Part shown: piece after piece, positions 1 through 64,000 of the stretch
Layout: every line of letters starts with the position of its first letter
How positions within the stretch are numbered: position 1 is the stretch's first letter
Assembly: GCF_900163545.1 (NCBI RefSeq)
Contig: NZ_FUHW01000037.1
Coordinates: forward strand, 1-64,000
DNA from: Arthrobacter rhombi
GTDB taxonomy: Bacteria > Actinomycetota > Actinomycetes > Actinomycetales > Micrococcaceae
Length of the DNA stretch: 64,000 nt
Reading direction: 5' to 3'
Notes under the pieces: model-generated
What the model was told of the DNA's origin: nothing
The model's database searches: none
Seen by the model: only the letters and a program-made list of their open reading frames with translations
Made by a program: the position numbers and the translations under genes

Positions 1-1
1 T

Positions 2-64
2 CACTACGAGGACTTCCACCCGCTGCCCGCGTACCCAACCTCAGTGGTCAATACACCTAGGTAG
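2..64 (+). CDS. C-terminal end of a truncated upstream gene
   Basis: Only the last 20 codons lie in the window, ending at a TAG at 62-64. This frame was chosen because its third positions are mostly G or C (about 15 of 20), while the alternative frame ending at 60 is not. The peptide contains HYEDFHPLPAYP and gives no family clue. A long perfect hairpin follows 24 bases after the stop and fits as its terminator. Confidence 0.4.
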   Translation, partial: HYEDFHPLPAYPTSVVNTPR

Positions 65-88
65 CTCCGTCCCGGATCTCCGAGCAGC

Positions 89-133
89 GGAGACGCCTCC
101 GGACCATGGATGTCATGGTCCGGAGGCGTCTCC
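89..133 (+). terminator. long perfect hairpin, probable bidirectional terminator
   Basis: Two 20-base arms (89-108 and 114-133) are exact reverse complements around a 5-base loop. It lies between the end of the partial gene on the + strand and the end of the small gene on the - strand (stop at 156), so it can serve both converging transcripts. There is no long T tract, as is common for actinobacterial hairpin terminators. Confidence 0.7.
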
Positions 134-155
134 ATGTTCGTTTCCGTTCAGGGGC

Positions 156-410
156 TCAGCCCGGGAACGGGGCGTTGGGGATATCGGGATTCCCGTCCTC
201 GTCTTCATCCCCATAGGCCTCCATCGCCAATTCGTCAGCGGTTTCCTCATCCCCGTGAACAGGAATCGACCTCGAATCGATCTCGGTGGTGCCGTCGACG
301 CCGCGACGCGTTTCGTGCTCCGTGGCCTCCGGCTGGGGAAGTTGCATCCCATCCATGCCCATTCCAGCCTGGGTGACGGCGTCCTGGTGGTGGTGTTCGT
401 GGGTACCCAC
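156..410 (-). CDS. small acidic hypothetical protein (84 aa)
   Basis: The GTG start at 410 is preceded by a good GAGGAGG ribosome site about 6 bases upstream, which supports a real gene. The product is hydrophilic and acidic. It has a His-rich N-terminus (THEHHHQ), a Met/Gly patch (GMGMDGM) and an Asp/Glu-rich stretch near the C-terminus (YGDEDEDGNPD). There is no signal peptide, membrane segment or recognised domain. It is transcribed divergently from the Nudix-LOG gene, with 113 bases between starts. The His/Met/Asp-rich make-up could suggest metal binding, but that is only a guess. Confidence 0.55.
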   Translation of the reverse strand: MGTHEHHHQDAVTQAGMGMDGMQLPQPEATEHETRRGVDGTTEIDSRSIPVHGDEETADELAMEAYGDEDEDGNPDIPNAPFPG

Positions 411-523
411 GGTGTCCTCCTCGACAGATCGTCCCCGACCCGTGGTGCTGCTCGTTTCGACACAGGCGCTTCGGGCTCTTCTTCCAGCCTACGACCCCGC
501 CGCCCCGGGGGAAACCGAGTAGC

Positions 524-1522
524 GTGGTCGGGGTGAATTCACCCAAAAACCCCGTCATCCACGTCAGTGCCGTCGTCCTGCGGAACTTCTCCGGGTCGGT
601 GCTCACCGTCCGCAAAGCAGGCACCGAACGGTTCATGCTCCCCGGCGGCAAACCCGAGGCGGGCGAAAACCCCGCCGAGACGGCACTGCGCGAATGTTCC
701 GAGGAGTTGGGGGTGGACCTGGATCCCGGGCGTTTACGCGAAGTCGGGGTTTTTCGCACCCGGGCCGCCAATGAGCCAGGACATGATGTCCAAGCCAACG
801 TCTTCGAGCACCCTGCCCTGGTTTCCGCCCGGCCCGCCTCCGAGATCGCCGAGCTTCGCTGGTTGGACCCGGCCGCCGCCCTCCTGCCGCCGGATCTGGC
901 TCCGCTGCTGTCCGAGCAGGTGCTTCCGGCACTGGGTGGCACCGGGGAGCGGGCGGCCCGACAGCTGACGGTCTTCACCGGCTCGAAGACCGGGCATGGC
1001 CACGACTACCTCGATGCTGCCAGCGTCTTGGGCACCCGGTTGGCCGAATGTGGTCTGGGTATCATCTACGGCGGAGGGCAGGTCGGGCTCATGGGGGTCC
1101 TCGCCGATGCTGCCATGGCGGCCGGCGGCTCCGTCACCGGGATCATGACTCAGGCCCTCGTAGATGGGGAGACCGCCCATACCGGGCTGACGTCTTTGGA
1201 AATCGTGGCCACGATGCATGAACGCAAGCAACGTATGGCAGATCTGGGTGACGGGTTCGTGGCCCTTCCCGGCGGCGCCGGTACGTTGGAGGAGTTCTTC
1301 GAGGCCTGGACCTGGCAGCATCTGGGCATCCACCGCAAACCGGTGGCGCTATTCAATGTCGACGGTTTTTGGGATCCCCTGCTGGCCATGGTCGACACCA
1401 TGGTCAGCCGCGGGTTCCTGGCCTCCTCCTACCGGGACACGTTGATCGTCAGTGACGACGCCGATGACCTGCTGGCGCAGCTGGACCGATGGGAACCGCC
1501 GGCCCCCAAATGGAGCAAATAG
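524..1522 (+). CDS. Nudix hydrolase fused to a LOG-family (lysine decarboxylase-like) phosphoribohydrolase
   Basis: Residues 10-135 form a Nudix domain with a complete Nudix box at 42-64 (GKPEAGE...RECSEELGV; all catalytic Glu and Gly present). Residues 147-325 form a LOG/TIGR00730 Rossmann domain with YGGGQVGLMG (182-191), MHERKQRM (231-238) and the diagnostic PGGAGTLEE (249-257). LOG enzymes release the base from nucleoside 5'-monophosphates (cytokinin activation or nucleotide salvage). Nudix enzymes split nucleoside diphosphate-X compounds. A fused protein could turn a nucleoside di/triphosphate into the monophosphate and then into free base plus ribose 5-phosphate; this is inference. The start is GTG at 524 or GTG at 533. 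Confidence 0.88.
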   Translation: MVGVNSPKNPVIHVSAVVLRNFSGSVLTVRKAGTERFMLPGGKPEAGENPAETALRECSEELGVDLDPGRLREVGVFRTRAANEPGHDVQANVFEHPALVSARPASEIAELRWLDPAAALLPPDLAPLLSEQVLPALGGTGERAARQLTVFTGSKTGHGHDYLDAASVLGTRLAECGLGIIYGGGQVGLMGVLADAAMAAGGSVTGIMTQALVDGETAHTGLTSLEIVATMHERKQRMADLGDGFVALPGGAGTLEEFFEAWTWQHLGIHRKPVALFNVDGFWDPLLAMVDTMVSRGFLASSYRDTLIVSDDADDLLAQLDRWEPPAPKWSK

Positions 1523-1574
1523 GCCCCGCACCAAAGCCTCCGGAGCACCGCATGCTTCATGAAAGGATGCCCCT

Positions 1575-2087
1575 ATGAGTACGCGCCTGGTCCTGATCGC
1601 CGATACCCACCTGCCCAAACGGGCCCGCGGACTGCACCCCAGCCTGTGGGAGGAAATCGAGGCGGCAGATGTGGTCTTCCACGCCGGTGACTGGGTTGAG
1701 CCGGAGCTATTGAACGAGCTCGAGCGGCGCTGCCACAAGCTGGTCGCTGTCTATGGGAACAACGACGGGGAGGAATTGCGCTCCCGACTGCCCGAGGTCG
1801 CCCATATAGAGATCGAGGGACTGCGTTTTTCGATGATTCACGAAACCGGCGCCTCCACCGGCAGGGAGAAGCGGTGCGCTCAGGATTTTCCCGACACCGA
1901 TGTATTGGTCTTCGGGCACAGCCACATTCCCTGGGACACCACGGCGGACAACGGCCTGCGCTTGCTGAACCCCGGTTCGCCGACGGATCGGCGGCGCCAA
2001 CCGGTCTGCACGTATATGAGCGCCGTCGCGCAGGACGGGGTTCTGGGCGAGGTCCGCATCATTCCGGTGGAGCGGGTCGGCACCTAG
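1575..2087 (+). CDS. YfcE/MJ0936-type metallophosphoesterase
   Basis: A 170-aa calcineurin-like phosphoesterase. The metal-binding motifs are all visible in order: DTH (residues 10-12), HAGD (about 36-39), GNND (about 60-63), a histidine in the IHE segment, and FGHSH near residue 113. Size and motif order match the YfcE/MJ0936 family of small cytosolic phosphodiesterases, whose physiological substrate is usually unknown. It begins 52 bases after the Nudix-LOG gene in the same direction, so the two nucleotide- or phosphate-active proteins may be co-transcribed. ATG start with AAAGGATG upstream. Confidence 0.85.
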   Translation: MSTRLVLIADTHLPKRARGLHPSLWEEIEAADVVFHAGDWVEPELLNELERRCHKLVAVYGNNDGEELRSRLPEVAHIEIEGLRFSMIHETGASTGREKRCAQDFPDTDVLVFGHSHIPWDTTADNGLRLLNPGSPTDRRRQPVCTYMSAVAQDGVLGEVRIIPVERVGT

Positions 2088-2105
2088 CCCGGCCTTCGGC
2101 GAAAC

Positions 2106-2324
2106 CTACTTCTTGCGGCCGACCGCGAAATAGCTGAGTGGGCCAATGAAGTTGAAGAAACTGGCGAAGAACCACGCGATCTTGGGGCCGTTGACCTGGG
2201 TTGCCGGTCGACCAGCAAGATCCTTCAGGGCAGCCCCCTGCAACGCGACCTGAACCGCGCCCAATGTCATCACCCAGAATTTGCGTCCTGCACTGAGGTC
2301 CTTGAAATGCTTCTTCGCCATCAT
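2106..2324 (-). CDS. small membrane protein, PLDc_N-like (72 aa)
   Basis: A basic N-terminus (MMAKKHFKDLSAGRKFW) is followed by two hydrophobic stretches. The last runs AWFFASFFNFIGPLSYFAVGRKK and resembles the second helix of PLDc_N domains (pattern FxGPxxYxxxGR). The ATG at 2324 is preferred over the GTG two codons earlier, because GGGAG then lies 5 bases upstream. PLDc_N proteins are small two-helix membrane proteins of unknown role. It converges with the phosphoesterase gene, with 18 bases between stops. Confidence 0.7.
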   Translation of the reverse strand: MMAKKHFKDLSAGRKFWVMTLGAVQVALQGAALKDLAGRPATQVNGPKIAWFFASFFNFIGPLSYFAVGRKK

Positions 2325-2400
2325 GATCACTCCCGACGTTCGTAGGTAACCACCAGCCTAAACGAGTCCACCGCAATGCGCAGTGGGAAGCAACGGAAAC

Positions 2401-2425
2401 GGCAGCACCCGGATCGGGTGCCGCC
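2401..2425 (-). terminator. GC-rich hairpin downstream of the DadA-like gene
   Basis: Arms GGCAGCACCCG and CGGGTGCCGCC (one mismatch) enclose a 3-base loop. A second shorter hairpin (GGCCGG at 2441-2446 with CCGGCC at 2454-2459) lies between it and the stop codon at 2469. Together they probably end transcription of the oxidoreductase gene. Confidence 0.4.
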
Positions 2426-2468
2426 GTCGTGCACTGCTGGGGCCGGCTCGTGCCCGGCCGAGTGCGGG

Positions 2469-3725
2469 TTAGCGCAGCGGGCTGAAGTGCCGCATCAGCG
2501 GAGCTGTGCCCTGACCGGTCATTTCGGCTGCCAGCATCTTGCCGGTCAGCGGGCCGAGGGCGACACCCCACATCCCGTGGCCGCCGGCGACGTGGACGCG
2601 CGGGGACTTGGTGGCGCCGATCAGTGGCAGGCCATCTGCGGTGCAGGGGCGGGCCCCCACCCATTCCTCCTGGCGGTCTTCCCAGTCGATGCCGGTGTAC
2701 ATCGGGGAGGCAGCCTTGATGATCGCCTGGATCCGACGTTCGTCCAACGGCGCATCGGCGTCGCGGAATTCCATCATGCCGGCAACCCGGAAGCGGTCCC
2801 CCAGAGGCGTGCAGGCGACCCGCTGGGCGGGGAAGTAGATGGGGTGGGTCGGCATGACCTCGGGCTTGACGGTGAAGCTGTAGCCGCGGCCTGCCTGGAC
2901 GACCTGGCGGACACCGAATTTTCGGGTCAGCGAGTTCAGCCAGGCGCCGGTCGCCAGAACCACCGAATCAGCGGTCAAGCTCCTACCACTGGAGCCGATC
3001 ACCGTCACCGAGTTCGACGATTCACGGACATCGGACACGGTGAAGCCGTCAATGATCTCCCCGCCACGCTTCCGCACCGAATCGGCGAGCGATTCCATGA
3101 AGTTCGGCGGGTTGATGAAGCGCTGGTCGTGGATCTTCACGCCGGCGGTGACCCCGGAACCCAGGGTGGGTTCCAGGGCGCGGATCTCGGCACCGGTCAT
3201 CAGGTCGAAGTCCACGGACCCGCCGGCTTCACGGATGCCCTCGAATTCGTGCACCAGCCCCTGGCGGTCCTTTTCGCTGGCGAAGGCTGCCAGGAAGGGC
3301 TCTGCCGGTTTGGTGGGTTCGGTGACTGCGTTGCTGCCCTCGGCCAGCTCGGCGAAGGCATCCAGACCGGTGCTGCCGATCTCGCTGAAGACCTTCATCG
3401 CTTCCCGCCATTTGCCGGGGGTGCAGTGTCGGGCGAATCCTGCCAGGAACTTGATCAGCGACGGGTCGGTGGTCAGCGGAATGTACAGGGGCGAGGCAGG
3501 GTCCAGCATGGCCTTGGCCCCGGTGGCGAACACGGAGGGTTCGCTCAATGGCAGGGTCAATGCGGGGGTCAGCCAGCCGGCATTGCCCCAGGAGGAGCCG
3601 GCGGAGACTCCGGTCCTGTCGACAATGGTGACGCGGACGCCCTGCTCTTGCAGGTGCCAGGCGGTCGACAGGCCGACGATGCCCGCGCCGACGACGACGA
3701 CGTGTTCAGGATGCTGCATGCCCAT
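2469..3725 (-). CDS. DadA-like FAD-dependent amino acid oxidase/dehydrogenase
   Basis: 418 aa. The N-terminus has a classic FAD Rossmann motif (VVVGAGIVGLSTAWHL, residues 8-23). Further motifs are GSSWGNAGW, LATGAWL and a C-terminal ARPCTADGLPLIGA...GHGMWGVALGP, all typical of the DAO superfamily and closest in style to DadA. DadA-type enzymes oxidise D-amino acids to 2-oxoacids and pass electrons to the membrane chain. The ATG at 3725 follows GGGAGAAACC; an upstream extension in the same frame lacks a ribosome site. It is divergent from the NCS2 permease across 464 bases. The exact substrate cannot be told from sequence. Confidence 0.85.
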   Translation of the reverse strand: MGMQHPEHVVVVGAGIVGLSTAWHLQEQGVRVTIVDRTGVSAGSSWGNAGWLTPALTLPLSEPSVFATGAKAMLDPASPLYIPLTTDPSLIKFLAGFARHCTPGKWREAMKVFSEIGSTGLDAFAELAEGSNAVTEPTKPAEPFLAAFASEKDRQGLVHEFEGIREAGGSVDFDLMTGAEIRALEPTLGSGVTAGVKIHDQRFINPPNFMESLADSVRKRGGEIIDGFTVSDVRESSNSVTVIGSSGRSLTADSVVLATGAWLNSLTRKFGVRQVVQAGRGYSFTVKPEVMPTHPIYFPAQRVACTPLGDRFRVAGMMEFRDADAPLDERRIQAIIKAASPMYTGIDWEDRQEEWVGARPCTADGLPLIGATKSPRVHVAGGHGMWGVALGPLTGKMLAAEMTGQGTAPLMRHFSPLR

Positions 3726-4189
3726 GGTTTCTCCCGTTGGCTCGATCAAACTCGCACCGCAAGACTGCCCGAGCCCGCAGACAACCTCAACCCCTCGAGA
3801 GGTTTCCACGGCAGAGGTGCCGCCGGGAAGCCAAAAATTGAATTAAACACGGCATCGTGCTGTCACACCGTATTTATTTCGGACTTTATTTGACTTCCTT
3901 CTGAGGTTCACCGGGACTACATCACAGCCGGCCGTGCAACCGCACCCTAAACCGTGACGGCCCGAGCCGGTCTGGCCGCCCCGGTGCGCCAGGAACCTCC
4001 CCAGTGGATGACAGCGTCTCGACACAACCCTTGACATTGCCCATGTGACCCAGTTCACTATATTGCATAGCGAAATCCTTTTTCCGCTATACGGAATCCC
4101 AGCTGATGTAGCCAGGGATCCGGACCCCAGTACAAGGAACAGCTGTCGCCCGGACCTGCTTCCGATCATCCGCACACAAGGGAAACTCC
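3726..4189. promoter_or_regulatory. 464-bp divergent control region with an IclR-like operator dyad
   Basis: A perfect palindrome TTCCG-CTATA-CGGAA lies at 4082-4096. A related, inverted imperfect copy (TTGCATAGCGAAA) lies at 4063-4075, so that ATAGCG-(G)AAA is mirrored about position 4079. TTCCG-N5-CGGAA resembles sites bound by IclR-family regulators; no IclR gene lies in this window. A possible promoter for the permease is TTGCCC (4037-4042)-N16-TATATT (4059-4064), which would put both dyad halves at or just after the start point, a repressing position. The stretch 3836-3900 is A/T-rich and probably holds the promoter of the DadA-like gene. Confidence 0.55.
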
Positions 4190-5614
4190 ATGAACAAGAA
4201 CGCTTCAAGCGCCGCGGCCCGCCGCAGTACCGCGCCTGCACGTCCCGAAGACGAGCGTCTGCCCATCGGTAGCACCTTCGCCTACGGCTTCCAGCACGTT
4301 TTGACCATGTACGGCGGAATCATCGCCCCGCCACTGATCGTCGGCACCGCAGCGGGCATGAGCTCCTCGGACGTCGGCCTGCTCATTGCCGCCTGCCTGT
4401 TCGTCGGCGGCCTGGCCACCTTGCTTCAGACCATCGGCATTCCGTTCTTCGGTTCACAGCTCCCGCTGGTCCAGGGTGTTTCCTTCGCCGGTGTCGCCAC
4501 CATGACGGCCATCATCGGTGGCGGTGGCGGCATCCAAGCGGTCTTCGGTGCGGTCATGGTCTCCGCAGCCGTCGGACTACTGATCACCCCGGTGTTCTCC
4601 AAGGTGATCAGGTTCTTCCCGCCGGTCGTCAACGGCATCGTGATCACCGTCATCGGCTTATCGCTGATGCCGGTGGCCGCCAACTGGGCCATGGGCGGCA
4701 ACGCCAAGGCCGATAACTACGGCTCCATGGCCAATATCGGACTGGCCGGGGTGACCCTGTTGGTCGTCCTGCTGCTGAGCAAGCTCGGCAATGCGACGAT
4801 CTCCCGCCTGTCCATCCTGCTGGCCATCGTCATCGGCACACTGATCGCCGTCTTCACCGGCATGGCCGATTTCTCCGGCATCGGCAACGGCCCGATCTTC
4901 GCCTTCCCGGCCCCCTTCGCCTTCGGCTGGCCGACCTTCGAACTGCCGGCCATCATCTCGATGCTGATCGTCACGCTGGTCATCCTGACCGAAACCACTG
5001 CCGATATCCTGGCCGTCGGTGAAATCGTCGAAACCGAGGTCGATTCCAAGCGCATCGGCAACGGGCTGCGCGCCGACATGATCTCCAGCCTCATCTCCCC
5101 GATCTTCAACTCCTTCACCCAGAGCGCCTTCGCCCAGAACGTCGGACTGGTGGCCATCACCGGCATCAAGAGCCGTTTCGTGGTCAGCGCCGGCGGCCTG
5201 ATCCTGGTGGTCCTGGGCCTGTTGCCGATCATGGGACGCGTCGTTGCTGCGGTACCCACCGCGGTCCTCGGCGGTGCCGGCATCGTGCTCTTCGGCACCG
5301 TTGCCGCCAGCGGCATCCGCACGTTGGCCAAGGTCGATTACAAGAACAACATGAACCTGATCATCGTGGCCACGGGTGTCGGCTTCGGCATCATCCCGAT
5401 CGCCGCCCCGACCTTCTGGAACGAGTTCCCGACCTGGGTCGGCACGATCTTCCACTCGGGCATCAGCTCGGCAGCAGTAGCCGCGATTCTGCTGAACATC
5501 TTGTTCAACCACATCAAGATCGGAACCCCGACGGATCCCTCGGTCTTCGCCAAGGCCCCGGTCCGGCCGGCCACCGAAAAGGACTTCGAGGACCAGAAGG
5601 TCTCCGAGGCCTAG
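4190..5614 (+). CDS. NCS2 family nucleobase (uracil/xanthine/urate) permease
   Basis: 474 aa, about 12-14 hydrophobic segments. The NAT signature motif QNVGLVAITG (QNxGxxxxT[RKG]) is present near residues 320-329. Other family features are FGSQLPLVQGVSFA in TM3 and ETTADILAVGEI in TM8, where substrate-contact residues lie. NCS2 proteins import purines or pyrimidines with H+ or Na+. The permease stands alone, with the amino-acid-oxidase gene divergent, so its precise substrate (xanthine, uric acid or uracil) is open. A strong terminator follows at 5647-5692. Confidence 0.92.
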   Translation: MNKNASSAAARRSTAPARPEDERLPIGSTFAYGFQHVLTMYGGIIAPPLIVGTAAGMSSSDVGLLIAACLFVGGLATLLQTIGIPFFGSQLPLVQGVSFAGVATMTAIIGGGGGIQAVFGAVMVSAAVGLLITPVFSKVIRFFPPVVNGIVITVIGLSLMPVAANWAMGGNAKADNYGSMANIGLAGVTLLVVLLLSKLGNATISRLSILLAIVIGTLIAVFTGMADFSGIGNGPIFAFPAPFAFGWPTFELPAIISMLIVTLVILTETTADILAVGEIVETEVDSKRIGNGLRADMISSLISPIFNSFTQSAFAQNVGLVAITGIKSRFVVSAGGLILVVLGLLPIMGRVVAAVPTAVLGGAGIVLFGTVAASGIRTLAKVDYKNNMNLIIVATGVGFGIIPIAAPTFWNEFPTWVGTIFHSGISSAAVAAILLNILFNHIKIGTPTDPSVFAKAPVRPATEKDFEDQKVSEA

Positions 5615-5646
5615 GCATCGGCCGCTAGAACAAGAACCGCAAGAAA

Positions 5647-5692
5647 CAGGCGAGGGAGCAGCTCCGGGAAACCGGGCCTGCTCCCTCGCCTG
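5647..5692. terminator. 15-bp hairpin between the converging permease and ramB genes
   Basis: CAGGCGAGGGAGCAG (5647-5661) and its exact complement (5678-5692) form a 15-bp stem with a 16-base loop that can itself pair (CCGGGAAACCGG). It lies between two converging genes and can terminate both. Confidence 0.8.
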
Positions 5693-5705
5693 TGATGTCG
5701 GGGCT

Positions 5706-7229
5706 TTAGCCGCCGTGGGTCTGCAGGAACTCGTACACCTCGGTTTCGTCGACCCCGGGAAAGGCCCCCGAGGGCATGGCCGCCAACAGGTGGGAGTTGG
5801 CCCGGGCCGCGGGCCAGGCCTGCCCGGCCCAAGAGCGGGCCAGGGCTTCGGGCGGCCGCTTGCAGCAGGACTCATCCGGGCAGCGTGACTTCGACCGCTC
5901 GGTGGTGTCGCGGCCACGGAACCACTTCACGTGTTCATAGGGGACACCAATGCTCAGCGAGTACATCCCCGAGGAGTGACGTTCGGTCCGGGCGGTGCAC
6001 CAGAAGGTTCCCGCCACGGTGTCGGTGTACTGCTCGAAGGCCCTGAACTTATCCGGCACGTCGAAGACCTCGCGGCTGGTCCAGTACCTGCAGATCGATT
6101 GCCCCTCGATGGCACCGGTGTGATCGGCAGGGAAGTTCACGTCGTCGTTCTCATACGCCTTATGCAGGATCCCCGACTCATGCACCTTTTGGAAGTGGCA
6201 GGTGATGTCCAGGTGCTCGGTGGCCAGGTTCGTGAAACGGTGGGCCGCCGACTCATAGGAAACCGCGTAGGCATCCCGCAGGTCCTCGATCGCCAACGAT
6301 TTGGACTTCTTGGCTTCCTCCAGGAACGCCACCGTGGTCTTCTGCGGCATCAGCAAGGCGGCCGCAAAGTAGTTGGTGTAGACCCGCTGGCGGAGGAACT
6401 CGCTGTAGTTTCGTGGTGCCTCATGACCCAAAACGTAGTGGCCCAGCGCCTGCAAAAGCACCGAACGGGCGTCATGGTCACTCTTCGTCCCCTGCACGAG
6501 ATAAATTCTGCGGTTCTTCAGATCCGTCACCGAACGCGTCGAATGCGGCAAATCACCCACGAAGTGCAGGCCGAATCCCAGATGCTCGGCGAGGTCGGCG
6601 GCGACGTGGTGGGACAACGGACCAGAGGTGTGCCCGACGGCGTCGAGCAGCCCCTGGGCCTGCTTCTCCAGCTCGGGGTAGTAGTTGTTGCATTCGCGCA
6701 TTTCGGTGCGGATCTCGGTATTCGCCCGACGGGCTTCCTCGGGAGTCGCCGCCTGCTCCTCAAGTCGCCGCTCGAGTTCATGCTGCAAACCGACCAGGGA
6801 TTCGAGGACATCCATCGGCAACCGCGAGGACACGCGCACCTTCGGCAGTCCCAGCGAACCGTAGAGCGGCCCCCGTTGCGCTTTTTCCAACTCGATTTCC
6901 AGTCCGGCCCGCCGACTCGGAGGCTCGGAACCGAGCAGGTCATCGACACCGGTTTCCAGGGCGGCAGCCAGCTGCCGCAGCAGCCCCACCTTGGGTTCGC
7001 GTTTGCCGTTCTCGATCAGACTCAGTTGCGAGGGGGCCACCGAGACCAATTCACCCAAACCGTCAAGGGTCAAGGACTTGCCCTTGCGCAGATGGCGTAT
7101 CCGCCGCCCCAGTGCGATGGCATCCATCTCCGCGTCGTCATCCGTCGAGGCAGCATCCGGGGTGTGTCCGCCGGGGGGCCGGTTCCATGTGGGAGTCGTC
7201 ACTTCTTGAGAATACCGCAAGAAGCGCAA
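5706..7229 (-). CDS. ramB: RamB-like XRE-family regulator of acetate/glyoxylate metabolism
   Basis: Up to 507 aa. An XRE helix-turn-helix (GRRIRHLRKGKSLTLDGLGE...SLIENGKREP) is followed by a central IrrE/ImmA-like region whose metallopeptidase motif is reduced to LGHYVLGHE. A Cys-rich C-terminal segment contains CPDESCCKRPPEA. This order is that of RamB/ScfR (short-chain fatty acyl regulators) in Corynebacterium and Mycobacterium, which control aceA, aceB and acetate activation. It is divergent from aceA, as expected for a local regulator. The start is uncertain: TTG 7229, GTG 7202 or ATG 7127 (directly before the HTH); none has a strong ribosome site. Confidence 0.88.
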   Translation of the reverse strand: MRFLRYSQEVTTPTWNRPPGGHTPDAASTDDDAEMDAIALGRRIRHLRKGKSLTLDGLGELVSVAPSQLSLIENGKREPKVGLLRQLAAALETGVDDLLGSEPPSRRAGLEIELEKAQRGPLYGSLGLPKVRVSSRLPMDVLESLVGLQHELERRLEEQAATPEEARRANTEIRTEMRECNNYYPELEKQAQGLLDAVGHTSGPLSHHVAADLAEHLGFGLHFVGDLPHSTRSVTDLKNRRIYLVQGTKSDHDARSVLLQALGHYVLGHEAPRNYSEFLRQRVYTNYFAAALLMPQKTTVAFLEEAKKSKSLAIEDLRDAYAVSYESAAHRFTNLATEHLDITCHFQKVHESGILHKAYENDDVNFPADHTGAIEGQSICRYWTSREVFDVPDKFRAFEQYTDTVAGTFWCTARTERHSSGMYSLSIGVPYEHVKWFRGRDTTERSKSRCPDESCCKRPPEALARSWAGQAWPAARANSHLLAAMPSGAFPGVDETEVYEFLQTHGG

Positions 7230-7379
7230 ATCTTTCCACTAGAAACCCCTAGAAAACCTCTTGCATCTCACGAATAGTCGTCATTACGAAGAAAAACACG
7301 GAAACATCGACTACCGGCAGAGGCGCCGGACACGTCGTCGGATCCCCGGGACAGCCCGGAACGATTGAAGGAGAAGGCC
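7230..7379. promoter_or_regulatory. ramB/aceA divergent promoter region
   Basis: This 150-bp region separates the two starts. It contains the AT-rich stretch GCAAATCTTTCC (about 7225-7237) and a CTAG-centred repeat pair (CACTAGAAACC, CCCTAGAAAACC at about 7237-7257). The GCAAA/TTTGC element resembles part of the known RamB motif (ACTTTGCAAA in C. glutamicum), but the match is incomplete, so a RamB site here is only suggested. Confidence 0.35.
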
Positions 7380-8684
7380 ATGACGCAGAAGCAGAATTCC
7401 GCCGCAGAGCGCACACAGGCCCTGGAGATGGAGTGGAGCGCCAACCCCCGCTGGGAAGGCATCACCCGCGAATACACCGCAGCCGAGGTGATCCGCCTGC
7501 AGGGACGCGTCGTCGAAGAGAACACGTTGGCTCGCCGCGGTTCCGAAAAACTGTGGGACCAGCTCACGGCCGAAGCCAAAACCGGCGCCTACACCAACTC
7601 CCTGGGCGCCCTGACCGGCAACCAGGCGGTTCAGCAGGTCAAGGCAGGCCTGCGGGCCATCTACCTTTCCGGCTGGCAGGTCGCCGCCGACGCCAACCTC
7701 TCCGGCCAGACCTACCCCGACCAGTCGCTCTACCCGGCCAACTCGGTTCCGCAGGTAGTGCGCCGCATCAATAACGCCCTGCAGCGGGCCGACCAGATTG
7801 AGTTCGCCGAGGACATCCAGACCGTCGAGGATTGGCTGGTTCCGATCGTCGCCGACGCCGAGGCCGGCTTCGGTGGCCCGTTGAACGCCTACGAGCTGAT
7901 GAAGTCGATGATCACCGCCGGCGCCTCGGGGGTGCACTGGGAAGACCAGCTCGCCTCGGAAAAGAAGTGCGGTCACCTCGGTGGCAAGGTCCTCATCCCG
8001 ACCGGCCAGCACATCCGCACCCTCAATGCCGCCCGTTTGGCAGCCGACGTTTCGGATACCCCGAGCGTGATCATCGCCAGGACCGACGCCGAGGCAGCCA
8101 CCCTGATCACCTCGGATGTCGACGAGCGGGACGCAGAATTCGTCACCGGCGAGCGCACCGCCGAAGGCTTCTATAAGGTCCGCAACGGGATCGAACCCTG
8201 CATCGCCCGGGCCAAGGCCTACGCCCCGTACTCCGACCTCATCTGGATGGAGACCGGGACACCTGACCTGGAGATGGCCAAGAAGTTCGCCGAAGCGGTC
8301 AAGGCCGAGCACCCCGACCAGATGCTCGCCTATAACTGCTCCCCGTCGTTCAACTGGAAGAAGCACCTCGACGACGCCACGATCGCCAAGTTCCAGCGCG
8401 AACTCGGCGCCATGGGCTTCACGTTCCAGTTCATCACGCTGGCCGGGTTCCACGCCCTGAACCACTCGATGTTCGATCTGGCCTCCGGCTACGCCCAGAA
8501 CGGCATGAGCGCCTACGTCGAACTCCAAGAACGTGAATTCGCTTCCGAAGCGGCCGGCTACACCGCCACCAAGCACCAGCGCGAGGTCGGCACCGGCTAC
8601 TTCGACCAGATCGCTACCACCCTGAACCCCGAAGCATCCACCCTGGCTCTGGTGGGATCCACCGAAGCCGGACAGTTCCACTAG
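7380..8684 (+). CDS. aceA: isocitrate lyase
   Basis: 434 aa. The active-site signature KKCGHLGGK is at residues 195-203, with catalytic Cys197. NPRWEGITR near the N-terminus and [10 protein letters not shown] in the C-terminal half are family hallmarks. The enzyme cleaves isocitrate to succinate and glyoxylate, the first step of the glyoxylate shunt needed for growth on acetate and fatty acids. The ATG at 7380 is preceded by AAGGAGAAGGCC. It sits between its likely regulator ramB and aceB, so both shunt enzymes are contiguous. Confidence 0.97.
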
Positions 8685-8691
8685 GCAACAC

Positions 8692-8729
8692 ACGACGCCG
8701 GTGCCCGCCCGCCCGGGCACCGGCGTCGT
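8692..8729 (+). terminator. 15-bp perfect hairpin between aceA and aceB
   Basis: ACGACGCCGGTGCCC (8692-8706) pairs exactly with 8715-8729 across an 8-base loop. No T run follows, so it may be a partial terminator or an mRNA processing/stability element that lowers aceB output relative to aceA. The aceB ribosome site (GAAGGAG) lies 14 bases after the stem. Confidence 0.65.
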
Positions 8730-8757
8730 CCCCCACCATTTTCGAAGGAGATCCGCC

Positions 8758-10395
<1,638 letters not shown>

Positions 10396-10468
10396 ATAGC
10401 CACCGCCCGCACCGTCACCCAGGTTCCCCCTCCATTGGACCCGGGGGCGGGGCGGGCGGCCCCCAAAC

Positions 10469-10515
10469 AACGACGGACCCCATGTGGCAGAGCAGCCGGG
10501 GTCCGTCGTTCTTTT
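10469..10515 (+). terminator. aceB intrinsic terminator
   Basis: AACGACGGACCCC (10469-10481) and its exact complement (10498-10510) form a 13-bp stem followed by CTTTT. It also lies just beyond the stop of the converging HTH gene (10526), so it may act in both directions. Confidence 0.85.
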
Positions 10516-10525
10516 ATCGGTGGGG

Positions 10526-10843
10526 CTAGATGTCGTCCTCGTAGGCGGGCCCGCCCTCGCCCTCCCAGGTTTCCAACCGGCGGACCTTCGACGCGTTGTA
10601 TTTGCGCCGGACCCCCCGTCCGGCATCCTCGTCCTCTTCGACGAAGACCGCGCCGTACTGCTCCAAGGCATGTCGCAGCATGGCGTTCTGTTCGAGGGTT
10701 AGATCCTGGTTGCCTTTTTCGAAGGCACGGATCTGTTGCTTCTCCAGCCCTGCAGCCCGGCCAATGACCTTGCTCGAGACCTGGGTGATGGCGCGGGCTG
10801 CCCGGGCCAGATCGGCGGGAATGAATGTTGATGGGTTCGTCAT
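10526..10843 (-). CDS. small XRE-like helix-turn-helix protein (105 aa)
   Basis: Residues 8-60 read as a compact helix-turn-helix: SSKVIGRAAGLEKQQIRAFEKGNQ has the XRE pattern, followed by LTLEQNAMLRHALEQYGAVFVEEDE. The C-terminal third is charged and probably disordered (RRKYNASKVRRLETWEGEGG). Many such single-domain proteins are DNA-binding regulators with a distinctive GAVFVEED-type ending. The ATG at 10843 has only a weak ribosome site. It is isolated and converges with aceB. Confidence 0.65.
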   Translation of the reverse strand: MTNPSTFIPADLARAARAITQVSSKVIGRAAGLEKQQIRAFEKGNQDLTLEQNAMLRHALEQYGAVFVEEDEDAGRGVRRKYNASKVRRLETWEGEGGPAYEDDI

Positions 10844-10963
10844 GAGTTGATCATCCCAGTCTTCGTCGGCGAAGTCAGTTGCCCCGGCCACGCGGGGGAA
10901 CGCCAGTAGGCTGGATGACGGCCCCGGACGGACCGGATGGCCGGAAAGGTGGGGAGCAAGCCC

Positions 10964-11584
10964 ATGGACATCACCTCCGGGGACGGCGTCGATGCGCCCA
11001 CCGGCGAACTGCCGGGTCAGGGATCGTCGGCAGCATGGGCCGTCACCTACCTCTTCTCTCCTGTCGTCCTGGTGAGCGCCTATCTGCTGCTGATGCCGTG
11101 GCGAAGTCCGGAAACCACCTGGCTGCAGGCCGTCGTGGCCCTGGTCTTCACCACGGGTCTGCCCTGGTTGGGCGTGGTGTGGATGAGGCATAGCGGGCGA
11201 GTCACCGATCTGCATGTTCGCGAGCGGTCCCAACGCTGGCCGGTTTTCGTTCTCGCCGGGGCCTCCCTGCTCGTCGGTTGTGGTGTTTTGCTGCTGCTGC
11301 GCGCGCCGGCGGCGGTCTTCACTACGCTGGCCCTGATTCTGGCCGGGCTGCTGATCTGCCTGGTGGTGAACCTGCGCTGGAAGATCTCCGTCCATACGGC
11401 GGTCGCCGCCTTCATCTGGCTCACCGTCTTCTCCGGCCCGGACTGGGGTCCGGCAGCCGCCTTGTTCATGACCCTTCTGGTCGGTTGGTCCCGCCTGGAA
11501 CTCCGACGCCATACTCCCGGCCAGGTGCTCGCCGGTGCGCTGGTGGGTTGTGCAGTATTCGTGGCCGGTTTGGCCCTCTCCTGA
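10964..11584 (+). CDS. PAP2-like integral membrane phosphatase family protein
   Basis: 206 aa with about six membrane segments. The phosphatase motifs can be recognised: VRERSQRWP (degenerate motif 1), KISVHTAVAAF (motif 2, SVHTA) and SRLELRRHTPGQVLAGALVG (motif 3, with R and H). These fit the membrane PA-phosphatase family, which dephosphorylates lipid phosphates such as undecaprenyl diphosphate or phosphatidic acid. Motif 1 departs from the KxxxxxxRP consensus, so activity is not certain. The ATG at 10964 follows GGGGAG by 7 bases; an upstream ATG at 10937 has no ribosome site. Confidence 0.75.
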   Translation: MDITSGDGVDAPTGELPGQGSSAAWAVTYLFSPVVLVSAYLLLMPWRSPETTWLQAVVALVFTTGLPWLGVVWMRHSGRVTDLHVRERSQRWPVFVLAGASLLVGCGVLLLLRAPAAVFTTLALILAGLLICLVVNLRWKISVHTAVAAFIWLTVFSGPDWGPAAALFMTLLVGWSRLELRRHTPGQVLAGALVGCAVFVAGLALS

Positions 11585-11699
11585 ACGGCTGATCCACACG
11601 GGCTGGTGCCCGCACCCGCCGTCGGCAGAACGCTTATAAGATGGCGGAAACCACCCGCCAGGGCCCGGGCCCCGGCGCAAAACTTGTGAATGGAGCACG

Positions 11700-12632
11700 A
11701 TGGTACTTCGCGTTTTGGTCCCTTCCGCCGCGTTGGCGCACGACATCAGCGGCCCGGGAGTCCAAGCCATCATCTGGCATATCGACACCGATACCTCCCC
11801 TGCCCCGGCAGCCGATGTCCTAGTCACCGAGCGGCCCCGCTTCCCGGCCCACCGTTCCCGGGTCTCGGCCATCCCCGGCCTGCGTCACGTCCACCTGCTG
11901 TCCATCGGCTACGAATGGGTCCTGGAGCATCTGCCTGCCGGGACCACGCTGAGCAATTCGCGGGGGGCCGTCGAAGACGCCACCGCCGAACATGCCCTGG
12001 CCCTCATCCTCGCGTCCTTACGCGATCTTCCGGTCGCAGCCCAACAGCAACACCGGCATCACTGGTCGCCGCTGTGGACCAGCTCGTTGCATGGTTCGGT
12101 GGTCATGGTTCTGGGCTATGGCGGGGTGGGCCAGGAAGTGGCTGCCCGATTAGAGCCCTTCCGTCCGGCGGCAGTACTTCCCGTCGCCAGCCGCCAACGC
12201 ACCACCGCAACCGGAGTGCAGGTGCACGAGACGCAGGAGCTGCCGGCGCTTCTGCCCCGGGCCGACGTCGTCGTGGTGACCCTGCCCCACCAGGAAAGCA
12301 CCGAACGGCTCGTGGACGCCGCCTTCCTGGCCGCGATGGGCGACGGCGCCCTCTTGGTGAACATCGGCCGCGGCGCGGTCGTGGACACCGACGCATTGGT
12401 CGCCGAATTGCAGGCCGGCCGGTTACGGGCCGCCCTGGATGTCACCGACCCGGAGCCGCTACCGGCCGGGCATCCGCTCTGGGACGCCCCCGGATGCCTA
12501 CTCACCCCGCATATGGCCGGGAACACCCATGAATTTTTGCGCCGGTCCGCGGCCTTGACCGTCGAGCAGGTCCGCCGTCTGGCCAGTGGCCGGGAACCTC
12601 TCCACCTGGTGCGGTCAACGCCCTGCTCGTAG
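11700..12632 (+). CDS. D-isomer specific 2-hydroxyacid dehydrogenase
   Basis: 310 aa. The NAD(P)-binding Rossmann motif GYGGVGQEVAARL is near residue 139. The signature NIGRGAVVDTDALVAELQAGR and the catalytic block ALDVTDPEPLPAGHPLW...TPHMAG (with the conserved Glu and His) follow in order. The family reduces 2-oxoacids (glyoxylate, hydroxypyruvate, phenylpyruvate) to D-2-hydroxyacids or the reverse. ATG with GGAG 5 bases upstream. It has no operon partner; a second, distinct member of the family is at 49108-50124. Confidence 0.9.
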   Translation: MVLRVLVPSAALAHDISGPGVQAIIWHIDTDTSPAPAADVLVTERPRFPAHRSRVSAIPGLRHVHLLSIGYEWVLEHLPAGTTLSNSRGAVEDATAEHALALILASLRDLPVAAQQQHRHHWSPLWTSSLHGSVVMVLGYGGVGQEVAARLEPFRPAAVLPVASRQRTTATGVQVHETQELPALLPRADVVVVTLPHQESTERLVDAAFLAAMGDGALLVNIGRGAVVDTDALVAELQAGRLRAALDVTDPEPLPAGHPLWDAPGCLLTPHMAGNTHEFLRRSAALTVEQVRRLASGREPLHLVRSTPCS

Positions 12633-12735
12633 CGCCGGGAGGTAGCAGACCGGTGCGCCAAAAACCAGTCAAAAGTCGCGAATTTCCGGGCTCTTTGCGC
12701 CTCTGGCCGCGCTTGAGCCAACAGCGTAAACCCAG

Positions 12736-12765
12736 TTTGCAACTTACTGTCCTGAGGACAAGAAT
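12736..12765 (+). promoter_or_regulatory. promoter with a palindromic operator in the spacer
   Basis: TTGCAA (12737-12742), a 17-base spacer and AAGAAT (12760-12765) form a plausible promoter for the YhgE-like gene. The spacer ends with a perfect palindrome TGTCCT-G-AGGACA (12748-12760), a likely repressor site. Confidence 0.45.
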
Positions 12766-12804
12766 AGGTTTTTCGGCACCACGAGCAGTTAGAGGTCCAC
12801 CCGT

Positions 12805-14118
12805 ATGCAGAACAGCCCGGTCACCTACGCAGAGAAAGCCGAGCCGGGCAGATTCCGCCGCTGGTACTCCTCGCTCCACCCCTCCCTGCAGCTCATCGGC
12901 ATGCAACTGTATATGCCGCTGTTCTTCATCATCATGTTCTCGCTGTGCTACATCGCTGCGTTCAATCACATCGCCCCGCATGACATCCCGGTTGCCGTTA
13001 ATGGCCCGACGGCCAGCATCCAGAAGATCGCCGACGAGGCAGTTCCCGGAGGCGTCGAATACCTCCACTACGACGACGCCGCTTCCATCCGCGAGGCGGT
13101 AGTGACCGGGGAAGTCGGCGCCGGTTTCGACACCGAGACCCACACGATTCTGCTCGCCGGCGCCCACCAAGCACAGGCCTCGGCCATTCTGCCCGAACTG
13201 CTCTCCCCGCTGCTGGGTGCCCCCGACAATCCTCCAGCGGTCGAGGACCTGGCCCCGCTGCCCGCGGGGGACGTGGGGATGACCCCCATGTATTTGATGC
13301 TCGTGATGTGCATTGCCGGCTACCTGACCGCCATGTTCATCGGCATGATGGGTGGGCCGCTGCGACATAAGACCCGACTCTCCGTCATCGTCGGCCTGGC
13401 GCTGGTGCTCTCCCTGCTCATCGACGTGCTGGTCGTCCCGGTCCTGGGTGCCATCTCCGGGGAGTTCTTCCTGCCGCTCTGGGGGCTGATGTGGGCCTGG
13501 ATCGTGGCCGTCGGGCTGGCGGTCAACGGGCTGAGCTACTTCTTCGGCAGGTTCATCACGATGCCCGCCCTGACCATCTTCGTTTTCGTCTCCATCCCCG
13601 CCTCCGGGGCTGCCTTCCCCGAATGGCTGATGCCCCAGCCGTTCAGGGCCTTGAATCCCTTCGTTGTGGGTAGCGGGATCACCGAAATGCTCAAACGGAT
13701 GATCTACGACGTCGGCCCCGGGTACTGGCGGGGCTGGATCATGTTGGTCGCCTATGCCGGCATCGGACTGCTGCTGGCCTGGGTGGGCAAACGGAGGTGG
13801 GAGAACAAGCGGGTGCACAACATCACCACCGGGGCCACCACCATGTTCGGGGACGCGCAGGCCGCCAACCGCACCTTCATGATCGCCGAACGTGACGAGG
13901 TCCTCTCCCGTCACGGACTGGAATCCACCGAAACCGGGACCATCATGGTCGTCGACCACCCGGGGGCCAGTCGAGCGGACTGGAACCCCGACGACGACGC
14001 CCAACGACGGGGCGGTGGCCCCGACCCAACGCCCACCGACCCGAGCTTCGACAGCGGGCCCTCGGGGCTGGAATCCGACTTCTCCAGCCTGCCCCGGCCA
14101 CCCAAGCACCGGGAATAG
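12805..14118 (+). CDS. YhgE/DUF3533-type ABC-2-like membrane protein
   Basis: 437 aa. There is one N-terminal membrane segment (LFFIIMFSLCYIAAF, about 38-52), then an extracytoplasmic domain of about 115 residues (IPVAVNGPTASIQKIADE...). Five more segments follow from residue 168 on, and then a hydrophilic 100-residue C-terminal tail rich in Asp, Pro and Gly. This layout (TM1, outer domain beginning with AVNGP, ABC-2-like bundle) is that of YhgE/Pip and DUF3533 proteins. These are linked to export of lipids or ESX substrates, but no cargo is known here. A palindromic operator lies in its promoter. Confidence 0.72.
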   Translation: MQNSPVTYAEKAEPGRFRRWYSSLHPSLQLIGMQLYMPLFFIIMFSLCYIAAFNHIAPHDIPVAVNGPTASIQKIADEAVPGGVEYLHYDDAASIREAVVTGEVGAGFDTETHTILLAGAHQAQASAILPELLSPLLGAPDNPPAVEDLAPLPAGDVGMTPMYLMLVMCIAGYLTAMFIGMMGGPLRHKTRLSVIVGLALVLSLLIDVLVVPVLGAISGEFFLPLWGLMWAWIVAVGLAVNGLSYFFGRFITMPALTIFVFVSIPASGAAFPEWLMPQPFRALNPFVVGSGITEMLKRMIYDVGPGYWRGWIMLVAYAGIGLLLAWVGKRRWENKRVHNITTGATTMFGDAQAANRTFMIAERDEVLSRHGLESTETGTIMVVDHPGASRADWNPDDDAQRRGGGPDPTPTDPSFDSGPSGLESDFSSLPRPPKHRE

Positions 14119-14172
14119 TCGCGCCCCCACGTGCCGTTGACCCCCGTGTCCCCCCATCTCAGGAGTACCCCC

Positions 14173-15246
14173 ATGGATCTGTTTGCCCCGCTCACCCTCG
14201 GCGACCTCGACCTGCCCAACCGGCTGGTCATGGCGCCACTGACCCGGTCACGTTCACGCGTTGACGGGGTACCCAACGACGACGTCGTGGAGTATTACCG
14301 CCAACGGGCCTCGATGGGCCTGATCGTCAGTGAAGGAACCTACCCCAGCCAGACCGGCCAGGGATTCGTTCGCCAGCCCGGACTGGTCACCGACGAACAG
14401 GTCGCCGGTTGGAAGCGCGTCACCGACGCCGTCCATGCCGAAGGCGGACTGATCATCGCCCAGGTCATGCACGCCGGGCGGGTCACCCACCCCGATATCA
14501 CCGGCACCGACGATATCGTGGCTCCCAGTTCGATCGCCGTGGACGGCACGACCCGCACCTACACCGGTAAGCAGCCCTACCCGGCCCCGCGGTCGCTGGG
14601 AACCTCCGAGCTGGCCGGCATCGTGGAGGAGTTCGTCCAGGCCTCGAACAACGCGATCGCCGCGGGCTTCGACGGGGTGGAACTCCACGGCGCCAACGGC
14701 TACCTGCTCCATGAATTTCTGGCCCCCTCGGCCAATACGCGCACCGACGCATACGGCGGGTCCCCGGAAAACCGGGCCCGCCTGGTCATCGAGGTGGCCA
14801 CCGCGGTGGCCGGAGCCATTGGTGCCGGACGGACCAGCCTGCGGATCTCCCCGGAACACAACGTCCAAAGCACCCTGGAGGAGGATCACGACGACGTCGC
14901 GGCCACCTACGGCGCCCTGGTCGACGGAATTGCCCCGCTGGGACTGTCCGCGCTGAGCATCCTGCATCGGGAGCCGACCGGGGAGCTGGCGCAGGACCTT
15001 CGTTCACGCTTCGGTGGCCCCGTGTTGTTGAACTCGGGGTTCGCGGCCATCACCACCGTCGAAGACGCCCGGGAACTGACCTCCAGCGGCTGGGGCGACG
15101 CCGTCGTCGTGGGCCGCCCCGCGATCGCCAACCCCGATTTGGTGCGTCGCTGGCGTGAAGACCTGCCGCTGAACGAGCCAAACCAGGCGACCTTCTACAC
15201 CGAAGGACCCACCGGGTACATCGACTACCCGTTCTGGCAGAACTAG
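14173..15246 (+). CDS. old yellow enzyme family alkene reductase (NemA-like)
   Basis: 357 aa FMN TIM barrel. Visible motifs are MAPLTRSRS at the N-terminus, MHAGRVTHPD, and the signature GVELHGANGYLLHEFLAPSANTRTDAYGGS near residues 165-200. Members reduce activated C=C bonds in quinones, enones and nitro compounds with NAD(P)H. The His of HGANGY is present, but the usual His/Asn-His pair is not obvious, so substrate range cannot be predicted. The ATG at 14173 follows CAGGAG. It starts 54 bases after the membrane protein gene and may share its transcript. Confidence 0.92.
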   Translation: MDLFAPLTLGDLDLPNRLVMAPLTRSRSRVDGVPNDDVVEYYRQRASMGLIVSEGTYPSQTGQGFVRQPGLVTDEQVAGWKRVTDAVHAEGGLIIAQVMHAGRVTHPDITGTDDIVAPSSIAVDGTTRTYTGKQPYPAPRSLGTSELAGIVEEFVQASNNAIAAGFDGVELHGANGYLLHEFLAPSANTRTDAYGGSPENRARLVIEVATAVAGAIGAGRTSLRISPEHNVQSTLEEDHDDVAATYGALVDGIAPLGLSALSILHREPTGELAQDLRSRFGGPVLLNSGFAAITTVEDARELTSSGWGDAVVVGRPAIANPDLVRRWREDLPLNEPNQATFYTEGPTGYIDYPFWQN

Positions 15247-15300
15247 CAGCCACCCGGTAGCCGCGGGAATAGTCGACGGCGCGGAGAGGTTGAAGTATCC

Positions 15301-16032
15301 ATGACTTCTCCGCGCCTTTCCGTCGATATCTGGTCCGATATTTCCTGCCCCTGGTGTTTCATCGGCAAACGCCGTTTCGAAGCAGCCCTGGCCACGCTTC
15401 CCTTCCGCGACAGCGTGGACGTGACCTGGCACAGCTACCAGCTCGATCCCTCGCTGCCGGCCCACTACGACGGCACCGAATTCGAATACCTTTCAGAAAA
15501 GAAGGGGATGGATCCGGACCAGGTGAAGCAGATGCTTGAACACGTCGCCGCACAGGCGGCCGAAGAGGGACTTCACTACGATTTCGGGAACCTCAAGGTG
15601 GCCAACTCGTTCACCGCCCACCGATTGCTGCATCTGGCCGCCGCCCACGGGGTGGCCGGTCAGGTCAAGGAGGCGCTGCTCTCCGCCCAGTTCGAACAGG
15701 GCCTTGATACCGGGGAGGCAGCAGTGCTGCGCCGGATCGGCACCGCAGCGGGACTGGCCGAGGAGGACGTCGTGGGTGTCGTGGAATCGGATCGGTACAC
15801 CGCGGAGGTCCAGGCCGACGTCGCCCAGGCCCGCGCCTTGGGTGTTACCGGTGTGCCGTTCTTCGTCCTGGACATGAAGTACGGGATCTCGGGGGCCCAA
15901 CCGGCAGAGGTTTTCGCGGAGGCGCTGACCACCGCGTGGAACGAGATCTCGCCGCTGTCCATGGTCAACGCAGGACATGATGCCACCACCGGAACGGACG
16001 CCCCGGCCTGCGGACCGGAGGGCTGCAACTAG
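15301..16032 (+). CDS. FrnE-type DsbA-family dithiol oxidoreductase
   Basis: 243 aa, cytoplasmic (no signal peptide). It starts SVDIWSDISCPWCFIGKRRFE: the CPWC redox motif at residues 16-19 and the following IGKRRFE are typical of FrnE. GVTGVPFFV supplies the cis-Pro loop. The C-terminus ends ACGPEGCN, the extra Cys pair characteristic of FrnE. Homologues act in oxidative-stress tolerance or polyketide tailoring. It lies 54 bases after the alkene reductase, another redox enzyme, in the same direction. Confidence 0.92.
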   Translation: MTSPRLSVDIWSDISCPWCFIGKRRFEAALATLPFRDSVDVTWHSYQLDPSLPAHYDGTEFEYLSEKKGMDPDQVKQMLEHVAAQAAEEGLHYDFGNLKVANSFTAHRLLHLAAAHGVAGQVKEALLSAQFEQGLDTGEAAVLRRIGTAAGLAEEDVVGVVESDRYTAEVQADVAQARALGVTGVPFFVLDMKYGISGAQPAEVFAEALTTAWNEISPLSMVNAGHDATTGTDAPACGPEGCN

Positions 16033-16063
16033 CAGGACCCGCCGGCCGCCGTCGTCCCTTCGG

Positions 16064-16813
16064 CTATTTGTCCTTTGTTTCGGGGGCCGGTGAGGGTTTG
16101 GCCTTTTCGGTGGCAGCAGCAGATTCCTTGGCTTGCTTGCGGGCTTCCTTCACCGCGATCGGGCAGCTGAGCTGACCGCCGGCAGTATCGACCTTCTTCT
16201 GTGGCACCATCGATTCGGGTTTGTACTTCTTGCCGATCACGAAGTCGATGGTGTCGGCGCTGCGTTTGGGCTTCTTCACGTATTCCGTGCCCTTGATATG
16301 GCGTTGGACGCTCAGTGCGTTGGCCCTGCCCTTGGTCCCCGAAACCACGGTGCCCACCACCTTGGGGTTCTTCAACTTCCCGTTGGCGACCTTGCCGATT
16401 TTGAAACCGCGCTCCTTCAGGGACTGTGCCGTGGCTGCGGCGAGCCCGGCAGTCGTGGTCGCGTTGTAGACGTTGACCGTGATGTCCTTCGGCTGGGCAT
16501 ATTTCAGCTCTTCCTGCGGGCAGACGGCGGCAGCCGGATCCTTGGCCTGCGCTGTTGCCGTTGCCGTTGCCGCCGGCGCGGGTTCAAGAGCCGGGATGAC
16601 AATTTCCCCGGTCTTGACCAGGTAGGCGAGCACGAGTGCGGTGATCACCAGGGCGACCAGCAGGCCCAACACCATGCCGTGCAGCAGCCGACGGCGGTAG
16701 TAGCGCGGATTCTCCACCCGTTCGGGATCGTTATCCGAGAACCCCTCATCCAGATCTTCCTCGGTGACGATCCGTTGGCCATGCCAATCGGTCGGGTCGC
16801 GTTCGTCGCTCAT
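16064..16813 (-). CDS. LytR C-terminal (LytR_C) domain membrane protein
   Basis: 249 aa. An acidic cytoplasmic N-terminus is followed by YYRRRLLHG and one membrane helix (residues about 44-67). After an Ala/Thr linker comes an extracytoplasmic LytR_C domain (ITVNVYNATTTAGLAAATAQSLKERGFKIGKVAN...), which ends in a Lys/Ala-rich tail. LytR_C domains occur alone or after LCP ligase domains and bind or shape cell-wall polymers. The start ATG is 5 bases downstream of the next gene's stop, so the two are one operon. Confidence 0.88.
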   Translation of the reverse strand: MSDERDPTDWHGQRIVTEEDLDEGFSDNDPERVENPRYYRRRLLHGMVLGLLVALVITALVLAYLVKTGEIVIPALEPAPAATATATAQAKDPAAAVCPQEELKYAQPKDITVNVYNATTTAGLAAATAQSLKERGFKIGKVANGKLKNPKVVGTVVSGTKGRANALSVQRHIKGTEYVKKPKRSADTIDFVIGKKYKPESMVPQKKVDTAGGQLSCPIAVKEARKQAKESAAATEKAKPSPAPETKDK

Positions 16814-16817
16814 GGGG

Positions 16818-17117
16818 TCACGAATCCAAGACCAGGACGCGGGCGTGCATCACCGAACGCTGGTGCAAGGCCGTCCTGACGGCCCGGTGGAGACCGTCCT
16901 CCAGGTACATGGTGCCTTGCCACTCCACCACATGCGGGAAGAGGTCCCCGAAGAACGTGGAGTCCTCGGCCAACAACGCCGCCAGGTCCAGGGTCGCCTT
17001 GGTGGTCACCAATTCATCGAGGCGCACCTGACGAGGGGCAACGACTGCCCAGTCCTTCGGCGTCACGAGGTTGTGGTCGGGATATGGGCGGGATTCGCCG
17101 ACTGCTTTGAAGATCAC
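16818..17117 (-). CDS. conserved actinobacterial ~100-aa protein (VapB-like annotation in relatives)
   Basis: 99 aa: IFKAVGESRPYPDH at the start, RQVRLDELVTTKATLDL in the middle and MYLEDGLHRAVRTALHQR near the end. I recognise this as a protein widely conserved in Actinobacteria next to LytR_C genes. Automated annotations often call it a VapB-family antitoxin, but there is no toxin gene here and the sequence lacks an obvious DNA-binding motif. The EDGLHRAVRTAL segment recalls ParB/Srx-type folds. Function unknown; co-transcribed with the LytR_C gene. Confidence 0.75.
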   Translation of the reverse strand: MIFKAVGESRPYPDHNLVTPKDWAVVAPRQVRLDELVTTKATLDLAALLAEDSTFFGDLFPHVVEWQGTMYLEDGLHRAVRTALHQRSVMHARVLVLDS

Positions 17118-17264
17118 TGCTCCAGCTTAGGGAACACCACCCCAATGTGAAACGACGACCTGCCGGTGCACCCTGTCAAGGGTTCTGACATACGAGGCAA
17201 TATGACGGAACGGGGCGTAACCGTTGCTGTCCAGCCATGGCCAACACGCCCTAACGTTACGGCC

Positions 17265-18287
17265 ATGAACTTTGTGCGAACCTCAGTGCCCGTTCTTGAT
17301 TTCTCGACGGCCCGCCAAGCCGACGGCTGCTTCAACCCCGACTTCATCGACACCCTGCGTGCCGCAAGCCATCAGGTCGGGTTCTTTCAACTCACCGGAT
17401 TCGGTGCCGCCGAAGGCCAGACCCAGGAACTGCTGCAGACCATGGAGGCCTTCTTCAACCTGCCCCTGGCCGAACGACTGAAGCTGGACAACCGCACCTC
17501 GGCCCAGTTCCGCGGCTACACCCGGCTGGGCAAGGAAATGACCCAGGGCCGGGCCGACTCCAGGGAACAGATCGACTACGGCCCCGCACGAGACAAACTC
17601 GACAGCTACCCGCAGGAGCGCCCCTACCTGAACCTGCAGGGCCCCAACCAGTGGCCGGACGCTTTCCCCGAACTTGAGCGCGTGGCCATGGCCTGGGCCG
17701 AGCTGATGTCGCGGGTCGGTGCGGAACTCCTCGCAGCGATCTCCGTGTCGCTGGGACTGCCCGAAAACCATTTCGAGGCACCGTTCCAGCACAGCCCGGC
17801 CTGGATGGGCAAGCTGGTCCACTACGTCGGAGGTCAGGTCCCCGAGGCCGGGAGCCAAGGTGTGGGCCTGCACGCAGACTATGGTTTCGTGACCCTGCTG
17901 CTCCAGGACGAGGTCGGCGGGCTGGAGGTCCAACCGTACGGGCAGGAGGACTGGATTCCGGTGGAACCGATCCCCGGCGCGCTGGTCGTCAACCTCGGTG
18001 AAATGCTTGAAGTCGCGACCAACGGCTACCTGATGGCCACGATCCACCGGGTGACGGCACCACCAGCCGGCGTCGACCGCTATTCGGTTCCCTTCTTCTG
18101 GTCCCCCCGACTGGATGCGGTGATCGATACGGTCCCGCTCCCGCCGGAGTTGGCCGCCCAGGCCCGCGGTGTCTCCGACGACCCGACCAATCCGATGCTC
18201 TCCTCCTACGGCGCCAACGTTCTCAAGGGGTGGTTGCGGGCCCATCCGGAAACCGCAGCCATCCACTATCCCGATCTGGCGACCTAG
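17265..18287 (+). CDS. isopenicillin N synthase-like 2-oxoglutarate/Fe(II) oxygenase
   Basis: 340 aa. The N-terminal DIOX_N-like half begins VPVLDFSTA. The C-terminal 2OG-Fe(II) half carries the iron triad His203-x-Asp205 (GLHADYGFVTLL) and His261 (ATIHRVTAP), and the 2OG-binding Arg272-x-Ser (RYSVPFF). All catalytic residues are present. Family members hydroxylate or cyclise small molecules; bacterial ones often act in secondary metabolism or detoxification, and no specific substrate can be named. The start is taken at ATG 17265, where homology begins; an in-frame ATG at 17202 is possible. It is followed 38 bases later by an alcohol dehydrogenase. Confidence 0.88.
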   Translation: MNFVRTSVPVLDFSTARQADGCFNPDFIDTLRAASHQVGFFQLTGFGAAEGQTQELLQTMEAFFNLPLAERLKLDNRTSAQFRGYTRLGKEMTQGRADSREQIDYGPARDKLDSYPQERPYLNLQGPNQWPDAFPELERVAMAWAELMSRVGAELLAAISVSLGLPENHFEAPFQHSPAWMGKLVHYVGGQVPEAGSQGVGLHADYGFVTLLLQDEVGGLEVQPYGQEDWIPVEPIPGALVVNLGEMLEVATNGYLMATIHRVTAPPAGVDRYSVPFFWSPRLDAVIDTVPLPPELAAQARGVSDDPTNPMLSSYGANVLKGWLRAHPETAAIHYPDLAT

Positions 18288-18325
18288 GAGCGGTACTGCC
18301 CCGGAACCGGACGTAAGGTATTGCC

Positions 18326-19468
18326 ATGAACGACACCACCGCAGTCGACGGCAGGACCATCCGTGGCGCAGTCCTGGAGACGATCGGGGCCGCCAGCCCC
18401 TTTGCCACCTCCACTCCCCTGCGGATCCAGGAACTCACGCTGGCCGCCCCCGGTCCAGGTGAGATCCGGGTGCGTGTCGAAGCCGCCGGTGTCTGCCACT
18501 CGGACCTCTCCGTGGTGGACGGCAACCGAAGGCGCCCGGTACCGATGCTCCTGGGCCACGAAGCCGCAGGGATCGTCGAGGAGCTCGGGGCCGGTGTGCA
18601 TGATCTGGCCCCCGGCCAACGCGTGGTCATGGTCTTCCTGCCCCGTTGCGGTGAATGCGCCGAATGCGCCACCGACGGCAGGCTCCCCTGCTCGGCCGGC
18701 AGCGCCACCAATAACACCGGCGAACTCTTGGGCGGTGGACGACGGCTGAGCCGCAAGACCGCGGAAGGTACCGAACCGGTGCACCACCATCTGGGCGTCT
18801 CCGGTTTCGCCACCGCTGCCGTGGTGGACCGTCGATCGGTGGTGCCGGTGGACGCTGACGTGCCGGCGGGAATCGCCGCGGTTTTGGGTTGCGCCGTACT
18901 CACCGGTGGCGGGGCTGTCCTGAACGCCGCACGACCCGGCCCCACGGATGACATCTTCGTGGTCGGTCTCGGCGGGGTCGGGATGGCCGCGCTCATGGTC
19001 GCCCGCGCCCTCACCTCCGGCCGGGTCATCGGTATCGACCAGCAAACCGAGAAGCTGGAGTTGGCCCGGGAACTCGGCGCCGACGAGGCCCTGACCCCGG
19101 AGCAGGCCATCGGGCGCGGGCTATCGGCACCATTCGTCATCGAAGCTGCCGGCCACCCGGTGGCTTTCGAGACCGCCGTTGACCTCACCGGCCCCGGCGG
19201 GGCGACGGTGACGGTCGGGCTACCGGCACCCGATGCCCTCTCACGGATCAGCCCCTTGGGCCTGACAGCCCAGGCCCGATCGATCATCGGCTGCTACCTC
19301 GGTTCCGCGGTGCCTTCGCGCGATATTCCTCGATTCGTCGCCTTATGGAGGGCCGGGAAACTCCCCTTGGAACGGCTCATCACCCGACGTATCGGCTTGG
19401 AAGAGATCAACGAGGCCATGGACGAACTCGCCGCGGGCCGGGCGGTCCGGCAAGTCATCGAGTTCTAG
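18326..19468 (+). CDS. zinc-dependent alcohol dehydrogenase (MDR family)
   Basis: 380 aa. The catalytic zinc site is in GVCHSDLSV and GHEAAGIVEELG. The structural zinc loop is intact (Cys-x2-Cys-x2-Cys-x7-Cys in the segment CGECAEC...PC). The NAD-binding motif is VVGLGGVGMAALMVA. Closest in style to class III-like or aryl alcohol dehydrogenases of Actinobacteria. It may act with the preceding oxygenase, for instance oxidising a hydroxylated product, but this is inference from spacing only. Its TAG stop overlaps the stop of the convergent DUF4188 gene by sharing CTAG. Confidence 0.92.
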   Translation: MNDTTAVDGRTIRGAVLETIGAASPFATSTPLRIQELTLAAPGPGEIRVRVEAAGVCHSDLSVVDGNRRRPVPMLLGHEAAGIVEELGAGVHDLAPGQRVVMVFLPRCGECAECATDGRLPCSAGSATNNTGELLGGGRRLSRKTAEGTEPVHHHLGVSGFATAAVVDRRSVVPVDADVPAGIAAVLGCAVLTGGGAVLNAARPGPTDDIFVVGLGGVGMAALMVARALTSGRVIGIDQQTEKLELARELGADEALTPEQAIGRGLSAPFVIEAAGHPVAFETAVDLTGPGGATVTVGLPAPDALSRISPLGLTAQARSIIGCYLGSAVPSRDIPRFVALWRAGKLPLERLITRRIGLEEINEAMDELAAGRAVRQVIEF

Positions 19469-19947
19469 CCGTTGCGTCCCAGCCGCTGGCGCGCCGTATG
19501 CGTGCCCCGCCCGATAGGTACCCTGCGCGTGGCGGCCCCGAGCCCGAAGAGCGGCATATCGGTATAGACACTCTCCTGATCGGTGACCTTCACCCGGTAG
19601 GTCTCATGCCAGATTCCGACGTCGCCGCTGCCTGCCGACTTCTTCGTGAACCGGCGCCAGGCTCCCAGATGCGGCGCATCCTGAGCGGAGGCGAAACGCT
19701 GCAGGTCTTCGGGGCTGCGCCAATAACTCAAAAGAATCGTGGTCCGGCCGAGCCATTGGTGGTAGCCCAGCAGACCGGCATCAGGATCTGCCGCCAAATG
19801 AGCCAGCATCCGGGGCATGGCAGCCACTGTCGGAAGCACCGCGGGCAGCTTCCACCACTTATTGGCCCGCATCCCGATCAGGAACACGGTGATTTCCTCC
19901 TGATCCGGGGCGGCAGTGAATCGTCCGGGGTTCACGGTTTTCGTCAT
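19465..19947 (-). CDS. DUF4188 family protein
   Basis: 160 aa. Family features: ITVFLIGMRANKWWKLPAVLP near the N-terminus, LGYHQWLGRTTILLSYWRSPEDLQRFA in the middle and VGIWHETYRV near residue 125. The fold resembles ferredoxin-like monooxygenase/dehydratase barrels, but no activity is known. It is divergent from a TetR gene with two operator-like palindromes between them, a common layout for this family, and is therefore probably inducible. ATG 19947 has AGAGG 8 bases upstream; an ATG two codons earlier (19953) is too close to it. Confidence 0.85.
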   Translation of the reverse strand: MTKTVNPGRFTAAPDQEEITVFLIGMRANKWWKLPAVLPTVAAMPRMLAHLAADPDAGLLGYHQWLGRTTILLSYWRSPEDLQRFASAQDAPHLGAWRRFTKKSAGSGDVGIWHETYRVKVTDQESVYTDMPLFGLGAATRRVPIGRGTHTARQRLGRNG

Positions 19948-19969
19948 GGCCATCGCCTCTCACTGAGTC

Positions 19970-19995
19970 ATAACACTGTTATAGAACGATGTTAT
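19970..19995. promoter_or_regulatory. double operator between DUF4188 and tetR
   Basis: A perfect 13-bp palindrome ATAACA-C-TGTTAT (19970-19982) overlaps by two bases a second, imperfect copy ATAGAACGATGTTAT (19981-19995). The outer arms CATAACA and TGTTATG also form a larger dyad. It lies 22 bases from one start codon and 15 from the other, so a bound TetR dimer pair would block both promoters. Confidence 0.75.
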
Positions 19996-20010
19996 GGAAT
20001 ACTTGGCCTC

Positions 20011-20589
20011 ATGGCAAGACCTTTGACTCATGATGCTGCGTTGCGTGAAACCTTGCTCGGCACGGCGACCGAACAGATCACGCGGCTCGGCCACGGAAAT
20101 TTGGTGCTGCGTGATGTGGCCGCGGCCGCCGGAACCTCCACCAGTGCCATCTATGCGCTGTTCGGTGGGAAAGCCCAGCTGCTCACGGCGGTCATCAACG
20201 GGGCCTTCGTCTCTTTCGGCCATTCCCAAGAGGTGGCCGCACCCGAGGGGATGACCGCCCTGGGGCGGGCCTACCGCGACTGGGCCCTGGAGCACCCCGC
20301 CCTCTATGGGCTCATGTTCGGTGGTGCGCTGGTCGCCGGGATCGACTGCCCGGCATCCCCCGACGTCGCCGCTTCCGCGCTGGGGCCGCTCCACGCAACC
20401 GTGACCGCTACCCTTCGACGCAGCGGCTCCAGCCAGTCGGCCCGTTTGGCGACCACCACCATCTGGGGGCAGGTCCACGGGCTGGTCTCGCTGGAACTGG
20501 CGCAGGTTCCGCTGCCGGGAAACACCGCATGGGACGAGGCCTACGAGGCAACCTTACGCAGCATCGTCAGCCTCTACGGCGAGCGCTAG
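20011..20589 (+). CDS. TetR-family transcriptional regulator
   Basis: 192 aa. The N-terminal TetR helix-turn-helix reads ITRLGHGNLVLRDVAAAAGTSTSAIYALFGGKAQLLTAVI, with the typical IYxxFxxKxxLL end. The C-terminal ligand domain (YRDWALEHPALYGLMFGG) resembles the TetR_C_33/WHG type. It probably represses itself and the divergent DUF4188 gene through the palindromes at 19970-19995. The ATG at 20011 starts the conserved MARP segment; longer upstream readings overlap the operator and the DUF4188 gene and are rejected. Its stop shares CTAG with the convergent peroxidase gene. Confidence 0.92.
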   Translation: MARPLTHDAALRETLLGTATEQITRLGHGNLVLRDVAAAAGTSTSAIYALFGGKAQLLTAVINGAFVSFGHSQEVAAPEGMTALGRAYRDWALEHPALYGLMFGGALVAGIDCPASPDVAASALGPLHATVTATLRRSGSSQSARLATTTIWGQVHGLVSLELAQVPLPGNTAWDEAYEATLRSIVSLYGER

Positions 20590-21080
20590 AGAGCTGCCCG
20601 CACCGCCTCGACGAGTTCATCGGATAGCGGCTCCACCTTGGAGGCAAAACGGCCCAGAACCACTCCGTCGGCACCGACGAGGAACTTCTCGAAATTCCAT
20701 CCGATATCCTGGACCTCGCCGGTGGGGTAGGCGGTGAGCTCGCGGTAGAGCGGGTGTGCCTCGGGCCCGTTGACGTCGGTCTTCGTGGCCAACGGAAACG
20801 TCACCCCATAGTTGACCTGGCAGAATTCTTCGATGTCTGCGTCCGTCCCCGGCTCCTGGCCCATGAACTGGTTGCTCGGCACCCCCAGCACCACCAGGCC
20901 CTGGTCCCGATAGGTCGTATAGAGCTCCTCGAGGCCCGCATACTGCGGGGTGAAACCACATTTGGAGGCGACATTGACGACCAGGACCGTCCGATCGGCG
21001 AAGGCCTCCCCGAAGGTCGATGTTGTTCCGTCGTTGAAGGTGATGGCGATATCCCGCAGGGTCGAAATCCTCTGGCTCAT
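20586..21080 (-). CDS. glutathione peroxidase family (thioredoxin-dependent) peroxidase
   Basis: 164 aa. The family core VNVASKCGFTPQYAGLEELY contains the peroxidatic Cys (not selenocysteine). VLGVPSNQFMGQEPG supplies the catalytic Gln, and WNFEKFLV the catalytic Trp-Asn. Actinobacteria lack glutathione, so the reductant is probably thioredoxin or a mycothiol system. It reduces peroxides and lipid hydroperoxides in the cytosol. Single gene, ATG at 21080. Confidence 0.95.
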   Translation of the reverse strand: MSQRISTLRDIAITFNDGTTSTFGEAFADRTVLVVNVASKCGFTPQYAGLEELYTTYRDQGLVVLGVPSNQFMGQEPGTDADIEEFCQVNYGVTFPLATKTDVNGPEAHPLYRELTAYPTGEVQDIGWNFEKFLVGADGVVLGRFASKVEPLSDELVEAVRAAL

Positions 21081-21145
21081 GATGTCCTCTCGGTCACGGG
21101 TACTTTCCTTCAGCCTAGCCACCAGTCCCGGCCCGCGGGCCTCCT

Positions 21146-21934
21146 TCAGCGACCGGCGAACCGGTTGACGCGCTGCACCGAATCGGGGTGGGCGGCCAAG
21201 GCGGAAATGCTGCGAGTTTCGGCCTCCAGATGTGCCACGTAGCCAGCGAACATTCCCGCCCGGAGCAGTGCCTTCGTCGGCCCCAGAGCCTGGACGGCGC
21301 CTTGCAGGAACCCGTCCTCGGCCACGGTGAGTTCTCCCGCGAAGACTGCCGACGGGGCGGAGGCATTGGCCAACCCCCATTCCACGGCCTCGTTGCCCGA
21401 GAGCTTGCGTCCGCCCAGGGTCAGGTCCACGGCCCGCTGATGGCCCACCGCCCCCGGCAGCAGGTAGGAGACCCCGGTATCAGGGGTGAATCCCAGGCCC
21501 GAGTAGGCGGCCATCAGTGTGGCTTCCTCAGCCACCAGAACCCAGTCGGCGTTGAGCACCAGCCCCAGACCGGCCCCCGCAGCCACCCCGTTGACCCCGG
21601 CCAGCACCAGCAGCCGGGATCCGACCAAGGCCAGAGCCAGTTCGTGGGCCGCCTCGGCCAGCGCGGCAATGAACGCCGAGCGTTCGGCGGGCGGGGATCC
21701 TGCCATATGCCCCACGTCCCCTCCCCCGCAGAAGAACCTTCCGGTCCCGGTCAACGTCAGCACGTAGACCTCGGGCTCGGCCTCGGCGGCCCGGACGGCA
21801 GCCAACAGCTGGCGGGCGAGAGCGAGGTCCAGCACGTTTCCGCCCTCGGGGCGTTGCAGGACCAGGCGGATCACGCCGGGCCGGCGTTCGATGCCGATCG
21901 CCGGCAGTTCGTCCCCGGTCGTCTCGGCGCTCAC
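21146..21934 (-). CDS. enoyl-CoA hydratase/isomerase family protein
   Basis: 262 aa crotonase. The first oxyanion-hole segment reads GRFFCGGGDVGHMAG (rather than the usual FSAGGD) and the second VNGVAAGAGLGLVLNADWVLVAEEA. The usual second catalytic Glu position lies near FTPDTGVSYLLPGAVG, where Asp is found, so it may be an isomerase or another crotonase. It overlaps the upstream acyl-CoA ligase by 4 bases (ATGA), so both act in the same fatty- or aromatic-acyl pathway. Confidence 0.9.
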   Translation of the reverse strand: MSAETTGDELPAIGIERRPGVIRLVLQRPEGGNVLDLALARQLLAAVRAAEAEPEVYVLTLTGTGRFFCGGGDVGHMAGSPPAERSAFIAALAEAAHELALALVGSRLLVLAGVNGVAAGAGLGLVLNADWVLVAEEATLMAAYSGLGFTPDTGVSYLLPGAVGHQRAVDLTLGGRKLSGNEAVEWGLANASAPSAVFAGELTVAEDGFLQGAVQALGPTKALLRAGMFAGYVAHLEAETRSISALAAHPDSVQRVNRFAGR

Positions 21935-23502
21935 TTCCCTGTGCTCCGTTCTGCGCGAAGTTCTCGTTTCAGCAGTTTTCCTGACTGGTTGCGGGGCAGC
22001 TCGGCCACGAAGTCCACCCGCTTGGGCACCTTATAGTCGGCGATCCGACTCCTGACATGCGCGCGGACGCCTTCGGCCGTGAGGGAAGCACCGTCCTTGA
22101 GGACGATGACGGCGGTAATGGCCTCGATCCACCGCTCATCGGAAATCCCGACGACGGCGACTTCAGCGACCTCGGGCAGCTCGTAAATGCAGTCCTCGAC
22201 CTCGCGTGGGGGTACCAGCACGCCGCCGGTATTGATGACGTCCTTGATCCGGTCGACCACCTGGATATAGCCCTGCGCATCCCGGGTGACCTGGTCCCCG
22301 GATCGGAACCACCCGTCCACGAAGGCCGCGTTGGTGGCGTCCGGTTGGTTCCAGTATCCGGTCATCAACTGGGGTGATCTGTACTGGATTTCTCCGGGTT
22401 CACCGGGGGCGGCGATCGCCCCGTCAGCGGTCACGACGCGGGCTTCAACGTTGTAGACCGGTAATCCGCAGGAGGCGGGGCGGGCGTCATGTTCTTCGGG
22501 ACGCAGGACCGTGCACAACGGACCCAGCTCGGATTGCCCGAAGCAGTTGTAGAAGCCGATCCGCGGGTAGCGCGTGCGCAGTCGTGCCAACACGGTGACG
22601 GGCATGATGGAGGCCCCGTATTGGACTTTGACCAGTGACGACAAATCTTTGGTTTCCATCTCCGGATGGTTGCTCAGGGGCACCCATACGGTGGGGGCGA
22701 GGAACAGCGAGCCAATATGTTCCTCCTCCACCAGGCGCAGGATCTGCCCGATATCGGGGCGTGCAATCAACCGGATGGTCGCCCCGAGGGAAAGATACGG
22801 CAGCAAGAAGACATGCATGGCCGCCGAGTGATAGAGCGGCATCGCCACGAGCGGCCTGTCCTGCGCGGTGAAATCCAGGGCGATGACCGACGAGACGTAC
22901 TCGGCGACCAGGGCCTCGTGGGTCATCATCGCCCCCTTGGGGGCCGAGGTGGTGCCCGAGGTGTACAGCAATTGCACGACATCGCTGCCCTCCACGGCCA
23001 CGTCGACCTGGGGGGCGGTGACGCTGGTGTCCAGTGCCGTCGCCAAAACGGAGCGTCCACCGTCTTCCGCTCCGGGAAGCATCGGCCACACCTCGTGGAC
23101 TTCCGTCGCCCGGCCTGCCGTGCGGACCTGATCCACGAGCGGCAGCAGGCCGGTATCGGCGACAAGCAGGCTGGCCCCCGAATCCTCCACGATGTAGGCC
23201 AGCTCATCACCCTTGAGCGCGAAGTTCACCGGCACATGCACCAGTCCGGTGGAGGCGCACGCCAAATAGAGGATCGCGTAGGCGTCCGAGTTCATCCCGT
23301 AGGCGGCGACCCTTGCACCCCGGGGAAGCCCCGCGAGCATGAGCCGGTGGGCGACCCGGTGGACGGCGCTTTCGAATTCAGCGTAGGTCCACCGCCGGTC
23401 TTCGAAGAGCAGGGCGGTCGCCGCTGGATTGCGCGAGACGGAACGGCGCAGCACCGCACCGATGGTATTGGCCCTCCCGCTCGGCGTGGTTGATGCGTTC
23501 AT
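21931..23502 (-). CDS. acyl-CoA synthetase (AMP-forming)
   Basis: 523 aa ANL-superfamily enzyme. The P-loop-like AMP motif LLYTSGTTSAPKGAMMTH and the A8 hinge region DRIKDVINTGGVLVPPREVEDCIYELPEVAEVAVVG are complete. The catalytic Lys is in LPRNQSGKLLKREL. It activates a carboxylic acid to its acyl-CoA; a medium/long-chain fatty or branched acid is likely but not provable. It is translationally coupled to the downstream crotonase gene. The divergent intergenic region shared with the peptide transporter contains several dyads. Confidence 0.92.
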   Translation of the reverse strand: MNASTTPSGRANTIGAVLRRSVSRNPAATALLFEDRRWTYAEFESAVHRVAHRLMLAGLPRGARVAAYGMNSDAYAILYLACASTGLVHVPVNFALKGDELAYIVEDSGASLLVADTGLLPLVDQVRTAGRATEVHEVWPMLPGAEDGGRSVLATALDTSVTAPQVDVAVEGSDVVQLLYTSGTTSAPKGAMMTHEALVAEYVSSVIALDFTAQDRPLVAMPLYHSAAMHVFLLPYLSLGATIRLIARPDIGQILRLVEEEHIGSLFLAPTVWVPLSNHPEMETKDLSSLVKVQYGASIMPVTVLARLRTRYPRIGFYNCFGQSELGPLCTVLRPEEHDARPASCGLPVYNVEARVVTADGAIAAPGEPGEIQYRSPQLMTGYWNQPDATNAAFVDGWFRSGDQVTRDAQGYIQVVDRIKDVINTGGVLVPPREVEDCIYELPEVAEVAVVGISDERWIEAITAVIVLKDGASLTAEGVRAHVRSRIADYKVPKRVDFVAELPRNQSGKLLKRELRAERSTGK

Positions 23503-23597
23503 GGTGTTCTTCCTCCCGCGGATCGGCCCGATAGTGGGCCCCAGTGTGGCTCACTTCACAGGCTAGTCCGGCCCCACGGCACCCGCCACAGTCCCCG

Positions 23598-23693
23598 CGG
23601 AACAACGTTCCGGTCACGGTCTCCGCCGCGCAGGCCGCGTGACCGGTGTTTTCCGATAGGAATCATTAGTAGTACCGTGTGTTACATCACACG
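23598..23693. promoter_or_regulatory. cluster of three dyads between acyl-CoA ligase and dppA-like genes
   Basis: From left to right: CGGAAC-AAC-GTTCCG (23598-23612); CCGGTCACG (23610-23618) with exact complement CGTGACCGG (23638-23646); and CGTGTG-TTACAT-CACACG (23676-23693). The third resembles a CRP/FNR-like half-site pair, but its spacer is two bases shorter than the GlxR/CRP consensus. They are probable regulator sites for the divergent transcripts; no ligand can be assigned. Confidence 0.45.
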
Positions 23694-23746
23694 CACTGCT
23701 TTGTGCAGCCCACCTGCACAACGAGGCCAATAAGGGAGTACCTACC

Positions 23747-25381
23747 ATGACCACATCAAAACGTGCCTTCAGATTGGCACTGGCCACGGCGGGCATCGGC
23801 GCGCTGTCGCTCTCCGCTTGCACCGGACCTGCCGGGGACACCGGTGGTGACAGCGGCGACAGCGGATCGAAGGTCACCGTCGGAACCACCGACAAGATCG
23901 TCTCCCTTGACCCGGCAGGTGCCTACGACAACGGCTCGCTGACGGTGATGACCCAGGTCTACCCCTTCCTGTTGAACTCCAAGCCAGGCAGCGCCGAACC
24001 GGAACCGGGAATCGCCACATCGGCGGAGTTCACCTCCCCCAAGGAATTCACCGTCAAGCTCAAGGACGGGCTGAAGTTCGCCAACGGCAACGACCTCACC
24101 TCCTCCGATGTGAAGTTCAGCTTCGACCGCGTGGTGTCCATTGACGACCCGCAGGGTCCTGCCGCACTACTCACCAACCTGGACCGTGTCGAGGCACCCG
24201 ATGACTCCACCGTTGTGTTCCACCTGAAGGCCGGCAACGACCAGACCTTCCTCGGGGTGCTCACCAGTGCGACCGGCCCGATCGTGGATGAGGAGGTCTT
24301 CTCCAAGGACAAGATCACCCCCGATAACGAGATCGTGAAGGGCAAGGCCTTCGCCGGCCAATACGAGATCACGAACTACACGAAGAACGAGCTGGTCACC
24401 TATAAGGCCTTCGATGGTTATAAGGGGTTGCTGGACAAGCCCAAAACCGACACCGTGGACTATAAGTACTACACCAGCGCCAACAACCTGAAGCTCGACA
24501 TCCAGCAGGGCAACATTGATGTCGCCTTCCGCAGCCTGGCGGCGACCGATATTGCCGACCTGGAAAAGGATGACAAGGTCAAGGTCCATAAGGGCCCCGG
24601 CGGCGAGCTGCGCTATGTGGTCTTCAACTTCAACACCATGCCGTTCGGGGCCAAGACCTCGGATGCCGATCCGGATAAGGCCCTAGCCGTCCGTCAGGCC
24701 ATGGCGGATTCCATCAACCGACAGGACATCGCCACGCAGGTCTATAAGGACACCTACACCCCCGTGTACTCCTTCGTCCCCACCGGCCTGCCCGGTGCGA
24801 CCGAACCCCTGAAGGAAATGTACGGTGACGGCGACGGCGGCGCGGATGTTGATCGCGCCAAGAAGCGCCTGAAGGATGCAGGGGTCAAGACCCCCGTGGA
24901 GCTGAACATCCAGTACAACGCCGACCACTATGGCCCTTCCTCCGGCGAGGAGTATGCGATGGTGAAGTCGCAGCTGGAGGACACCGACCTATTCAAGGTC
25001 AACCTGCAGTCCACCGAATGGGTCCAGTACAACAAGGACCGGACCCAGGACGTCTACCCGATCTACCAGCTCGGCTGGTTCCCGGATTACTCGGATGCTG
25101 ACAACTACCTGACGCCGTTCTTCACGCCAGACAACTTCTTAGCCAACCACTACGACAATAAAAAGGTCGGCTCGCTCATCGCGAAGCAGCAGGTGACCAA
25201 GGACAAGGACAAGCGCTCCGAGTTGATCGGCGAAATCCAGACCGATGTCGCCAAGGACCTCTCCACCCTGCCCATCCTGCAGGGATCAACCGTGGCCATC
25301 GCCGGTACGGATGTTGAAGGGGTCGACAGCACCTTGGATGCCTCCTATAAGTTCCGGATCGGTGTCATCTCCAAGAAGTAG
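23747..25381 (+). CDS. dipeptide/oligopeptide ABC transporter substrate-binding lipoprotein
   Basis: 544 aa SBP_bac_5 protein. A lipoprotein signal ends in LSAC with the lipid-anchored Cys at residue 25, followed by a Gly/Asp/Ser linker. The mature part starts KVTVGTTDKIVSLDPAGAYDNGSL and has the family segment FTVKLKDGLKFANGNDLTSSDVKFSFDRV. It binds peptides or related solutes outside the membrane and hands them to the permeases encoded downstream. It is the first gene of a four-gene operon with one hairpin between it and the rest. It uses many AAG Lys codons and is markedly Lys/Asp-rich. Confidence 0.95.
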   Translation: MTTSKRAFRLALATAGIGALSLSACTGPAGDTGGDSGDSGSKVTVGTTDKIVSLDPAGAYDNGSLTVMTQVYPFLLNSKPGSAEPEPGIATSAEFTSPKEFTVKLKDGLKFANGNDLTSSDVKFSFDRVVSIDDPQGPAALLTNLDRVEAPDDSTVVFHLKAGNDQTFLGVLTSATGPIVDEEVFSKDKITPDNEIVKGKAFAGQYEITNYTKNELVTYKAFDGYKGLLDKPKTDTVDYKYYTSANNLKLDIQQGNIDVAFRSLAATDIADLEKDDKVKVHKGPGGELRYVVFNFNTMPFGAKTSDADPDKALAVRQAMADSINRQDIATQVYKDTYTPVYSFVPTGLPGATEPLKEMYGDGDGGADVDRAKKRLKDAGVKTPVELNIQYNADHYGPSSGEEYAMVKSQLEDTDLFKVNLQSTEWVQYNKDRTQDVYPIYQLGWFPDYSDADNYLTPFFTPDNFLANHYDNKKVGSLIAKQQVTKDKDKRSELIGEIQTDVAKDLSTLPILQGSTVAIAGTDVEGVDSTLDASYKFRIGVISKK

Positions 25382-25396
25382 TACACCGGGTCCATG

Positions 25397-25436
25397 GGGG
25401 CGGGGCAGTCAGCAAGACCAACGGCTGCCCCGCCCC
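25397..25436 (+). terminator. intra-operon hairpin after the binding-protein gene
   Basis: GGGGCGGGGCAG (25397-25408) pairs perfectly with 25425-25436 across a 16-base loop and is followed by GCTT. Such hairpins between binding-protein and permease genes protect the upstream mRNA and reduce readthrough, so the binding protein is made in excess. Confidence 0.7.
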
Positions 25437-25491
25437 GCTTGCCGTCCAACGCCGGGATCCCTGGATCCGGGCCGCACGAGTATAGGTAGTT

Positions 25492-26577
25492 ATGACAGTA
25501 ATTAGCGACAGGGTGCCGGCCGGATCCGCACCGGCACAAGGGAAGAAACCCAGAAGCCAACACCTCGGCCTGATCCGTTATCTGGTGATCAGATTCCTGC
25601 TGATCATCCCCACCATGTTCATCCTGATCAGCATGGTCTTCTTCCTGATGCGAATCACTGGTGATCCGATCAGCGCCGCCCTGGGCGGCCGTTTGCCCCC
25701 GGAACAACTGGCCGATCGGATCCATGCGGCCGGCTACGACCGCCCCGTCCTCATCCAGTATTTCGATTACCTCGGAAACATCCTGCGTGGCGACTTCGGG
25801 ACCACGCTCTCGGATAACCGCCCGGTGACCGAGATCCTCGCCCAGTACGGCACAGCCACTCTGGAACTGGTCATCTACGCACTGATCGTGGCTTTCATCA
25901 TCGGGGTCCCCTTTGGCATGATTGCCGCCTATAAGCGCGACCGGCTCTCCGATGCCTTCCTGCGACTGTTCGCCATCCTCTGCTATGCCACCCCCGTGTT
26001 CTTCGCCGGTCTGCTGCTCAAGCTGATCTTCTCGGTGTGGCTCGGCTGGTTCCCGGTTTCCGGCAGAACCGACTATCTGGCCGAACTCTCGGGACTACGA
26101 AATCCGACCGGCCTGTATCTTCTGGACGCCCTCCGCGCCGGGAACATGACGATCGCCCTGGACGTCCTCAAACACGCAGTCCTCCCGGCCATCGCCTTGG
26201 GACTACTCATCGGCGGGGTATTCCTGCGTCTGGTCCGCACCAACCTCATCGGCACCCTGGGCTCCGACTTCGTCGAAGCCGGTAGATCGCGCGGCGTCAG
26301 CGAGTATCGACTGGTTACCAAACACGCCTATAAACCGGCACTGATCCCGATCGTCACGGTCATGGGTCTGCAGATCGCCTTGACCTTGGGCGGCGCGATC
26401 CTGACCGAGACCACCTTCGGATGGAAGGGCTTGGGCTTCATGCTCGCGGAATATCTCACCGCCCGGGACTTCGTCGCCGTCCAGGGCATCGTCATGCTCA
26501 TCGCGGTGATCGTGGCGCTGACCAACTTCCTGGTGGATGTCATAGCCGCCTTGATCGACCCGAGAGTGAGGTACTGA
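25492..26577 (+). CDS. peptide ABC transporter permease (DppB/OppB type)
   Basis: 361 aa with six membrane segments. After a hydrophilic N-terminus comes the typical start of DppB (RYLVIRFLLIIPTMFILISMVFFLMRITGDP). The EAA coupling loop is FVEAGRSRGVSEYRLVTKHAYKPALIPI. Members pair with a DppC-type permease to form the membrane channel. It is followed by dppC after 2 bases. Confidence 0.95.
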   Translation: MTVISDRVPAGSAPAQGKKPRSQHLGLIRYLVIRFLLIIPTMFILISMVFFLMRITGDPISAALGGRLPPEQLADRIHAAGYDRPVLIQYFDYLGNILRGDFGTTLSDNRPVTEILAQYGTATLELVIYALIVAFIIGVPFGMIAAYKRDRLSDAFLRLFAILCYATPVFFAGLLLKLIFSVWLGWFPVSGRTDYLAELSGLRNPTGLYLLDALRAGNMTIALDVLKHAVLPAIALGLLIGGVFLRLVRTNLIGTLGSDFVEAGRSRGVSEYRLVTKHAYKPALIPIVTVMGLQIALTLGGAILTETTFGWKGLGFMLAEYLTARDFVAVQGIVMLIAVIVALTNFLVDVIAALIDPRVRY

Positions 26578-26579
26578 TC

Positions 26580-27608
26580 TTGGACACCACAACCTCGACA
26601 TCCGCTCAGAAATCCGCCCGACAGCCCCGGTGGACCCGACTGCCGATCATCTCGCATTTGCGCAAGAGCGTCGGCTTGCAACGGACCATGCTGGTCATCG
26701 GGCTGATCCTCTCGGGCGCCTTGGTCCTGACAGCGATCTTCGCACCCCTGATCGCCCCCTACGGCTACGCACAGGCCTCAGCCGACGGCACCAGTTTCGG
26801 CGCTCAGATGGCACCGAACGCAGCACATATCTGGGGTACCACCGTCGGTGGATACGATGTCTTTTCCCGCGTGATCTGGGGAGCCCAGACCGCGACATTG
26901 GTCATCATCCTCGGCGTGCTCATGTCGGTCTTCGCCGGAGTGATCCTCGGGCTGGTCTCCGGATACCTGGGTGGTTGGGTCGACCGTCTGCTCGTGGTCA
27001 TCGCCGACGCCATCTACGCCTTCCCGGCACTGTTGCTGGCCATCGTGATGTCGATCGTCATCAGCGGCGGCCAGTCCAACCTCTTCGGGGGGATCATGGC
27101 AGCGGCGATTTCGATCACCGTGGTCTTCATTCCCCAGTACTTCCGCGTCGCCCGCGCCGAAACCATCCGGCTCAAGGCCGAACCCTTCGTGGAGTCGGCC
27201 AAGGTGATCGGCACCTCGAACCTGCGGATCATCTCCCGGCATGTCTTCCCCAATGCCACCCGGACGATGCCGTTGATCTTCACCCTCAACGCCGCTGAAT
27301 CAATCCTTACCCTGGCAGGTCTGGGCTTCCTGGGTTTCGGCATCGAACCGTCATCGGCCGCTGAATGGGGCTACGACCTCAATAAGGCCCTGGCCGATGC
27401 CACCAGTGGCATCTGGTGGACCGGGCTGTTCCCGGGTCTCGCGATCGTCCTGACCGTGCTCGGGCTGACCTTGGTCGGTGAGTCCATGAACGACCTGAAC
27501 GACCCGCGGCTGCGCGGGCGGCGTCGCGCCGGAAGGAAGAAGCGCGGCGGTCCCAACGTGCCCGCTAGCGCTTATGTCAATGGAACCGGACTGGAGGTCA
27601 CCAAATGA
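26580..27608 (+). CDS. peptide ABC transporter permease (DppC/OppC type)
   Basis: 342 aa. It has the OppC_N segment (LQRTMLVIGLILSGALVLTAIFAPLIAPYGY) and the HIWGTTVGGYDVFSRVIWGAQ motif typical of DppC. The EAA loop is FVESAKVIGTSNLRIISRHVFPNA. A TTG start at 26580 is preferred, since it follows GTGAGG by about 8 bases and lies 2 bases after the dppB stop. The stop overlaps the ATPase start by 4 bases (ATGA), showing translational coupling. Confidence 0.93.
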   Translation: MDTTTSTSAQKSARQPRWTRLPIISHLRKSVGLQRTMLVIGLILSGALVLTAIFAPLIAPYGYAQASADGTSFGAQMAPNAAHIWGTTVGGYDVFSRVIWGAQTATLVIILGVLMSVFAGVILGLVSGYLGGWVDRLLVVIADAIYAFPALLLAIVMSIVISGGQSNLFGGIMAAAISITVVFIPQYFRVARAETIRLKAEPFVESAKVIGTSNLRIISRHVFPNATRTMPLIFTLNAAESILTLAGLGFLGFGIEPSSAAEWGYDLNKALADATSGIWWTGLFPGLAIVLTVLGLTLVGESMNDLNDPRLRGRRRAGRKKRGGPNVPASAYVNGTGLEVTK

Positions 27609-29323
27609 GTCACGAACGTGAATCCGGGCAGGACCCGAACCCGGCCGCGGCCGGTGGAACAAGCCCCGTCTTATCCATCTCGGGGCTCGAGGTGACCTTC
27701 GCGACCGATGGTGGCGATGTCCACGCGGTCAACAACGTCAATCTGGACGTCAAGCCCGGCGAAGTCGTCGCGATCGTCGGCGAATCCGGTTCGGGCAAGA
27801 CGGTCACGGCCAAGACGATTCTGGGACTTTTGCCGGAAACGGCCACCAGTTCGGGGGCCGTCCTGGTCAACGGTTCGGATGTCCTCTCCGTCAGTGCCCA
27901 CGAACTGCGTGGCCTGCGGGGCCGCGATGTCGCGATGGTCTTCCAGGAACCCTCCACCGCGCTGAATCCGGTCCACACCGTGGGCTGGCAGATCATCGAG
28001 GGGATTCGCGCCCACGCAGGATCCGGGCACCGGATCAGCCGCAAACAGGCCAAGGCCCGCGCCATCGAAGCGTTGGCCAAGGTAGGGATCCCGGATCCTG
28101 AGCACCGGGTGGATTACTACCCGCACCAGTTCTCCGGAGGCCAGAAGCAGCGCGTCGTCATTGCCGCGGCGCTGGCCTTGAATCCTGGACTCATCGTGGC
28201 AGACGAGCCAACCACTGCCCTGGATGTCACCGTGCAGGCAGAGATCCTCGAGCTGCTCCGGGAGCTGCAACATCAGGACGGAACCTCGATCGTGTTGATC
28301 ACCCACAACATGGGGGTCGTCGCGGATCTGGCCGACCGCGTGGTGGTGATGTATCGCGGGGATGTCGTCGAAGAGGCACCCGTGGCGGACCTGTTCGCCA
28401 ACCCACGGGAGGACTACACCAAGGAGCTTTTGGCGGCCGTCCCGCACTTGGGGCGGAACTCTGCCTCGGCTGGACTGGTGGAACGGGCCCATTCCGAGGC
28501 CGAGGTTCTGGTGCGCGCCACGGATCTGGAGGTCGAATTCCCCGGAGGGATCGGCAAATCCGGTTTCCGGGCCGTCGGTGGGGTGTCCTTCCAGATCTCT
28601 GCTGGGGAAGTGTACGGGCTGGTGGGGGAATCCGGGTCGGGTAAGACGACCATCGGACGTTCCATCGCCGGTCTGAACAAGATCACCGGTGGCAGCCTGA
28701 ACGTGCTCGGCTACGAGATGCTCAACTTCCGCGAGCGGACGTTCAAACCGCTGCGCAAGGACATCGGTTTCGTCTTCCAGGACCCGGGCGCATCATTCAA
28801 CCCGCATCTGACCATCGGTGATTGCGTGGCCGAACCGTTGTGGGTCCATCAGGACCCCACGGTCTCGGGCGCCCGGGACCGGGTGCGTGAACTGATGGAT
28901 GCGGTCCAGCTCCCCGGCCGGTTCGTGGACCGTTACCCCCATGAACTCTCGGGTGGGCAGCGTCAACGTGCCAGCCTGGCCCGGGCCCTGGCACTGAACC
29001 CGAAACTCCTGATCGCCGATGAGCCGACCAGCGCCTTGGACGTGTCCGTGCAGGCCGCGGTGCTGGACCTGTTCAAGGAAATTCAGACGGAGTACGGCTT
29101 CGCCGCGTTGTTCATCAGCCACGACCTTGCTGTCGTGGACATGCTCGCGGACTGGGTCGGTGTTCTGTACCGCGGTGAGCTGGTCGAAGAGGGAATCGGG
29201 AACCAGATCATGGGTAGTCCGCGCCACGACTACACGCGGCGCCTGATCGCCTCGCTGCCCGTGCCGGATCCCGCCGAGCAGGCCCGCCGTCGTGCGGCCA
29301 ACCGCGAGCTGCTGACCGACTAG
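27605..29323 (+). CDS. fused dipeptide ABC transporter ATPase (DppD-DppF in one chain)
   Basis: 572 aa with two complete ABC ATPase domains. The first has Walker A GESGSGKT (near residue 60), signature FSGGQKQRV and Walker B LIVADEPTTALD. The second has [11 protein letters not shown] (near 343), LSGGQRQRAS and LLIADEPTSALDVS. In many bacteria these are two proteins (DppD and DppF); the fusion is common in Actinobacteria. Oligopeptide-binding C-terminal extensions follow each domain. It powers import by the DppB/DppC pair encoded just upstream. Confidence 0.95.
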   Translation: MSHERESGQDPNPAAAGGTSPVLSISGLEVTFATDGGDVHAVNNVNLDVKPGEVVAIVGESGSGKTVTAKTILGLLPETATSSGAVLVNGSDVLSVSAHELRGLRGRDVAMVFQEPSTALNPVHTVGWQIIEGIRAHAGSGHRISRKQAKARAIEALAKVGIPDPEHRVDYYPHQFSGGQKQRVVIAAALALNPGLIVADEPTTALDVTVQAEILELLRELQHQDGTSIVLITHNMGVVADLADRVVVMYRGDVVEEAPVADLFANPREDYTKELLAAVPHLGRNSASAGLVERAHSEAEVLVRATDLEVEFPGGIGKSGFRAVGGVSFQISAGEVYGLVGESGSGKTTIGRSIAGLNKITGGSLNVLGYEMLNFRERTFKPLRKDIGFVFQDPGASFNPHLTIGDCVAEPLWVHQDPTVSGARDRVRELMDAVQLPGRFVDRYPHELSGGQRQRASLARALALNPKLLIADEPTSALDVSVQAAVLDLFKEIQTEYGFAALFISHDLAVVDMLADWVGVLYRGELVEEGIGNQIMGSPRHDYTRRLIASLPVPDPAEQARRRAANRELLTD

Positions 29324-29341
29324 GGTCCTGCCCCGGAGCAC

Positions 29342-29374
29342 CGTAGCGGTGGCGGCCTCGCCGTCACCGCTACG
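29342..29374. terminator. hairpin between the converging peptide transporter and aconitase genes
   Basis: CGTAGCGGTG (29342-29351) and CACCGCTACG (29365-29374) are exact complements; the stem can extend inward by four pairs (one G-T) leaving a 5-base loop. It lies between two stops that face each other. Confidence 0.75.
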
Positions 29375-29394
29375 AACCCCCTGCCGGGTTCTCT

Positions 29395-31359
29395 TTAGCC
29401 CTTCGCCACGGCGGGAATCCGTCCACCCGCCAGCACCATATCGACCTGCCGGTCCGAGAGTTTATGGCGCAACGTGACATCCCGACCACCCAAGGTCGCC
29501 GCGACGTCGTTGCCTGCCTTCAGTTGGGCATGCAGGCCGTTGATGACCAGCCGCTCCCCCGTGGTCCCGGCGTCGTAATCTGCGGCATCGGTGAATTCCA
29601 GCGCGAGGATCCCGAAATTCGCCAGGTTCTGCCAGTGGATGCGGGCGAAGGACTTGGCGACTGCTACCCGCAATCCGAGGTAACGCGGGGCGATGACCGC
29701 ATGTTCACGCGAGGACCCCTGACCGTAGTTTTCCCCGGCGATCACCGCGTGGCCGTCGTCGTTCTCCTTGGCCTGCGCCGGATAGTCGGTGTCGATGCGG
29801 GAGAAGGAAAACTCGGCGATCTTCGGGATGTTGCTGCGGAAGGGCAGCACCCTGGACCCTGCCGGCATGATCTCGTCGGTGGAGACGTTGTCGCCCATCC
29901 GCAACAGGATCGGAAGGTCCAGGTCGTCGGCGATGGCGTCGAAATCGGGAAGGCTGGAGATATTCGATCCCTTGACCAACTCGACCCGGGCCGCCTCCTC
30001 CGGCGGTAACGGTGCTTGGAGCATGTCGGAGTTCTGGCTGAACGTTTTCGGCATTTTCGGGCGCGGGTAGGCCATCTCCAGGGTGCGGCCGAGTTCGCGC
30101 GGGTCGGTGATCTTGCCGGTCAAGGCGGCAGCGGCCGCGGTTTCGGGGGAACACAACCACACGGCGTCCTCCTCGGTTCCGGAGCGGCCGGGGAAGTTCC
30201 TGGGCATGGTGCGCAGGCTGTTCCGACCGGCGGCCGGGGCCTGTCCCATGCCGATGCAGCCCATGCAGCCTGACTGGTGGATCCTGGCTCCTGCTCCGAC
30301 CAGCTGGGTCAGCCAGCCGCCGCCGATCAGATCTGCCAGGACCTCGCGGGAGGTGGGGTTCACATCGACCGAGACCTGCTCGGAGGCCTGACGGCCGGCA
30401 AGGATCTCGGCGAATACCGCAAAATCGCGCAGACCGGGGTTCGCCGAGGAACCGACGACCACCTGAAAAACATCCTCCCCGGCTGCTTCCGCCACGGTGA
30501 CGACGTTGCCGGGCGACGAGGGTTTGGCGATGAGCGGTTCCAGTTCGGAAAGGTTGATGGAGTCCGTCTGGTCGTAGCCGGCCTCCGGGTCGGCCACCAG
30601 CTCCTGGAACTCGTCTTCCCGCCCGACTGCCGCCAGATATTCGCGGACCGCCTCGTCTGCGGGGAAGACGGTGGTCGTGGCCCCGAGTTCCGCCCCCATA
30701 TTCGCGATGACGTGGCGGTCCATGGCCGTGAGTCCCGCGAGTCCGGGGCCGTGGTATTCGATGATCCGCCCGACGCCGCCCTTCACCCCGTGGCGGCGCA
30801 ACATCTCCAGGATCACGTCCTTGGCCGACACCCAGTCGGGTAGTTCCCCGGTCAGTTCGATACCCCAGATCTCCGGCATCGCCACATAGAGCGGTTCTCC
30901 GGCCATGGCCATGGCCACTTCGAGGCCTCCAACGCCGACGGCCAGCATGCCGATGGCTCCTGCGGAGCAGGTGTGTGAATCGGAACCAACCATGGTGGCA
31001 CCGGGTTTGCCAAAGCGGGATTGGTGGACCGGGTGGGAGACGCCATTACCCGCCTTGGAGAACCACAACCCGAACCGTTCTGCAGCGGATTGCAGGAACA
31101 GATGGTCCTCGGGGTTCTTCTCGTCGGTTTGCAGCAGGTTGTGGTCAACGTATTGGGCCGAAAGTTCGGTTTTCACCCGGTCGAGCCCCAAAGCCTCCAA
31201 TTCCAGCATGACCATTGTCCCGGTCGCATCCTGGGTCAACGTCTGGTCGATGGAGATGCCGACTTCGGCGCCGGGGGTCATCTCCCCGTCGACCAAATGC
31301 GTTGAGATCAGCTTTTGGGCGACATTGCGCGCTGGGGTGCTGGTGCTCTGCGTGGCCAT
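29395..31359 (-). CDS. aconitate hydratase, short (Aquifex-type) form
   Basis: 654 aa, much shorter than the ~890-aa AcnA. Iron-sulfur Cys ligands are seen in SDSHTCSAG and SGCMGCIGMGQAP. The swivel domain holds GENYGQGSSREHAV with the substrate-binding SSRE. This architecture (LeuC-like domains plus swivel in one chain) fits the small aconitase subfamily known from Aquifex and some other bacteria. It would interconvert citrate and isocitrate and so feed the aceA/aceB shunt, but a role on a related C5-C7 hydroxyacid cannot be excluded; an AcnA copy could exist elsewhere. ATG 31359 with GGAGGGAG upstream. Confidence 0.88.
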   Translation of the reverse strand: MATQSTSTPARNVAQKLISTHLVDGEMTPGAEVGISIDQTLTQDATGTMVMLELEALGLDRVKTELSAQYVDHNLLQTDEKNPEDHLFLQSAAERFGLWFSKAGNGVSHPVHQSRFGKPGATMVGSDSHTCSAGAIGMLAVGVGGLEVAMAMAGEPLYVAMPEIWGIELTGELPDWVSAKDVILEMLRRHGVKGGVGRIIEYHGPGLAGLTAMDRHVIANMGAELGATTTVFPADEAVREYLAAVGREDEFQELVADPEAGYDQTDSINLSELEPLIAKPSSPGNVVTVAEAAGEDVFQVVVGSSANPGLRDFAVFAEILAGRQASEQVSVDVNPTSREVLADLIGGGWLTQLVGAGARIHQSGCMGCIGMGQAPAAGRNSLRTMPRNFPGRSGTEEDAVWLCSPETAAAAALTGKITDPRELGRTLEMAYPRPKMPKTFSQNSDMLQAPLPPEEAARVELVKGSNISSLPDFDAIADDLDLPILLRMGDNVSTDEIMPAGSRVLPFRSNIPKIAEFSFSRIDTDYPAQAKENDDGHAVIAGENYGQGSSREHAVIAPRYLGLRVAVAKSFARIHWQNLANFGILALEFTDAADYDAGTTGERLVINGLHAQLKAGNDVAATLGGRDVTLRHKLSDRQVDMVLAGGRIPAVAKG

Positions 31360-31468
31360 GGTGGGCTCCCTCCGGTTGACTATCCGCCACCGGCCCGGCA
31401 GCGGACCTGTCCCCATGGTAGGCACGAATTCGGGGACACGAAAGGATTGGGTTTCCGGGCAGACAGAA

Positions 31469-31504
31469 GCGGCCCTGACATCTTCCGATGTCAGGGCCGC
31501 TTTT
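31469..31504. terminator. tRNA-Ser terminator
   Basis: GCGGCCCTGACATC (31469-31482) pairs exactly with 31487-31500 around a TTCC loop, 14 bp. It lies directly downstream of tRNA-Ser on the - strand and is followed there by TTCT; on the + strand TTTT follows. Confidence 0.85.
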
Positions 31505-31511
31505 GTATCCG

Positions 31512-31596
31512 CGGAGGATGGGGGATTTGAACCCCCGAGGGCGTGAACCCAACACGCGTTCCAGGCGTGCGCCATAGGCCGCTAGGCGAATCCTCC
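31512..31596 (-). tRNA. tRNA-Ser (GGA anticodon)
   Basis: Read on the - strand, the 7-bp acceptor GGAGGAT/ATCCTCC, D arm, anticodon stem CACGC/GCGTG with loop CTGGAAC (anticodon GGA), a long variable arm (class II, as serine tRNAs require) and T arm GGGGGTTCAAATCCCCC are all visible. The discriminator base is G, as in serine tRNAs. CCA is not encoded. Confidence 0.97.
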
Positions 31597-31766
31597 AGAT
31601 TGCCCAAAAGAGCAGTTTCCAGCGTACCGGAAGAATCCGCGCAGACCGAATCGACACCCAGCCCGCCCATTCCGGGCCGACCGCTGCCAAATAGCTGCCG
31701 GTCCAGCGCCCCACGGGGCCGAAGCCCGGGACGGGAGAGCACGCATTTTCAGGTACACTATTTGTC

Positions 31767-31854
31767 GGCCCCTCATGTGGTGTCATCCCGTCGAACTCCC
31801 CCAGGACCGGAAGGTAGCAAGGGTAGGTGGGCTCTGGCAGGTGCATGAGGGGTC
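31767..31854 (+). ncRNA. ffs: small (4.5S-type) signal recognition particle RNA
   Basis: The ends pair (GCCCCTCATG at 31768-31777 with CATGAGGGG at 31844-31852). The apical part contains the conserved CAGGACCGGAAGGTAGCAAGG with a GGAA tetraloop and the AGCAAGG internal-loop strand bound by Ffh. A likely -10 box TACACT is at 31754-31759, 8 bases before the 5' end. A T-rich stretch (TTTACTTTT) follows and can serve as terminator. It is divergent from tRNA-Ser and close to dnaX, a frequent actinobacterial layout. Confidence 0.93.
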
Positions 31855-31891
31855 TTTACTTTTCCCACCGCCGCGCGATGAGGAGGTCACC

Positions 31892-32818
31892 ATGGGCGCC
31901 GGACGCTACGCCCCCAGCCCCTCGGGTGAATTGCATGTGGGGAACCTGCGCACCGCCGTGCTGGCTTGGCTTTTTGCCCGCTCCACTGGCCGGGACTTCC
32001 TGCTGCGGGTGGAGGATCTGGATCGCGCCCGCGCCGGCGCCGAAGAGGTCCAGTTGGCCGATCTGCACGCCATCGGCATCGATTGGGACGGCGCCGCGGT
32101 CCGCCAGACCGAAAGGGCCGAGGGCTACGACGCCGCCATCGCCGCCCTGCAGCAGGCAGGCCTGCTCTATGAATGCTTCTGCACTCGACGCGATATCGCC
32201 GAAGCCCCCTCGGCGCCGCATGCCGCCCCCGGCGCCTACCCGGGGACCTGCCGCGAGTTGAACGAGGCCGAACGGGCAAGCCGCCGGCAGCTGCGCCCGG
32301 CAGCACTTCGGCTACGCACCGACGTCGTGCAGTTCACCATCACCGATACCCTCCACGGGCCATACACCGGGGTCGTGGATGACTTCGTCGTCCTCCGTAA
32401 TGACGGCGTCCCCGCCTATAACCTTGCCGTCGTCGTTGATGACGTCCTCCAGGGAGTCGATCAGGTGGTTCGTGGTGATGATCTGCTGCCCTCCACCCCA
32501 CGTCAGGGGTACCTCGCCACGCTGCTCTCCGGTCTGGGCGGAGACTTCCACGGCGCAAAACTGCCGGAATACGTGCATGTGCCGTTGGTCCTGAATGAAC
32601 ACGGCCAACGCCTCGCCAAACGGGACGGTTCGGTCACGTTGGCACAGCTGGAACATGAAGGTTTCCCCCCGCAGCGGGTGCGCGCCCGCCTGCTGGAATC
32701 GTTGGGACTTCCGGGTGCTTCATTGACCGCCGCGCTGGCTGCCTTCGACCCTTCCGGCCTTCCACGTGATCCGTGGGTCTTCGGCGGGTTCACTGCGGGC
32801 GCCCCGGGGATGCAATGA
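31892..32818 (+). CDS. gluQRS: glutamyl-Q tRNA(Asp) synthetase
   Basis: 308 aa. It lacks the anticodon-binding domain of full GluRS. The class I HIGH-like motif is PSPSGELHVGNLRTA (residues 7-21), the KMSKS-like motif is RLAKRDGSVTL, and the zinc site of GluQ-RS is present (CFC at about 102-104, then Tyr and Cys in AYPGTCR). It attaches glutamate to queuosine in the anticodon of tRNA-Asp. The ATG at 31892 follows GAGGAGGTCACC. It starts 37 bases after the SRP RNA. Confidence 0.93.
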   Translation: MGAGRYAPSPSGELHVGNLRTAVLAWLFARSTGRDFLLRVEDLDRARAGAEEVQLADLHAIGIDWDGAAVRQTERAEGYDAAIAALQQAGLLYECFCTRRDIAEAPSAPHAAPGAYPGTCRELNEAERASRRQLRPAALRLRTDVVQFTITDTLHGPYTGVVDDFVVLRNDGVPAYNLAVVVDDVLQGVDQVVRGDDLLPSTPRQGYLATLLSGLGGDFHGAKLPEYVHVPLVLNEHGQRLAKRDGSVTLAQLEHEGFPPQRVRARLLESLGLPGASLTAALAAFDPSGLPRDPWVFGGFTAGAPGMQ

Positions 32819-32846
32819 GCCCGGCGGAACGGATAGGCTTCGACTC

Positions 32847-35800
32847 GTGAGTACAGCCCTTTACCGTCGTTACCGTCCGGACGCCTTCTCGGACGTGATC
32901 GGGCAGGAGCATGTCACCACCCCACTGATGGCTGCCCTGTCCAAGAACCGGGTGAACCACGCCTATCTCTTCTCAGGTCCGCGCGGTTGCGGCAAGACCA
33001 CCTCGGCCAGGATCCTGGCCCGTTGCCTGAACTGCGCCCAGGGTCCGACGGCGGAACCCTGCGGCACTTGCGATAGCTGCCTGGAGTTGGCCACCGGCGG
33101 ATCCGGCTCGCTGGATGTCATCGAAATCGATGCTGCCTCCCATGGCGGCGTCGACGACGCCCGCGACTTGCGAGAACGCGCCACCTTCGCCCCGGTGCGC
33201 GACAGGTACAAGATCTTCATCATCGACGAGGCCCATATGGTGACCTCGGCCGGCTTCAACGCGCTGCTCAAAATCGTCGAGGAGCCGCCGGAGCACATCA
33301 AATTCATCTTCGCGACGACGGAACCGGATAAGGTCATCGGGACCATCAAGTCCCGGACGCATCACTACCCCTTCCGACTCGTTCCCCCCGAACCCCTGAT
33401 GGCCTACCTCGAGCGACTCTGCTCGCAGGAAAACATGCCCGTGGCTCCAGGGGTGCTCTCCCTGGTCATTCGTGCCGGTGGCGGTTCGGTACGTGACTCC
33501 CTTTCCGTATTGGACCAGCTGATGGCCGGCGCCGGCCCCGAGGGACTGGACTACGAGCTGGCCGTCTCCCTCCTCGGGTACACGCATGCCACCTTGCTGG
33601 ACGACGTGGTGGACGCGATGGCCGCCCAGGATGCGGCGACCGTCTTCTCGGCGGTCGACCGGGTCATCCAGACCGGGCACGATCCGCGGCGTTTCGTCGA
33701 GGACCTGCTGGAGCGCTTCCGCGACCTGATCATCGTGAAGGCGATGCCCGAAAGCGCCTCGCAGGTGATCCGCGGGCTGCCCGAGGACCAGCTGCACCGC
33801 ATGACGCAGCAGGCCACCTTATTGGGCCATGCGGAGCTCAGCCGCAGCGCCGACGTCACCAACCAGGCCCTCACCGAAATGACCGGTGCCACCAGCCCGC
33901 GATTGCACCTCGAACTGCTCTGCGCCCGGTTGCTGCTGCCGGCGGCGGACACCACCGAACGGGGCATCAATGCCCGGGTGGACCGCATCGAACGCCGCCT
34001 CAGTTATGCCGGGGACGTCCCCGAGATCCCTGCCGGCCAACCCTCGATCGACGTTCCGGTGCGCGGCGCCGGCACGCCGCAGGCGGCGACGGGTTTCGAA
34101 TCCACGACCAGCCCCCAGGGGGCCGCTGCCGTCCGCGAAGCGTTGCGGGCAGCCCGCGGCAAGGACCAGCCCACCGCCGTCCCGACCGAACCCCGCCCCG
34201 TGGAGCCGGCCCCCACCGCCGCCTCCACTCCGCCGGACACCGAGCCGCCCAGTGCTGCGCCGCAACCTGCCGAACCGGCAGCCGGACCGCAACCGGTCGA
34301 GACCGAAACCGCTGCGCCGTCGCCGAGCACCCCCACGGCTGCACCGCAGCCTGCCGGCACACCGCAGGAATCATCGGCCGACTGGGGGGCCTGGGGCCCC
34401 GTCGACGAGAATCCGTCACCGCCCGCCGCGGCGACACCCGCCAATCCCACGGCTGCTGCCGCATCTACCGAGGCCCCGGCCCCGACGGAAAACAACCGCC
34501 AGCGCACCGAAACCGCTGGCCCGGCCGACGGCGGCTCGGCTCCCAGCGCCCCGGAACAGCCCGTAGCCACCCCCTCCCCGACGCGGGAGGAACCCTCGAC
34601 GCCGATCAACGAGCCGGTGGCCCAGCCGGAACCATCCGCCGAGGAACCTACGCCCGGCGGCACTGCCGGCACCGTGGAGATGTTCCGTCGGGCCTGGCCG
34701 GAAATCATGGACGCCCTGCGCGAAGAGAGGAAGTTCGTGTGGCTGACGATCCAGCCACACGCCTCATTGGCTGGCTTCGATGGCCGGACGTTGACGGTCG
34801 CTTTCGCCAATCCCGGACCCATGAAGGCCTTTTCCGCCAAGCAGGAGAACATCGATCTGCTCCGGGGTGCCATCAACCACATCCTGGGCGTCGCGCCCGA
34901 GATCGTCATCACCGGCGGGGGTTCCGTTCCGGCGGGTGGTTCGGGCCCAAAAGCTGAGCGCCGGCCCGCGCCGGCGTCCCGCGGCCCGGTAGCGCAGAAC
35001 AGCGCCACGGCAGCACCCACGCACGCGCCGTCGACCTCCAGCAACACGGCGACTGCGGCACGGCCCCCGGCAGTCCCAGCGCCGACAGCCCGCGTACCGG
35101 CGACCCAGCCTCCGGCAGCCCCGGCTCCCGGAGGCAGCAAGCCGGAAGCCCACGCGGCATCGGGACCTGCTGCCGCCTTGCGACAGCATCGAGCCGCAAC
35201 GACCAGCGCCCGTCCTTCCCGTGGTGCACCCGACCGCTCACCTGATGAAGGACCCACCGACTTCGGCGCAGAGCCAGAGGACGACGGCGGCTACGACTGG
35301 GGCAGCGACACCGTGCCCGTAGCGCCCTGGGACGAACCCTCCGGCCCCGCGACGCCTGCGGCCGAACCCCCGACCCAGCGCGCCACCCGCCCCGAAGGTG
35401 AAACCTGGCAGCGTCCGGAGCCGGCAGCACCTGTTCCAGCGGCCCCCACGCCCTCGGCACCAGCAGACCAGACAGCCGGCACTCCTGCAGCACCGGCTCC
35501 TGCAGCGCCCGCGCCGGTCGGTACCTCCGCTCCTGCGGCACCAGCGCCCGCCGGTTCGGCCTCACCGGTAGCGCCGGCACCGGCTGACTCCGCGGCGCCC
35601 GTGGCCCCGGCTCCCGGAGCCGTGGCCCCGCCGTCGGCCCCTGCCGTTCCCGAACGGGAAGCCCCGCAGCCCACTGCCGATAAGCCGATGAGCAGGTACC
35701 AGCAGCTATTGAATCAGGCCCGGGTGAAGGATCAGTCAGCCTCAAACACCCAGGGAATAGCATCCGGCGGCGGGGCAACGCCCCCCCGGCCCCGAACGGA

Positions 35801-35948
35801 CGTAGAATCGACCTACGTTGAGGACATTCCCAGCGACGATGACATCTCCATCGAGGAATCCGGAGTGGTCGGCCGCCCGGCGATCGAACGCCTGCTCAAC
35901 GGCCGCCTGATCGAGGAACGCAACCATGACGGCACCCCGATCATCTAG
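32847..35948 (+). CDS. dnaX: DNA polymerase III subunit gamma/tau with very long Pro/Ala-rich tail
   Basis: 1033 aa. Residues 1-370 form the AAA+ clamp-loader ATPase (Walker A GPRGCGKT at 44-51, zinc Cys cluster CLNCAQ...CGTCDSC, DEAH at Walker B). A Pro/Ala/Thr-rich region (about 400-605) leads to a conserved tau segment (TVEMFRRAWPEIMDALREERKFVWL, from about 609). A second, even more repetitive region (about 700-945, many APAP/PAAPAP units) ends in MSRYQQLLNQARVKDQ and an acidic C-terminus. The usual length in E. coli is 643 aa, so almost half is low-complexity linker. GTG start at 32847. recR follows 43 bases later. Confidence 0.95.
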   Translation: MSTALYRRYRPDAFSDVIGQEHVTTPLMAALSKNRVNHAYLFSGPRGCGKTTSARILARCLNCAQGPTAEPCGTCDSCLELATGGSGSLDVIEIDAASHGGVDDARDLRERATFAPVRDRYKIFIIDEAHMVTSAGFNALLKIVEEPPEHIKFIFATTEPDKVIGTIKSRTHHYPFRLVPPEPLMAYLERLCSQENMPVAPGVLSLVIRAGGGSVRDSLSVLDQLMAGAGPEGLDYELAVSLLGYTHATLLDDVVDAMAAQDAATVFSAVDRVIQTGHDPRRFVEDLLERFRDLIIVKAMPESASQVIRGLPEDQLHRMTQQATLLGHAELSRSADVTNQALTEMTGATSPRLHLELLCARLLLPAADTTERGINARVDRIERRLSYAGDVPEIPAGQPSIDVPVRGAGTPQAATGFESTTSPQGAAAVREALRAARGKDQPTAVPTEPRPVEPAPTAASTPPDTEPPSAAPQPAEPAAGPQPVETETAAPSPSTPTAAPQPAGTPQESSADWGAWGPVDENPSPPAAATPANPTAAAASTEAPAPTENNRQRTETAGPADGGSAPSAPEQPVATPSPTREEPSTPINEPVAQPEPSAEEPTPGGTAGTVEMFRRAWPEIMDALREERKFVWLTIQPHASLAGFDGRTLTVAFANPGPMKAFSAKQENIDLLRGAINHILGVAPEIVITGGGSVPAGGSGPKAERRPAPASRGPVAQNSATAAPTHAPSTSSNTATAARPPAVPAPTARVPATQPPAAPAPGGSKPEAHAASGPAAALRQHRAATTSARPSRGAPDRSPDEGPTDFGAEPEDDGGYDWGSDTVPVAPWDEPSGPATPAAEPPTQRATRPEGETWQRPEPAAPVPAAPTPSAPADQTAGTPAAPAPAAPAPVGTSAPAAPAPAGSASPVAPAPADSAAPVAPAPGAVAPPSAPAVPEREAPQPTADKPMSRYQQLLNQARVKDQSASNTQGIASGGGATPPRPRTDVESTYVEDIPSDDDISIEESGVVGRPAIERLLNGRLIEERNHDGTPII

Positions 35949-35991
35949 GTTCCACCCGGAGCCGTCATCCAACTTTGCAGTGTGAGGTTTC

Positions 35992-36588
35992 GTGTACGAA
36001 GGTGCAGTCCAAGAGCTGATCGACGAGTTCGGTCGGCTACCCGGCATCGGGCCCAAGTCCGCCCAACGCATCGCCTTCCACATTCTGGAAGCCGATCGGG
36101 AGGACATGAACCGGCTCGCTGATGCCATTCGTGCGGTCAAGGACAAGGTGAAGTTCTGCACGGTCTGCTTCAACGTCACCGAATCCGAGACCTGCAGCAT
36201 CTGCCGTGATCCGCGTCGGGAAGACACGGTGCTCTGCGTGGTCGAGGAGTCCAAGGACGTCATGGCGGTCGAACGCACGCGATCCTTCCGCGGTCGCTAC
36301 CATGTGCTGGGCGGCTCCATCAACCCGATTGCGGGGATCGGACCGGACCAGCTGCATATCCGTGAACTGCTCGGGCGGTTGCACGACGACAAGATTTCCG
36401 AAGTCATCATCGCGACCGACCCCAACCTTGAGGGCGAAGCAACGGCCACCTACCTGGCGCGCATGCTCTCCACCATCGGCATCAAGATCTCACGTCTTGC
36501 CTCGGGGCTTCCCGTCGGCGGCGATCTGGAATATGCCGACGAGGTCACCTTGGGGCGGGCCTTCGAAGGCCGCCGCGTCATGTCCTGA
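35992..36588 (+). CDS. recR: recombination mediator protein RecR
   Basis: 198 aa, normal family length. Features in order: helix-hairpin-helix [17 protein letters not shown], the four-Cys zinc finger ([16 protein letters not shown], residues about 56-71), and a Toprim domain ([15 protein letters not shown] ... [12 protein letters not shown]) ending in the Walker-like [19 protein letters not shown]. It acts with RecF/RecO to load RecA at gaps. GTG start at 35992; it follows dnaX as in most bacteria. Confidence 0.97.
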
Positions 36589-36595
36589 CCTGCAC

Positions 36596-36610
36596 GGCTA
36601 GGTCCTAGCC
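36596..36610. terminator. short palindrome between recR and the gntR gene
   Basis: GGCTAGG-T-CCTAGCC is a perfect dyad lying between two converging stop codons (36588 and 36626). The loop would be very tight, so it may act only as a weak terminator. Confidence 0.35.
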
Positions 36611-36625
36611 TCCCCCTCAGGGATG

Positions 36626-37396
36626 TCAGGTGGCGATGGGCCCCAACTGCTGGTCTTTCTCGGGCTGTTCGACGGCGGCCGTTGCCACCGTTGCGGGCAC
36701 GCGGCCCGTGAGCCGGTCCAGGGTGTCCCTGAAATGTTCGCTGAGTTGTTCCACCGCAGCGTCTCCCCGCCCGGAGAGCACCAGTTCCAGGCGTTGCCGA
36801 TGCACTTCACCCACGTCGGTGCGCACGATATAGCCTCGGGGATGTCCCAGGCTGGCGATACGGGTTTCCATCACCAGCGAGGTCATAAAGTGGGCCAGCC
36901 GGAGGTTCCCAGCGGCCTTCACCGTTTCGAAATGCAACTCCAGGTCCGTGTCACCGATGGCACGAGGGGACCCAGGAACGCCTTTCCCTGCATCCCATTC
37001 CTCCAGCCGTTCCAGCAGCGGGATGACGGTGGCCAGACGCCCTCGTCGAGCCTCTCGTCCCGGAAACCCGGCCAAGGTGCGCAGCGCGGCCTCTTCGATG
37101 ACCAAACGCGCGGCGTACAGGGATTCGAGGTCCTCGACACCGACCGTGGCCACCCTGAGTCCTTGTCCAGGACGGGCCACGAGCAGCCCGTCCTGGACCA
37201 GCCGCTGGGCGGATTCACGCAGCGAACCCCGGCTCACCCCCAATTGTTGGGCGACGATGGCCTCATGGAGTTGGCTTCCCGGCAGGAGCAGCCCATCGTA
37301 GATCGCGTTGCGGAGCTGAGCGGTGATCAGGTCGACCGTGGAAGACCGTTGCACGCGTGCCATGTTCGGTGCCGTTGAGTGCTGCCCTATGGGCAT
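36626..37396 (-). CDS. GntR/FadR-type regulator (FCD domain), likely regulator of ectoine uptake
   Basis: 256 aa. Winged helix-turn-helix at about 20-85 (LRNAIYDGLLLPGSQLHEAIVAQQLGVSRGSLRESAQRL), then an all-helical FCD ligand domain with the metal/ligand residues in LYAARLVIEEAAL, LELHFE and EVHRQRLELV. FCD regulators respond to small carboxylates and amino acids. It is divergent from ehuB, and a strong dyad (37593-37627) lies between them. A second FCD regulator (61597-62283) has a similar recognition helix (SRGPLREAMQRL). The start ATG 37396 has AGAGAGGGAAC upstream. Confidence 0.9.
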   Translation of the reverse strand: MPIGQHSTAPNMARVQRSSTVDLITAQLRNAIYDGLLLPGSQLHEAIVAQQLGVSRGSLRESAQRLVQDGLLVARPGQGLRVATVGVEDLESLYAARLVIEEAALRTLAGFPGREARRGRLATVIPLLERLEEWDAGKGVPGSPRAIGDTDLELHFETVKAAGNLRLAHFMTSLVMETRIASLGHPRGYIVRTDVGEVHRQRLELVLSGRGDAAVEQLSEHFRDTLDRLTGRVPATVATAAVEQPEKDQQLGPIAT

Positions 37397-37760
37397 TGGA
37401 AGTTCCCTCTCTGCCGCTCGCGGCGTGCGGGAGCTCGCACCCTTGAGGGGTCTGCTACCGGATCCGTGGGGGTTCGATCGTAACTTAATCGTGATTGTGG
37501 AGCTGTTCGCGTGTTTCCCGACGAGCAGAAGACACGAATTCCCGCAGGTTTCCGCGAGTTTCCGCGGATTTCATCTCCAGGATCTTTAATTGTTGACAAT
37601 CCAACGTCTGGAAAGTCGGATTGTCAATTGACTATTTCATGACTAGCGTGATTCACACCACTCAGCACCAACCGGTCGGGTTCGCCCGACGTCGGTCCGC
37701 CCTCCTGGGGGAGGCTGGACCGTCGCCACCCGGTCAATGCATCCCCGAAAGAGGTACACC
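37397..37760. promoter_or_regulatory. ehuB/gntR divergent control region with operator, promoter and structured leader
   Basis: In order: three tandem 10-bp repeats at 37539-37568 (TTCCCGCAGG, TTTCCGCGAG, TTTCCGCGGA); a palindrome ATTGT-TG-ACAAT (37589-37600); and the inverted pair TTGACAATCC (37593-37602) and GGATTGTCAA (37618-37627). A promoter for ehuB, TTGTCA (37621-37626)-N17-TAGCGT (37644-37649), has its -35 inside the second operator arm. The leader of about 105 nt holds two stable hairpins: GTCGGG-TTCG-CCCGAC (37675-37690) and a longer one (37694-37721). The operator matches those at 50.15 and 56.05 kb. Confidence 0.65.
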
Positions 37761-38705
37761 ATGATCCGCAGTATCCGTCGCAGGTCCCTGCTGGCCACCG
37801 GCGCCATTCTCGCTTCCGCCTCCCTCGCCCTGAGCGGTTGTGGCGGAGGCTCGACCACCGAGGGCGAGGCCGGTGGCGACAGCGGCTCCGTTGAGGCCGG
37901 CTCAGGCCACCTTCAGGACCTGAAGGACAAGGGAACCATCACCGTTGCCATCGCCGGCGAGGTTCCCTACTCCTACGAGGAGGGCGGCAAGCCCACCGGT
38001 GCCACCATCGCCCTGGCCGATAAGATCTTCGGCGGGATGGGCATCGACAAGGTCGACACCAAGCTCGTCGACTGGAACTCCCTCATCCCCGGCTTGAAGG
38101 CCGGACGTTTCGACGCCGTCAGCGCTGGCATGTCCATCCTGCCCGAACGTTGCGCCGAGGCCGACTTCGCTGATCCGGAGATCATGTACACCACTGCCGT
38201 GATGACGCAGAAGGACAATCCGAAGGGTCTCGACGACCTCGACACGATCAAGTCCAAGATGGATGACGGAGAGGACATCAAGCTCGCCGTGCTCGCCGGT
38301 GGCATCGAAGCAGGCTACGCGAAGTCTCTGGGCCTGAAGGTCCAGTCGGTCCCCGACGCACAGACGGGCATGGACACCGTGGACAACGGTCGTGCCGACG
38401 CCTTCGCCATGACCGCGATCTCCTTGACCACCATGGCCAAGGAAAACCCGGACGCCAACATCTCCGTCGGCGACGGCTTCGTCCAGGAGATCGACGGCGT
38501 CAAGCAGCTCGGCGCCGGCTCCACCGTCTTCGCCAAGGGTGACGACGAGCTGCTCGAGGCCTACAACGAAGGCCTGGCCAAGGTCACTGAATCCGAGGAC
38601 TCCTACCTGGACGTGGTCGGTGAATTCGGCTTCACGGCAGAGAACCTGCCGCCGAAGGACATGACCACCGCTCAGCTCTGCGAGGGCGCTCCCGGCGACG
38701 AGTAG
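37761..38705 (+). CDS. ehuB: ectoine/hydroxyectoine ABC transporter substrate-binding lipoprotein EhuB
   Basis: 314 aa. A lipoprotein signal ends LSGC with lipid Cys27. The mature protein is an SBP_bac_3 cluster resembling remembered EhuB sequences: GTITVAIAGEVPYSYEE, LVDWNSLIPGLKAGRFDAVSAGMSILPERC, NPKGLDDLDTI, VDNGRADAFAMTAISL and the C-terminal DMTTAQLCEG (DMTTAELCKG in Sinorhizobium). EhuB binds ectoine and 5-hydroxyectoine outside the membrane. It is followed by two permeases and an ATPase, completing the importer. ATG 37761 follows GAAAGAGG. Confidence 0.9.
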   Translation: MIRSIRRRSLLATGAILASASLALSGCGGGSTTEGEAGGDSGSVEAGSGHLQDLKDKGTITVAIAGEVPYSYEEGGKPTGATIALADKIFGGMGIDKVDTKLVDWNSLIPGLKAGRFDAVSAGMSILPERCAEADFADPEIMYTTAVMTQKDNPKGLDDLDTIKSKMDDGEDIKLAVLAGGIEAGYAKSLGLKVQSVPDAQTGMDTVDNGRADAFAMTAISLTTMAKENPDANISVGDGFVQEIDGVKQLGAGSTVFAKGDDELLEAYNEGLAKVTESEDSYLDVVGEFGFTAENLPPKDMTTAQLCEGAPGDE

Positions 38706-38717
38706 TAGCAACACCTT

Positions 38718-38748
38718 GCTGCGGCCGGCCCTAGCGGCCGGCCGCAGC
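38718..38748 (+). terminator. intra-operon hairpin between ehuB and ehuC
   Basis: GCTGCGGCCGGCC (38718-38730) pairs exactly with 38736-38748 around the 5-base loop CTAGC. No T run follows. As in the peptide operon, it probably stabilises the binding-protein mRNA and lowers permease expression. Confidence 0.7.
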
Positions 38749-38789
38749 GCTGCTAGTCTGTCCCCCGCACGAGAAGGAGTCCAGCCTCC

Positions 38790-39518
38790 GTGGACGATAA
38801 ATTTGCCGCGATCGGCGAGGCCATGCCGCGCCTGCTCGACGGCTTCCGCCTCACCGTTGAACTGACGATCCTCGGCGCCATCGCCGCGCTCATCCTCGCC
38901 GTGATCCTGGGCTTGGCCGCAGCCAGCCCCTCCAAGGCCTTCCGCATTCCCGCCCGCATCATCATCGAGTTCTTCCGCGGAACCTCTCTGGTGGTTCAGG
39001 TCTTCTGGCTCGTGTATGTCCTGCCACTCCTCGGTGTCCCTATCGAGCCGATGGTGGCCGCCGTCCTGGCGCTGGGCTTGAACTACGGGGCGTATTCCGC
39101 CGAAGTCGTCCGCGGCTCGATCCAATCGGTGCCCGCAGGACAGTGGGAGGCCACCACCGCACTAAGTCTCGGCCCCATCCAGCGGATGCGCCGCATCATC
39201 TTCCCGCAGGCTTGGGCACTGATGATTCCCTCGTTATCCAGTCTGCTGATCCACCTGATGAAAGGTACCGCCATCGTGGGGTTCATCCTGCTGGACGACT
39301 TCACCTACCAGCTCGAGCTACTCAAGCGACCCGCAGGCACCCTGTTCACCTACGGCGTCGTAGGCATCTTGGGCTACTTCGCCTTCGCTCTGGTGCTCAC
39401 GTTTATCATGAACGCCCTGGAGCGCCAAGCCAAGCACAAGCTGGGACAAGGCACGTCGCTATGGCGGATGCTCTCGCCGGCGCCACCGCCGAGCACCCGG
39501 GCAGGAGGTGCCTCATGA
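38790..39518 (+). CDS. ehuC: ectoine ABC transporter permease EhuC
   Basis: 242 aa HisM-type permease with about five membrane segments. The signature EFFRGTSLVVQVFWLVYVLP is followed by the coupling loop SIQSVPAGQWEATTALSLGPIQRMRRIIFPQA. The GTG start at 38790 is 84 bases after the ehuB stop, beyond a hairpin. The stop overlaps ehuD by 4 bases. The assignment to EhuC rests on gene order and on ehuB. Confidence 0.9.
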   Translation: MDDKFAAIGEAMPRLLDGFRLTVELTILGAIAALILAVILGLAAASPSKAFRIPARIIIEFFRGTSLVVQVFWLVYVLPLLGVPIEPMVAAVLALGLNYGAYSAEVVRGSIQSVPAGQWEATTALSLGPIQRMRRIIFPQAWALMIPSLSSLLIHLMKGTAIVGFILLDDFTYQLELLKRPAGTLFTYGVVGILGYFAFALVLTFIMNALERQAKHKLGQGTSLWRMLSPAPPPSTRAGGAS

Positions 39519-40183
39519 TTGGCATTCCCGCAGCCATCGAATGGGACTGGAGCGCCGTCTCGGACGTCCTGCCGACCCTCTTGACGCAGTTCGTGAAGGT
39601 GACCCTTCTGGTCACCGTCCTTGGTACGGTCGTCGCTTCCCTCCTGGGGCTGGTCATCGCCATGGCCATCCGGGTTCTTCCGCGCCCGCTGTCCGTGGCC
39701 GTCAAATGGATGGCGAACGTTATCCGGATGACCCCGATCATCGTCCAATTGCTCTTCGCCTCCTATGCCTTCCTGTCCTTGGACCTGATTACCATCGGCG
39801 TGATCGTCTACGGGATCCACTACGCGACCTACATGTCCGAGGTGTACCGCGCAGGCATTGATTCGGTACCCAAGGGACAATGGGAAGCCACCACCGCCCT
39901 GTCCATGTCGACGGGACGTACCTGGGCCGCCATCATCATCCCGCAGGCCCTGCGAGCCACCATCCCGGCGCTGGGCAACTATGCGATCTCGATGTTCAAG
40001 GACACCCCGTACTTGCTGGTCATCGGCGTCCTCGACATGGTCAACGCCGCCAGGATCTACGGTGGTGACACCTACCGGTACACCGAAGCGTTCACCCTGG
40101 TGGGTATCATCTTCCTGCTGGCCAGCTACCCGACTTCACTCCTCATTGGCAGATTGGAAAAGCGCCTTGCCTACAAAACCTGA
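39515..40183 (+). CDS. ehuD: ectoine ABC transporter permease EhuD
   Basis: 222 aa, five membrane segments, HisM family. Conserved segments: NVIRMTPIIVQLLFASYAF and SVPKGQWEATTALSMSTGRTWAAIIIPQALRATIPALGNY. It forms the channel with EhuC. The start ATG overlaps the ehuC stop (ATGA) and is preceded by AGGAGG. The 3' end overlaps the start of ehuA by 17 bases. Confidence 0.9.
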   Translation: MIGIPAAIEWDWSAVSDVLPTLLTQFVKVTLLVTVLGTVVASLLGLVIAMAIRVLPRPLSVAVKWMANVIRMTPIIVQLLFASYAFLSLDLITIGVIVYGIHYATYMSEVYRAGIDSVPKGQWEATTALSMSTGRTWAAIIIPQALRATIPALGNYAISMFKDTPYLLVIGVLDMVNAARIYGGDTYRYTEAFTLVGIIFLLASYPTSLLIGRLEKRLAYKT

Positions 40184-41012
40184 GTCAACAGCCATCCCGA
40201 CGGCGGGTGCCGGTGCCGACGGCCCCGTGATCGACTTCCGCGATGTCGAAAAGGCCTTTGGCGACAACGTGGTGCTGCATGACCTGAACTTCAGCGTCCA
40301 GAAGGGCGATCGGGTCACCCTCATCGGCCCCTCGGGCTCAGGCAAGACCACGATCCTGCGTCTGGTCATGACGCTGGAGGAGCTCACCGGCGGATACATC
40401 TTCGTCGGTGGCGAGCCCCTGACGCACGAGGAGCGCGGCGGCAAACGGGTGCCCGTCAGCAAGAAGGACCAGAAGCGCATCCGCCAACGGATCGGCATGG
40501 TCTTTCAGCAGTTCAACCTCTTCCCCAACATGACGGTCGTGGAGAACATCATCGAAGCGCCGGTGCATGTGCTCGGGCAGTCCAAGCGCGAGGCCACCCT
40601 GAAGGCCAAGGAGCTGCTGGAGCGGGTGGGCCTGTCCGATAAGGCCGGCGCCCACCCATCGTCACTGTCGGGTGGCCAGCAGCAGCGGGTGGCCATTGCC
40701 CGCGCCCTGGCCATGGACCCGGAGATCCTGCTGCTGGACGAAGTCACCAGCGCCCTGGACCCGGAGATCGTCGGGGATGTGCTGGGCATTCTGCGTAATA
40801 TCGCCGAAACCACTGATATCACCATGCTGATCGTCACCCACGAGATGCAGTTCGCCCGCGATGTCTCCAACCGCGTCCTGATGTTCGACGGCGGAAAGAT
40901 CGTCGAGGAGGCCTCACCTTCGGTGATGTTCAGCGATCCGAAGCACCAGCGCACGAAGGACTTCCTGCACGCCGTGCTCGGCGAGGGTGAAAACACCCTC
41001 GGTACCCACTAG
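40167..41012 (+). CDS. ehuA: ectoine ABC transporter ATP-binding protein EhuA
   Basis: 281 aa. Walker [11 protein letters not shown]-loop [17 protein letters not shown], signature [17 protein letters not shown], Walker [16 protein letters not shown] and H-loop [10 protein letters not shown]. Like other polar amino acid ATPases it has the short insertion with [21 protein letters not shown] start at 40167 (GGAAA upstream) inside the end of ehuD is preferred because earlier codons in this frame only overlap ehuD. It energises EhuBCD. A perfect terminator follows immediately. Confidence 0.9.
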
Positions 41013-41015
41013 TCG

Positions 41016-41056
41016 CGCGGGGTGTTCCCAGGGGGGATGGGAACACCCCGCGTTTT
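41016..41056. terminator. ehu operon terminator
   Basis: CGCGGGGTGTTCCC (41016-41029) pairs exactly with 41039-41052 and is followed by TTTT. It lies between the converging ehuA and ABC-2 permease genes and abuts the latter's stop codon. Confidence 0.9.
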
Positions 41057-42276
41057 CATGCCAGCCGGGTCCCCCGCGTCAGTTTCTTCACCGGGGTGCG
41101 CAGCCGGCGGCGCCCCGACTCCAGCAGTCCCGCCGCCAGCACGACCTGGACACCCAGACCCAGCGGCCAGAGCGGGGTGGTGCCGGTCAGATCGTATTCA
41201 TCAACGACCGGCTGCTTCACCCCGTCCAGGCACGGATCGGTTGCTGCGGTGCCCCGTTGGGCTTGACGGACCATCGTGCTGACGGCCTCCATGGGCCCCT
41301 CACCCACATAGTCATCGGCTGCCGCATTGCGGGGTCTCACCGGTGCCGCGTCGGCGACCACCACGAAGGGGTTCGCCGCCAACAACCACGTGTTTCGTTC
41401 TGTGTGGTAGACGTTGACCGGAAATAGCGCTTTACCGCAGGAGAAGTTCTGCTCGTCGAAAACCGCCGCTGACTTCTTCTCGATCTCGGCGAAATAGGCC
41501 TCCTGGTCTTCGATGACATCGCCCTGGGCGTCCACCGCTTCGTCCTTCTCGTTGTACCTGACTTCCTCCCAGGGGTCATCGGGCCAGATCTGTTCCGAAG
41601 CCATCGCCGACTCCTTGACCAGCTGGAAGCTCAGACCGTAGATGATCAAGGTCCCCAGCCCCAGCAGGGCAACCACCAGATAGCTGGCGACAATCGCGAA
41701 CAGCGGCCGGGCGGAGCGGGCAGAAATCCCCACCCCGATCGCGCAGGCAACTCCCAGTTCCACGGCTGTCAGGGCGACCAGCACCGGTACCGCCGGGAGG
41801 TAGACGTCCCCATAGGTCATCGCCCAGATGATCATCGGCACCGAGACCAGCAGAAAGGCCAGCGAGGAGATCCAGGCGGCCAGCCATTTGCCACACAGGA
41901 TCTGGCCCGGGGTCAGCAGGGTGTTCTGCAGGATGGCCAGGGTCCCCCCGGCACGGTCACCGGTGATGGTGTTGGCCGACAGCGCCGGGGCCACCAGCAG
42001 GCCGAAGAACAGCACGAACCCGATGACCAGTTCGAACATGACCTGTCCGAAACCCTCTTCGGAACCCGCAGTCCACGCGGCCAGCCCGGCAACCAATGCC
42101 GTGACGGCGAACCAGACGGCCAGCATCACGTACCAGCCGCGCGAACGCATCCGTTGGCGGCTTTCGAGTTGGAAGACGGCTCCTACTCCGGCCCAGAATC
42201 CCAATGCTGAGCCATCGCGTTGTTCCTTGCCCTGGCCCCCGTCGTCGGGACGGCGCGTCACCGTTGATGTACTCAT
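41056..42276 (-). CDS. ABC-2 type transporter permease
   Basis: 406 aa. Segments in order: RSRGWYVMLAVWFAVTALVAGL (TM1), LFFGLLVAPALSANTITGDRAGGTLAILQNTLLTPGQILCGKWLAAW (the ABC-2 hallmark region around TM2-3), then TM4-5. A large extracytoplasmic acidic loop of about 130 residues contains two Cys (SCGKAL and DPCLDGV). The last TM and a basic C-terminus complete it. Such pairs export lipids, drugs or peptides; cargo unknown. The 5' end overlaps the ATPase gene by 4 bases (ATGA). Confidence 0.85.
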   Translation of the reverse strand: MSTSTVTRRPDDGGQGKEQRDGSALGFWAGVGAVFQLESRQRMRSRGWYVMLAVWFAVTALVAGLAAWTAGSEEGFGQVMFELVIGFVLFFGLLVAPALSANTITGDRAGGTLAILQNTLLTPGQILCGKWLAAWISSLAFLLVSVPMIIWAMTYGDVYLPAVPVLVALTAVELGVACAIGVGISARSARPLFAIVASYLVVALLGLGTLIIYGLSFQLVKESAMASEQIWPDDPWEEVRYNEKDEAVDAQGDVIEDQEAYFAEIEKKSAAVFDEQNFSCGKALFPVNVYHTERNTWLLAANPFVVVADAAPVRPRNAAADDYVGEGPMEAVSTMVRQAQRGTAATDPCLDGVKQPVVDEYDLTGTTPLWPLGLGVQVVLAAGLLESGRRRLRTPVKKLTRGTRLA

Positions 42277-43292
42277 GGCTGGGGCTCCCCTGCTGCTGTT
42301 GGATGGGTCGGAGGGTCCTGGGTGGTATTCACGGCGCGCAGGTAGGACTCCTCCAGGATTCCCGAGGCGGGCCCAAAAGCCACCACACCGACCCCGGCGA
42401 CAATGAGTTGGCGCAACAGCGCCGCGGCCTCCGGATCGGAACCGAGATGGACCACGGCTTCCGCCTGCCGGGTTCCTGCCGAAAGGGTGAATTCGATGCC
42501 CGCGGCATCCAGCGCGCCAGTCAGCTGTTCGCGGTCCAGCGCCTCGATGGCATAGCGGCGCCCCGTGGACCCCGCGTCGTCGACCCGCTGCTCACTGACG
42601 GTCCTACCGGCCGAGACGAAGACCGCCCGGTCGGCCATCTCATCGAGTTCGGCCAGCACATGGGAGCTCACCACCACGGTGCGTCCCCGTCCGGCCAGCT
42701 CACGCAGCAGGTTACGTAGCTCGATCCTGGCTCCCGGATCCAGCCCGGAAGCGGGTTCATCCAGCAGCAGGACCTGCGGGTCATTGACCAGCGCCCTGGC
42801 CAGGGAGAGCTTCTGCTGTTGCCCACGGGAGAGGACGCGCGCCGGCTGGGAGGCGAACTCGTCGAGCTTCACCAGCTCCAGCAGTTCCTGGGACCGGGCG
42901 GAGGCATCGGCCTTGGGGGCCCCGTAGAGCCGGCCCATCATCGCCAGGATCTCGTGGACGGTCAGTTCTTCCCACACGCCGAGCGTGTCAGGCATCCAGC
43001 CCAATAGGGCCCTGGCCCCACGCGGATCCTCGACGGGATCGATGCCGCAGATCCTGATGCTTCCGGTATCGGGGGCCAGCAATGAGGCGAGCATGAGCAG
43101 CAGGGTCGTCTTGCCCGAACCGTTGGGGCCGATCAATGCGGTGACTTCCCCGGGCCGAGCCGTGAAATCCATGGCTTCGACCGCGCGAACGGTTCCGAAG
43201 GAGCGGGCCAGCCCGATGGCCACCACCCCCGATCCGGCCGCCGGTGTTCGAACCGGAGCACCGCCGTCGTACTGGGTTTCCTGGATGCCCAT
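42273..43292 (-). CDS. ABC exporter ATP-binding protein
   Basis: 339 aa. Walker A GPNGSGKTTLLLMLASLL, Walker B VLLLDEPASGLDPG, and signature LSRGQQQKLSLARALV; the usual LSGGQ is LSRGQ, a variation common among CcmA/drug-export ATPases. A C-terminal domain of about 100 residues follows (YAIEALDREQLTGALDAAG...). The ATG at 43292 has AGGAGGGG immediately upstream at good distance; the GTG one codon earlier is too close. It forms a two-gene exporter with the downstream permease. Confidence 0.9.
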   Translation of the reverse strand: MGIQETQYDGGAPVRTPAAGSGVVAIGLARSFGTVRAVEAMDFTARPGEVTALIGPNGSGKTTLLLMLASLLAPDTGSIRICGIDPVEDPRGARALLGWMPDTLGVWEELTVHEILAMMGRLYGAPKADASARSQELLELVKLDEFASQPARVLSRGQQQKLSLARALVNDPQVLLLDEPASGLDPGARIELRNLLRELAGRGRTVVVSSHVLAELDEMADRAVFVSAGRTVSEQRVDDAGSTGRRYAIEALDREQLTGALDAAGIEFTLSAGTRQAEAVVHLGSDPEAAALLRQLIVAGVGVVAFGPASGILEESYLRAVNTTQDPPTHPTAAGEPQP

Positions 43293-43452
43293 CACCCCTC
43301 CTGACAGACTGCGCCACGGCGCCTTGTGCCCCGTGATCGTGCGGATGAGCCTACGTTGGTTCGGTACGGAGCGAGTCAGCCCACGGGATGATCTCGGGGC
43401 GCATCATGACGGTTCACAGTCACTCGAACACGGCACCACGCCGCAGCCTCGT

Positions 43453-43458
43453 TACACT
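43453..43458 (+). promoter_or_regulatory. candidate -10 box for lysC
   Basis: TACACT lies 71 bases before the lysC start in an otherwise unremarkable 233-bp gap. No good -35 hexamer is visible 16-18 bases upstream. No lysine riboswitch-like structure was recognised. Confidence 0.35.
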
Positions 43459-43528
43459 GGTTAAGAATGTGTCCGGCCGGCTCGGCGGCTGGCCGTCCTA
43501 TCCTCAACCCTGTGGAGTGTGCAAACGC

Positions 43529-44815
43529 ATGAGCCTGATTGTCCAAAAGTTCGGCGGTTCGTCGGTCGCTGATGCCGAAGGCATCAAACGCGTCGCGGCC
43601 CGAATCCTCGCCACCAAGGAGGCCGGGAACGACGTCGTCGCCGTGGTTTCGGCCATGGGTGACACCACCGATGAGCTGCTTGATCTGGCCAATCAGCTCA
43701 CCGATGCGCCGCCCGCGCGCGAAATGGACATGCTCCTGTCGGCCGGTGAGCGCATCTCCATGGCCCTGCTGGCCATGTCGATCGAATCGTCCGGCAGCCA
43801 GGCAGTGTCCTTCACCGGCAGCCAGGCCGGCATGATCACCGATGCGGTGCACGGCAAGGCGCGCATCATTGACGTCTCGCCGCATCGCGTGCGCCAGGCC
43901 ATCGACCGCGGTTACATCTCCATCGTGGCCGGATTCCAGGGCATGAGCCGCGAATCAAACAACATCACCACGATGGGTCGCGGCGGCTCCGACACCACTG
44001 CGGTGGCCTTGGCTGCCGCCCTCGGGGCCGATTCCTGCGAAATCTACACGGACGTCGACGGCATCTACACCTCGGATCCACGGATCGTGCCTGCGGCCCA
44101 GAAGATCGATGTGATCTCCAGCGAGGAGATGTTGGAGATGGCGGCCAACGGAGCCAAGATCCTGCATCTGCGCTGCGTCGAGTACGCCCGCCGTTTCGGG
44201 GTGCCACTGCACGTGCGCTCATCCTTCAATGACCATGAGGGAACCTGGGTGCTGCCCAGCCCCGAAGACAACATCAAGCTCCAAGAGGGAGACACCATGG
44301 AACAGCCCATCATCTCCGGCGTGGCCCACGACCGTTCAGAAGCCAAGATCACCGTGGTCGGCGTCCCCGACGTCCCCGGTTCGGCAGCTGAGATCTTCGG
44401 CGTGATCGCCGGTGCCAACGTGAATATCGACATGATCGTGCAGAACATTTCGAAAGCTGAAACCGGCAAAACGGATATCTCCTTCACCTTGCCCAGCGTC
44501 GAAGGCACTGACGCTCTCGAGGCCCTGGAAGCGGCCCGCGCCACGATCGGCTTCGAGGACATCTCCTATAACGACCAGGTCGGCAAGCTGTCGCTGATCG
44601 GTGCCGGCATGCGTTCGAACCCCGGCGTCTCCTACCGCTTCTTCGAGGCCCTGCATCAGGCAGGGGTGAACGTGGACATGATCTCCACCTCGGAGATCCG
44701 CATCTCGGTCGTCACCGACGCCGAATTGCTCGATACCGCGGTACGCGCCGTTCACGGGGCCTTCGACCTCGACGGTGAAACCGAAGCCACGGTCCACGGC
44801 GGCACCGGCCGCTAG
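43529..44815 (+). CDS. lysC: aspartate kinase
   Basis: 428 aa. The N-terminal amino-acid kinase domain begins [19 protein letters not shown], with [21 protein letters not shown] and [15 protein letters not shown]. Two ACT domains follow ([35 protein letters not shown] and [23 protein letters not shown]). It makes aspartyl phosphate for Lys, Thr and Met. The sequence closely follows the C. glutamicum lysC type with feedback sites at the ACT interface. asd, its usual partner, does not follow; a strong terminator and a deaminase gene do. Confidence 0.96.
44297..44815 (+). CDS. lysC: internal start: aspartate kinase beta subunit
   Basis: Within lysC, an ATG at 44297 (codon 257) is preceded by GAGGGAGACACC, a better ribosome site than that of the full-length start. 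The encoded [18 protein letters not shown] corresponds to the start of the beta subunit in C. glutamicum and Bacillus. The product of 172 aa consists of the two regulatory ACT domains and assembles with the alpha chain. Confidence 0.75.
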
Positions 44816-44830
44816 AGCGTCCCGACCGGT

Positions 44831-44878
44831 GAAAGGCCCGGCCTCCCCCAAAATTTTTGCGGGGAGGCCGGGCCTTTC
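44831..44878 (+). terminator. lysC terminator
   Basis: GAAAGGCCCGGCCTCCCC (44831-44848) pairs exactly with 44861-44878 (18 bp) across a 12-base loop rich in A and T. It separates lysC from the deaminase gene, which starts 17 bases later. Confidence 0.9.
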
Positions 44879-44894
44879 CTGCTAGGTTGGCGGC

Positions 44895-45431
44895 ATGGAC
44901 GCCCATCACTCAACAGCCAACATCGACGGCCCCGGAAGAGAGGGCCAGCCACTAGACGAGACAGACCGCGGCCATCTGCGCCGTTGTGTGGAGCTGGCCC
45001 GCGAAGCCCTCGAGGCCGGCGACCACCCCTTCGGCTCGCTGCTGGTCGACGCCGCAGGCACCGTCCGCTTCGAGGACCGCAACCGGGTGAAGGACGGCGA
45101 TGCCACCCGCCACCCCGAAATCGCGATCGCCCGGTGGGCGGCGGCGAACCTCAGCCCGGCCGAACGCCATACGGCAGTGGTCTATACCTCGGGGGAACAC
45201 TGTGCGATGTGTAGTGCCGCCCACGCCTGGGTGGGCTTGGGGACCATCGTGCTGGCCTCCAGTTCCGAACAACTCACCGCCTGGCATCGCGAATGGGGCG
45301 TGCCCGCGGGCCCCGTGACACCGCTGCCGGTCAACGCCGTCGCCCCCGGAATCCAGGTCATCGGCCCGGTGCCCGAGTTCACCGCGGAGATCCGCTCCCT
45401 CCAGGCGCGGCTGGCTGGTATCGAGGACTAG
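44895..45431 (+). CDS. nucleoside/cytidine deaminase-like protein
   Basis: 178 aa. Zinc-dependent deaminase motifs: RHPEIAIARW (His and catalytic Glu, in place of HAE) and YTSGEHCAMCSAAHAWVGLG (two Cys ligands; the usual Pro of PCxxC is His, as in a known subgroup). Residues 34-60 form the typical DHPFGSLLVD strand. Members deaminate cytosine, guanine or related bases; the specificity is unknown. The last 78 bases of this gene recur 2.4 kb downstream at 47793-47870, marking the edges of an insertion. Confidence 0.85.
   Translation: MDAHHSTANIDGPGREGQPLDETDRGHLRRCVELAREALEAGDHPFGSLLVDAAGTVRFEDRNRVKDGDATRHPEIAIARWAAANLSPAERHTAVVYTSGEHCAMCSAAHAWVGLGTIVLASSSEQLTAWHREWGVPAGPVTPLPVNAVAPGIQVIGPVPEFTAEIRSLQARLAGIED
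45354..45431 (+). repeat. left copy of a 78-bp direct repeat (3' end of the deaminase gene)
   Basis: It matches 47793-47870 at 73 of 78 positions in the same orientation, and both end at the same TAG; similarity continues a few bases further (AGCAAACAAC versus AGCAACAAC). The DNA between the copies is lower in G+C and almost free of genes. The repeat thus brackets an inserted or duplicated block of 2439 bp period. Confidence 0.9.
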
Positions 45432-46826
45432 CAAACAACGTCGTCGGAATCGTGTGGTCCATCCCGCAATAATTCATCCGGAGCAGCGAAAGCAACCTGA
45501 AGGGTACGCAGCGCCAAGGATCACGCAGCCTCATTCCGGGACCGTTCCCATACCTTGCCACAGTCCGCTCATTTTTCGGAGCATACCCCTTTTTGTCACT
45601 GAAATCAGCCGGTTCGTGCCTAACAGCGGAAACTGAACCGTCCTGAGTCTGATGCCTAGAACACTTCCTCAGCCACCTACTGAATCCCCTTTCCCCTAGA
45701 TACGAAGCACTAATTTTTCCTGCACCGGCTGGGACTCAGATACTAGAAGAATAGTTGCGATTCAAACTACCCAGTTGGTTTCACCAGTCGTGAGAATCGG
45801 AGAGACATATCCACGTCATGAGAATTTCATGCACAATGTTTCAGCTAGGAGACAAAGCAGTAGTTCCGAAGCATTCCTCGTGCTTGCTGCAAAAAGACGA
45901 ATGAGACCCGCTCTTGTCGAATCCAGTGTTTAGGGGCGAATTCATGGTGGACTTCGCTCCGGAAATATTCGAAAGTGACAACGTGCAGCGCGAACTTTGC
46001 CGCCGAGGCCGTCCGCATATTTCCTCCGGAAATTGAGCTCTGCTCGGAGCTCGGATGTTCCTCAGAGGACCACGTGGTGCTGCTCCTCGACGGGTCTGAC
46101 GCGGATCCAAGAGGCGGATTCTGAAAATTATGTGATCGGCGCGGCGACCGTACATACTGAGGACCGAGTCTGCGTCCAATTAAGCGTGCGAGGACGCAAC
46201 TTCCGGACTCATCACGACCATTCTAGATCGTGAGAAAGCGCTGGTGAAAGATAACACCGCCGCTTACGCAAAACACTGGGAAACCGATTTCGAAACTTAA
46301 TACCTACCGCGGGGACTCGGAGGTTATGCTGCCCTTCATGTTCTCCCGGCCTTGTTCGCTAGAGAGTTTGCGGAGGGCCACGTCGCCGTCCTCCGGTTCA
46401 ACAGCGGGTCCACCACCGAACAGGGTTCCCTCCGTATTCACACCCGTGACGCGCTGTCCGCCAAGCCGGTCGACACTCCATCGGTGGGCACGTCTGCGAC
46501 TCCAGATCGCATCTCCGCAGTCACCCCCCTCAGAGCCAAATATGGCACAGGAATTTGCGCGTTGCCAAACATTTTCACCTTCACTTTTGGCTACGACTGC
46601 ACCGGCGTCCGGAACGAGTCTTGTCAGCTGACTGAACTGCACTTGTGGCTTGCCGCGAGTAGAGTTTTCTCCCCTCAATGCACTGCATCTAGCGCAGCTC
46701 CACGCAACGTCGAGTGTGAAAAAGGGGTTCATTCGTTAACGAACAGAACATCGAAACCATCCTTGACCATCTCGGATGAGTTAGGTAACTTTACGAGCCT
46801 CATCTCAGAACGAAAGGTTGGAGCAA
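45432..46826. other. 1.4-kb lower-GC region without a supportable intact gene
   Basis: Base use differs clearly from neighbours (frequent A/T-rich runs, no third-position G/C bias). Traces of a decayed reading frame appear at about 45945-46233: in one frame EIELCSELGCSSEDHVVLLLDGSDADPRGGF and, after a shift, ENYVIGAATVHTEDRVCVQLSV. These could be one protein broken by a frameshift; no family was recognised. Open stretches at 45841-46179 (-) and 46352-47011 (+) lack ribosome sites and coding bias. A 12-bp perfect palindrome lies at 46732-46743. Confidence 0.6.
46727..46749. promoter_or_regulatory. palindromic operator-like site upstream of the secreted protein gene
   Basis: TTCGTTAACGAA (46732-46743) is a perfect palindrome and extends to a near-perfect 23-bp dyad with GTTC/GAAC outer arms (two mismatched positions per arm). 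It lies 78 bases before the ATG at 46827, the range expected for a promoter-proximal regulator site. Confidence 0.5.
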
Positions 46827-47285
46827 ATGAAACGACAATCTCGTATAAAAAGTTTCACATCTGTCATCGCTGCGATGATGATGATAAGCATGCTCAGTGC
46901 GGCACCAAGCTCTGCCAGCACGGTGTACTCAAAGACTGCCCAGCCAAGCTCCGCACCCACCTTGGGAAACATTCAGTGCGCCGAAGTCCCGTCGCCCGAC
47001 AACCGCCGTGAAATAGCTGGGATGGCTTGCTTCGTTCCGCACGGAGATCGTTTCTACATCAAAGACATGCGGGCAGACGGGCTCGGTCTCAAGGTAGACG
47101 CTGCGGTGAACACCACAGGGGACGGCCTGCGGTGCAAGGGACGCAGCGCAAAGACGGGCTGGGTGTCCTGCGGTTTTGCAAAGGAAGTCCCGGAAAACGC
47201 ACGACTTGTCTTTGTCCTGCACCTTTCGAAGGGAAACAAGGGAGTACTCAGCAGCCCAGCCAAGATGGCCCCCGCCAAAGGATAG
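46827..47285 (+). CDS. small secreted Cys-containing protein of unknown function (152 aa)
   Basis: The start ATG follows GGTTGGAG by a few bases. The N-terminus is a clear Sec signal: basic MKRQSRIKS, hydrophobic VIAAMMMISMLSA, cleavage near SSASTV. The mature part of about 120 residues has four Cys (in IQCAE, MACFV, LRCKG, VSCGF), spaced so that two disulfides are possible, and a Lys-rich tail. No family is recognised. Base composition is lower in G+C than the chromosome. It is the only intact gene in the inserted block and is followed by two hairpins. It could be an effector, inhibitor or wall protein, but nothing in the sequence decides this. Confidence 0.75.
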   Translation: MKRQSRIKSFTSVIAAMMMISMLSAAPSSASTVYSKTAQPSSAPTLGNIQCAEVPSPDNRREIAGMACFVPHGDRFYIKDMRADGLGLKVDAAVNTTGDGLRCKGRSAKTGWVSCGFAKEVPENARLVFVLHLSKGNKGVLSSPAKMAPAKG

Positions 47286-47562
47286 CTCTCGGGCGATTCG
47301 ATTTTGCAAGACCAACGTCGCATATCAGCAAACGCGAGACGACGTTTGGGGTAGCCAGCTTCCAAGGAACTACTGAACTAAACAGAACAGAAATGAAGAT
47401 GGTCGTCTCACGGATCTTGAAGCGCGAGACGACCATCTTCATGTCCAATCCCGGGATCTCAGCTGACGCCCATCGACGGAAACGTTTGCGAGTACTATGA
47501 GGTTCGCTCGCAGGCTCGCTGTGTACACTCGCGCACTTTGGTAGTTGAACCAGGGGAAGGTG
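47286..47562. terminator. two hairpins after the secreted protein gene
   Basis: The second is strong: 47393-47409 pairs perfectly with 47426-47442 (17 bp, 16-base loop). The first (47312-47320 with 47340-47349) has one bulge. Both contain GCGAGACGAC in or next to the 3' arm, so they look like diverged copies of one element. They probably end transcription of the secreted protein gene. The remainder to 47562 shows only a TACACT box (47524-47529). Confidence 0.65.
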
Positions 47563-47676
47563 ATGAGCTATCCGCTATCCCAAATCGGTCAGCCCTCCTT
47601 TGAATGCCATTCCACCTTTACCGCCTCGGCGGGCCCGCACCACCAGAGCCCATACCAGACCTTGACTGAGCCGTAA
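47563..47676 (+). CDS. possible 37-codon small ORF
   Basis: ATG at 47563 preceded by CAGGGGAAGGTG, a good ribosome site, and a TACACT box 34 bases upstream. The peptide begins MSYPLSQIGQPSFECH and has no hydrophobic segment or known motif. There is no coding bias to support it; it may be a remnant within the inserted block. Confidence 0.25.
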   Translation: MSYPLSQIGQPSFECHSTFTASAGPHHQSPYQTLTEP

Positions 47677-47792
47677 ACGGGTACAGGGGTCAAGGAACGA
47701 TCACGCTTTGCGGGAAGAGGCCTTGCAACATCTGATCCAGACACAAGGCCCGACGGTTCTATGACAGGATCGCAAGAGCTCTGCCCAGCGTT

Positions 47793-47870
47793 CAGGTCAC
47801 CGGCCCGGTCCCCGAGTTCACCGCGGAGATCCGCTCCCTCCAAACGCGGCTGGCCGGTATCGAGGACTAG
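47793..47870 (+). pseudogene. duplicated 3' fragment of the nucleoside deaminase gene
   Basis: Encodes QVTGPVPEFTAEIRSLQTRL followed by AGIED and TAG. The intact gene ends with the same peptide with two changes. There is no start codon or upstream coding part, so it is a truncated copy that marks the right edge of the insertion. From here the chromosome-like base composition resumes, followed by the YCII gene. Confidence 0.88.
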
Positions 47871-47936
47871 CAACAACCCTTGTTGGCTCCGACGGCCGTG
47901 GCTAGACTCCTCGCATCCGGAATCAGGAGGAAGGCG

Positions 47937-48326
47937 ATGACGCACTATCTGGTCTCGTTCGACGACGGGGATAAGAACTTCCCCAAGGAAGATCTTCCCG
48001 CCGTGGGCGCCGCATCCCATGCAGTGATCAGGCAGGCCCAAGAGGCCGGGGTATGGGTCTTCGGCGGTGGAATCGGCAGTCACGACGTCAGTGTCGTGGA
48101 CACCGACGGTTCGGTCGCCACCCCGCGGATCACCGAGCACATCGGTGGTTTTTCGATCATCGACGTGGCCTCCGACGAGGCGGCGCTTTCGTGGGCCGGC
48201 AGGATCGCCGCGGCATGCCGCTGCGCCCAGCAGGTCCGGCAGATCATGGACGCCCCGGACGTCTGTTCGCCCTCCGCCATCCCGATCGGCGGCAGGTCGA
48301 CCTCCGTGCGGGCCCCACCGGGATGA
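47937..48326 (+). CDS. YCII-family (YciI-like) protein
   Basis: 129 aa. The start MTHYLVSFDDGDKNFP and the centre QEAGVWVFGGGIGSHDVSVVDTDGSVATP...EHIGGFSIIDVASDEAALSWAGRIAAACRC fit the ferredoxin-like YCII/DGPF fold, which is linked to regulators and small-molecule modification. ATG 47937 with AGGAGGAAGGCG upstream, a strong ribosome site. It is a single gene, converging with the hypothetical gene at 48345. Confidence 0.85.
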   Translation: MTHYLVSFDDGDKNFPKEDLPAVGAASHAVIRQAQEAGVWVFGGGIGSHDVSVVDTDGSVATPRITEHIGGFSIIDVASDEAALSWAGRIAAACRCAQQVRQIMDAPDVCSPSAIPIGGRSTSVRAPPG

Positions 48327-48344
48327 GCCGGCAGGTGACGGGGT

Positions 48345-49097
48345 CTAGCCCAGCTGGACGTCGACGATGACCGTTTCCTTGATTCCAGCAGCACGAGCGG
48401 CTTCGAGCATGAACATCACCATGTTTGCCGCTGCTGAAGGCGACCATTCCGGCGTCGTGAAGGTGGCCCTTTCTGATGTCTCGGGTGTGGACAGGCTCCA
48501 CCTGCCGTCGAACTCGATGTCTGGAGTCTCGCTCGATATTCCTGAAGCGACAAACGGTTCAAGATGGGTTTTGTTGAACCATTCGGCACCCTTCGTCTGC
48601 CACTTTTTGCTGGGCGACGCGGAGAAAAGTCGTGCCGTGGCCGTTCTCAGCTTGCTGACTTCCGCGGTCGCAGCGAACTGATCAAGGAGCACCTGGATGG
48701 CCTCCCAGCCAATGACATGGGCGGAAAGTGGGGCCTGCACCCGCAGGCCGGAAAATTCGTACTCGCCGAGTTGTCCAACCGCCTGGGACGCCGAATGCAC
48801 CAGCAAGGGAACCGGTAGTGCCGTTCGACCCCGAGTAGGTATTCCGGTCTGAAACCGACCCAGTTCACCCTTCAACCGATCAGTCTGCAGGTTGCCGTCG
48901 AAACCCCAGAACCCTTCGTGCGCCTCGAACAGGTCCTGTGCCATCGCGCGGGGCGATAGTGCCTTGCTGGTTGCGTAGAAGCAGGCAAAAGCTCCCTCGG
49001 ACTCGAGCTCCCCCGAACGAATGGCTGCCAAGGTCGGCTGGTCCAGTTTCATGGAACCCTGGACGCTGATGACCAAAGGATCGTCTGGCCGATTCAC
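48345..49097 (-). CDS. unrecognised 250-aa protein co-transcribed with the D-2-hydroxyacid dehydrogenase
   Basis: Product begins VNRPDDPLVISVQGSMKLD; no signal peptide or membrane segment is seen. Notable parts: AHEGFWGFDGNLQTDRLKGELGRF in the middle, LPVPLLVHSASQAVGQLGEYEFSG, and a C-terminus with AANMVMFMLEAARAAGIKETVIVDVQLG. No family is recognised. The GTG at 49097 follows AGGTGGAGGCC and lies 10 bases downstream of the dehydrogenase stop (49108), so the two are one operon, expressed from the operator-bearing promoter near 50.15 kb. Longer readings into the dehydrogenase gene are rejected as shadow sequence. Confidence 0.7.
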   Translation of the reverse strand: MNRPDDPLVISVQGSMKLDQPTLAAIRSGELESEGAFACFYATSKALSPRAMAQDLFEAHEGFWGFDGNLQTDRLKGELGRFQTGIPTRGRTALPVPLLVHSASQAVGQLGEYEFSGLRVQAPLSAHVIGWEAIQVLLDQFAATAEVSKLRTATARLFSASPSKKWQTKGAEWFNKTHLEPFVASGISSETPDIEFDGRWSLSTPETSERATFTTPEWSPSAAANMVMFMLEAARAAGIKETVIVDVQLG

Positions 49098-49107
49098 GGC
49101 CTCCACC

Positions 49108-50124
49108 TCATGGGTCTTGCCTTGCTGAGGATGACGCCGGTGCTGTGGACACGTAACCACGGTCCTTATCCACCACGTTCGCCAAGCCCCTGCCGGCGAT
49201 ATAGGCGTCGAGGTTCTCCAGGAACTGGTCGGCCAGTTCGTCTCGCCAGCCGTGCACGTCTCCACTCATATGGGCGGAGATATGCACGTTGCCCATCCCC
49301 CAGAAGGGGTGGTCTTCGGGCATTGGCTCCACGGAGACGACGTCGAGGGAAGCTGCGGCGATTTCCCCTCTCCGCAGCGCCTCGATCAGTGCCGGCTCGT
49401 CCACCAGGGCCCCGCGTCCGATGTTCACCAGATGGGCGCTGGGTTTCATCGCGGCGAGCACCTCGGCGTTGACGATCCCGCGGGTCGCTTCGGTCAACGG
49501 TGCTGCCAAGACCACATGATCGGCCTCCCCCACCCGGTCCGCCAATTCGTCGCTGGTGAACACGGTGCCGAAGTCGGGGTCGTTGGCCCGTGGCCTCCGC
49601 CCGGCGCCTTCGACCTGCAGTCCCACGGCCCGCAGCAACCTCGCGGTGGCACGCCCGATGCCTCCGGTACCCACCACGATGGCCCGCGATCCGGCAGTGC
49701 GGGTCAGTTCGCGATGTTTCCAGGTCCGTTCTTGCTGCAGCGCCTTGCTCAAATGCAACTGTTTATCGTGGGCGAGCACTGAAGCCAGCACGAACTCGGC
49801 GATCGGCTGGGAGAACGTCCCATGGGCGTTGGTCAGCGTCACCGGCGCCTGGCGGAGCCCGTCGAAAAGCATGGCGTCCACGCCCGCTGCGGCAACATGC
49901 ACCCAGTCCAGGGTGTCGGCGGCATGCCAGGCGTCGCTGAGCGCTGAGGAGAAGAAGTCCCAGAGCAGGACGGCATCAGCGCCGTGAAGTGCCTCGGCCA
50001 GACCATCGGCATGGGCGATGACGACGTCGGCGCGCTCGCGAATCGCGTCGAGGTTATGGGGTTCGGGGACGCCGGCGGCGGTGAGGAGGGCCAGGCGGGG
50101 ACGGTTTGAATCAGCGTGTTTCAC
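49108..50124 (-). CDS. D-isomer specific 2-hydroxyacid dehydrogenase
   Basis: 338 aa. Rossmann motif VVGTGGIGRATARLLRAVG. NIGRGALVDEPALIEALRRGEI and SLDVVSVEPMPEDHPFWGMGNVHISAHMSG carry the catalytic Glu and His. Compared with the gene at 11700 it is longer and different in sequence, so they are not recent copies. It reduces a 2-oxoacid or oxidises a D-2-hydroxyacid with NAD(P). The GTG start at 50124 follows AGGTGAC. It is divergent from the aminotransferase with the shared operator (50148-50163) between them, so it belongs to the same regulon. Confidence 0.9.
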   Translation of the reverse strand: MKHADSNRPRLALLTAAGVPEPHNLDAIRERADVVIAHADGLAEALHGADAVLLWDFFSSALSDAWHAADTLDWVHVAAAGVDAMLFDGLRQAPVTLTNAHGTFSQPIAEFVLASVLAHDKQLHLSKALQQERTWKHRELTRTAGSRAIVVGTGGIGRATARLLRAVGLQVEGAGRRPRANDPDFGTVFTSDELADRVGEADHVVLAAPLTEATRGIVNAEVLAAMKPSAHLVNIGRGALVDEPALIEALRRGEIAAASLDVVSVEPMPEDHPFWGMGNVHISAHMSGDVHGWRDELADQFLENLDAYIAGRGLANVVDKDRGYVSTAPASSSARQDP

Positions 50125-50147
50125 GTCACCTACGCTACCGGTCCGAA

Positions 50148-50183
50148 AGATTGTTGACAATCTACCGAGGGGGCCTCCACGAT
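50148..50183. promoter_or_regulatory. GntR-type operator and promoter between divergent catabolic operons
   Basis: AGATTGT-TG-ACAATCT (50148-50163) is a perfect 16-bp palindrome. Within it TTGACA (50154-50159) is a consensus -35; N18 then CACGAT (50178-50183) is a weak -10. The start point would fall at about 50190, the A of the aminotransferase ATG, so that mRNA may be leaderless. The same ATTGTNNACAAT core occurs at 37589 and 56045. Confidence 0.75.
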
Positions 50184-50189
50184 GGCCAT

Positions 50190-51461
50190 ATGACCTCACT
50201 GAGCCCCCTGTTGAAGCAAGCGACCCCCGTAGTGGTCGATCACGCCCTCGGTTCCTGGATCTACGGCACGGACGGGAACGAGTATCTGGATTTCACCACC
50301 GGCATCGGTGTGGCCAGTACCGGGCACTGCCACCCGCGCGTCGTGGCTGCCGCCCAAGAGCAGTGCGGCAAGATCATCCACGCCCAGAACACCACGGTCA
50401 TGCATCAGCCGCTGTTGGAATTGACCGAAAAGCTCGGCGAGAAGCTGCCGACCGGATTGGACTCGGTGTTCTACGCGAACTCCGGCGCGGAGGCCGTCGA
50501 GGCCTCGCTCCGTCTGGCCCGCATGGCCACCGGACGGCCGAATATCGTGACGTTCCAGGGTGGCTTCCACGGACGCACCGTCGCCGCCGCCTCGCTGACG
50601 AGCGCCGGCACCCGATTCTCCGCCGGCTTCGCACCGTTGATGGCCGGGGTTCATATGGCCCCCTTCCCCTACGCCTACCGCTACGGCTGGGACGTGGAGA
50701 CCGCAGTGGAGTTCGCCTTGCAGGAACTGGACTACCTGCTGGCCACCCGCACCGCGCCCAACGACACAGCAGCCTTCATCATCGAACCGGCCTTGGGCGA
50801 CGGCGGCTACCTGCCCACCCCGCCACGGTTCCTCGAGGGCCTGCGCGAACGGGCGAACGAACACGGCATCCTGCTGATCATCGACGAGGTCCAGGCCGGC
50901 GTCGGACGGACCGGTAAGTTCTGGGGCCACCAACACTCGGCAGCGACCCCCGATATCCTGATCACCGCCAAGGGCATTGCCTCCGGATTCCCGATCTCCG
51001 CCATCGCCGCCTCCACCGAGCTGATGTCCAAGGGCTGGCCCGGATCGCAGGGCGGGACCTACGGCGGCAACGCGGTCTCCGCCGCCGCCGGGGTCGCCAC
51101 CCTGGCCGTCGTCGAGGACGAGTCCTTGGTGGAGAACTCCCGGCTACGCGGGGAGCAGCTCCAGGCCGGGTTGAAGGATCTTGCCACCCGCTTCCCGGCC
51201 ATCGGCGACGTGCGCGGCCTGGGCCTGATGCAGGGCATCGAATTCAGCACCGCCGACCGCACGCCCGACGCCGTCACGGCGGCAGCCCTCCAACAGGAGA
51301 CCACCGCGCACGGTCTGCTCACGCTGACCTGTGGACCGCACGGAAACGTGGTGCGGCTGATCCCCGCACTCGTGGCCACCTCCGAGGAGATCACCCTCGG
51401 GCTGGAACGCTTCGAGGCAGCACTTTCCGCCGTATCCGAACGCTCCCTAAGCCGGACGTAG
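50190..51461 (+). CDS. class III aminotransferase (candidate diaminobutyrate transaminase, DoeD role)
   Basis: 423 aa. It starts LLKQATPVVVDHALGSWIYGTDGNEYLDFTTGIGVASTGHCHPRVV. The PLP-site motifs are NSGAEAVEASLRLARMATGRPNIVTFQGGFHGRT, IIDEVQAGVGRTGKFWGH and AKGIASGFPISAIAAS with the PLP Lys. This is the GabT/EctB/DoeD/acetylornithine family that moves the terminal amino group of omega-amino acids. Beside doeA, the expected reaction is 2,4-diaminobutyrate to aspartate semialdehyde; GABA is the main alternative. It is first in a run of genes ending at 61530. Confidence 0.88.
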   Translation: MTSLSPLLKQATPVVVDHALGSWIYGTDGNEYLDFTTGIGVASTGHCHPRVVAAAQEQCGKIIHAQNTTVMHQPLLELTEKLGEKLPTGLDSVFYANSGAEAVEASLRLARMATGRPNIVTFQGGFHGRTVAAASLTSAGTRFSAGFAPLMAGVHMAPFPYAYRYGWDVETAVEFALQELDYLLATRTAPNDTAAFIIEPALGDGGYLPTPPRFLEGLRERANEHGILLIIDEVQAGVGRTGKFWGHQHSAATPDILITAKGIASGFPISAIAASTELMSKGWPGSQGGTYGGNAVSAAAGVATLAVVEDESLVENSRLRGEQLQAGLKDLATRFPAIGDVRGLGLMQGIEFSTADRTPDAVTAAALQQETTAHGLLTLTCGPHGNVVRLIPALVATSEEITLGLERFEAALSAVSERSLSRT

Positions 51462-51478
51462 AGAGGAATCCACCACTC

Positions 51479-54400
51479 GTGACCCAGATTGCACCACCGA
51501 CCACCCAGGCCGTGACGGCCATCCTCCTCGAGGCGGGAATCGAGGTCGACACCTCACCGCGACGGTTGGCCGAGTACTCCTATGACGCCTCCAACTATCG
51601 GGTGGAACCGATCGGCGTCGTGTTCCCGCACGACGCCGATCAGGTGGCGGCAATCATCCAGGCCTGCCACGAAACCGGTACCCCGGTCACCGGCCGTGGC
51701 GGCGGCACCTCGATGGCCGGCAATGCGGTGGGCCCGGGACTGGTGATCGACACCTCCCGCTTTTTCAACGACGTCCTGGAGATCGACGAGGAGAACCTGT
51801 GGGTCGACGTGGAACCGGGGATGGTTCTGGCCACGCTCTCGGCCCGCATCGAGGCCCACACCTCGGGCCGGCTCACCTTCGCCCCCGATCCGTCCTCGAA
51901 AAACCGGGCCACCGTCGGTGGTGCCATCGGCAATGATGCCTGCGGGAACCACTCGGTGCGCTACGGGCGGACCAGCGACCACGTCGTGGAGATCGACCTG
52001 GTCACCGTCGAGGGCCGCCGACTCACGGCCACCGCTTCCGGGGTCCGCGCCACGAACGCGAACGACGTCGCCGCGGTGCGCCATGCCGCCGCGATGACGG
52101 ACTCGCTTGAGTCGCTGGTGCAGGAGAACCTTGCGGGGTTCCGCACCGATCTGGGGCAAATCCAGCGTCAGGTCTCCGGCTACCATCTGGAGCATCTGCT
52201 GCCGGAAAAGGGGTTCAACATCGCCCGGGCCTTCGTCGGTTCGGAAGGGACCTGCGGTCTGGTCGTCCGCGCCCGGATGGCCCTGGTGCAGAAACCGGCG
52301 AGCGCGCTGCTGCTGTGTGTCGGCTACCCGGACGTCGTCGAGGCCGCCCGCGATATTGAAACCATCCTGGAGTTCTCCCCGGCCGCCGTCGAGGGGATCG
52401 ACGACGCCATCGTGGCCACCATGAAGTCCCGGCGCGGGGAGGACTCCGTCACGGGCCTGCCCGAGGGCAAAGCCTGGCTCTACATCGACCTGGACGGGAC
52501 CGACCCGGAATCGGTTCGGACCCAGGCCGGGAACCTGCTGGAAAAGTTGCGTGGCATCGGGCGGATGGTCGATGGCCGGGTGGTCCCCGACACCGTCGAA
52601 CGTGCCTCCCTCTGGAGGGTCCGCGAGGACGGTGCCGGCCTCTCGGCCCGGCTGTCCACCGGCGGGGAATCCTGGCCCGGCTGGGAGGACTCTGCCGTCG
52701 CGCCCGCGAAACTGGCCGATTATCTGGCTGACTTTCGTGACTTGTTGGCCGACCATGGGCTCCAAGGGGTCATGTATGGGCACTTCGGCGCCGGCTGCAT
52801 GCATGTGCGCATCACCTACGATCTGCGCAGCGACGCCGGCCGGAAGGTCTTCCGTGAATTTACGGCGGCCGCAGCGGCGCTGGTCGTCTCCCATGGCGGT
52901 TCGCTCTCCGGGGAGCACGGTGACGGCCGGGCCCGCTCGGAATTCCTGCCGTTGATGTACTCCCCGGCGATGCTCACTGCCTTCGAGGACTTTCGTGCCA
53001 TCTGGGATCCGACGGGGTTGTTGAACCCCGGGGTGATGACCAGCCCCGACGCCTTCGATGAGAATCTGCTGCTGGCCGGGGTGCCCGAACGCCAGTGGCG
53101 GACCAGCTTCGATCTGACCCCCGCCTCGGGAAAAACCGGGGATGGGCTCGATCCGTTCGTCCGCGCGGTCCAGGGCTGTATCGGCATCGGGCGTTGCCGT
53201 TCGGCCACCGGTGGGGTGATGTGCCCCAGCTACCGGGCCACCGGGGACGAGAAGGACTCCACCCGCGGCCGCTCCCGCGTACTGCAGGATATGGTCCGCG
53301 GTGCGAAGACCGTCGAAGAGGGCTGGAAATCCAAGGAGGTCCGCGAGGTCCTGGACCTGTGCCTGTCCTGCAAGGCCTGCTCGACCGACTGCCCGACCGG
53401 GGTGGATATGGCCACCTATAAATCCGAGTTCTTCTCCCACTACTACGCCGGGCGCATGCGCCCGCTCTCGCACTTCTCGCTGGGCTGGCTGCCGCGATGG
53501 CTCAAGATCACCGGACGGGTCGCCCCACTGGTCAACGCCGTCATGGGCTCACCGCTGGGCAAGCTCGTCTCCGCCGCCGGCGGGTTGACCACCCAACGTG
53601 CGCTGCCGCGTTTCGCCTCCGGGTCGGCCTGGCGCCGCGAGGTCGACGCGGCCCTGGCCGCCGCACCGCGACAGCGGGTCGGACCGCCGCGCACCCTCGC
53701 CGGTTCCGGGGCCCGGACGCCACGGGCTACCGCCACCGAGAACGACGCCGTGGCGGGTCGCGACACCGCGGGCGCCGTCTTGTTCGTGGACACCTTCACC
53801 CGCGGCTTCCGCCCCGAAGTCGCCGGGGCCGCTGCCCGGGTGATGGTCGGCACCGGGGAACCGGTCACCTGCTCGGCCGAGGCCTGCTGCGGGTTGACCT
53901 ATATCTCCACCGGACAGTTGGGGACGGCCCGCCGCCTGCTGAACCAAGCGGCCCGCGTCCTCGACGACGGAACCGAACGCCCAATCGTCGTCATCGAACC
54001 CAGTTGCGCCGCCGCCTTGTCCAAGGACCTGCCCGAACTCGTCCACACCGACGCCGCCCGCCGGGTTGCGGCCCGGGTCCGGAGCTTCGCCGGGCATATC
54101 GCCGCCCTGGCCGCCGACGGGTGGACTCCGGCCCCGGCCGCCCCCGTCCCCGCCTCAGTGGTCTTGCAAACGCACTGCCACGAATACTCGGTCTTCGGTG
54201 CCGCCATCCAACGCCGGGCCCTGGCAGCCCTGGGTGTCGCCAATGTCACCGATGCCACCGGTTGTTGCGGGGTCGCCGGGAACTTCGGCTTCGAGGCCGA
54301 TCACTACGAGGTCAGCATGAAGGTCGCCGATCTGGCTCTGGCTCCTGCCATGGCCGACAGCGAGCCGGAGGTCCCCGTCCTGGCCGACGGCTTCTCCTGC

Positions 54401-54520
54401 ACCATGCAGGTCGCCCAGCTCGACGCCGGCCGCCGCGGCCTGCATCTGGCCGAACTGCTCGACCCCCAATCAGCCACCGACCACCTCCGTTCCACCACCC
54501 ACCCGAAGGAGCACCCATGA
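51479..54520 (+). CDS. FAD/4Fe-4S D-2-hydroxyacid dehydrogenase (YdiJ/DLD-like)
   Basis: 1013 aa, like E. coli YdiJ (about 1018). Domains: FAD_binding_4 (about 40-190; VTGRGGGTSMAGNAVGPGLVID), FAD-oxidase C-terminal domain (about 270-530; MYGHFGAGCMHVRI, SLSGEHGDGRARSEF), two ferredoxin-type Cys clusters (CIGIGRCRSATGGVMCPSY; CLSCKACSTDCPTGVDM), and two CCG motifs (AEACCGLTYI; TGCCGVAGNFGFE). It oxidises D-2-hydroxyacids (lactate, 2-hydroxyglutarate or similar) and passes electrons on. GTG start. Its stop overlaps the aldehyde dehydrogenase start by 4 bases. Confidence 0.9.
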   Translation: MTQIAPPTTQAVTAILLEAGIEVDTSPRRLAEYSYDASNYRVEPIGVVFPHDADQVAAIIQACHETGTPVTGRGGGTSMAGNAVGPGLVIDTSRFFNDVLEIDEENLWVDVEPGMVLATLSARIEAHTSGRLTFAPDPSSKNRATVGGAIGNDACGNHSVRYGRTSDHVVEIDLVTVEGRRLTATASGVRATNANDVAAVRHAAAMTDSLESLVQENLAGFRTDLGQIQRQVSGYHLEHLLPEKGFNIARAFVGSEGTCGLVVRARMALVQKPASALLLCVGYPDVVEAARDIETILEFSPAAVEGIDDAIVATMKSRRGEDSVTGLPEGKAWLYIDLDGTDPESVRTQAGNLLEKLRGIGRMVDGRVVPDTVERASLWRVREDGAGLSARLSTGGESWPGWEDSAVAPAKLADYLADFRDLLADHGLQGVMYGHFGAGCMHVRITYDLRSDAGRKVFREFTAAAAALVVSHGGSLSGEHGDGRARSEFLPLMYSPAMLTAFEDFRAIWDPTGLLNPGVMTSPDAFDENLLLAGVPERQWRTSFDLTPASGKTGDGLDPFVRAVQGCIGIGRCRSATGGVMCPSYRATGDEKDSTRGRSRVLQDMVRGAKTVEEGWKSKEVREVLDLCLSCKACSTDCPTGVDMATYKSEFFSHYYAGRMRPLSHFSLGWLPRWLKITGRVAPLVNAVMGSPLGKLVSAAGGLTTQRALPRFASGSAWRREVDAALAAAPRQRVGPPRTLAGSGARTPRATATENDAVAGRDTAGAVLFVDTFTRGFRPEVAGAAARVMVGTGEPVTCSAEACCGLTYISTGQLGTARRLLNQAARVLDDGTERPIVVIEPSCAAALSKDLPELVHTDAARRVAARVRSFAGHIAALAADGWTPAPAAPVPASVVLQTHCHEYSVFGAAIQRRALAALGVANVTDATGCCGVAGNFGFEADHYEVSMKVADLALAPAMADSEPEVPVLADGFSCTMQVAQLDAGRRGLHLAELLDPQSATDHLRSTTHPKEHP

Positions 54521-56007
54521 CCACCGAGACCTCCAGCTCATCCGTCGCCGAGTCAGCCCGTCGTGGCGTCTCGGGCATCAGCACCGACCTGTTCATCAAC
54601 GGTGAATGGGTCCCCTCCGCCTCCGGGAGGCGCTTCGACGTGGTGAACCCGGCCACCGAGGAAGTGATCACCACGGTGGCCAACGGCAACGCCGATGACG
54701 CCCGGCGGGCCATCGAAGCAGCCGGTGCCGCCCAAAAGGACTGGGCGGCCACGCCCCCACGGGTCCGCAGCGAGATCCTGCGCCGGGCCTACGACCTGAT
54801 CATGTCCCGGCAGGACGAATTGGCCCTGGTCATGACCACCGAAATGGGTAAGCCGTTGGCCGAGGCCCGCGGCGAGGTCGCCTACGCCGCCGAATTCTTC
54901 CGCTGGTTTTCCGAGGAAGCCGTGCGTATCGGCGGAGACCAGATGGTCACCGGGGACGGCGCCAACCGGATCATGGTCTCCAAGGAGCCCGTCGGGCCCT
55001 GCGTGCTGGTCACTCCCTGGAACTTCCCGCTGGCCATGGGCACCCGCAAGATCGGTCCGGCCATCGCCGCCGGCTGCACCATGGTCTTCAAACCAGCCAA
55101 CCTGACCCCGTTGTCCTCACTGGCCCTGGTGGACATCCTGATCGAGGCGGGTCTGCCCGCCGGGGTGCTGAACGTGGTGTGCACCAAATCAGCTTCCGAG
55201 GTCGTCACGCCGTGGATGGAATCGGGGATCGCCCGCAAGGTCAGCTTCACCGGTTCCACCGGGGTCGGGATCCGGCTCCTGGAGCAGGCAGCCCAGAACG
55301 TCATGCGCTCCTCGATGGAGCTCGGCGGCAACGCACCGCTGATCGTTTTTGAGGACGCCGACTTGGACCGTGCCGTGGAGGGCGCGTTCGCCGCGAAGAT
55401 GCGCAATATGGGCGAAGCCTGCACCGCGGCGAACCGGATCTTCGTGCAATCCTCCGTCGCCGAGGAATTCGCCGCGATGCTCGCCCGGCGATTGGGGGCA
55501 CTGACCGTGGGTAACGGCGCCATCGACGGAACCGACGTCGGCCCTCTGGTCGAAGAGAAGGCGCTGACGAAGGTTCAGGAACTGGTGGATGACGCCGTGG
55601 CCAAGGGGGCCCGTGTGGTGTGCGGCGGTTCCCGCCCCGAGGGCGCCGGCTACTTCTACTCCCCCACGGTGCTCACCGGCGTGGACCCCTCGGCCCATCT
55701 GATGACCGAGGAGATCTTCGGCCCCGTGGCCCCACTGATCCCCTTCGACACCGAGGACGAGGTCGTGGCCATGGCCAACGACACCCCGTGGGGGCTGGCC
55801 GGATACCTCTTCACCCAGGACCTGGACCGGGCCTTCCGTGTCGGGGATGCCCTCGAAGTGGGCATGGTCGGACTGAACACGGGCATCGTCTCCAACCCCG
55901 CAGCACCTTTCGGCGGTATCAAGGCCTCGGGGCTTGGACGCGAGGGCGGCCGGGTCGGCATCGAGGAGTTCCTCGAAACCAAGTACATGGCCATGCCACG
56001 CCGATAG
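54517..56007 (+). CDS. NAD(P)-dependent aldehyde dehydrogenase (GabD/DoeC-like)
   Basis: 496 aa. The NAD fold begins at VTPWNFPLAMGTRKIGPAIAAGC. The catalytic Glu is in MELGGNAPLIVFEDADLD and the catalytic Cys in NMGEACTAANRIFV. Overall it is most like succinate-semialdehyde dehydrogenase GabD, the same group as DoeC, which oxidises aspartate semialdehyde to aspartate in ectoine breakdown. Gene context (aminotransferase upstream, doeA downstream) favours that substrate. Translationally coupled to the YdiJ-like gene. Confidence 0.92.
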   Translation: MTTETSSSSVAESARRGVSGISTDLFINGEWVPSASGRRFDVVNPATEEVITTVANGNADDARRAIEAAGAAQKDWAATPPRVRSEILRRAYDLIMSRQDELALVMTTEMGKPLAEARGEVAYAAEFFRWFSEEAVRIGGDQMVTGDGANRIMVSKEPVGPCVLVTPWNFPLAMGTRKIGPAIAAGCTMVFKPANLTPLSSLALVDILIEAGLPAGVLNVVCTKSASEVVTPWMESGIARKVSFTGSTGVGIRLLEQAAQNVMRSSMELGGNAPLIVFEDADLDRAVEGAFAAKMRNMGEACTAANRIFVQSSVAEEFAAMLARRLGALTVGNGAIDGTDVGPLVEEKALTKVQELVDDAVAKGARVVCGGSRPEGAGYFYSPTVLTGVDPSAHLMTEEIFGPVAPLIPFDTEDEVVAMANDTPWGLAGYLFTQDLDRAFRVGDALEVGMVGLNTGIVSNPAAPFGGIKASGLGREGGRVGIEEFLETKYMAMPRR

Positions 56008-56016
56008 GCGTCATGC

Positions 56017-56056
56017 TTGCCAGTGACCTGAACCACAACCTAGAATTGTAGACAAT
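56017..56056 (+). promoter_or_regulatory. doeA promoter with overlapping GntR-type operator
   Basis: TTGCCA (56017-56022)-N18-TAGAAT (56041-56046) is a good promoter. The palindrome ATTGT-AG-ACAAT (56045-56056) covers the end of the -10 box and the expected start point, so a bound repressor would block initiation. Ribosome site AAGGAG at 56072-56077. Confidence 0.7.
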
Positions 56057-56082
56057 CTACGATGGGTAGTTAAGGAGCTTGA

Positions 56083-57579
56083 ATGGTACAAACGGGCTTC
56101 GCCCCCATGCTCTTCTCAACCGAAGAGTACGCCGCACGATTGGCCGCGGCACGGGTGCGCATGCAAGAGCAGGGCCTCAGCGCGCTGATCGTCACCGATC
56201 CAGCGAACATCTATTACCTGACGGGGTACAACGCCTGGTCGTTCTACACCCCGCAAATGGTCTTCGTCCCCATGGAAGGGGACATGATCCTGTTCACCCG
56301 TGAGATGGACGCCAACGGGGCGTTCCGCACCACCTGGCTGGATTCGGATAATATCGTAGGGTATCCGGAACGCTACGTGCACCGCCCTCACCTGCACCCC
56401 TTCGACTGGGTCGCCTACGCACTGCGCGCCAGGTATCTGATCGCCCCGGCCACCAAAGGCTGTGTGGGGTTGGAGATGGACGCCCATTTCTTCTCCCCCA
56501 AGGGCTACCGTTCACTGGTCAACGCCTTGCCCGAATGGACGCTGGTCGACTGCTTCGAACTGGTCAACTGGGTCAGGGCGATCAAGTCACCAGCGGAGAT
56601 CCAGCTGATGCGCCAGGCGGCGGTGGTCACCAACATGGCGATGCACGCGGCCCAGGACGCCATCGAAGTCGGCGCCCGGCAATGCGACGTCGCCGCGGCG
56701 ATCACCAACGCACAGATCCGTGGCACCGAGGAGTTCGGCGGTGACTACACGGCCATCGTTCCGATGCTCCCCACCGGCGAGTCAGCCGACACCCCGCACC
56801 TGACCTGGAACAACGAGACGCTCGAGAAGGATCAGGCGATGATCGTGGAGCTGGCGGGGGCCTACCAGCGTTACCACGTCCCCATGGCCAGAACCTTCAT
56901 GACCGGCACCCCCACCGCGCAGCTGGCCCATTTGTCTCAGGCCACCGACCACGCGTTGGCGGCGGTACTGGAAACGGTGCAGCCCGGGACCCCGGTGCAG
57001 GAACTTTCGCAGGTCTTCAACCGCACGCTCTTCGAATACGGTTACGAGAAGGCTTCAAGGATCGGCTACTCCATCGGTGTTGGCTATCCCCCGGACTGGG
57101 GCGAGCGGACCATCTCCCTACGCAGTGAGGATCAGACGCTGTTGGCCGAGAACATGACGTTCCACCTGATGTGTGGCATGTGGATGGACGGTTACGGCTA
57201 CGAGGTCTCCGAGGCCATCCGGGTCACCGATAGCGGTGTCGAGACCTTTACGTCCTTCCCGCGTGGGCTCGTCCCCGCCGGCCGGGCCGGGCACGAGGCA
57301 GCGCAGTCGATCAGCCTCTTGGGCAACCCCGGCGAGCGCGCGGTCTCGAACGCACCGGGCCTGCCCGGGATGACTCCTCCGACCAACGAACCGCGCCGTC
57401 CGGCCACCCCGCGTTTCGGGTTCACCACCCCGGAGGAGTCCACCCTGACCGGTTCGATGAACATTGTGGCACGCAATGCCGAGGCCGCCGATAGCGATCC
57501 GGCCCGACCCACCACCCCGCCGCTGGAATCCCTCGAGGACGACAGCGACACCGATCACCCCACGAAGGAGACACCATGA
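56083..57579 (+). CDS. doeA: ectoine hydrolase DoeA (M24 family) with long C-terminal tail
   Basis: 498 aa. Residues 1-397 follow DoeA/EutD closely: FSTEEYAARLAAAR, IVTDPANIYYLTGYNAWSFYTPQ, MDANGAFRTTWLDSDNIVGYPERYVHRPHLHPFDW, GGDYTAIVPMLPTGESADTPHLTWN, YQRYHVPMARTF and YSIGVGYPPDWGERTISLR. The enzyme opens the ectoine ring to N-acetyl-2,4-diaminobutyrate. The last ~101 residues (from 57274) are a Pro/Thr/Asp-rich tail not present in the family as I know it. Start ATG with AAGGAG 5 bases upstream; stop overlaps the next gene (ATGA). Confidence 0.88.
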   Translation: MVQTGFAPMLFSTEEYAARLAAARVRMQEQGLSALIVTDPANIYYLTGYNAWSFYTPQMVFVPMEGDMILFTREMDANGAFRTTWLDSDNIVGYPERYVHRPHLHPFDWVAYALRARYLIAPATKGCVGLEMDAHFFSPKGYRSLVNALPEWTLVDCFELVNWVRAIKSPAEIQLMRQAAVVTNMAMHAAQDAIEVGARQCDVAAAITNAQIRGTEEFGGDYTAIVPMLPTGESADTPHLTWNNETLEKDQAMIVELAGAYQRYHVPMARTFMTGTPTAQLAHLSQATDHALAAVLETVQPGTPVQELSQVFNRTLFEYGYEKASRIGYSIGVGYPPDWGERTISLRSEDQTLLAENMTFHLMCGMWMDGYGYEVSEAIRVTDSGVETFTSFPRGLVPAGRAGHEAAQSISLLGNPGERAVSNAPGLPGMTPPTNEPRRPATPRFGFTTPEESTLTGSMNIVARNAEAADSDPARPTTPPLESLEDDSDTDHPTKETP

Positions 57580-58838
57580 CCACCGTGAACCTGCCGCTCG
57601 CCGGCCGCGCCGAGAACCTCGTGGGCTCCGTCATCGACTCGAGCACGTCGCTGCTCGCAGCCCAGAAGCACGACGTCATCCGGTTCGCCATGGGCGCCCC
57701 GGCCGACGAGTTCGTCCCGGTGGAGACGTTCACCGAGATCGCCTCCAGCGTCCACGACGCCTCCTCCTTCACCTACGGCGCCTCCGAGGGCGAACCCCGT
57801 TTGATCACGGCGCTCGTGGACTATCTGGCCACCACTGCGGAGCCGACCAGCGCCGAAAGGATCAGCATCACCTCGGGAGGCATGCAGGGCCTGGATATCG
57901 CCTGCAAACTCTTTGTCGACCCGGGCGATCTGGTCATCGTCGAATCTCCGACCTACACCAACGGTTCGGCTACCGCCCTGAGCTACGGCGCCGAACTGCT
58001 CGAGGTGCCAATGGATCAGGACGGGATGGATGTCGATGAACTCGAACGCCTCGTCGACGCCGCGGGCCGCACCCCCAAGGCGATTTACACGATCCCGAAC
58101 TTCCAGAACCCCTCGGGCACCACGCTGTCGCTGGAACGCCGTGAACGTCTCATCGCCCTGGCCCGCCGATGGGGTGCGGTCATCATCGACGACGACCCCT
58201 ACGGGCTGCTGCGTTTCGCCGGTGAGGACCTGCCCGGGTTCCGCGAGCTCAGCGAGAATGATCCGCTGGTGTTCTCTGTCAGGACCTTCTCCAAGATCCT
58301 GGCTCCGGGCCTGCGGGTGGGCTGGATCGACGCCGACCCGTCACTGCAGCACCTCATCATCAACGCCAAACAGGCGATGGACACCTGCACCAACGTGCCG
58401 GCCCAACATGTGGTGGCCGAATACCTGGTCCGCGGGATCCTCGATGAGCATTTGACGTTCCTGCGCGGGGAATACCATGCCCGGCGTGACGCCATGCAGG
58501 CCAGCCTGGAGAAGCATTTGGGCGGGCGGATCCGCACCACCCATCCGGATGGCGGCTTCTTCCTCTGGGTCACGCTGACCGGGGAGGATGCTGCAGTGGA
58601 TACCCGCCGGCTGTTCGAGATCGCCCTGGCCGAAGGCGTGGCCTTCATCCCCGGCCCTGCCCTGTCAGCCGGGGGTCGCTTCGCCTCGGCGTTCCGGCTC
58701 TGCTTCGCCTCCACCGGACCGGAGCGCACCGATGCCGGCGTCCAACGCCTGGTCACCGCCCTGGACCTGGCCCTGGAAGAGACACGGCAACCCGAGGCCT
58801 CGGCCGCCGGTTCCACGTCCGCCCCGGGACGTGGCTGA
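57576..58838 (+). CDS. class I/II PLP aminotransferase (2-aminoadipate/MocR-enzyme type)
   Basis: 420 aa. It lacks the winged-helix domain of MocR/EnuR regulators and is an enzyme: FTYGASEGEPRLITALVDYL, SGGMQGLDIACKLFVDPGDLVIVESPTYTNG, NFQNPSGTTLSLERRERL, DDDPYGLLRF and the PLP Lys in RTFSKILAPGLRVGWI. The nearest families are LysN/2-aminoadipate and aromatic aminotransferases. In this cluster it could transaminate aspartate or 3-hydroxyaspartate. That EnuR, the classical ectoine regulator, has the same fold is a point of interest. It is coupled to doeA (ATGA overlap) and abuts the M20 gene. Confidence 0.88.
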   Translation: MTTVNLPLAGRAENLVGSVIDSSTSLLAAQKHDVIRFAMGAPADEFVPVETFTEIASSVHDASSFTYGASEGEPRLITALVDYLATTAEPTSAERISITSGGMQGLDIACKLFVDPGDLVIVESPTYTNGSATALSYGAELLEVPMDQDGMDVDELERLVDAAGRTPKAIYTIPNFQNPSGTTLSLERRERLIALARRWGAVIIDDDPYGLLRFAGEDLPGFRELSENDPLVFSVRTFSKILAPGLRVGWIDADPSLQHLIINAKQAMDTCTNVPAQHVVAEYLVRGILDEHLTFLRGEYHARRDAMQASLEKHLGGRIRTTHPDGGFFLWVTLTGEDAAVDTRRLFEIALAEGVAFIPGPALSAGGRFASAFRLCFASTGPERTDAGVQRLVTALDLALEETRQPEASAAGSTSAPGRG

Positions 58839-60044
58839 ATGGCAGAGACGGCGACCGGCGCCACCGCGTGGCAGGTCGACACCTCGGTTCTCACTGCCCT
58901 GACGATCGAGCTGGTCAACGCCGGCGGGGTCAACCCGGGGGGAACCGAACAGGCCACCGTGGACGTCCTCGTCGCCGAAGCGCGGCGACGAGGACTTCAG
59001 GTCACCACCCGTGAGGTCGAACCCGGTCGACCCAATGTGTTCATCACCCTGCCCGGCGGGCAGGGGCCCGGGCTGCTCTTTCTGGGGCATTCCGACGTCG
59101 TCCCCGTCGGCGACGGATGGGACCGTGATCCCTTCGACGCCTATGTGGCCGACGGCCGTCTCTTCGGTCGTGGTGCCACCGACATGAAGGGCGGACTGGC
59201 GGCCATCCTGACCTCCATGACCATGCTGCACGACGCCGGAACCCAGCTTTCGGGACCGGTCACCTTGGCCTGCCTGGTCGACGAAGAGGAGACCGGGGCG
59301 GGGATCCGGGCTCTGGTGGCCGACGGGCTGGACCACCCATATCTGGGCTGTGTGGTCGCCGAACCGACCGATCTGGAAACGGTCATCGCCTGCCGCGGGG
59401 ATTCCTATCTGGAGGTCGAGGTGACGGGGCAGGCCGCCCATTCGGGCCGCCCGAGCGACGGACGTAACGCGATCGACGCGGCGGTACGGATCTGCAACCT
59501 GGTGACCGCAGACCAGGAGCGCCTGCGGGCGGAGAACGATCCGCTGCTGGGGTATGCCACCTGGAACACCGGAATGGTTTCCGGCGGCCGCGGCACCTCG
59601 ATGGTCGCCCCCGAAGCCCATCTATGGTTTGACCGTCGACTCATGCCCGGTGAGGACACCACCTCCATCCGCGAAGACCTGCTCTCCCGCATCGATGCCG
59701 CAGGCATCACCGGGGACGGGATTTCCGTTCAGCTGCGCACCACCATGGAAATGCCGGGGTTCCGCACCGAGCCCGACCACCCCCTGGTCACCGCGGCCCT
59801 CGCCGCACTGGCCGAGGCCGGCGTGCAGACCCGCGTCTCGGGCTGGACCGCTTCCTGTGACGGCGGATTCATTTCCCGCGACCTGGGGATCCCGAGCATC
59901 GTGCTGGGGCCCGGCGAGCTCAACGAGGAGGCGCACCAACCGAACGAATCGGTTCGCGTATCCGAAGTTATCGCAGCAACCCGCGCATATGGCATGCTGA
60001 TATCCACCTTGCTGAACCCCGATTACGGCGCATCCGGCGCCTAG
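58839..60044 (+). CDS. M20 metallopeptidase (ArgE/DapE type), candidate N-acetyl-diaminobutyrate deacetylase
   Basis: 401 aa. The zinc-site motifs are complete: GHSDVVPVGDGWDRDPF (His, Asp), RGATDMKGGLAAIL, DEEETGAG (catalytic Glu pair), AHSGRPSDGRNAID (dimerisation-domain His) and a late His in NEEAHQPNESV. ArgE removes acetyl from N2-acetylornithine, a homologue of N-acetyl-2,4-diaminobutyrate with one more carbon. Since no DoeB (M14/AstE-like) gene is seen nearby, this protein is a good replacement candidate. Its ATG follows the aminotransferase TGA directly. Confidence 0.9.
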   Translation: MAETATGATAWQVDTSVLTALTIELVNAGGVNPGGTEQATVDVLVAEARRRGLQVTTREVEPGRPNVFITLPGGQGPGLLFLGHSDVVPVGDGWDRDPFDAYVADGRLFGRGATDMKGGLAAILTSMTMLHDAGTQLSGPVTLACLVDEEETGAGIRALVADGLDHPYLGCVVAEPTDLETVIACRGDSYLEVEVTGQAAHSGRPSDGRNAIDAAVRICNLVTADQERLRAENDPLLGYATWNTGMVSGGRGTSMVAPEAHLWFDRRLMPGEDTTSIREDLLSRIDAAGITGDGISVQLRTTMEMPGFRTEPDHPLVTAALAALAEAGVQTRVSGWTASCDGGFISRDLGIPSIVLGPGELNEEAHQPNESVRVSEVIAATRAYGMLISTLLNPDYGASGA

Positions 60045-60072
60045 CCCACCGACGGCCGAAAGGCGAACGATC

Positions 60073-61530
60073 ATGAGCGAACAACCCCAGGGATCATCCG
60101 GAGCAATCACGATGGAGGATCCGAACGCCCCGGGCGCCGAACCCCAGACGCAAGAAGCCAAGGACAGCCTGCACCGCTCCATCTTGGGTTCGGCCCTCGG
60201 CAACGCGGTCGAGTGGTTCGACTACGGCGTCTACGGTTACCTCACCATTTACATGGCAGTGAACTTCTTCGGCTCCGAGGAGGGCGACGGCGGACTCGGC
60301 GTCACCCTCGCCCTGGCCACCTTGGCGATGTCCTTCCTGGTCCGCCCCTTGGGCGGCCTGATCCTGGGCCCGCTGGGCGATAAATTCGGCCGGCAGAAGG
60401 TCATGGTCCTGACGGTGTTGATGATGACCACTGCCACCGGCGTCATCGGCCTGCTGCCCACCATTCAGACGATCGGCTTGGCGGCTCCGCTGCTGCTGTT
60501 GCTTTGCCGCATGGTCCAGGGCTTCTCGGCCGGCGGCGAATATGGTGGCGCCGCCGTCTACATGGCCGAATGTGCTCCCGACCAGCGCCGCGGTTTCCTG
60601 GGCTCGTTCCTGGAGTTCGGCACGATGGTGGGCTTCATCCTCTCGGCCACGGTCTGCACCGCGCTGATCACGATCGTCGGTGACGACGGGATGCTCGCCG
60701 GCTGGTGGCGTCTGCCGTTCCTGATGACCATCCCCCTGGGGCTGACCGCCCTGTACATCCGGACGAAGCTGGGCGAAGCGGCAGTCTTCTCCGAAGCCTC
60801 GGATAGCCAGGAAACCTCCAAGACCCCGATCCGCCACACCCTGCGCACCCAGTGGCGCGAAGTGCTCATCCTGGGCGGATTCGTCGTCCTGCTCAACGTC
60901 GCCTTCTACTTGATCCTCGGCTACATGCCCACCTATATGTCCGAACAGTTGGGGCACAGCACCGCTCAGGGCAACTGGATGTTGGTGGCGATCATGGTCG
61001 TCATGCTGGTGGTGATCCCGTTCATGGGCAGCCTCTCGGACCGGGTCGGACGCAAGCCCCTGCTCCTGACCGCTGCCGGCGGCTATATTCTCTTGGCCGT
61101 TCCGGCGATGGTGTTGCTGGGCATCGACAACCTCTTCCTGCAATTCATCGGTCTGGCCGTCTTGGGTGCCCTGTTGGTCATCCTGGTCGCCTCGGTGTCC
61201 TCCACCCTGCCGGCGCTGTTCCCCACCAACGTGCGCTATACCGGTTTCGCGATCGGCTACAACTTCTCCGTGGCGTTCATTGCGGGCCCCTCGCAGACGC
61301 TGACCAACGAGTTGATTGATATCACCGGAAACGTGTTGGTGCCGGGGATCTACATGTCGCTGGCCGGCGTCATCGGCTTCATCGCCATCCTGTGCATGCG
61401 TGAGACCTCCCAGGCGTCACTGCGTGGCGAGGAGCTGCCCGGCGACCCCGCCTCGGTCGGCTGGCCATCCAAGAAATGGGTGCAGACCAACCGGACCAAG
61501 GCCGACGCCGGCAAGGCCATGGCCCGGTAG
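60073..61530 (+). CDS. MHS-family MFS symporter (ProP/KgtP-like)
   Basis: 485 aa, 12 membrane segments. Metabolite:H+ symporter hallmarks: GNAVEWFDYGVYGYLTIYMAVNFF (TM1), RPLGGLILGPLGDKFGRQKVMVLTV, RMVQGFSAGGEYGGAAVYMAECAP, and GSLSDRVGRKPLL after TM8. ProP imports proline, betaine and ectoine; KgtP and others import di-carboxylates. In this cluster it could be a second ectoine importer or carry an acid intermediate. Preceded by GAAAGGCGAACG; separated from the M20 gene by only 28 bases. Confidence 0.92.
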   Translation: MSEQPQGSSGAITMEDPNAPGAEPQTQEAKDSLHRSILGSALGNAVEWFDYGVYGYLTIYMAVNFFGSEEGDGGLGVTLALATLAMSFLVRPLGGLILGPLGDKFGRQKVMVLTVLMMTTATGVIGLLPTIQTIGLAAPLLLLLCRMVQGFSAGGEYGGAAVYMAECAPDQRRGFLGSFLEFGTMVGFILSATVCTALITIVGDDGMLAGWWRLPFLMTIPLGLTALYIRTKLGEAAVFSEASDSQETSKTPIRHTLRTQWREVLILGGFVVLLNVAFYLILGYMPTYMSEQLGHSTAQGNWMLVAIMVVMLVVIPFMGSLSDRVGRKPLLLTAAGGYILLAVPAMVLLGIDNLFLQFIGLAVLGALLVILVASVSSTLPALFPTNVRYTGFAIGYNFSVAFIAGPSQTLTNELIDITGNVLVPGIYMSLAGVIGFIAILCMRETSQASLRGEELPGDPASVGWPSKKWVQTNRTKADAGKAMAR

Positions 61531-61547
61531 GACGTCAGATCGGCAGA

Positions 61548-61584
61548 GGGAGGGTGTGCGCCGCGGCGCGCACCCTCCCTTTTT
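61548..61584. terminator. terminator at the end of the catabolic operon
   Basis: GGGAGGGTG (61548-61556) pairs with CACCCTCCC (61571-61579); the stem continues inward with one T-G pair, and TTTTT follows. It lies between the converging symporter and gntR genes. Confidence 0.88.
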
Positions 61585-61596
61585 GGGGCCGCCGCC

Positions 61597-62283
61597 TCAG
61601 GTGTCTGTGGTCTCGTCGCTCAGCGGTTCGAGCAGTTGGGCGATGGCACTGTCCATATGTTCGGCCAGTGCGCGGTGCAGGGCCGGGACATCTGCCTGCA
61701 GGATCGCCTCGGCGATATGCCGGTGCTCCTCGACCCGGTCATGGAGTGAATACTCTGCCTGTTCCAGCGCTGCCAGACACATCCGTGTTTCGGTGACCAG
61801 GGTGCGGTGGATCCGGGTCAGCCGTTTGCTGCACGCCCGGCGAACCATGGCCTCATGGAAGGAGATATCCATTAAACTCAGTTCGGCAGGATCGCTTCCG
61901 GGACCCAGGGCAGCCATTTTCTCGACGATGGCCAACAGTTCGGCGCCCGCTTCATGTCCCGTCCGGTCCACTTCGATGATCTTCAGTGCCGCGCCGCGTT
62001 CGACCGCGGTGCGGGTGAGGTAGATATCGGCGATATCCTCACGCGTCGGTTCCACGACGAAGAGCCCCCGGTTGCGAATGCTGATCAGCAGACCCTCCTG
62101 GGTCAGTCGCTGCATCGCTTCACGGAGCGGGCCCCTGCTGACGCCCAGCCGGCCGGCCAGATCAGCTTCGCCCAGTTGCGACCCGGGCTCGAATTCTCCG
62201 TTGCCGATGGCGGTGCGGATCTTGCGCGCGATGATCGAGGGAGTGGACTCCTGTTGCAACGGCTCGAGGCTCGAGGCGGGCAT
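61597..62283 (-). CDS. GntR/FCD-family regulator of the catabolic cluster
   Basis: 228 aa. Winged HTH at about 16-80 (RKIRTAIGNGEFEPGSQLGEADLAGRLGVSRGPLREAMQRL), then an FCD domain with metal/ligand positions in DIYLTRTAVERGAA, DISFHEAMVRR and EEHRHIAEAI. The intact FCD His pattern suggests metal-assisted binding of an organic acid or amino acid. It converges with the catabolic operon and has a variant of the shared operator before its start. Its recognition helix resembles that of the regulator at 36626. ATG 62283 follows GAGGAACCCCC. Confidence 0.92.
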   Translation of the reverse strand: MPASSLEPLQQESTPSIIARKIRTAIGNGEFEPGSQLGEADLAGRLGVSRGPLREAMQRLTQEGLLISIRNRGLFVVEPTREDIADIYLTRTAVERGAALKIIEVDRTGHEAGAELLAIVEKMAALGPGSDPAELSLMDISFHEAMVRRACSKRLTRIHRTLVTETRMCLAALEQAEYSLHDRVEEHRHIAEAILQADVPALHRALAEHMDSAIAQLLEPLSDETTDT

Positions 62284-62303
62284 GGGGGTTCCTCACTGGG
62301 GTC

Positions 62304-62332
62304 GATTTTGTCGGATGCAGACAATCCTACAA
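62304..62332 (-). promoter_or_regulatory. degenerate operator and promoter of the second gntR gene
   Basis: TTGTC-N7-GACAA (62308-62324), followed by TCC, is a stretched version of the motif seen at ehuB and doeA; GACAATCC is identical to the ehuB half-site. On the - strand, a promoter TTGTAG-N16-CAAAAT overlaps it. This suggests autoregulation. Confidence 0.5.
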
Positions 62333-62373
62333 CCTTGCCTCGCAGGCTTTTCCTCCCCGATCCCTCAGCTGGT

Positions 62374-62610
62374 TCAGTCGGAGCCGGCGACCAGCATGAC
62401 TTCGTGTGGAGCTTCAGTGCCGTGTTTGCGGTGCGCCCGTAAGACCCGCCGCGCCCGTTCGCGCTTCAACCGTTCCCGGGGATCCAGGTGGGGCAGCTGA
62501 TCTGCGGGGCCGAAGAAGAAGTAGCCGAAGAATTGCAACCACCAACCGATTTTGTATCCCATCCCCAAACCGGTGGTGTCCTTCACAATGGGCAACCGCT
62601 TATGGTCCAT
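62374..62610 (-). CDS. small hypothetical protein (78 aa)
   Basis: The ATG is preceded by GAGAGGGACAG, a good ribosome site. The N-terminal half has one hydrophobic stretch (GYKIGWWLQFFGYFFFG) that could be a membrane helix, and the C-terminal half is strongly basic (DPRERLKRERARRVLRAHRKHG). No family was recognised. It is a single gene divergent from the glycosylase-like gene. Confidence 0.6.
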   Translation of the reverse strand: MDHKRLPIVKDTTGLGMGYKIGWWLQFFGYFFFGPADQLPHLDPRERLKRERARRVLRAHRKHGTEAPHEVMLVAGSD

Positions 62611-62763
62611 CTGTCCCTCTCAGGCTCGGGTTCCCTGCCTCGTGCCGAGCGCGGATGCGCCCGGGGCGCCGGAATCCCTGGACAGGCCATCCTATCCAAC
62701 TATTCCCTCCGCGGTTCCGCCGCCGATGCGGCCCCGCGGGATGTTGGGCCCGATAATGGGAAC

Positions 62764-63675
62764 ATGCCAGCCGAACTTTCCCACCTGACCGAGGACCTCT
62801 GGCTCCCCCGCGCCCGGGCACACCGGGACCGGGTCCACCACTTCGCCGCCCCGTTCCTGCAGCGGCGTTCCACCCAGCGTAAACACCCGGTGGAGGACTT
62901 CCTCTTCACCTACTACACGGAGAAGCCCGGCCGGCTGCAACGCTGGAACCCCGGCACCGGCGTCGTCCTCTGGGGCGAAGCTGCCGCCGAACGGCTTCAC
63001 TGGAAGTACCACCGCCCCCACGGCGCAGGCGTCACCTTCGATGCTGCGGCGTTCATGACCGACCGGCACCGGACCGTTGCCCACGCCCGTTCGATCCTGG
63101 CCGGGGCCGCGTCCAACCCCGCCCGCTTCTCCTGCTTCGGCCTCCATGAATGGGCGATGGTCTATCAATCGGAGCAGAACGGGGTACGTCACGACCAGCT
63201 GCCCCTGCGTCTGGGCGCCGCCGGCACCGACCAGGTCGTCGAAGGCCACCGCATTCGGTGCACCCATATTGACGCTTTTCGTTTCTATTCCCCGCAGGCG
63301 GTGCCCCTGAACGAAGAGCAGCCCACACGGGAGAACCAGCCGTCCTTGGACCAGCCCGGCTGCCTACACGCCAACATGGACCTCTATAAATGGGCGTATA
63401 AGCTCTCGGCAGCCGTCCCCGGGGAACTACTCTTGGCCACCTTCGAACTGGCGTGGGACATCAGGACCATGGATATGCGGGCTTCGCCCTACGATCTGGG
63501 CGACTGGGGTTACACCCCGATCCGCATCGAAACCACCGCCGGGAAAGCCGAATATGTGAGGTTGCAACAAGGCTTTGCCGAGCAGGCCAATGAACTCCGT
63601 CTGCGCCTGTTGGACATCGCCGACGACCTCTTCGCCGCAGCGGAAATGGACCCCGCACCCAGCAACGGCAGATGA
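62764..63675 (+). CDS. conserved actinobacterial protein annotated as 3-methyladenine DNA glycosylase
   Basis: 303 aa. The segments HPVEDFLFTYYTEKPGRLQRWNPG, FSCFGLHEWAMVYQ, RCTHIDAFRFYSPQAVPLN, PTRENQPSLDQPGCLHANMDLYKWAYKL and MRASPYDLGDWGYTPIRIETTAGKAEYV mark a family I recall from Streptomyces and relatives under the name 3-methyladenine DNA glycosylase. No helix-hairpin-helix glycosylase motif is evident, so the activity is doubtful. The many invariant His, Asp and Cys positions suggest an enzyme. ATG at 62764. Confidence 0.75.
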   Translation: MPAELSHLTEDLWLPRARAHRDRVHHFAAPFLQRRSTQRKHPVEDFLFTYYTEKPGRLQRWNPGTGVVLWGEAAAERLHWKYHRPHGAGVTFDAAAFMTDRHRTVAHARSILAGAASNPARFSCFGLHEWAMVYQSEQNGVRHDQLPLRLGAAGTDQVVEGHRIRCTHIDAFRFYSPQAVPLNEEQPTRENQPSLDQPGCLHANMDLYKWAYKLSAAVPGELLLATFELAWDIRTMDMRASPYDLGDWGYTPIRIETTAGKAEYVRLQQGFAEQANELRLRLLDIADDLFAAAEMDPAPSNGR

Positions 63676-63765
63676 ATCGGCAGCGTCAAACGGTGGACAC
63701 CGGCGGCCGGGAGTGGCAGATTCACCAGTGAGGGCCATTGCCCGACCAACCGCTACCGGGGGTGC

Positions 63766-64000
63766 ATGATGGAAACGAACCACGCCAACCGCTGGACCAC
63801 ACGAACCGTCTCACGTGTCGCAACTGCTGCCGTGGGGCTGCTGCTGCTCGCCGGCTGCGCAGCCGAAACTCCCGACGCCGAACCGACGGACAGTACCGTC
63901 TCCAGCCCCTCCTCGGCACCAAAACCCACCGAACAGCCGGCAGGTCCCGCCGAGGGCACGGACGCCGATCTGTCCATCACGATCACCTCCGATGGTGAGG
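63766..64000 (+). CDS. N-terminal part of a lipoprotein (truncated by window end)
   Basis: Starts ATG-ATG (63766/63769). A lipoprotein signal ends LLAGC, followed by a Pro/Thr/Ser-rich linker (PDAEPTDSTVSSPSSAPKP) and DADLSITITSDGE, where the window stops. The beginning of the mature domain is reminiscent of subtilisin-inhibitor-like (SSI) proteins of Actinobacteria, but too little is present to decide. Confidence 0.7.
   Translation, partial: MMETNHANRWTTRTVSRVATAAVGLLLLAGCAAETPDAEPTDSTVSSPSSAPKPTEQPAGPAEGTDADLSITITSDGE

Follow-up and report, generated by a model that had tools for sequence, protein, structure and literature searches.

A Nudix–LOG fusion protein of Arthrobacter rhombi and the recurrent coupling of its two enzyme families suggest a two-step reaction on one nucleotide

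Introduction

The 64,000-nucleotide stretch of Arthrobacter rhombi DNA analyzed here (the window), from what we take to be a soil-type actinobacterium, encodes a genuine fusion of a Nudix hydrolase with a LOG phosphoribohydrolase. Our analyses demonstrated the fusion itself, intact active-site residues in both halves, their predicted folds and a recurrent genomic coupling of the two families. With a probability of roughly 0.6, the protein is a bifunctional enzyme that carries out two consecutive steps on one nucleotide, most likely to remove purine nucleotides that are unusual or damaged.

What bacterial LOGs act on in the cell is unsettled: the usual name is cytokinin-activating enzyme, though many carriers may lack a dedicated cytokinin pathway. 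The fusion provides a direct handle on this question, since a (d)NTP that is taken by the Nudix domain, and whose monophosphate is cleaved by the LOG domain, would probably be the true substrate; with the fused, paired and reverse-fused versions gathered below, this can be tested on several separate proteins. Both the architecture and the basic idea have appeared in print before. A 2021 review places LOGs in operons or fusions with phosphoanhydrases or Nudix hydrolases that might hydrolyze cytokinin nucleotides (PMC7913349), and cites Samanovic et al. (2015, Mol Cell 57:984) for the LOG–Nudix fusions and operons. Our literature search found no account of repeated origin, of a reverse-order fusion or of a biochemical test of any fusion, and the accessible portions of six further papers do not describe a bacterial LOG–Nudix fusion (PMC5389931, PMC4921024, PMC9503650, PMC7824862, PMC8234997, PMC8793217).

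Results

Layout of the fusion gene and its protein

The gene and its parts are as follows (window coordinates).

524..1522, + strand: Nudix–LOG fusion gene, 332 aa, GTG start, TAG stop, frame unbroken
507..514, + strand: candidate ribosome-binding run GGGGGAAA, picked out by eye, 9 bases 5′ of the GTG
563..904, + strand: Nudix domain, residues 14–127 (Pfam); the predicted fold of residues 1–141 is MutT-like
647..715, + strand: Nudix box GKPEAGENPAETALRECSEELGV, residues 42–64, kept in 13 of 13 intact fusions
935..961, + strand: interdomain linker, residues about 138–146, low model confidence (pLDDT below 50 at 140–143)
962..1504, + strand: type-I LOG (phosphoribohydrolase) domain, residues 147–327, by Pfam, NCBIfam, motif and structure match
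1214..1228, + strand: MHERK, residues 231–235, equivalent to Met96, His97, catalytic Arg99 and Lys100 of the Corynebacterium glutamicum LOG (CgLOG; roles from PMC4979012)
1268..1294, + strand: PGGAGTLEE, residues 249–257, phosphate-binding loop and catalytic Glu257 (roles from PMC4979012)
1301..1315, + strand: Glu260–Trp264, equivalent to CgLOG Glu125 and Trp129 (PMC4979012)

A first-pass annotation made from the sequence had placed a complete Nudix box and the LOG motif PGGAGTLEE in one 332-residue chain, and the frame, the profiles and the motifs all bear this out. About nine residues separate the two domains. The full-length AlphaFold model has a mean pLDDT of 80.7 and drops below 50 only at residues 1–6 and at 140–143 of the linker, while the Nudix half modeled alone reaches 88.5. 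The fusion is not an assembly accident, because both other genomes of the genus, and genomes of other genera, also encode full-length fusions.

The surroundings of the gene were also inspected. Some 390 bases upstream of the gene, positions 89–133 form a terminator-like inverted repeat whose 20-base arms match perfectly around a 5-base loop. Farther downstream, a regulator with a weak RamB match (5706–7229; 47.1 of 700 bits) is divergent from an isocitrate lyase gene (7365–8684). We considered a conserved operon context and rejected it: the YfcE-like phosphodiesterase, FAD oxidoreductase and xanthine permease genes that neighbor the fusion in the window are absent beside it at the loci examined outside the genus. 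As to a role in anti-phage defense, the one sign was a weak match of the Nudix half to a candidate PADLOC model (30.2 bits).

The Nudix half is nearest to MutT-type enzymes

Residues 14–127 match the Pfam NUDIX profile at 57.5 bits (cut-off 21.1). The Nudix box consensus is GX5EX7REUXEEXGU, and the box of the fusion fits it, its U residue following RE being Cys. Fold comparison of the model gave 3grn and 3hhj as matches (Z 17.3 each); together with E. coli MutT (3a6t) and the CTP pyrophosphohydrolase 2rrk, the range is Z 14.5–17.3 at 20–23% identity. In a profile search of solved structures, MutT/8-oxo-dGTPases and CTP pyrophosphohydrolase top the list, and by both profile and fold ADP-ribose enzymes rank below these NTP pyrophosphohydrolases. 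None of the NCBIfam Nudix equivalog cut-offs is reached by the fusion, those for MutT and NudG included; TIGR00586 (8-oxo-dGTP diphosphatase) scores 24.0 bits against 97.9. Judged by sequence and model, the Nudix half thus appears nearest to MutT-type NTP pyrophosphohydrolases.

This ranking bears on a recycling of ADP-ribose or other NAD-derived compounds, in which the Nudix domain would cut ADP-ribose to AMP and ribose 5-phosphate and the LOG domain would cut AMP to adenine and ribose 5-phosphate. ADP-ribose hydrolases are marked by a Pro 16 residues past the Nudix box. That Pro is found in eight of the 13 fusions; however, it is absent from five, and the window protein has Arg there. AMP is cleaved by CgLOG and other bacterial LOGs (PMC4979012, PMC7913349), and TRPM proteins carry an ADP-ribose-binding SLOG region (in TRPM2), some of them with a Nudix domain (NUDT9-H) in the same chain (PMC13143021). 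Set against these precedents, the order of the Nudix relatives leaves the ADP-ribose-like substrate suggested by the first-pass annotation disfavored, and we regard ADP-ribose recycling as improbable.

The LOG half keeps the catalytic and pocket residues of CgLOG

The C-terminal half matches Pfam Lysine_decarbox, the former name of the LOG domain, over residues 190–320 (146.9 bits, cut-off 27) and NCBIfam TIGR00730 over residues 148–321 (186.7 bits, cut-off 96.35). Its model has the Rossmann-type LOG fold and matches CgLOG (5its_A) with Z 31.5, an rmsd of 1.1 and 53% identity over 183 aligned residues; CgLOG catalytic Arg99 and Glu122 correspond to Arg234 and Glu257 of the fusion (roles from PMC4979012). 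All 13 intact same-order fusions keep GX5EX7REX2EE, PGGxGTxxE, MHxRK and the Glu125/Trp129 equivalents, and both fusions found later keep the three motifs. In CgLOG, these LOG residues bind AMP and catalyze its cleavage; a hold on the N6-prenyl group has also been proposed for them, with Glu125 and Trp129 taken to reach into the N6-substituent pocket of the partner subunit (PMC4979012). The cytokinin-LOG equivalog NF058542 (cytokinin riboside 5′-monophosphate phosphoribohydrolase) was not reached, at 134.1 bits against 300, and three other fused, reverse-fused or paired LOGs score 129.7–144 bits. Since no NCBIfam equivalog was reached by either half (cytokinin LOG, Nudix), family membership gives no substrate. 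Besides the fusion, the window's genome encodes another LOG-family protein (G000 C43:145409–145927; TIGR00730 145.5 bits), 29% identical to the LOG half of the fusion.

Activation of cytokinins would follow an identical two-step logic: the Nudix domain would make the monophosphate from isopentenyladenosine di- or triphosphate, or from another N6-modified adenine nucleotide, and the LOG domain would free the hormone base for plant or microbe signaling. This role has been proposed for LOG-linked Nudix enzymes (PMC7913349), and the CgLOG N6-prenyl residues Met96, His97, Lys100, Glu125 and Trp129 (PMC4979012) all have counterparts in the fusion. The prenyl-pocket residues are invariant or nearly so across LOGs generally; being common to them, they neither discriminate among substrates nor prove a cytokinin one. 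The gene content of the carriers argues against cytokinin activation, as do the low NF058542 score and the presence of the fusion on plasmids of human-associated Cutibacterium. Each of the 15 genomes tested, fusion carriers included, gave one weak, partial IPT-family match (22–30 bits). In the window's genome, this sole match (26.6 bits) is MiaA (272.2 bits, cut-off 148.65), and the IPT-family profile search found no dedicated adenylate isopentenyltransferase there. MiaA products leave tRNA as monophosphates, and cytokinin nucleotides derived from them therefore need no Nudix step. Because only MiaA and no adenylate isopentenyltransferase was found, clearing of unusual nucleotides is more likely than cytokinin making; the cytokinin-like adenines named in the first-pass annotation are weakened as substrates, and cytokinin activation is unlikely to be the role of the fusion.

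The fusion is narrow in distribution

How widespread the fusion is had been raised by the first-pass annotation, and the surveys answer that it is narrow. For the family, order, class and Pseudomonadota samples, the best 5–10 candidates per genome were scored, so that carrier counts are lower bounds. All three genomes of the window's genus carry the fusion, with full-length copies at 70–76% identity in Micrococcaceae bacterium RIT 802 and MAG 50_S64; in other genera, identity falls to 50–60%. Among 295 genomes of the family, at least 70 match at E ≤ 1e-40, essentially through the type-I LOG, and at least 12, from three genera, encode full-length fusions. At least five of 396 genomes of the order reach E ≤ 1e-74; all five of these are full length, and two further families account for two of them. 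Across 296 genomes of the class, the window's own was the sole full-length fusion among the matches listed.

Two genomes of genus g23 carry the fusion twice, the copies lying about 4 kb from each other and the second having a truncated Nudix half; in two other genomes of the genus the fusion has decayed. The loci are:

L138, 2999–4076 and 7501–8284: fusion copies
L139, 3222–4200 and about 7262–7987: fusion copies
L140, 3120–3863: further fusion locus
L145, 1971–2922: further fusion locus

Mobile elements were searched as well. The fusion query matches 194 of 72,556 plasmid records, and 12 of these matches span 80% or more of the query. Five are Cutibacterium plasmids with a complete fusion (54% identity), and the other seven are two-gene pairs lying side by side in Klebsiella, Acinetobacter and Sphingobium. 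The 194 records with LOG or Nudix homologues include 48 from Staphylococcus and 19 from Rhizobium and are mostly LOG among the matches listed; LOG may be a common plasmid passenger. Viral contigs gave no pattern match to the fusion, and phage matches are mostly LOG alone among the matches listed. Two 240-kb records named Acinetobacter phage MD-2021a (H16, CAKLQH020000003.1; H17, CAKLQF020000004.1) hold an adjacent LOG–Nudix pair whose identity to the query equals that of the A. baumannii pair, and these "phage" records may be host DNA.

Operon pairs and a reverse-order fusion couple the same two families

Fifty-nine of the at least 70 LOG-bearing genomes of the family have a Nudix of the fusion's subfamily (E ≤ 1e-10) and 11 do not; such a Nudix occurs in 47 of the 58 whose LOG is not fused. 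In five family genomes the Nudix gene lies directly upstream of the LOG gene on the same strand, and two others (G163, G251) hold decayed fusion copies. Only about 0.004 adjacencies are expected by chance, against the five seen among the at least 70 LOG-bearing genomes, a rough figure that assumes 46 genomes of 3 Mb, ignores relatedness and is a guide only, because adjacent pairs in close relatives are not independent events. The pairs and the reverse-order fusion were found at the following places.

G004, G122, G263 (family), same strand: Nudix then LOG, 149–160-base gaps
G159, G174 (family), same strand: Nudix then LOG, 4-base overlaps
Klebsiella plasmid or large replicon: LOG then Nudix, 8-base overlap
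A. baumannii plasmid or large replicon: LOG then Nudix, 14-base gap
A. johnsonii plasmid or large replicon: LOG then Nudix, 4-base overlap
Sphingobium plasmid or large replicon: Nudix then LOG
L143, 961–1986, − strand: reverse-order LOG–Nudix fusion, 341 aa, same family as the window

The reverse-order fusion, in genome G258, begins with LOG and continues with a Nudix of another subfamily, which shares 33% identity over 120 residues with the Nudix encoded 3′ of LOG on a plasmid of Bacillus badius. A different partner is suggested by MazG, another NTP pyrophosphohydrolase family. On a Priestia plasmid (L162, 3581–3898 and 4001–4582) a MazG-like gene stands divergent beside LOG, and B. subtilis yvdC–yvdD is probably a pair of the MazG–LOG type; on the strength of this one plasmid and that pair, a MazG-like gene may take the place of the Nudix partner without being homologous to it. 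YvdC is described as MazG-like in PMC3266247.

Linkage is nevertheless optional, not obligatory, and the coupling is recurrent but sporadic. The first-pass annotation had set unlinked genes in relatives against a joint reaction, and this is partly what we found: about 40 of the 47 non-fused family genomes with both genes have them far apart or on different contigs, yet operons and fusions recur. Two of 80 named LOG loci are fusions (RIT 802 and MAG 50_S64), and the fusion-type Nudix lies within the examined flank of only one of the other 78. Of 249 Pseudomonadota genomes, at least 96 match at E ≤ 1e-20; at least 12 show the Nudix half and at least 11 of those also LOG. The two genes are 1.6 kb apart in the genome on which this survey was centered, and among the candidates scored none of the ten other genomes with both genes has them linked. 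At a separate LOG locus, in Pseudomonas fluorescens PS862 (L130, 2245–5088), LOG overlaps a phosphoribosyltransferase-like gene and is adjoined by cysteine synthase-like and flavin reductase-like genes (labels by eye), an arrangement that resembles a small biosynthetic cluster.

Such scattered linkage could mean that the halves have no common substrate, two house-cleaning enzymes having been fused for co-expression or solubility. The genes are unlinked in most relatives, the 11 LOG-bearing family genomes manage without a fusion-type Nudix, and the fusion's gene neighbors differ between genera. However, a coupling that spans phyla, involves two Nudix subfamilies and appears in both orders, as operon and as fusion, is hard to explain in this way, and a union without shared chemistry seems rather unlikely.

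A single undisturbed fusion origin is ruled out under the models used

Before trees were built, rows that were duplicated, distant, very long or decayed were left out (10 of 83 LOG rows between the first and second tree, 17 of 78 LOG rows before the enlarged test, and one Nudix row). In the first LOG-half trees the fused rows fall into four groups, namely the window's genus, g3, g23 and Cutibacterium. The g3 fused LOG adjoins its own paired gene, and the Cutibacterium fused LOG lies beside a stand-alone Kocuria LOG (support 100/99). In AU tests, a single clade of fused LOG halves gave p = 2.6e-6 with 13 fused rows and 5.5e-4 with 15 fused rows after trimming of rows; for one clade of fused Nudix halves the values were 0.0068 and, in a later test, 0.008. 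A single undisturbed origin was thus ruled out for both halves under the models used. The LOG tree needs 4–6 changes, of which starred branches force three, and the Nudix tree needs 3–4, of which they force two, or one in the quick tree with more rows; the fused Nudix halves cluster more than the fused LOG halves. Repeated fusion, splitting and transfer are indistinguishable in detail, and the origin count is not fixed. Since fused halves are not monophyletic and operons occur in either order, the coupling is recurrent.

Discussion

We propose that the fusion would act in two steps. First, the N-terminal MutT-like Nudix domain, with Mg2+, would split a nucleoside triphosphate or diphosphate-X into a monophosphate and pyrophosphate. 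The type-I LOG domain at the C terminus would then, as a homodimer, cleave the monophosphate into the free base and ribose 5-phosphate, as its close homology to CgLOG suggests. CgLOG cleaves AMP (PMC4979012), as do bacterial LOGs more generally, whereas the rice LOG does not convert cytokinin di- or triphosphates (PMC7913349), and the B. pertussis LOG cleaves CMP and also GMP, the latter better than AMP (PMC6864091). Because a LOG needs a monophosphate, a pyrophosphohydrolase is the logical preceding step. The likeliest targets would be N6-substituted adenine or modified guanine nucleotides, whose removal would be irreversible, and such cleavage would stop the monophosphate from being re-phosphorylated into the pool. 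The two-step reaction of the first-pass annotation gains from two intact catalytic domains that fit consecutive nucleotide forms and from the recurrent coupling, reverse fusion included; the substrate, the order of the steps, channeling and dimerization are the parts of this scheme that we infer.

A broader reading can be put forward only tentatively. In many bacteria, type-I LOGs might serve chiefly as the second member of a nucleotide-sanitation pair and not as cytokinin makers. An NTP pyrophosphohydrolase (either of two Nudix subfamilies, possibly MazG in Bacillaceae) would yield an unusual purine monophosphate that LOG would destroy irreversibly, and evolution would have joined the two again and again, as operons and as fusions of either domain order.

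Several known systems resemble the fusion in part. The LOG–Nudix fusions and operons of PMC7913349 involve the same two families and the same idea of a Nudix enzyme supplying the monophosphate; in its accessible text, however, that review leaves the organisms and the domain order unnamed, and mentions neither a recurrent origin, nor a reverse-order fusion, nor Cutibacterium plasmids. CgLOG (Cg2612, PDB 5its/5zbl), the type-I LOG of C. glutamicum, has the same catalytic and pocket residues but, unlike the fusion, is without a Nudix domain. The MutT-type pyrophosphohydrolases have the intact Nudix box and the predicted fold in common with the Nudix half, but the four compared here (3grn, 3hhj, 3a6t, 2rrk) are of low identity to it and the fusion stays below the MutT and NudG equivalog cut-offs. 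The TRPM2 chanzyme also combines SLOG-type and Nudix (NUDT9-H) domains, and the LOG half of the fusion matches the TRPM2 SLOG at Z 12–13. By contrast, TRPM2 is an ion channel in which the two domains lie far apart, whereas the fusion keeps enzyme residues in both domains and has no room for a channel domain, its two soluble domains filling all 332 residues. Finally, an IPT–LOG fusion of Rhodococcus A21d2 (RFA21d2_02304) joins LOG to an enzyme of the preceding step (PMC4092121), as is proposed here. Its partner is an isopentenyltransferase and hence belongs to a cytokinin pathway, whereas the partner in the window is a predicted pyrophosphohydrolase.
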